Source: Euryarchaeota archaeon UBA556 (GTDB lineage Archaea > Thermoplasmatota > Poseidoniia > Poseidoniales > Thalassarchaeaceae). From it: DNA of 14,316 nt. The stretch lies in assembly GCA_002494975.1 (NCBI GenBank), contig DADI01000016.1, positions 1 through 14,316 of the forward strand. The letters run 5' to 3'. The notes under the pieces are model-generated. The model was not told where the DNA came from and made no database searches. It saw only the letters and a list, made by a program, of their open reading frames with translations. This document shows, piece by piece, positions 1-14,316 of the stretch (position 1 is its first letter; each line of letters begins with the position of its first letter). The position numbers were made by a program, and so were the translations under genes.

Positions 1-18
1 GATGAGTCTCCCGGAACT

Positions 19-3000
19 ATGAGTTCTGCTGTCAAAGATTCAGTGTCTTTGGAAACCAGCATAAATAATATTCTAAAAACTTATTTGGGTGATCAACTGT
101 CAGAAACTCTTCTAGAATATGCTGACATAGTTAATCCCGAAGAAATAGACTCTGCCGATAACGTATTAATATTTGGAGGACGCACTCGAAATGAAATTAA
201 ATTTGCTCAACTCCGCCAAGGTTCAAGTCCTGAAGGTGGAGTCGAAATACTTTCTGGTATTGAAGTCGGTTCTCTTTCTCCTAGCAATGCATTCTCCGAT
301 GAAAGAATTAGAAAAACTTTAGAAAATAAAGTTCTTCGTTTAAACGCTGGACCTAAGAGTGAGGATAAGAGGGCTGAACAAGCCCAACGGCTATCCAATA
401 TCCGCCGTTCAATTAATTCCCTTACTTCCGTCTTTGGGTTTGATGACCCTAGACAAGCGGAAGCATTTATCGCCGCTTGGTTAATGAAAGATTCCACTTG
501 CCGATTATCTGGAATTCCAGGAACTGGTAAAACTACTGTAGTCGAGTCGGCTGCATTACTTATGGCTAACTCCTATGGATTCGATGATCAAATAAGATTT
601 TATCCTAAAGATGCTTCTGATCCAGAATCAGAATTCCTTATCTTTGAAAACGGTCAACAATATGAAGCCTACCTAAATCAGAATAAGGATGGTATTCGAG
701 ATCTCTGGAATAACTGGAGATTTACTGAATGGTATTCTATGAATCCAGAACAACCCACTGAAAAAATTGCTAATTTAGGCTCCTCTGGTTCTTATCTATA
801 TGATTTTGGTTTCTTGGCTAAAAAGTATTCCGTGATGGAGGGACAAGTTGCTACTTATCGCCCAAAACTTGGAAGTATCTCTCCGGATCTCTATCGTAAA
901 GCCCTCTTAAATTGTTGGCTATACAAAAAGCCGGATATTAATCCCTTAGACGGTTCCGAATATACCATTTACAAAATCATGCCGATCAACCTGGGTCTTG
1001 AAGCCTTTGGTGCTGGTATGGATGGAAAAATTACGGCGGGAGAATCACACCCTAATGATCCTAATTATAAGGCTCAATTCACAGTAGATTATGCAAAACT
1101 TTTGACTCCCGGTTTAAAAGAAAAATTAACTGGTAACATGACAATGGCTGATTTATTACAGTCTTTAGACTTTAGAACTGATGCTGGCCGTAATGAAGGA
1201 TTTGCCCTTCGTGAGTGGTTAATGTCTCATTACTATGATGAGAGAAGAGACAGGGGAGATGCAGGTCGAAGTTCCATAAAGGGAGAAATGCTAAGAGAGA
1301 TTGGTATTGCTAAAATCGATTATGATAAGCGAGCCGATGAAGTCCTCTATGGTATGGATATTAGACAAGTTTCTAGAAAAGATCCAAATGATCCTGGAAA
1401 AACAATTTCCGCTTATGATTTCGAACCAATTCCAAGACCAGTTGTTACGCAACCTATCAAGTTCTTTAACGAAGCAAACCGTTCTCAATCTGGAGTAGAA
1501 GATGCAATTCTAGGATTGATTGCTGAAAAGACTGTAGAATATCGTGGACGTTCATTCCGTTCTCCTTCTTTCGTGGCTTGGATGGATACTAACCCTCACC
1601 AAAAAGGAAACGATTTGGCTTTCGTAGATCGAATTGATATGGAACTTTTATTCAGCACATTAACTTTAGGAGATAGATATATGCAGTTGAAGTCTCAATA
1701 TAAAGATAGAACTGTCAATCAAGATACAGATGCTCTCAGCCAACCTCAAGATTTAGTTATTTTTGATTCCGAAATTGGTATGGCTTCTGATTCACCTAAC
1801 CGTGCCCGTTCTATGCGAATTACAGATTTGATGAAACTCTGGAAATATATCGATGGAATACCTTTCACTAATGGCGGTCGATCAATGATGGGCTATGATG
1901 GATTAAGAGACATTTCTTTGATATCAGTTATGTTTACGCAAAGATACATGACACGCCCTACCGAAACTACAATGGGATCTGATCAAAGTAGAACGGCTCA
2001 GTTACCCGATTCACAAAACATTCACAGCAGTCCGTTAATAGATATTTCAAAGACTACTAATCAAGATCTATTAGAAGGAAACTCTCCGACTACCATGTTC
2101 GAAACAGATAACGCTTCGTCTTTTGGATCTATCGGAACTGATGGTTCTCTACAAGCACCCGCTTTATTCAAGAGAGTTTTAGGATTCAGGTTTACTAAAT
2201 CTTTAGTAAAACTTTCTCGAACATTAGCCTTCTTAAGAGGAAAAGATTTCGTTACTAGAACTGAAATTTTAGATGCCCTTCCATATGTTATCGGACATCG
2301 TATGGGTCCGGCTCGTGCCGGTAATGACCCTAAAGGTAGAGATCTCGGAACTGTAACTGGTGGATTAGGTGTGCTACCTTCTGAACAAGAATTAATTAGA
2401 GAACTTTTAGTTTCTGGATATGTAAAGCCAGTTTCTGGAGAGAGTTCAGATGATGGTTCCTTGAAGTTCGAACCTCTATATGAAGCACAAGCGAATCCAA
2501 ACACAAATTCTCGAAAAAATACATTACTTGATGTTTGGGATACCGTTTATCAAAGATGTATGGCTACTTTGGCCTCCTGTGATAACTTTGCTCAATATGA
2601 AGTCAAGATCCTTCGTCCATTAAAACAAATGTTAAATGGAGAAGATGCGGATAATGCAGAAAATACTACTCCTATTCATTGGCATATTGCTACTATGGTA
2701 GTAGAGCAAGAAAGAAAAGAAAAAGAACTTTCTCGATGTCTTCGAACTGATGATGGTCTAACTTATCGCCAAAGATATAACAAATACTTCCGAGCCATCA
2801 ATATTCCAACCGATGTTAATGAATCATTAGATATGCAAGCCCCTAGCACTGCTGAAGGTATTCAAATTGATTACAGTTTATTAGATTATTATATTTTGAG
2901 ATCTAAAATTGCCTCTGATCCATTGCTCTTTACTGATGATAGAACTTATTTACTTGACTTAGTAGAAGCACGTATCTCTACGTTTGCTGGACCGGCTTTC

Positions 3001-4074
3001 AATGTGGCCGCTGAGGATGCTATACAAGTTCCAATTGGATACTCTACTTACTATTTGTGGAATGATTCCAGTCCACTAATTCAAGATTACATAGTTCATC
3101 CAAATCCTGGAACTTACAATATTTCCACATATAATGATGCTTTGGGTGCTTACGGCCAACTAATGCAAAACAGTAAGAAAATTGATGTCGCTGCCATAAT
3201 CGGAGAAATCAGTTCCGAGGACGATGCGATATTTAATTTAACTAATGATGCTACTGTAGGGCTTTCTTATGAAATGTCCAACCAAAAGATGCAAATTTCG
3301 GGATCCTATCTTCATCGTAAAGAAAGTGATGGATCTTACTTGGAAATAGATAGAACTACGGCTCGATCTCCTGGAACGTATTTGGCTAGTATGGATGCCA
3401 TTACTGATAATTTCCGTGCTTGGTGCGATTCTGGAGTAATAATGGCTAGCAATGGCAGTATTATAAGTTCTAATGCAGATTTCGAATTGACTATGGAAGA
3501 TTGGGAACTCGCAGTAGAAGCCGTCTTAGCCAACCCTAATCAAGATATTGCTCAAACTTTATCAGATGCGGGCATAGATCCTACTTGGGAATTTGCTTTT
3601 GAGGATTCTGGTTTATTCTTTTGCTTCGATCTAGCACACCATAGTTCTTCTCGTAAAGCAAACACTTTACTAGTTATGATGAAAGAACAAGGATTGATTG
3701 ATGAAGACGCTACTGATATTCCAAACGATAAATTAAAACTATGGGTTTGGATCGCCGCTAAAAAATATATAGATGACGATGCTGCCACAGCAACTTGGAG
3801 ATACATCACTACTTATGGAATTACTAGTGGTTTCTTAGCCGATACAAAAATAATTAGAAAAGGAACCGGTCAATATGAAATGACAGTTCCCGGAACATTT
3901 GTAGCCATTGATAGTCAAGCATTTTATGACGCTTGTGGAAAGGCTAGCAATTGGTCCCCGGCCGGAGATGATACAGTTCCATTTATGGATGCAGGAAATT
4001 TGACCGAGGCTGATGCGGGAGCATACCACCAACTATTTTTAGGTGCTTTATTCCGTGCCAACCAGGGGTCTTGA
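19..4074 (+). CDS. Giant MoxR-family AAA+ ATPase with split core and long C-terminal extension
   Basis: Probable ATP-driven remodelling chaperone that works with the VWA protein encoded downstream. Visible landmarks are Walker A GIPGTGKT (residues 165-172), Walker B-like KFFNEANR (N484, E485), sensor-1 region MDTNPH (N525), arginine-finger-type DRID (537-540), and a MoxR-style lid helix with LAFLRGKDFVTRTEI and GHRM (about 735-763). Walker A and Walker B are about 310 residues apart, against roughly 60 in ordinary MoxR proteins, so about 250 residues are inserted in the core. A second polar, Ser/Thr/Asn-rich insertion lies at about 645-715. Residues about 780-1351 match nothing I recognise. 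The Walker B aspartate is Asn, while the catalytic Glu is kept. The frame is open to base 1 and no clear Shine-Dalgarno precedes the ATG at 19, so the true start may lie upstream of the window. The stop is 4 bases before the next gene. MoxR membership is confident; the function is inferred. Confidence 0.85.
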   Translation: MSSAVKDSVSLETSINNILKTYLGDQLSETLLEYADIVNPEEIDSADNVLIFGGRTRNEIKFAQLRQGSSPEGGVEILSGIEVGSLSPSNAFSDERIRKTLENKVLRLNAGPKSEDKRAEQAQRLSNIRRSINSLTSVFGFDDPRQAEAFIAAWLMKDSTCRLSGIPGTGKTTVVESAALLMANSYGFDDQIRFYPKDASDPESEFLIFENGQQYEAYLNQNKDGIRDLWNNWRFTEWYSMNPEQPTEKIANLGSSGSYLYDFGFLAKKYSVMEGQVATYRPKLGSISPDLYRKALLNCWLYKKPDINPLDGSEYTIYKIMPINLGLEAFGAGMDGKITAGESHPNDPNYKAQFTVDYAKLLTPGLKEKLTGNMTMADLLQSLDFRTDAGRNEGFALREWLMSHYYDERRDRGDAGRSSIKGEMLREIGIAKIDYDKRADEVLYGMDIRQVSRKDPNDPGKTISAYDFEPIPRPVVTQPIKFFNEANRSQSGVEDAILGLIAEKTVEYRGRSFRSPSFVAWMDTNPHQKGNDLAFVDRIDMELLFSTLTLGDRYMQLKSQYKDRTVNQDTDALSQPQDLVIFDSEIGMASDSPNRARSMRITDLMKLWKYIDGIPFTNGGRSMMGYDGLRDISLISVMFTQRYMTRPTETTMGSDQSRTAQLPDSQNIHSSPLIDISKTTNQDLLEGNSPTTMFETDNASSFGSIGTDGSLQAPALFKRVLGFRFTKSLVKLSRTLAFLRGKDFVTRTEILDALPYVIGHRMGPARAGNDPKGRDLGTVTGGLGVLPSEQELIRELLVSGYVKPVSGESSDDGSLKFEPLYEAQANPNTNSRKNTLLDVWDTVYQRCMATLASCDNFAQYEVKILRPLKQMLNGEDADNAENTTPIHWHIATMVVEQERKEKELSRCLRTDDGLTYRQRYNKYFRAINIPTDVNESLDMQAPSTAEGIQIDYSLLDYYILRSKIASDPLLFTDDRTYLLDLVEARISTFAGPAFNVAAEDAIQVPIGYSTYYLWNDSSPLIQDYIVHPNPGTYNISTYNDALGAYGQLMQNSKKIDVAAIIGEISSEDDAIFNLTNDATVGLSYEMSNQKMQISGSYLHRKESDGSYLEIDRTTARSPGTYLASMDAITDNFRAWCDSGVIMASNGSIISSNADFELTMEDWELAVEAVLANPNQDIAQTLSDAGIDPTWEFAFEDSGLFFCFDLAHHSSSRKANTLLVMMKEQGLIDEDATDIPNDKLKLWVWIAAKKYIDDDAATATWRYITTYGITSGFLADTKIIRKGTGQYEMTVPGTFVAIDSQAFYDACGKASNWSPAGDDTVPFMDAGNLTEADAGAYHQLFLGALFRANQGS

Positions 4075-4078
4075 ATAC

Positions 4079-5317
4079 ATGAGTATTAAATCATTTTCCG
4101 AGGCTCAGGCACAAGCCGCCTATAACGCTGAATTAAATGCACCGGCTGCATTAATTGATGCCTGGACTGAAATACTTCCTTTACAAGCAGGAACAAAATT
4201 GAATAGTGGTGGTTCCATTACTGATTTCGATATCGGTTCTGGATATCACGGCCCTGCCACTAATATGGGAAAAATCTTTATGCCTCTACAGTATATACCC
4301 ATGTGTATACCAGAAAATTATCATATGTTTGATCCTAGATTCGTAGATATTATGATTAAATATGTTGCCGGTTTCGTCTTGGCTCACGAAATAGGACACA
4401 ACAATATACATCCTGGCCAGTCTGCCGGAGATTGGGCAACAGCAATTAAAGATATTGAAGTAGATGAATCTGATAAAGTTATGTGGATGAATTTTATTTC
4501 AGACATAATGGTAAACTATAATGTTAATAATGCTACTGCTCTTTCTGGAGGTGTCTCTGAGACAGACAGAGAAAATTATATTCTAAACACTACTTTAGGA
4601 AATCATGTATCCATGTTTTTAAGAACTCAACACAATCCTGCCCATATGCAAGAAGTTTTAGATGCCAAAAGAACTTATACAGGAGTTCCTATTTCAGATA
4701 ATCGACAAGTAAAAGACGACATTGTTCCAGATGAAGATCCTCTTTGGCATTATTATAGTGGATTAGGAAGAGGAAATCAATATTTCCCTTCTTTGGCACA
4801 ATCTGTTTGTGAAAATCATCCTAAAGAATATTTACAAGTTCGACCTCGAAAGACTGGAAACCCCGGAGAAACTAGGTTAAGTGATTCTAAATCTTATACA
4901 GTAGTCGATGTTGAAACTTATGATGGAAAACATAAGGATGAATTAATTGCAGAGTCTAATAAGAAAGCATCATCAGCACCTTATAATTTATTACCTTATT
5001 ATCAACCCATTGCTAAAATTAAAATTGGTTCTGACTGGTATGATGCACGATATTTTGATGACATTTGTCCATTATCTGGGAAAGTAATGTGGGGTGGATC
5101 TACCTGGAATTATTGGTTACAATCAGAAACAAAAGAAACTTGGGATCAAAAGGTAGGAGGAGATGATAATCGAGCACAAATTGTTCATTTATTATGTAAT
5201 GAGTGGGGAGGCCACTATGCAAATGAGGGATTTGCTGGAAAAACAGGATACAAAGCCGGTGATGCTTGGATAGATGCTTTTGCACCCGTAATGCACCAAG
5301 TTTTTAGATATGAGTGA
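4079..5317 (+). CDS. Zinc metallopeptidase-like protein (HEIGH motif) of the MoxR/VWA-associated type
   Basis: The 412-aa product contains VLAHEIGHNN, a zincin HExxH motif with H103, E104 and H107. About 30 residues later comes WMNFISDIMVNYNV (N138, D142, N146). This HExxH plus N-x3-D-x3-N layout recalls the putative metallopeptidase domain (DUF2201 N-terminal type) that is usually fused to a VWA-like domain and encoded beside MoxR ATPases. Here no VWA follows; residues about 150-412 are unrecognised, and the VWA is a separate gene two positions downstream. D142 is a candidate third zinc ligand. I see no signal peptide, so it probably acts in the cytoplasm. I chose ATG 4079 rather than the in-frame GTG at 4043, because AGGGGT (4064-4069) sits 9 bases upstream and the GTG lies inside the preceding gene. 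The 4-base gap to that gene indicates co-transcription. Proteolytic activity is inferred from the motif only. Confidence 0.8.
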   Translation: MSIKSFSEAQAQAAYNAELNAPAALIDAWTEILPLQAGTKLNSGGSITDFDIGSGYHGPATNMGKIFMPLQYIPMCIPENYHMFDPRFVDIMIKYVAGFVLAHEIGHNNIHPGQSAGDWATAIKDIEVDESDKVMWMNFISDIMVNYNVNNATALSGGVSETDRENYILNTTLGNHVSMFLRTQHNPAHMQEVLDAKRTYTGVPISDNRQVKDDIVPDEDPLWHYYSGLGRGNQYFPSLAQSVCENHPKEYLQVRPRKTGNPGETRLSDSKSYTVVDVETYDGKHKDELIAESNKKASSAPYNLLPYYQPIAKIKIGSDWYDARYFDDICPLSGKVMWGGSTWNYWLQSETKETWDQKVGGDDNRAQIVHLLCNEWGGHYANEGFAGKTGYKAGDAWIDAFAPVMHQVFRYE

Positions 5318-5320
5318 GTT

Positions 5321-5325
5321 GGAGG
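5321..5325 (+). promoter_or_regulatory. Ribosome-binding site of the 847-aa zinc-ribbon gene
   Basis: GGAGG stands 7 bases before the ATG at 5333. It is the strongest Shine-Dalgarno in the window and fixes the start. It fits a gene translated from an internal position in a polycistronic message. Confidence 0.75.
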
Positions 5326-5332
5326 AAATAAT

Positions 5333-7876
5333 ATGGGTTATGAAGATAATGCTTTCAATTCCAAAGCAGGAATAGATATTTTGAAACAAAATTTTAGATT
5401 AGTTTTTGCTCCTTCAAGAAAGGATCCAACTCAGATAGAAAGCAAAGATTTACAAACAATTACTAAACATTTCGTATCAAATACCAAACAGATCATAAAT
5501 AATATTAAAAGATTTGCTAAAGGTTATACTCCTATTAAACCTTCGGATGCTTATGAAAGTGGTATTTATGTTTGCCCTCATTGTCAACGCCGAGATTGGA
5601 TGTGGCTTTGGGAGTATAAAGATTTAGGATACTGGGATCAAGATTCAATTTCTACTGGAAATCTAAATTTTAATTTAACTTCTGGATTTAGTAAAAAAGA
5701 TTATAGATCAAACACATTCCCTTCTATCGCTCACGTAACCTGCAATACTGTAAATTATTGTCCAGAGTGTAGCATTACTAGTTTAGACTCAACTGTTTGC
5801 CCTAATTGCAGTGGAAATACTAAGAAAGTAGGTTGTGGTAAAGATTCATATGCAATTCACTATACCCCTCCAATAACTGCCTCCACTTATGGGGCTACTC
5901 AAATAACTGCAACTAACAATTCTACCCATAAATATGTAGAGAAAAATATTTCAGAAACCTCACAACAAATCAAATATCAATCAGGAATTAGAACTGCTTT
6001 TGAGTATCAAAAAGAGTCAGTAGCCCCTAGGGAGTTCACAAACGATTCTACTAGTTCAAATATTTATTCCACTAAGTATTCTAATTTTGAACAAAAAAGA
6101 GTAGGAATTCCTAGTTTAGTAGTTGGATATTCTTCCAGTTCATTAATTAAAACCAATGATAATGGGACTATGGGGAAGCCGTTAGTTGAAAGATATCCTA
6201 TTTCACCTATGCGTATGTTGATTTCAAACCCTCCAGCGAGATATAAATGTAATCATAGAGATCATTGGAGTTTCGGAAAAGATGGAGGTTGGTATAGTAG
6301 TTCTGCATATGCGATTACTTCTCGTAGTCTAGGTGAATCTTATTGGTGTGATACCGTAGATCCAGAAACTGGAAGACAACATGGAAATAGATATACTCAA
6401 AATGATTTAAGTTTTGGTCGTTCAGATTTGTTAAATTGCCGAATTACTAGTCCTAATCCATTACCAGGGGATGCAATCCAAGGGAGAACTTTTGGTGGAA
6501 AGCCAATTTATCGTATAACTCTACAGTATGAAAGCAATGTTAATTATCGTGGTAGCGACTCAACAAACCTTACTGATGATAGTAATTGGTCTACAACATT
6601 TTCTAGCACGGTGCAAAAGTCTCTTTATTTGCCTATGGTTTTTAGTTTAATGGAAATCCCACAGAATGTAACTGACGTAGATATGAATCCTGGCGGGCGA
6701 GAACCTTGCCCCAACGATCCAGCAATAGAAGAAATTGTGGGATCTTTCAAAGCCGACTTGACAGCCCAAGAAGAATTGCCACCAGAAACTAGAATTGATA
6801 AAACTTTAACCGTAGAAAAACTAATTGATGAAGGCCGTCAAGATATAGTAGATATTTTAAATCAATATGCTAGAGGATTTATTAATGATGAAATTTCTCC
6901 TTTACTACTAGAAAATACTAGTAACCGAGGCATTCTTTTGAACAAAAAATATCGTGGCTGGGTTGATTTATCAGATCCAATCGAAAACGCCGGTGGATTT
7001 ACAGTTCCTCGTAAATTATTCTTAAATAATAAAGTAGACAAAGCCAAGACTTGGTTAAAAGATTATTGCCGAAATACTTTATTTGATAATGATATCGCTC
7101 CATCTGGGAAAATAATTTTTGGTAATTTTGGATGGGTTGCTTCAGCACGGAATAGACGAAGCCGAACTGATGACCGAGTATTACACAAACCTAATTATAC
7201 ATGGCTGACTTCTACTCGACATATCGAACCTAGTATTATTCCGTTAATCGTAGGAACTAATAGCAGTATTACTACTTCTCAATCTCCTTGGAGTGCTGAG
7301 TTTAAGAGAAAATTAAAAGGCACTAAAGTTGCTGGATCTACTACAGCCATGAAACCATATATAACTAGTTCTCCTAGTTCATTCTTACCTCTCACTTTAT
7401 TGGCTTACACTAGTTTACCAGTGGCCGGAATAGGTGGAACTGTCTCCAAAGCAATAGATACTGAAATTAAAGATCTTAATATGCTACACTTTGTCGCCAC
7501 CGGTATAGATTATGTAGATGATGAAATGATGACTAGTTATACCGTTATGCGTTGTGAAACTTGTAATGAAATTGTGGACTCTGGAGGAGTCCTACCTTAT
7601 CGCATTGGCCGAGGAGAAGTAGATGCGGCTGGAAAAGTCACCGGAGTTAATAGGAACTTGACTCAAGAATACTTTGATATCGAACAGGCTCACGAAACTA
7701 ATGGGGGCGGTAAATACAAACCATATGTTAGTCAGTCTGGTGCGAATATTTGTCCAGCGTGGGGAATCGATGAACCGGCAGCCAATAAATATGGTAAAGA
7801 AATGTTACTAGGTAGGGTAACTGGACAGGATGCTTCTAAATCACTTACTATTAGTGCGAGGAAAGCAAAAAAGTAA
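5333..7876 (+). CDS. Large zinc-ribbon protein of unknown family in the MoxR module
   Basis: The 847-aa protein is not one I recognise. The N-terminal part is Cys-rich: CPHC (C81, C84), C137, CPEC (C143, C146), CPNC (C156, C159) and C168. The CPEC-9-CPNC pair is a compact double-CxxC zinc ribbon. A CNHRDHW segment follows in the middle, and CETC (C741, C744) plus C807 near the C-terminus could form another metal site. The region between is rich in Ser, Thr, Asn and Tyr and looks beta-structured, without membrane segments. The start is well supported: GGAGG (5321-5325) lies 7 bases before the ATG, and only 15 bases separate it from the metallopeptidase gene. Its place between the peptidase and VWA genes suggests a dedicated partner of the module, perhaps the substrate, adaptor or a virion component; this is inference. 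Confidence 0.75.
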   Translation: MGYEDNAFNSKAGIDILKQNFRLVFAPSRKDPTQIESKDLQTITKHFVSNTKQIINNIKRFAKGYTPIKPSDAYESGIYVCPHCQRRDWMWLWEYKDLGYWDQDSISTGNLNFNLTSGFSKKDYRSNTFPSIAHVTCNTVNYCPECSITSLDSTVCPNCSGNTKKVGCGKDSYAIHYTPPITASTYGATQITATNNSTHKYVEKNISETSQQIKYQSGIRTAFEYQKESVAPREFTNDSTSSNIYSTKYSNFEQKRVGIPSLVVGYSSSSLIKTNDNGTMGKPLVERYPISPMRMLISNPPARYKCNHRDHWSFGKDGGWYSSSAYAITSRSLGESYWCDTVDPETGRQHGNRYTQNDLSFGRSDLLNCRITSPNPLPGDAIQGRTFGGKPIYRITLQYESNVNYRGSDSTNLTDDSNWSTTFSSTVQKSLYLPMVFSLMEIPQNVTDVDMNPGGREPCPNDPAIEEIVGSFKADLTAQEELPPETRIDKTLTVEKLIDEGRQDIVDILNQYARGFINDEISPLLLENTSNRGILLNKKYRGWVDLSDPIENAGGFTVPRKLFLNNKVDKAKTWLKDYCRNTLFDNDIAPSGKIIFGNFGWVASARNRRSRTDDRVLHKPNYTWLTSTRHIEPSIIPLIVGTNSSITTSQSPWSAEFKRKLKGTKVAGSTTAMKPYITSSPSSFLPLTLLAYTSLPVAGIGGTVSKAIDTEIKDLNMLHFVATGIDYVDDEMMTSYTVMRCETCNEIVDSGGVLPYRIGRGEVDAAGKVTGVNRNLTQEYFDIEQAHETNGGGKYKPYVSQSGANICPAWGIDEPAANKYGKEMLLGRVTGQDASKSLTISARKAKK

Positions 7877-7886
7877 ATAGCATAAG

Positions 7887-7895
7887 TTAATATAG
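7887..7895 (+). promoter_or_regulatory. Possible TATA-like box before the VWA gene
   Basis: TTAATATAG sits in the 84-base gap between the zinc-ribbon and VWA genes. Archaeal spacing would place a start site near 7917, giving a leader that includes the GGAAGG ribosome-binding site. Another AT-rich candidate is at 7929-7936. The gap is AT-rich throughout, so the call is weak. Confidence 0.3.
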
Positions 7896-7960
7896 CAGAT
7901 AGAATAAAGTAAAACTAGTAAATTACAATAAAATTGAGGAAGTAAGGAAGGTCTTTGAAT

Positions 7961-9043
7961 ATGGCAGGAACATTTGAGCAAACCGCAATTGTTACTAAAG
8001 ATCCCTATGCGTGGTTGTCTGAATCTCCGATAGAGGCAGATCCCGCCGATTATCCTGAATTTGAAAATCCGTTAGAAGTCGTAGTTCGTGCATTAAATCA
8101 GATGATATTTCCTTCACCTAAGAAAATTAAATTTCCTGAAGAACCGACTGGTCGAAAATCTTGGATGCCAGGTATTGATCCAGAATCTAGAGTAATTCCT
8201 GAGACTATTGTTCCTGGAATTTTAGAAGGCAATCCTCTACAAAGAGTTATGCAATATACTCCTTCAGGAGATCCGACAGAAGGTGAAGCCACCTTCATTA
8301 ATTTTATTTGTGATTGTTCAGGTTCGATGAGCCGACCAGATATGGGTTTACTGCCTAATGGAGATCAATGTGCCCGTTGGGAAATGGCTAGGATTATTTG
8401 TTCTAGCATTTTAGAAGTTGCTAAAATAGAAGAACACTATTTCCAAGTAATAGGATATGATAATTCTGCATGGGATATTTGGGAAGGTCCTTCTAATGAT
8501 TACGATGCGGCTCTAGATTATATTTTAAGATTTAATGCTGATGAATCCAGAGAATATGGACCCGAGGCTCCATTCCTTCCAAGAGGTGGCACTTCTGCAG
8601 GAACAGGAATGGCTAGAGCATTGGAAAACATGGAAAAGTTTGTAGTAGGAGGTAAATGGAAGGTTAAAAATTGTTATACCTTCGTTATTTCAGATGAGGA
8701 TCTGTCATTTGGTGATGCTAGCAATAAGTCTAACCGCACAGTTGGTTATTGGGATGAAAAGTTACGGGCTTATGGTCCAGTTTTCTATGCCTTTACTACT
8801 CAAGTTCTTCCCGATGGATCCGTAAATGAAAAAGTTTCTGGACAAATGGTTAGAGCAATTAACTCCTTAAAACAGCAATTAGACAATCATTATGCCGGTA
8901 GATATAAAGTAAGCGATTGTTCGACAAGTTTTGGATTATTTTATGATCCTATTACTAAGAAGACAATTGGAGGGGGAACTTTTATAGAAGTTTGTCAAGG
9001 AAGGTCTAATGTAGCCTGTGAAGGAGCATTTAGTGACAAATAA
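7961..9043 (+). CDS. VWA-domain protein with intact MIDAS, probable MoxR partner
   Basis: The 360-aa protein has a von Willebrand factor A domain at about residues 110-330. The metal-ion-dependent adhesion site is complete: the DxSxS motif in ICDCSGSMS (D118, S120, S122), the threonine in RGGTSAGTG (T211) and the aspartate in FVISDED (D245). About 110 N-terminal residues precede it, and no signal peptide or transmembrane helix is visible. VWA proteins encoded with MoxR ATPases typically bind the target and recruit or regulate the ATPase. In the archaeal virus ATV, p892 (VWA, MIDAS) works with the MoxR-type p618. ATG 7961 is preferred over the in-frame TTG at 7955, with GGAAGG (7946-7951) 9 bases upstream. 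It follows the zinc-ribbon gene after an 84-base gap that may hold its own promoter. The gap after it has a T-rich stretch (about 9053-9073) that could be a weak terminator. Confidence 0.87.
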   Translation: MAGTFEQTAIVTKDPYAWLSESPIEADPADYPEFENPLEVVVRALNQMIFPSPKKIKFPEEPTGRKSWMPGIDPESRVIPETIVPGILEGNPLQRVMQYTPSGDPTEGEATFINFICDCSGSMSRPDMGLLPNGDQCARWEMARIICSSILEVAKIEEHYFQVIGYDNSAWDIWEGPSNDYDAALDYILRFNADESREYGPEAPFLPRGGTSAGTGMARALENMEKFVVGGKWKVKNCYTFVISDEDLSFGDASNKSNRTVGYWDEKLRAYGPVFYAFTTQVLPDGSVNEKVSGQMVRAINSLKQQLDNHYAGRYKVSDCSTSFGLFYDPITKKTIGGGTFIEVCQGRSNVACEGAFSDK

Positions 9044-9084
9044 AATACTGAATTCTTTCTATGTGCTTGTTTAGATGTGAACCC

Positions 9085-9092
9085 TTAAATAT
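9085..9092 (+). promoter_or_regulatory. TATA-like box of the HerA-like ATPase gene
   Basis: TTAAATAT, preceded by CCC, is centred 31.5 bases before the ATG at 9120. Archaeal geometry (TATA about 26 bases before transcription start) predicts a 5-7 base leader. It lies in the 76-base gap after the VWA gene and shares the TTAAATA core with the boxes at 11322, 12322 and 14172. Confidence 0.5.
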
Positions 9093-9119
9093 CTGTAGGT
9101 CATAACTAAAAGTGATTAT

Positions 9120-10376
9120 ATGTCTGACATTACTCTGGGCGACCACATTAAATTTCCGGCTTACGGAGAAAAATCTGTATCTTCGCAAGTTGTTTTCGTT
9201 ACTGGTAAGAGAGGTTCCGGAAAATCTTATACCGCTGGTGTGATGATGGAAGAATTTGATAAGGCTCAGTTACAATTCGTTTGTTTCGATGTTTTGTCTG
9301 CCCATGCCGGTATGGATGCATTACCTAATGTAGAATCTATCCGTCCTCGAGAAGATGAAACTATTGATATGAATTTATTAGTCTCTAAGATCGCTACCGG
9401 AAATAAATCTTTAATTATAGATATTGGAGGATGCACATTACCTAAGCAACAACTTTTAATTGCTGATTATTGTGAGGCTCTAATTGATGCCAAAATTGGC
9501 CATAACCATAATAAAACTTTAATGACTATTATTGAAGAATGTCAGGATTTCGTGCCCCAACAAGGACGGCCAGTTTCATTTTCACCAATTGTTAGACTTT
9601 GTAAGTTAGGTCGTGGACTAGGTTATGGTTGCACTTTGATTACTCAGCGACCTGCAGCCTGTAACAAAGAAGCCTTATCACAAGCGGCAGTATATCTAAC
9701 TCATAATGTGATAAATAGCCGTGATCTCAAGGCTTTGGAAGAACAGTTGTCGTTTGGAACTGATCGAGAAAGAGTAAAAAGAATTCTGCAAGGAGTCAAT
9801 GCGGCTCAAAAAGGAGAAGTCGTAGCCTATGCTCCCGAATATTTCCGAGAAACAGGATACATTCGTATTGGTAAAATCCGTGGCGATCGCCGAGTTAAAC
9901 ATACGGGTGGAAACATTTCGGCTTCGCCATTAACCAGTAATAATTCTGGCGTTACTGCTGGAACTAGTTCTCCTTCTGGAGAAATGATTGGAGACTATAG
10001 TAATTCATCCAATAATATTTCTTTTGCCGAAACTAGTTCTCCTACAGGTCTAGTTACTTTAGAACCTATTAGCAGTTTAGGTGGGGCGGGTGCAGCCTCC
10101 TCTTTGTTAACTAGTAATATGGGATTCAAACCTTTAGATCCCTATGCGGCCTCTGAAATGGGTGGCGATAGATATCTTACCGACATGGATTTAGATTCTT
10201 CTCGAGAAGAAATTTTGACTTGGGATCCTCCAGTAACCTATGAGGGTCTTGAAGACATGAACTCTGATACATTTTTATCAGAGGAAACCAAAACATCATA
10301 TATTAAAGGTCCTATTTGGGGCTTTGGTGTCGCAGTAATGATTGCTTCGGGTGCATATTTCGTAGTAAAGAAATGA
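9120..10376 (+). CDS. HerA/FtsK-superfamily ATPase with C-terminal membrane anchor
   Basis: Probable DNA-translocating or DNA-packaging motor. The 418-aa protein has Walker A TGKRGSGKS (28-36), a Walker B strand LMTIIEEC with two glutamates (E139, E140) followed by QDF, and TLITQRPA (172-179), the conserved post-Walker-B segment seen as 'QRP' in HerA-type ATPases. The ATPase core ends near residue 255. A Ser/Thr/Gly/Pro-rich linker (about 260-395), with the repeated short pieces GTSSPSG and ETSSPTG, leads to a hydrophobic helix at about 397-416 ending in Lys-Lys, which looks like a tail anchor. No HAS-barrel domain precedes the core, so it is shorter at the N-terminus than cellular HerA. A TTAAATAT box lies upstream, and only a weak GTGAT Shine-Dalgarno is present. 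It could package genome into a membrane-containing virion, move DNA at a membrane, or serve in conjugation. Confidence 0.82.
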   Translation: MSDITLGDHIKFPAYGEKSVSSQVVFVTGKRGSGKSYTAGVMMEEFDKAQLQFVCFDVLSAHAGMDALPNVESIRPREDETIDMNLLVSKIATGNKSLIIDIGGCTLPKQQLLIADYCEALIDAKIGHNHNKTLMTIIEECQDFVPQQGRPVSFSPIVRLCKLGRGLGYGCTLITQRPAACNKEALSQAAVYLTHNVINSRDLKALEEQLSFGTDRERVKRILQGVNAAQKGEVVAYAPEYFRETGYIRIGKIRGDRRVKHTGGNISASPLTSNNSGVTAGTSSPSGEMIGDYSNSSNNISFAETSSPTGLVTLEPISSLGGAGAASSLLTSNMGFKPLDPYAASEMGGDRYLTDMDLDSSREEILTWDPPVTYEGLEDMNSDTFLSEETKTSYIKGPIWGFGVAVMIASGAYFVVKK

Positions 10377-10401
10377 TTATATAGGTGATTTCCTTATAAT
10401 C
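10375..10401 (+). repeat. Imperfect inverted repeat between two genes
   Basis: GATTATA-T-AGG pairs with CCTTATAATC, giving ten base pairs with one bulged T around a six-base loop (TGATTT). It starts inside the stop codon of the ATPase gene and ends four bases before the next ATG. It could be an operator overlapping the TATA-like box, or a weak RNA hairpin at the end of the upstream message. There is no following T-run, so an intrinsic bacterial terminator is unlikely. Confidence 0.45.
10377..10384 (+). promoter_or_regulatory. TATA-like box of the F-x-AGD protein gene
   Basis: TTATATAG is centred 25.5 bases before the ATG at 10406, so transcription would start at or beside the start codon (leaderless). 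The box overlaps the left arm of an inverted repeat, which could let a repressor compete with TBP binding. Confidence 0.45.
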
Positions 10402-10405
10402 AGTC

Positions 10406-11329
10406 ATGAGTTTACCGGTTGCATTTCAAGCCGGAGACTTAGTTATTATTCCAGAGGGTGAATATATTGACATCTGCGTCACGCATGAAGATAATCTAAC
10501 TTCAACGCACACAGTTAAAATCAAAGACTATCTTAATATGTCAAATATCTTTTTTCGAAGGAAATATAATCTTCCCAAAAATTATGATCGGTCGATTAAT
10601 AATAGTAGAATATTATCCAGAGGTGTGGAGTTAGTTCAATTAATTAGTCCCGTAGAAAAGGATAAGGGTCAAGTAATATTTGAAGCCGGAGATTGGGTAG
10701 TAAGGTCTTTACCCATAGAACATCAAACTTTATCAGAAGGAGTTAGTTATAGTTTAAATAAGTATCCAACTAAAAAATTAAGCCCTACAAAAAAGTGGAT
10801 CAAAGTTGTCGCCAAACCAATAGTGTGGCCGGATCAAGCATTTGAAAGATGGTATCCAATTAATGAGATTTTCTTTACTAGGATTCCAAGATTAGTCCCC
10901 TATGTAGAATTGCATCGGCCTATGAATAATTGGGATAAGAATACTTTTGTTTGGTGGGAGGTATACAATACATCTCATTTTAAAAATGGTTATTACATTC
11001 CAAATTTAGAATACTTAGATGATATTATCTTTCTTCCTTTTGCAGTCCAAATGGATAGTGATGATAATAAAAAATTAAAAAATTCTAAGGGTCCTGGTTG
11101 GTTAGTAAAAATAAAAAATGATAAATGGCGTAAAGAAATTGGATCCGGTAGAACTCATTTTCAAAATGAAAATTATTTACATATAGATACGTATCAAGAA
11201 AACGGCTTTGATTATTTTTATGTCCCTTTGACACAAATTTCTATTAGTTTCCACTGTCCAGTTACCTTTGATGAATCTTTATCAGTCTTAGGAAATGGAA
11301 TCCCCTGTGAAATACAACCTATTAAATAG
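10406..11329 (+). CDS. Hypothetical protein with repeated F-x-AGD motif
   Basis: I do not recognise this 307-aa protein. It looks like an all-beta protein rich in aromatic residues. Two similar segments, VAFQAGDLVII (about 5-15) and VIFEAGDWVV (about 90-99), suggest duplicated small beta-barrel modules, reminiscent of KOW/SH3-like folds that often start with such a turn. Further Tyr/Trp-rich strands (ERWYPINEIFFTRIP, about 151-165, and FDYFYVPLTQISIS near 269-282) may continue the pattern. There is no membrane segment and no cysteine cluster. The start at 10406 lies 25.5 bases after the centre of a TTATATAG box, with no Shine-Dalgarno at usable distance (AGGTGAT ends 16 bases away). Its stop codon overlaps the promoter box of the next gene. 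A structural role in a virion is possible but unsupported by homology. Confidence 0.6.
   Translation: MSLPVAFQAGDLVIIPEGEYIDICVTHEDNLTSTHTVKIKDYLNMSNIFFRRKYNLPKNYDRSINNSRILSRGVELVQLISPVEKDKGQVIFEAGDWVVRSLPIEHQTLSEGVSYSLNKYPTKKLSPTKKWIKVVAKPIVWPDQAFERWYPINEIFFTRIPRLVPYVELHRPMNNWDKNTFVWWEVYNTSHFKNGYYIPNLEYLDDIIFLPFAVQMDSDDNKKLKNSKGPGWLVKIKNDKWRKEIGSGRTHFQNENYLHIDTYQENGFDYFYVPLTQISISFHCPVTFDESLSVLGNGIPCEIQPIK
11322..11329 (+). promoter_or_regulatory. TATA-like box of the Pro/Ala-rich protein gene
   Basis: TTAAATAG lies within the 12-base sequence ATTAAATAGTCG (11321-11332), which recurs exactly at 12321-12332. It is centred 25.5 bases before the ATG at 11351, predicting a leaderless transcript, and no Shine-Dalgarno is present. 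Its last three bases are the stop codon of the upstream gene. Confidence 0.55.
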
Positions 11330-11350
11330 TCGTGCAGTAAATGTTCTACC

Positions 11351-12301
11351 ATGCGTATCATTGATAGAAATTCCATGATAAGGAATCTACCTAATACTCC
11401 AAAGATTGCAGCACTGCCTTCAGTGAACATAGTTAGAGATTCACTTCCTGCCCACAATGCTGAAGCCCAAGGATTAGTTGCCGCCGGTCCAAGACCTGCA
11501 CCTCCTGTGCTACCTAATATGCCCTCTCTAAATATTCCATCTCCTAATAGTTATTCATTGGCAGACTTTGCTGCTGGTAGAGGAGCCGGACAAGGTGTTG
11601 TTCCTAATACGCCTTTGCCAGCCACTCCTAATGCTCCAAAAGCAATGAGATTAAAGTTAGACGCTGATTATGCTCGCCGTGATCAAGATCTTTCAAGATA
11701 TAATTTGAAATCTTCTAACTGGACTCCATCCGCTCAGTATTCTAGACCATCTCACACAATGGAGATTTATGGTGTCGGTCGATCAGTAGATATTTCTGGT
11801 ATGAACCGCATGAAAGCAGAATCTTTTATGAGTAATGTCAATATTCACGGTCCATCACACAATTTCGGTGGAGATCCAAGATTTGAAGCACAACACGCTG
11901 CTGTTAGACCTACTGCTGCACAATTAAGTCCAAACCACGCTCTACGTTCTCAAAAGGATCTTCGAATGACTGAATTCATGAGAGCCAATAGTGGTCCTGC
12001 CGCAACTATTTCTGGATTCGATAGAACTGGAATAGCAAAGAGAATGATGGCAGAATCTACACCAAAAAGAATTCCACTTCAAAATTTACCAGTTCGTCCA
12101 GCGGCTAACTTACCTAGTGCCCCTAGAGTTACACATTTAATACCTAAGTCTCATGGAGTAAAATTAGAAGCAAATTACATTGCACCTCCAATTCGTGGTG
12201 CAGATCTTGGTGGAAAGTTTAGTTCTATGTCTTCAGTATCTGGAAATATAGGAGTTCATCCTGGTCGTGCTTTCGGTGCTGACGCACATCTATTCCGCTA
12301 A
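11351..12301 (+). CDS. Pro/Ala-rich, probably disordered hypothetical protein
   Basis: The 316-aa protein is rich in Pro, Ala, Ser, Asn, Arg and Met, with no cysteine and no membrane helix. It is likely unstructured for much of its length. The N-terminal 100 residues carry repeated short proline motifs: LPNTP, LPSVN, LPNMP, IPSPN, VPNTP and TPNAP. A related piece returns near the C-terminus, where PNAPK (93-97) followed by KLDADY (102-107) is echoed by PSAPR (255-259) and KLEANY (271-276), suggesting an old internal duplication. Two AES motifs (156-158 and 234-236) could be processing sites. The start ATG is 25.5 bases after the centre of a TTAAATAG box and lacks a Shine-Dalgarno, which fits a leaderless message. 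Possible roles are virion scaffold, linker or secreted structural protein; I cannot choose between them. Confidence 0.62.
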   Translation: MRIIDRNSMIRNLPNTPKIAALPSVNIVRDSLPAHNAEAQGLVAAGPRPAPPVLPNMPSLNIPSPNSYSLADFAAGRGAGQGVVPNTPLPATPNAPKAMRLKLDADYARRDQDLSRYNLKSSNWTPSAQYSRPSHTMEIYGVGRSVDISGMNRMKAESFMSNVNIHGPSHNFGGDPRFEAQHAAVRPTAAQLSPNHALRSQKDLRMTEFMRANSGPAATISGFDRTGIAKRMMAESTPKRIPLQNLPVRPAANLPSAPRVTHLIPKSHGVKLEANYIAPPIRGADLGGKFSSMSSVSGNIGVHPGRAFGADAHLFR

Positions 12302-12321
12302 ACTTAGTAGAGTAGACATCA

Positions 12322-12329
12322 TTAAATAG
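12322..12329 (+). promoter_or_regulatory. TATA-like box of the two-helix membrane protein gene
   Basis: TTAAATAG lies within the second exact copy of ATTAAATAGTCG (12321-12332). It is centred 32.5 bases before the ATG at 12358, predicting a leader of about 6 bases. It sits in the 56-base gap after the Pro/Ala-rich gene, and no Shine-Dalgarno is nearby. Confidence 0.55.
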
Positions 12330-12357
12330 TCGGAACAAGCAATCTTAATCGTTGTCT

Positions 12358-12771
12358 ATGCCTCGTTTAAAATCTGAAGCGATAGTTCGTGCTCAATGTG
12401 ATGCGGGACTAGCCGCTTACTTAGCAGAAATACATAAGAAAGATTTAACCAGTTCTGCCGGAACAGGAATTTTTCTAGGAACTATCATTAGTGGTTCTAT
12501 CTGGGGTATCTCTAAAGTTCTAAATGAAAAGTTTGGAATTCTAGAATATTCTTTTATTTTTGGTGGTGCTTTATTATCTTCGATTTTATCTGCAGTATTA
12601 ACTTGGAATAATTCTGATGGAAAACACGAATTAGATTTTGAAACTGTTTGTGGATCATTAGAAGAATCAGACGAATCAGAAGAGGATGAAGATGAAGAAG
12701 ATACTGATGTTGAGGAATCCGAGGAATATTATTCAGAAGAAAAATTACTCCCTACTAAAATATTAATGTAA
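12358..12771 (+). CDS. Small two-helix membrane protein with acidic tail
   Basis: The 137-aa product has a short basic/amphipathic N-terminus, two predicted transmembrane helices (about 35-55, GTGIFLGTIISGSIWGI, and about 62-83, YSFIFGGALLSSILSAVLTW) and then a highly acidic tail (about 101-129, mostly Glu/Asp/Ser). The loop between the helices is short, so it is probably a helical hairpin with both ends on the same side of the membrane. Glycine-rich helices and small size are compatible with a virion membrane protein or a holin-like protein, but neither is demonstrated. ATG 12358 is chosen over the in-frame TTG at 12352. No Shine-Dalgarno is present, but a TTAAATAG box is centred 32.5 bases upstream. 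The next gene begins 14 bases after the stop. Confidence 0.62.
   Translation: MPRLKSEAIVRAQCDAGLAAYLAEIHKKDLTSSAGTGIFLGTIISGSIWGISKVLNEKFGILEYSFIFGGALLSSILSAVLTWNNSDGKHELDFETVCGSLEESDESEEDEDEEDTDVEESEEYYSEEKLLPTKILM
12756..12763 (+). promoter_or_regulatory. Possible TATA-like box of the triple zinc-ribbon gene
   Basis: TAAAATAT is centred 26.5 bases before the ATG at 12786, inside the 3' end of the upstream gene. It departs from the TTAAATAG form and the gene also has a Shine-Dalgarno, so co-transcription with the upstream gene is equally plausible. Confidence 0.25.
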
Positions 12772-12785
12772 AGAAGGTAGATTAT

Positions 12786-14198
12786 ATGGAACATAAAAAG
12801 AATTGTGGTTGCGGTCAAGACCCTTGTGTGACTTACGGGGCTGAATCCTTTGATGCTCAAACATGGAACATAAAGTGTGATGTTTGTGGTGAAAAGCCTA
12901 TCTATGATACGGTTGATTCGGAAGATTATGGTAAAGAGATTCAAGTCTGTGAAGAATGTTTTAATGGTATTTTCGCGGCAGAATCCAATAGTGCAAACGA
13001 TGATATTTCACTTATGATGAATCTTATAGATGAGATAGAAGCCAATGATATTTGGAATGAAACTATTAATGAAATGATCCGCCGAGGAAAAGCAGTTCGT
13101 AGACCAGATGGAAAAGTTATTTTTTCTGACAGAGTTCCTCAATTCGATATCATAGAAGATATTGCTCAATATACAACCCCCGAGATTAAGTCGGCTGAAA
13201 ATTCAGACCATTGGATGACTTTTGGAAGAGTAGATTATAATTGGGTTACGGATCCAGAAGATTTGGAATTAACCGATGAAAACTTTTATATTATTGATGC
13301 ACACATCCGTGATGAAGTTCGTTATGTAATTGATAATGATAATGACAATTCATCCGGTGAAAGCAATCTTTCGTCTGGAGATTTAAATCTCACTCAAGAA
13401 GATGAAGATGAGTTTACAATTTATTACTACTGGGGATCTCCCTTTACTACTGGAGTAAATTCTGCAGAATCCGAAGATGATGGCCCCACAAATTGTGGAG
13501 TTTGCGAAGTAAAGATTGGCTATGATGAAGCGATTCATTACGAGGAATTGGAATGGTGTGAAAAATGTTATGAGGAACAGATGGAGAGAGATATGCAAAA
13601 TTATACACACGATGAAACGGATTGCATTTCATGTGGATTTGCTATTAGTCCAAATGATGTTCGCGTTGAATTGGTTGAGGGGTTATGCCCCGATTGTAAT
13701 TACATTAGAAATGCAGAAGACTTAAGCAGTTTTACTTCTAAAGAACTTACAGAAAGTTCTGCGATTCATGGAGACTTTGATCACGCCTCAATTAATTATT
13801 CCGGACACCAAAACCTTGAGGTTCGTGCGGAAGCCGAGATAAAAATATACTCTTTCAAAGAATTATCCGAAGAAGCACAAACAAAAGCAGTAGCAGACTA
13901 CATTGAAGGATGGGAAGAAACCCATGAGATGGGAGATATGGAGTATTTAGATGCCCTTTCCGTCTTGAAATATGATTACCCTATGGATGGCTTAGACCAT
14001 TATAAAAAAGATGGAACATTTGTGACTCCCGAAGAAGCCTATGGTGCCGAAGCAGCGGAAGTCCTAGATGCAGAAGAAAATATTGCTTTAGCAGATCCCA
14101 GTTTTTGGATGAATTATCCGATCACTAGTATGTTGGCTACTGCAGGAATTTTTGCCATCGGAAAGACGCTATTAAATAGTAGAAAGGGGGACATATAA
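12786..14198 (+). CDS. Triple zinc-ribbon protein with C-terminal membrane helix
   Basis: The 470-aa acidic protein has three four-cysteine modules of CxxC-n-CxxC type: C31/C34 with C55/C58, C237/C240 with C258/C261, and C280/C283 with C301/C304. There is also a Cys-rich N-terminus (C7, C9, C14). The first two modules resemble each other and each follows an AES motif (19-21 and 227-229), suggesting duplication. Residues about 350-372 (KIYSFKELSEEAQTKAVADY) match a short helical motif that I recall from many phage and archaeal hypothetical proteins. Residues about 446-463 form a single hydrophobic helix close to the C-terminus, followed by a basic tail (NSRKG), so it is probably tail-anchored with the zinc ribbons in the cytoplasm. 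AGAAGG (12772-12777) lies 8 bases before the ATG. Its 3' end contains the promoter box and Shine-Dalgarno of the next gene. The function is unknown. Confidence 0.72.
   Translation: MEHKKNCGCGQDPCVTYGAESFDAQTWNIKCDVCGEKPIYDTVDSEDYGKEIQVCEECFNGIFAAESNSANDDISLMMNLIDEIEANDIWNETINEMIRRGKAVRRPDGKVIFSDRVPQFDIIEDIAQYTTPEIKSAENSDHWMTFGRVDYNWVTDPEDLELTDENFYIIDAHIRDEVRYVIDNDNDNSSGESNLSSGDLNLTQEDEDEFTIYYYWGSPFTTGVNSAESEDDGPTNCGVCEVKIGYDEAIHYEELEWCEKCYEEQMERDMQNYTHDETDCISCGFAISPNDVRVELVEGLCPDCNYIRNAEDLSSFTSKELTESSAIHGDFDHASINYSGHQNLEVRAEAEIKIYSFKELSEEAQTKAVADYIEGWEETHEMGDMEYLDALSVLKYDYPMDGLDHYKKDGTFVTPEEAYGAEAAEVLDAEENIALADPSFWMNYPITSMLATAGIFAIGKTLLNSRKGDI
14172..14179 (+). promoter_or_regulatory. TATA-like box of the pentapeptide-repeat gene
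   Basis: TTAAATAG, part of a third copy of ATTAAATAGT (14171-14180), lies inside the last codons of the zinc-ribbon gene. It is centred 25.5 bases before the ATG at 14201. Unlike the leaderless candidates, this gene also has a strong Shine-Dalgarno between box and start, so it may be translated from the upstream message as well. Confidence 0.4.
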
Positions 14199-14200
14199 AC

Positions 14201-14316
14201 ATGAAGCAATCTACGAAAGGATCTAAGCGTAATACTAGTCTGAAAGGTGCTGACTTATCTGGTTATGACTTGACGGGTGCCAACCTGCGAGGTGCCGACC
14301 TGACCAATGCCAACCT
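14201..14316 (+). CDS. Pentapeptide-repeat protein, 5' part only (cut by window end)
   Basis: The first 38 codons are visible, reading into A(D/N)LxG-type repeats: GADLS, GYDLT, GANLR, GADLT, NANL. These are the hallmark of the pentapeptide-repeat family, which folds into a right-handed quadrilateral beta-helix. Some members mimic DNA and protect gyrase, but most have unknown roles. A lysine-rich N-terminal leader of about 13 residues precedes the repeats. The ATG is supported by AAAGGGGG (14183-14190), 10 bases upstream, and the gene starts 2 bases after the preceding stop. Leucine is mostly CTG here, while neighbouring genes prefer TTA/CTT/TTG, and local GC is higher, hinting at a different origin or at repeat-driven bias. 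The length and any additional domain lie outside the window. Confidence 0.85.
   Translation, partial: MKQSTKGSKRNTSLKGADLSGYDLTGANLRGADLTNAN

Follow-up and report, generated by a model that had tools for sequence, protein, structure and literature searches.

What do a MoxR-type AAA+ ATPase, a metallopeptidase, a large cysteine-rich protein and a VWA protein do when their genes stand side by side, and what kind of element carries them? Among AAA+ systems, MoxR-VWA machines are still little understood, and where a separate gene encodes each component (ATPase, co-chaperone, peptidase and an invariant third partner), the parts can be expressed and tested one by one. The window (the whole 14,316-nt stretch of DNA analysed here) holds such a row, which a sequence-only reading had placed at positions 19–9043 and assigned to a probable virus or large plasmid. 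All four ORFs were confirmed on the forward strand and in the order it named, with gaps of 4, 15 and 84 nt. The limits proved too narrow at both ends: the MoxR gene probably starts upstream, and after a further 76 nt the block continues past 9043 with a fifth member, a packaging-type ATPase gene at 9120–10376.

The first gene (1–4074, + strand) encodes a MoxR-type AAA+ ATPase with Walker A (GIPGTGKT), a variant Walker B (KFFNEANR), DTNPH and DRID motifs, an extended insert separating the P-loop from Walker B, and a long C-terminal extension. Since the ORF is open as far as base 1 and the database cluster P0052 (99% identical, recorded as encoded by the window itself) has 1403 residues, about 46 residues at the N-terminus probably lie outside the window, which would make the ATG at 19 internal. 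The family assignment was upheld by AAA_lid_2 in 6/6 MoxR members (28.7 bits for the window protein, cut-off 22.7); AAA_3 was also found in all six, with a best E-value of only 0.018, and AAA_5 in three. The P-loop lies 250–449 residues from Walker B in the 117 homologues measured, and the Walker B Asp is replaced by Asn, with Glu kept, in 120/120 among the matches listed (255 found). An Asp-Glu Walker B is typical of MoxR AAA+ ATPases without being a strict definition; because of this replacement, we term the protein MoxR-type and assign it to a divergent branch.

Next comes a predicted zincin metallopeptidase (4079–5317, + strand) with HEIGH and W-x-N-x-x-S-D motifs, which most likely starts at the ATG at 4079, giving 412 residues, as the 98% homologue P0007 has the same length. 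Of the earlier assignments, that of the peptidase came out weaker, its kinship to DUF2201 being judged by motif and profile comparison. No family scored above cut-off in a Pfam search of the peptidase, which gave no match to PF13203 (DUF2201_N) for the window protein, and none of seven peptidase members had this family among their matches at E ≤ 1. The motif looked for as a mark of DUF2201_N was HExxH followed by W-N-x-x-(A/S)-D-x-x-(V/I)-N. From 21 PF13203 loci, 11 proteins were taken and six in which no HE..H was found (several show HHxxH) were dropped; a profile of the remaining five scored 47.8 over 54 columns against the peptidase, compared with a maximum of 20.3 in 60 column-permuted controls, and M78 controls scored about as high (44.9 for all, 41.8–48.9 for six subsets of five, using 16 of 20 loci). 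Five of the seven M78 runs aligned over 15–19 columns, a sixth over 34 and another over 50; this longest alignment scored above the DUF2201 comparison. With 11 sequences the DUF2201_N comparison gave 41.4 over 68 columns, all 11 cellular DUF2201 proteins together scored 36.7 across 24 columns (at a probability of 20%), and single proteins from L036 reached 0.5%, 1.5% and 0.1% against the peptidase, VWA and MoxR profiles, respectively. Peptidase and VWA are separate ORFs, rather than one polypeptide, in the window and five relatives, as the earlier reading had it for the window. The peptidase may be related, in split form, to the fused DUF2201 peptidase–VWA proteins.

The third gene (5333–7876, + strand) encodes an 847-aa putative zinc protein. 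It had been described as a double-CxxC protein; the CxxC motifs are there, in four pairs rather than two (C81/84, 143/146, 156/159 and 741/744), with every Cys kept in 25/25 aligned sequences and five additional Cys kept in 24 or 25 of the 25. Family profile searches matched it to no known family, and its structure model is of low confidence. The fourth gene (7961–9043, + strand) encodes a VWA protein with an N-terminal region of about 110 residues and, as claimed, a MIDAS motif (DCSGS, a GGT loop and a later Asp). DxSxS and the later Asp are kept in 6/6 members, while the Thr of the loop is kept in four, Asn replacing it in L003 and L004. VWA_2 was matched at E ≤ 1 by five of six members (best 1.3e-6; window protein 0.0015, below the curated cut-off), and the protein is a probable MoxR co-chaperone.

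The fifth gene (9120–10376, + strand) is predicted to encode an FtsK/HerA packaging-type ATPase akin to viral packaging ATPases. It matched PHROG 2666 (E 1.8e-16) and the ATPases of HHIV-2 and HCIV-1 (E 6e-5 and 6e-3), aligning with the HHIV-2 protein over 178 columns at 92% in hhalign; HerA-type helicase and defence ATPases gave weak matches too.

Five distinct relatives share the window's gene order, MoxR–peptidase–zinc protein–VWA–packaging ATPase, with MoxR split in one of them (L004). Gaps range from −11 to 84 nt; the exceptions are 325 nt upstream of the L010 packaging ATPase and the split gene of L004. Because the order is kept although the peptidase, zinc protein and VWA protein share only 21–58% identity between genomes (packaging ATPase, 44–72%), it recurs above chance: the four genes form a fixed block, and the zinc protein is a fixed partner, as had been supposed. 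Pairwise identities of the peptidase correlate with those of the VWA protein (r = 0.92) and zinc protein (0.89) across six genomes, one close pair of which dominates these values. The packaging ATPase is likewise correlated (0.86) with a 316-aa protein (11351–12301, + strand), which is 37–61% identical to its counterpart in the five relatives reaching that place. Given this similar pair and the close genomes, we read the correlations as common descent rather than as a sign of a complex.

Profiles of all five proteins, which in such scans detect fairly close relatives only, matched viral contigs solely in the same four records of 84–166 kb (three of the four for VWA). Within that reach, no homologue in viral contigs was seen without MoxR or VWA neighbours, the observation that had been named at the outset as refuting. 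Homologue searches returned 23 peptidase, 20 zinc protein and 255 MoxR clusters, numbers that are not comparable between proteins; the peptidase and MoxR searches scored solely candidates sharing most words, and cluster counts carry no genomic context.

These contigs appear to represent a group of large marine viruses that infect archaea and have not been cultured. A multi-copy capsid-like family is present in 6/6 records of block relatives (contigs C16 and C1 of two MAGs being taken, by length and positions, as the block's contigs in this count), and because the relatives carry both this family and the packaging-type ATPase, a large plasmid was rejected as the main reading on gene content; the viral half of the original proposal stands. 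The capsid-like family yielded a jelly-roll-like model of low confidence, whose best match was an SPV1 capsid chain. Foldseek placed animal-virus capsids on top, with TM-scores ≤0.35 among the best 50 rows, which we interpret as no more than a generic jelly-roll signal. A profile of nine members reached at best E 0.06 against the PDB, to cutinases; one single member had phage matches at E 7 only, another had none, and no sequence relationship of the family to HHIV-2 VP4, VP7 or VP2 was detected. As a test for tailed viruses (Caudoviricetes), the four virus records, which may be fragments, were searched for a large terminase with the single profile PF03237, which matched none of them.

An archaeal host is indicated because one relative (G002) encodes PolD, TBP, TFIIB and PCNA (among the matches listed, 25 of 42 families); across the four viral contigs, archaeal TBP occurs in 4/4 and PolD in 3/4. 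PolD is described as found exclusively in Archaea in excerpts of PMC10721889. The PolD large subunit was not found in 50,697 phage records, and no large archaeal virus with PolD appeared among the titles and abstract openings listed in literature searches. The lineage is apparently undescribed. Three related MAG contigs bear the titles Rickettsiales, Acidiferrobacteraceae and Flavobacteriales; we take these as binning errors, the evidence for this concerning one of them (G004 C16, carrying PolD). The name of one homologue, P0146, gives a Euryarchaeota MAG as its source.

We lean towards the view that the block is a late virion-morphogenesis machine of a large marine archaeal virus, coupling ATP-driven remodelling to proteolysis near the packaging apparatus. 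The MoxR protein would form an AAA+ ring; the VWA protein would bind a segment of the substrate through its MIDAS and dock it on the ring, where ATP hydrolysis would restructure it and the separately encoded zincin would trim it. The zinc protein would serve as fixed scaffold, adaptor or substrate of this putative complex, and the likely substrate is an assembly protein, whether of the capsid, of the vertex or membrane-associated, close to the packaging ATPase that the next gene of the operon encodes. Genomic evidence argues for this: the fixed order with the packaging ATPase, the recovery of the same viral contigs by the five profiles, the matches of that ATPase to PHROG 2666 and HHIV-2, and the location of the block within a mostly same-strand stretch of ~65 kb that also carries capsid-like genes (G001, G002). 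Counted against it, the variant Walker B could lower ATPase activity, and the peptidase, zinc protein and VWA protein are more variable than the packaging ATPase.

Alternatively, in host takeover or counter-defence, the VWA and zinc proteins could recognise host proteins for disassembly by the MoxR ring and cleavage by the peptidase. An attack on a host or competitor had been floated at the outset and found no direct support, yet three of the four proteins diverge faster than the packaging ATPase or the 316-aa protein, which is in keeping with it, as conflict proteins can vary in this way. The peptidase–VWA genes of two schitovirus records, which lie near dCTP deaminase, helicase or DNA polymerase genes rather than structural ones, also favour takeover and count against morphogenesis. 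Bacterial MoxR-VWA ternary systems favour takeover too: passages of PMC7159879 present them as biological conflict systems, and like the block they join MoxR and VWA to a dedicated third protein, with the gene order conserved. The block differs from them in being viral and packaging-linked, with no effector domain recognised. Direct adjacency to the packaging ATPase in the window and five relatives, and the surrounding capsid-like genes, speak against takeover. The four proteins also had no match at E 0.1 in the PADLOC defence library, where HerA-type matches fell solely on the packaging-type ATPase, and a defence system was rejected as a reading. We consider takeover unlikely, while giving it some weight.

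Precedents for the morphogenesis reading come from two kinds of virus. In jumbo phages, a MoxR protein and a peptidase–VWA fusion have a proposed role in virion assembly and structural-protein processing, according to sections of PMC7824862. The likeness lies in viral genomes that encode an ATPase close to both a zincin peptidase and a VWA domain; six phage fusion proteins have HExxH followed by (W/Y)-N-x-A-(A/C/G)-D-x-x-I-N, and related fusions also occur in schitoviruses. In the block, by contrast, peptidase and VWA are separate genes with the large zinc protein between them, the P-loop to Walker B distance is 250–449 residues with Asn-Glu instead of 68–128 with Asp-Glu (3/5 phage ATPases, where readable), a packaging-type ATPase adjoins, and the hosts appear to be archaeal. 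The sequence-only reading did not mention these published phage pairs.

The second precedent is the MoxR-VWA pair p618/p892 of the archaeal virus ATV (Bicaudaviridae), tied to virion morphogenesis in the portions of PMC4124505 that treat it. Close kinship to this pair, which the sequence-only reading had cited, is not supported: MoxR tblastn against the 50,697 phage records, ATV included, gave no match, and hhalign was weak (3.3% over 96 columns for p618, 8.9% over 191 for p892), even if the alignments cover the motifs one would expect (Walker B to DR; DSSGSM and GGTN). ATV p618 has 618 residues and an Asp-Glu Walker B, neither ATV protein has HExxH, and four annotated genes separate the two in a 62-kb genome. 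The same extracts report p618 as a virion component bound by its VWA partner, with both proteins linked to virion and tail work (PMC4124505). This suggests another role for the block, a packaged machine acting on the host envelope at entry or ejection, or on particle shape after release, as in the proposed ATV tail growth. The C-terminal hydrophobic segment of the packaging ATPase (window, G001, G002) would suit it. We find this role distinctly unlikely, considering that the ATV alignments are weak and that 45 late-block proteins of G002 matched 19 PHROG families, no tail family among them (for the other protein set, 25 of 50 families are among the matches listed).

Cellular DUF2201 operons are a looser parallel. 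A P-loop-pattern ORF, judged by pattern alone, lies near the PF13203 match in 11/11 loci (L036–L046), with a VWA motif in the same ORF as that match in three (L036, L041, L045); these P-loop ORFs mostly have 340–500 residues, against 1200–1500 for the block's MoxR. Extracts of PMC3893208 describe a role of MoxR proteins in the maturation of dedicated protein complexes, which would allow metalloenzyme maturation, or another general chaperone service unrelated to the particle. A B12-type ribonucleotide reductase is encoded by G002, which fits; no metalloenzyme gene was recognised adjoining the block, whose linkage is to the packaging ATPase, and we give this idea little credence. The packaging-ATPase relationship also links the block to the vertical jelly-roll viruses through HHIV-2 (Sphaerolipoviridae), whose 30.6-kb genome is far smaller than the 150–166 kb of the block's contigs.

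A bolder form of the morphogenesis reading, which we advance tentatively and would rate somewhat short of an even chance, is an undescribed lineage of tailless marine archaeal viruses (~150–170 kb) with their own archaeal-type PolD and a jelly-roll capsid. Here the block would be a core virion-maturation motor-peptidase remodelling and trimming the packaging vertex, with a MoxR branch defined by an oversized AAA core and non-canonical Walker B. If the capsid reading is true, the same contigs would be large archaeal viruses carrying PolD. Viral MoxR-VWA examples could also offer a bounded set of candidate substrates.

A further idea, that an ArsA/Get3-like ATPase serves hydrophobic C-termini of the late block, was dropped as unconvincing; single C-terminal hydrophobic segments occur in 13 of 129 late and 12 of 222 other proteins (G001 and G002). 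Three more genes on the + strand complete the window. A 307-aa protein (10406–11329) had no family match and no relative by tblastn of the fetched loci, and a 470-aa protein (12786–14198) of no confident family shows, by eye, several Cys-pair clusters. Between them and downstream of the 316-aa gene lies a 139-aa protein (12352–12771), with hydrophobic stretches and an acidic tail by eye, no hydrophobic segment above threshold, and relatives in L003 and L009.

The four genes named by the sequence-only reading (MoxR ATPase, metallopeptidase, zinc-ribbon and VWA proteins) are real ORFs in the window, which holds nine main ORFs, all on the plus strand, with a GC content of 34–41% per kb over its 14,316 bases, no tRNA, and no Rfam match at the gathering threshold. 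With a fifth gene, encoding an FtsK/HerA packaging-type ATPase, they form a block with intergenic gaps of 4, 15, 84 and 76 nt. The MoxR ORF is open at the left window edge (1357 residues from base 1, versus 1403 in the covering protein cluster P0052), and the most likely start of the peptidase is ATG 4079.

Searching viral contigs with MoxR identified four contigs, L001 and L002 being counted once as their match statistics are the same, and scanning genome contigs with a MoxR profile brought in three more, from metagenome-assembled genomes (MAGs). The five genes lie in identical order in the window and in loci L001, L003, L004, L009 and L010; L011 stops within the peptidase. Profile scans of the viral contigs with the packaging ATPase, MoxR, peptidase and zinc protein each returned the same four contigs only. 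The VWA profile returned three of these and no others, and a single-sequence VWA scan of the viral contigs gave no match; the L004 VWA gene was recognised as an ORF in place, not by tblastn with the window protein. Pairwise identities across six genomes are 33–57% for MoxR (L004 by its N-terminal piece), 23–57% for the peptidase, 21–43% for the zinc protein, 22–58% for VWA, 44–72% for the packaging ATPase and 37–66% for a 316-aa protein. The gene immediately preceding MoxR in L001, L003, L009, L010 and L011 (for example L009:6975-9200; also L014:14113-16230) encodes a protein of ~640–740 residues; the copies share weak or no sequence similarity, and the L003 copy had no PHROG match.

The window MoxR matches Pfam AAA_lid_2 (28.7 bits, cut-off 22.7), as do all six members; AAA_3 is also found in 6/6, with a best E-value of only 0.018. 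Of the 255 homologues found, 120 were listed; all of these carry KFFNEANR and DTNPH, 118 carry DRID, and 117 show a P-loop pattern. In those 117, 250–449 residues separate the P-loop from Walker B, whereas phage ATPases near peptidase-VWA genes have a spacing of 68–128 and D-E (3 of 5 neighbours readable). In L004, a 166-kb contig, the MoxR coding sequence falls into two frames that overlap (L004:9908-13772); its close homologues P0115 and P0119 (82–90% identical) are single proteins of 1279 residues.

The peptidase matches no Pfam family above cut-off, and all 23 homologue clusters carry HE[ILV]GH and W-x-N-x-x-S-D; it is securely a zincin. Kinship to DUF2201 was assessed by hhalign. Five DUF2201_N sequences aligned at 93% with a score of 47.8; the 54 aligned columns include the W-N..D..N motif, and none of 60 column-permuted controls scored above 20.3. 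Adding six phage proteins extended the alignment to 68 columns (score 41.4), which took in a T-D strand further upstream. Other results speak against the kinship: all 11 cellular DUF2201 proteins, six of them lacking HExxH, gave 20% (score 36.7, 24 columns), and a single DUF2201 protein 0.5%. Control peptidases of family M78, too, scored 41.8–48.9, five of seven runs spanning only 15–19 columns of the zincin helix and one reaching 48.9 across 50 columns. On these alignments, kinship to DUF2201 is a possibility that the second motif favours, but it is unproven.

VWA_2 matched five of six VWA members at E ≤ 1; DxSxS and a later Asp are present in all six, and the MIDAS Thr in four. The zinc protein matched no known family in profile searches; four CxxC pairs are conserved in 25/25 aligned sequences, and its predicted model has a pLDDT of 49.6. 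The fifth ORF (9120-10376) matches PHROG 2666 (terminase large subunit, E = 1.8e-16) and, by tblastn, putative ATPases of HHIV-2 and HCIV-1, the HHIV-2 protein aligning over 178 columns in hhalign. Weak matches to HerA helicases and defence HerA were also seen. A hydrophobic segment closes the protein, as in its relatives in genomes G001 and G002.

Viral MoxR-VWA systems with a peptidase are, as a kind, already published. According to PMC4124505, ATV p618 (MoxR) is a virion component that binds the VWA protein p892 and is assigned a role in tail development. The window system would work in a similar way, but a close relationship to this pair is not shown: MoxR had no tblastn match in a phage collection that includes ATV, and profile alignments with p618 (3.3%, 96 columns) and p892 (8.9%, 191 columns) are weak and fall on expected motifs. 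PMC7824862 reports that group 2.2 jumbo phages encode MoxR with a VWA protein fused to a metallopeptidase, and proposes that the pair acts in virion assembly and processes structural proteins. A DUF2201-type query matched 717 of 50,697 phage records, 542 over at least 80% of its length. In six neighbourhoods read, an annotated ATPase lies directly upstream of the peptidase-VWA gene (121Q), two genes upstream (XC38 and Vibrio phage 2.275.O) or five (phage 30-2); in Zuri the gene immediately upstream encodes an 'ATP binding protein' of 60 residues, and phage G has no annotated ATPase within 3 kb. Given these neighbourhoods and the published pair, the window system resembles a split, enlarged form of the phage pair, in archaeal viruses. 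On balance, we lean towards the block acting in late particle assembly or maturation. In the schitoviruses Zuri and XC38 the fused gene has dCTP deaminase, helicase or polymerase genes nearby, an arrangement that argues against a universal structural role for peptidase-VWA. Annotations often call the phage gene 'HNH endonuclease' or 'homing endonuclease' (L078, L082 and several RefSeq phage records), a mislabel that seems to be spreading.

As far as the open-licence literature searched shows, what is new is a system split into four proteins, one of them a constant zinc protein, together with its variant branch of MoxR, its linkage to a packaging ATPase, and the group of viruses that carries it. 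Virus-size contigs (G001, G002, G003 and G004 C16) encode the archaeal DNA polymerase D large subunit (G002, L017:9124-12690, minus strand), which was found in none of 50,697 phage records; G002 also encodes PCNA, TBP and TFIIB. A multi-copy jelly-roll-like family (aligned members 160–281 residues) in G001, G002, G003, G403, G004 C16 and G005 C1 probably comprises capsid proteins; its sequences match no known capsid. L009, L010 and L011 are virus-like contigs in bacterial MAGs (Rickettsiales, Acidiferrobacteraceae and Flavobacteriales), a placement that probably reflects binning errors. Upstream of the block and on its strand, G002 encodes an ArsA/Get3-like ATPase (L014:7473-8618) that is well conserved (54% identity between G001 and G002). 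In the window, a 470-aa protein (12786-14198) shows by eye several clusters of Cys pairs and recurring stretches that resemble A-E-S, and weakly matches Pfam DUF7685 (E = 5e-4, under cut-off).
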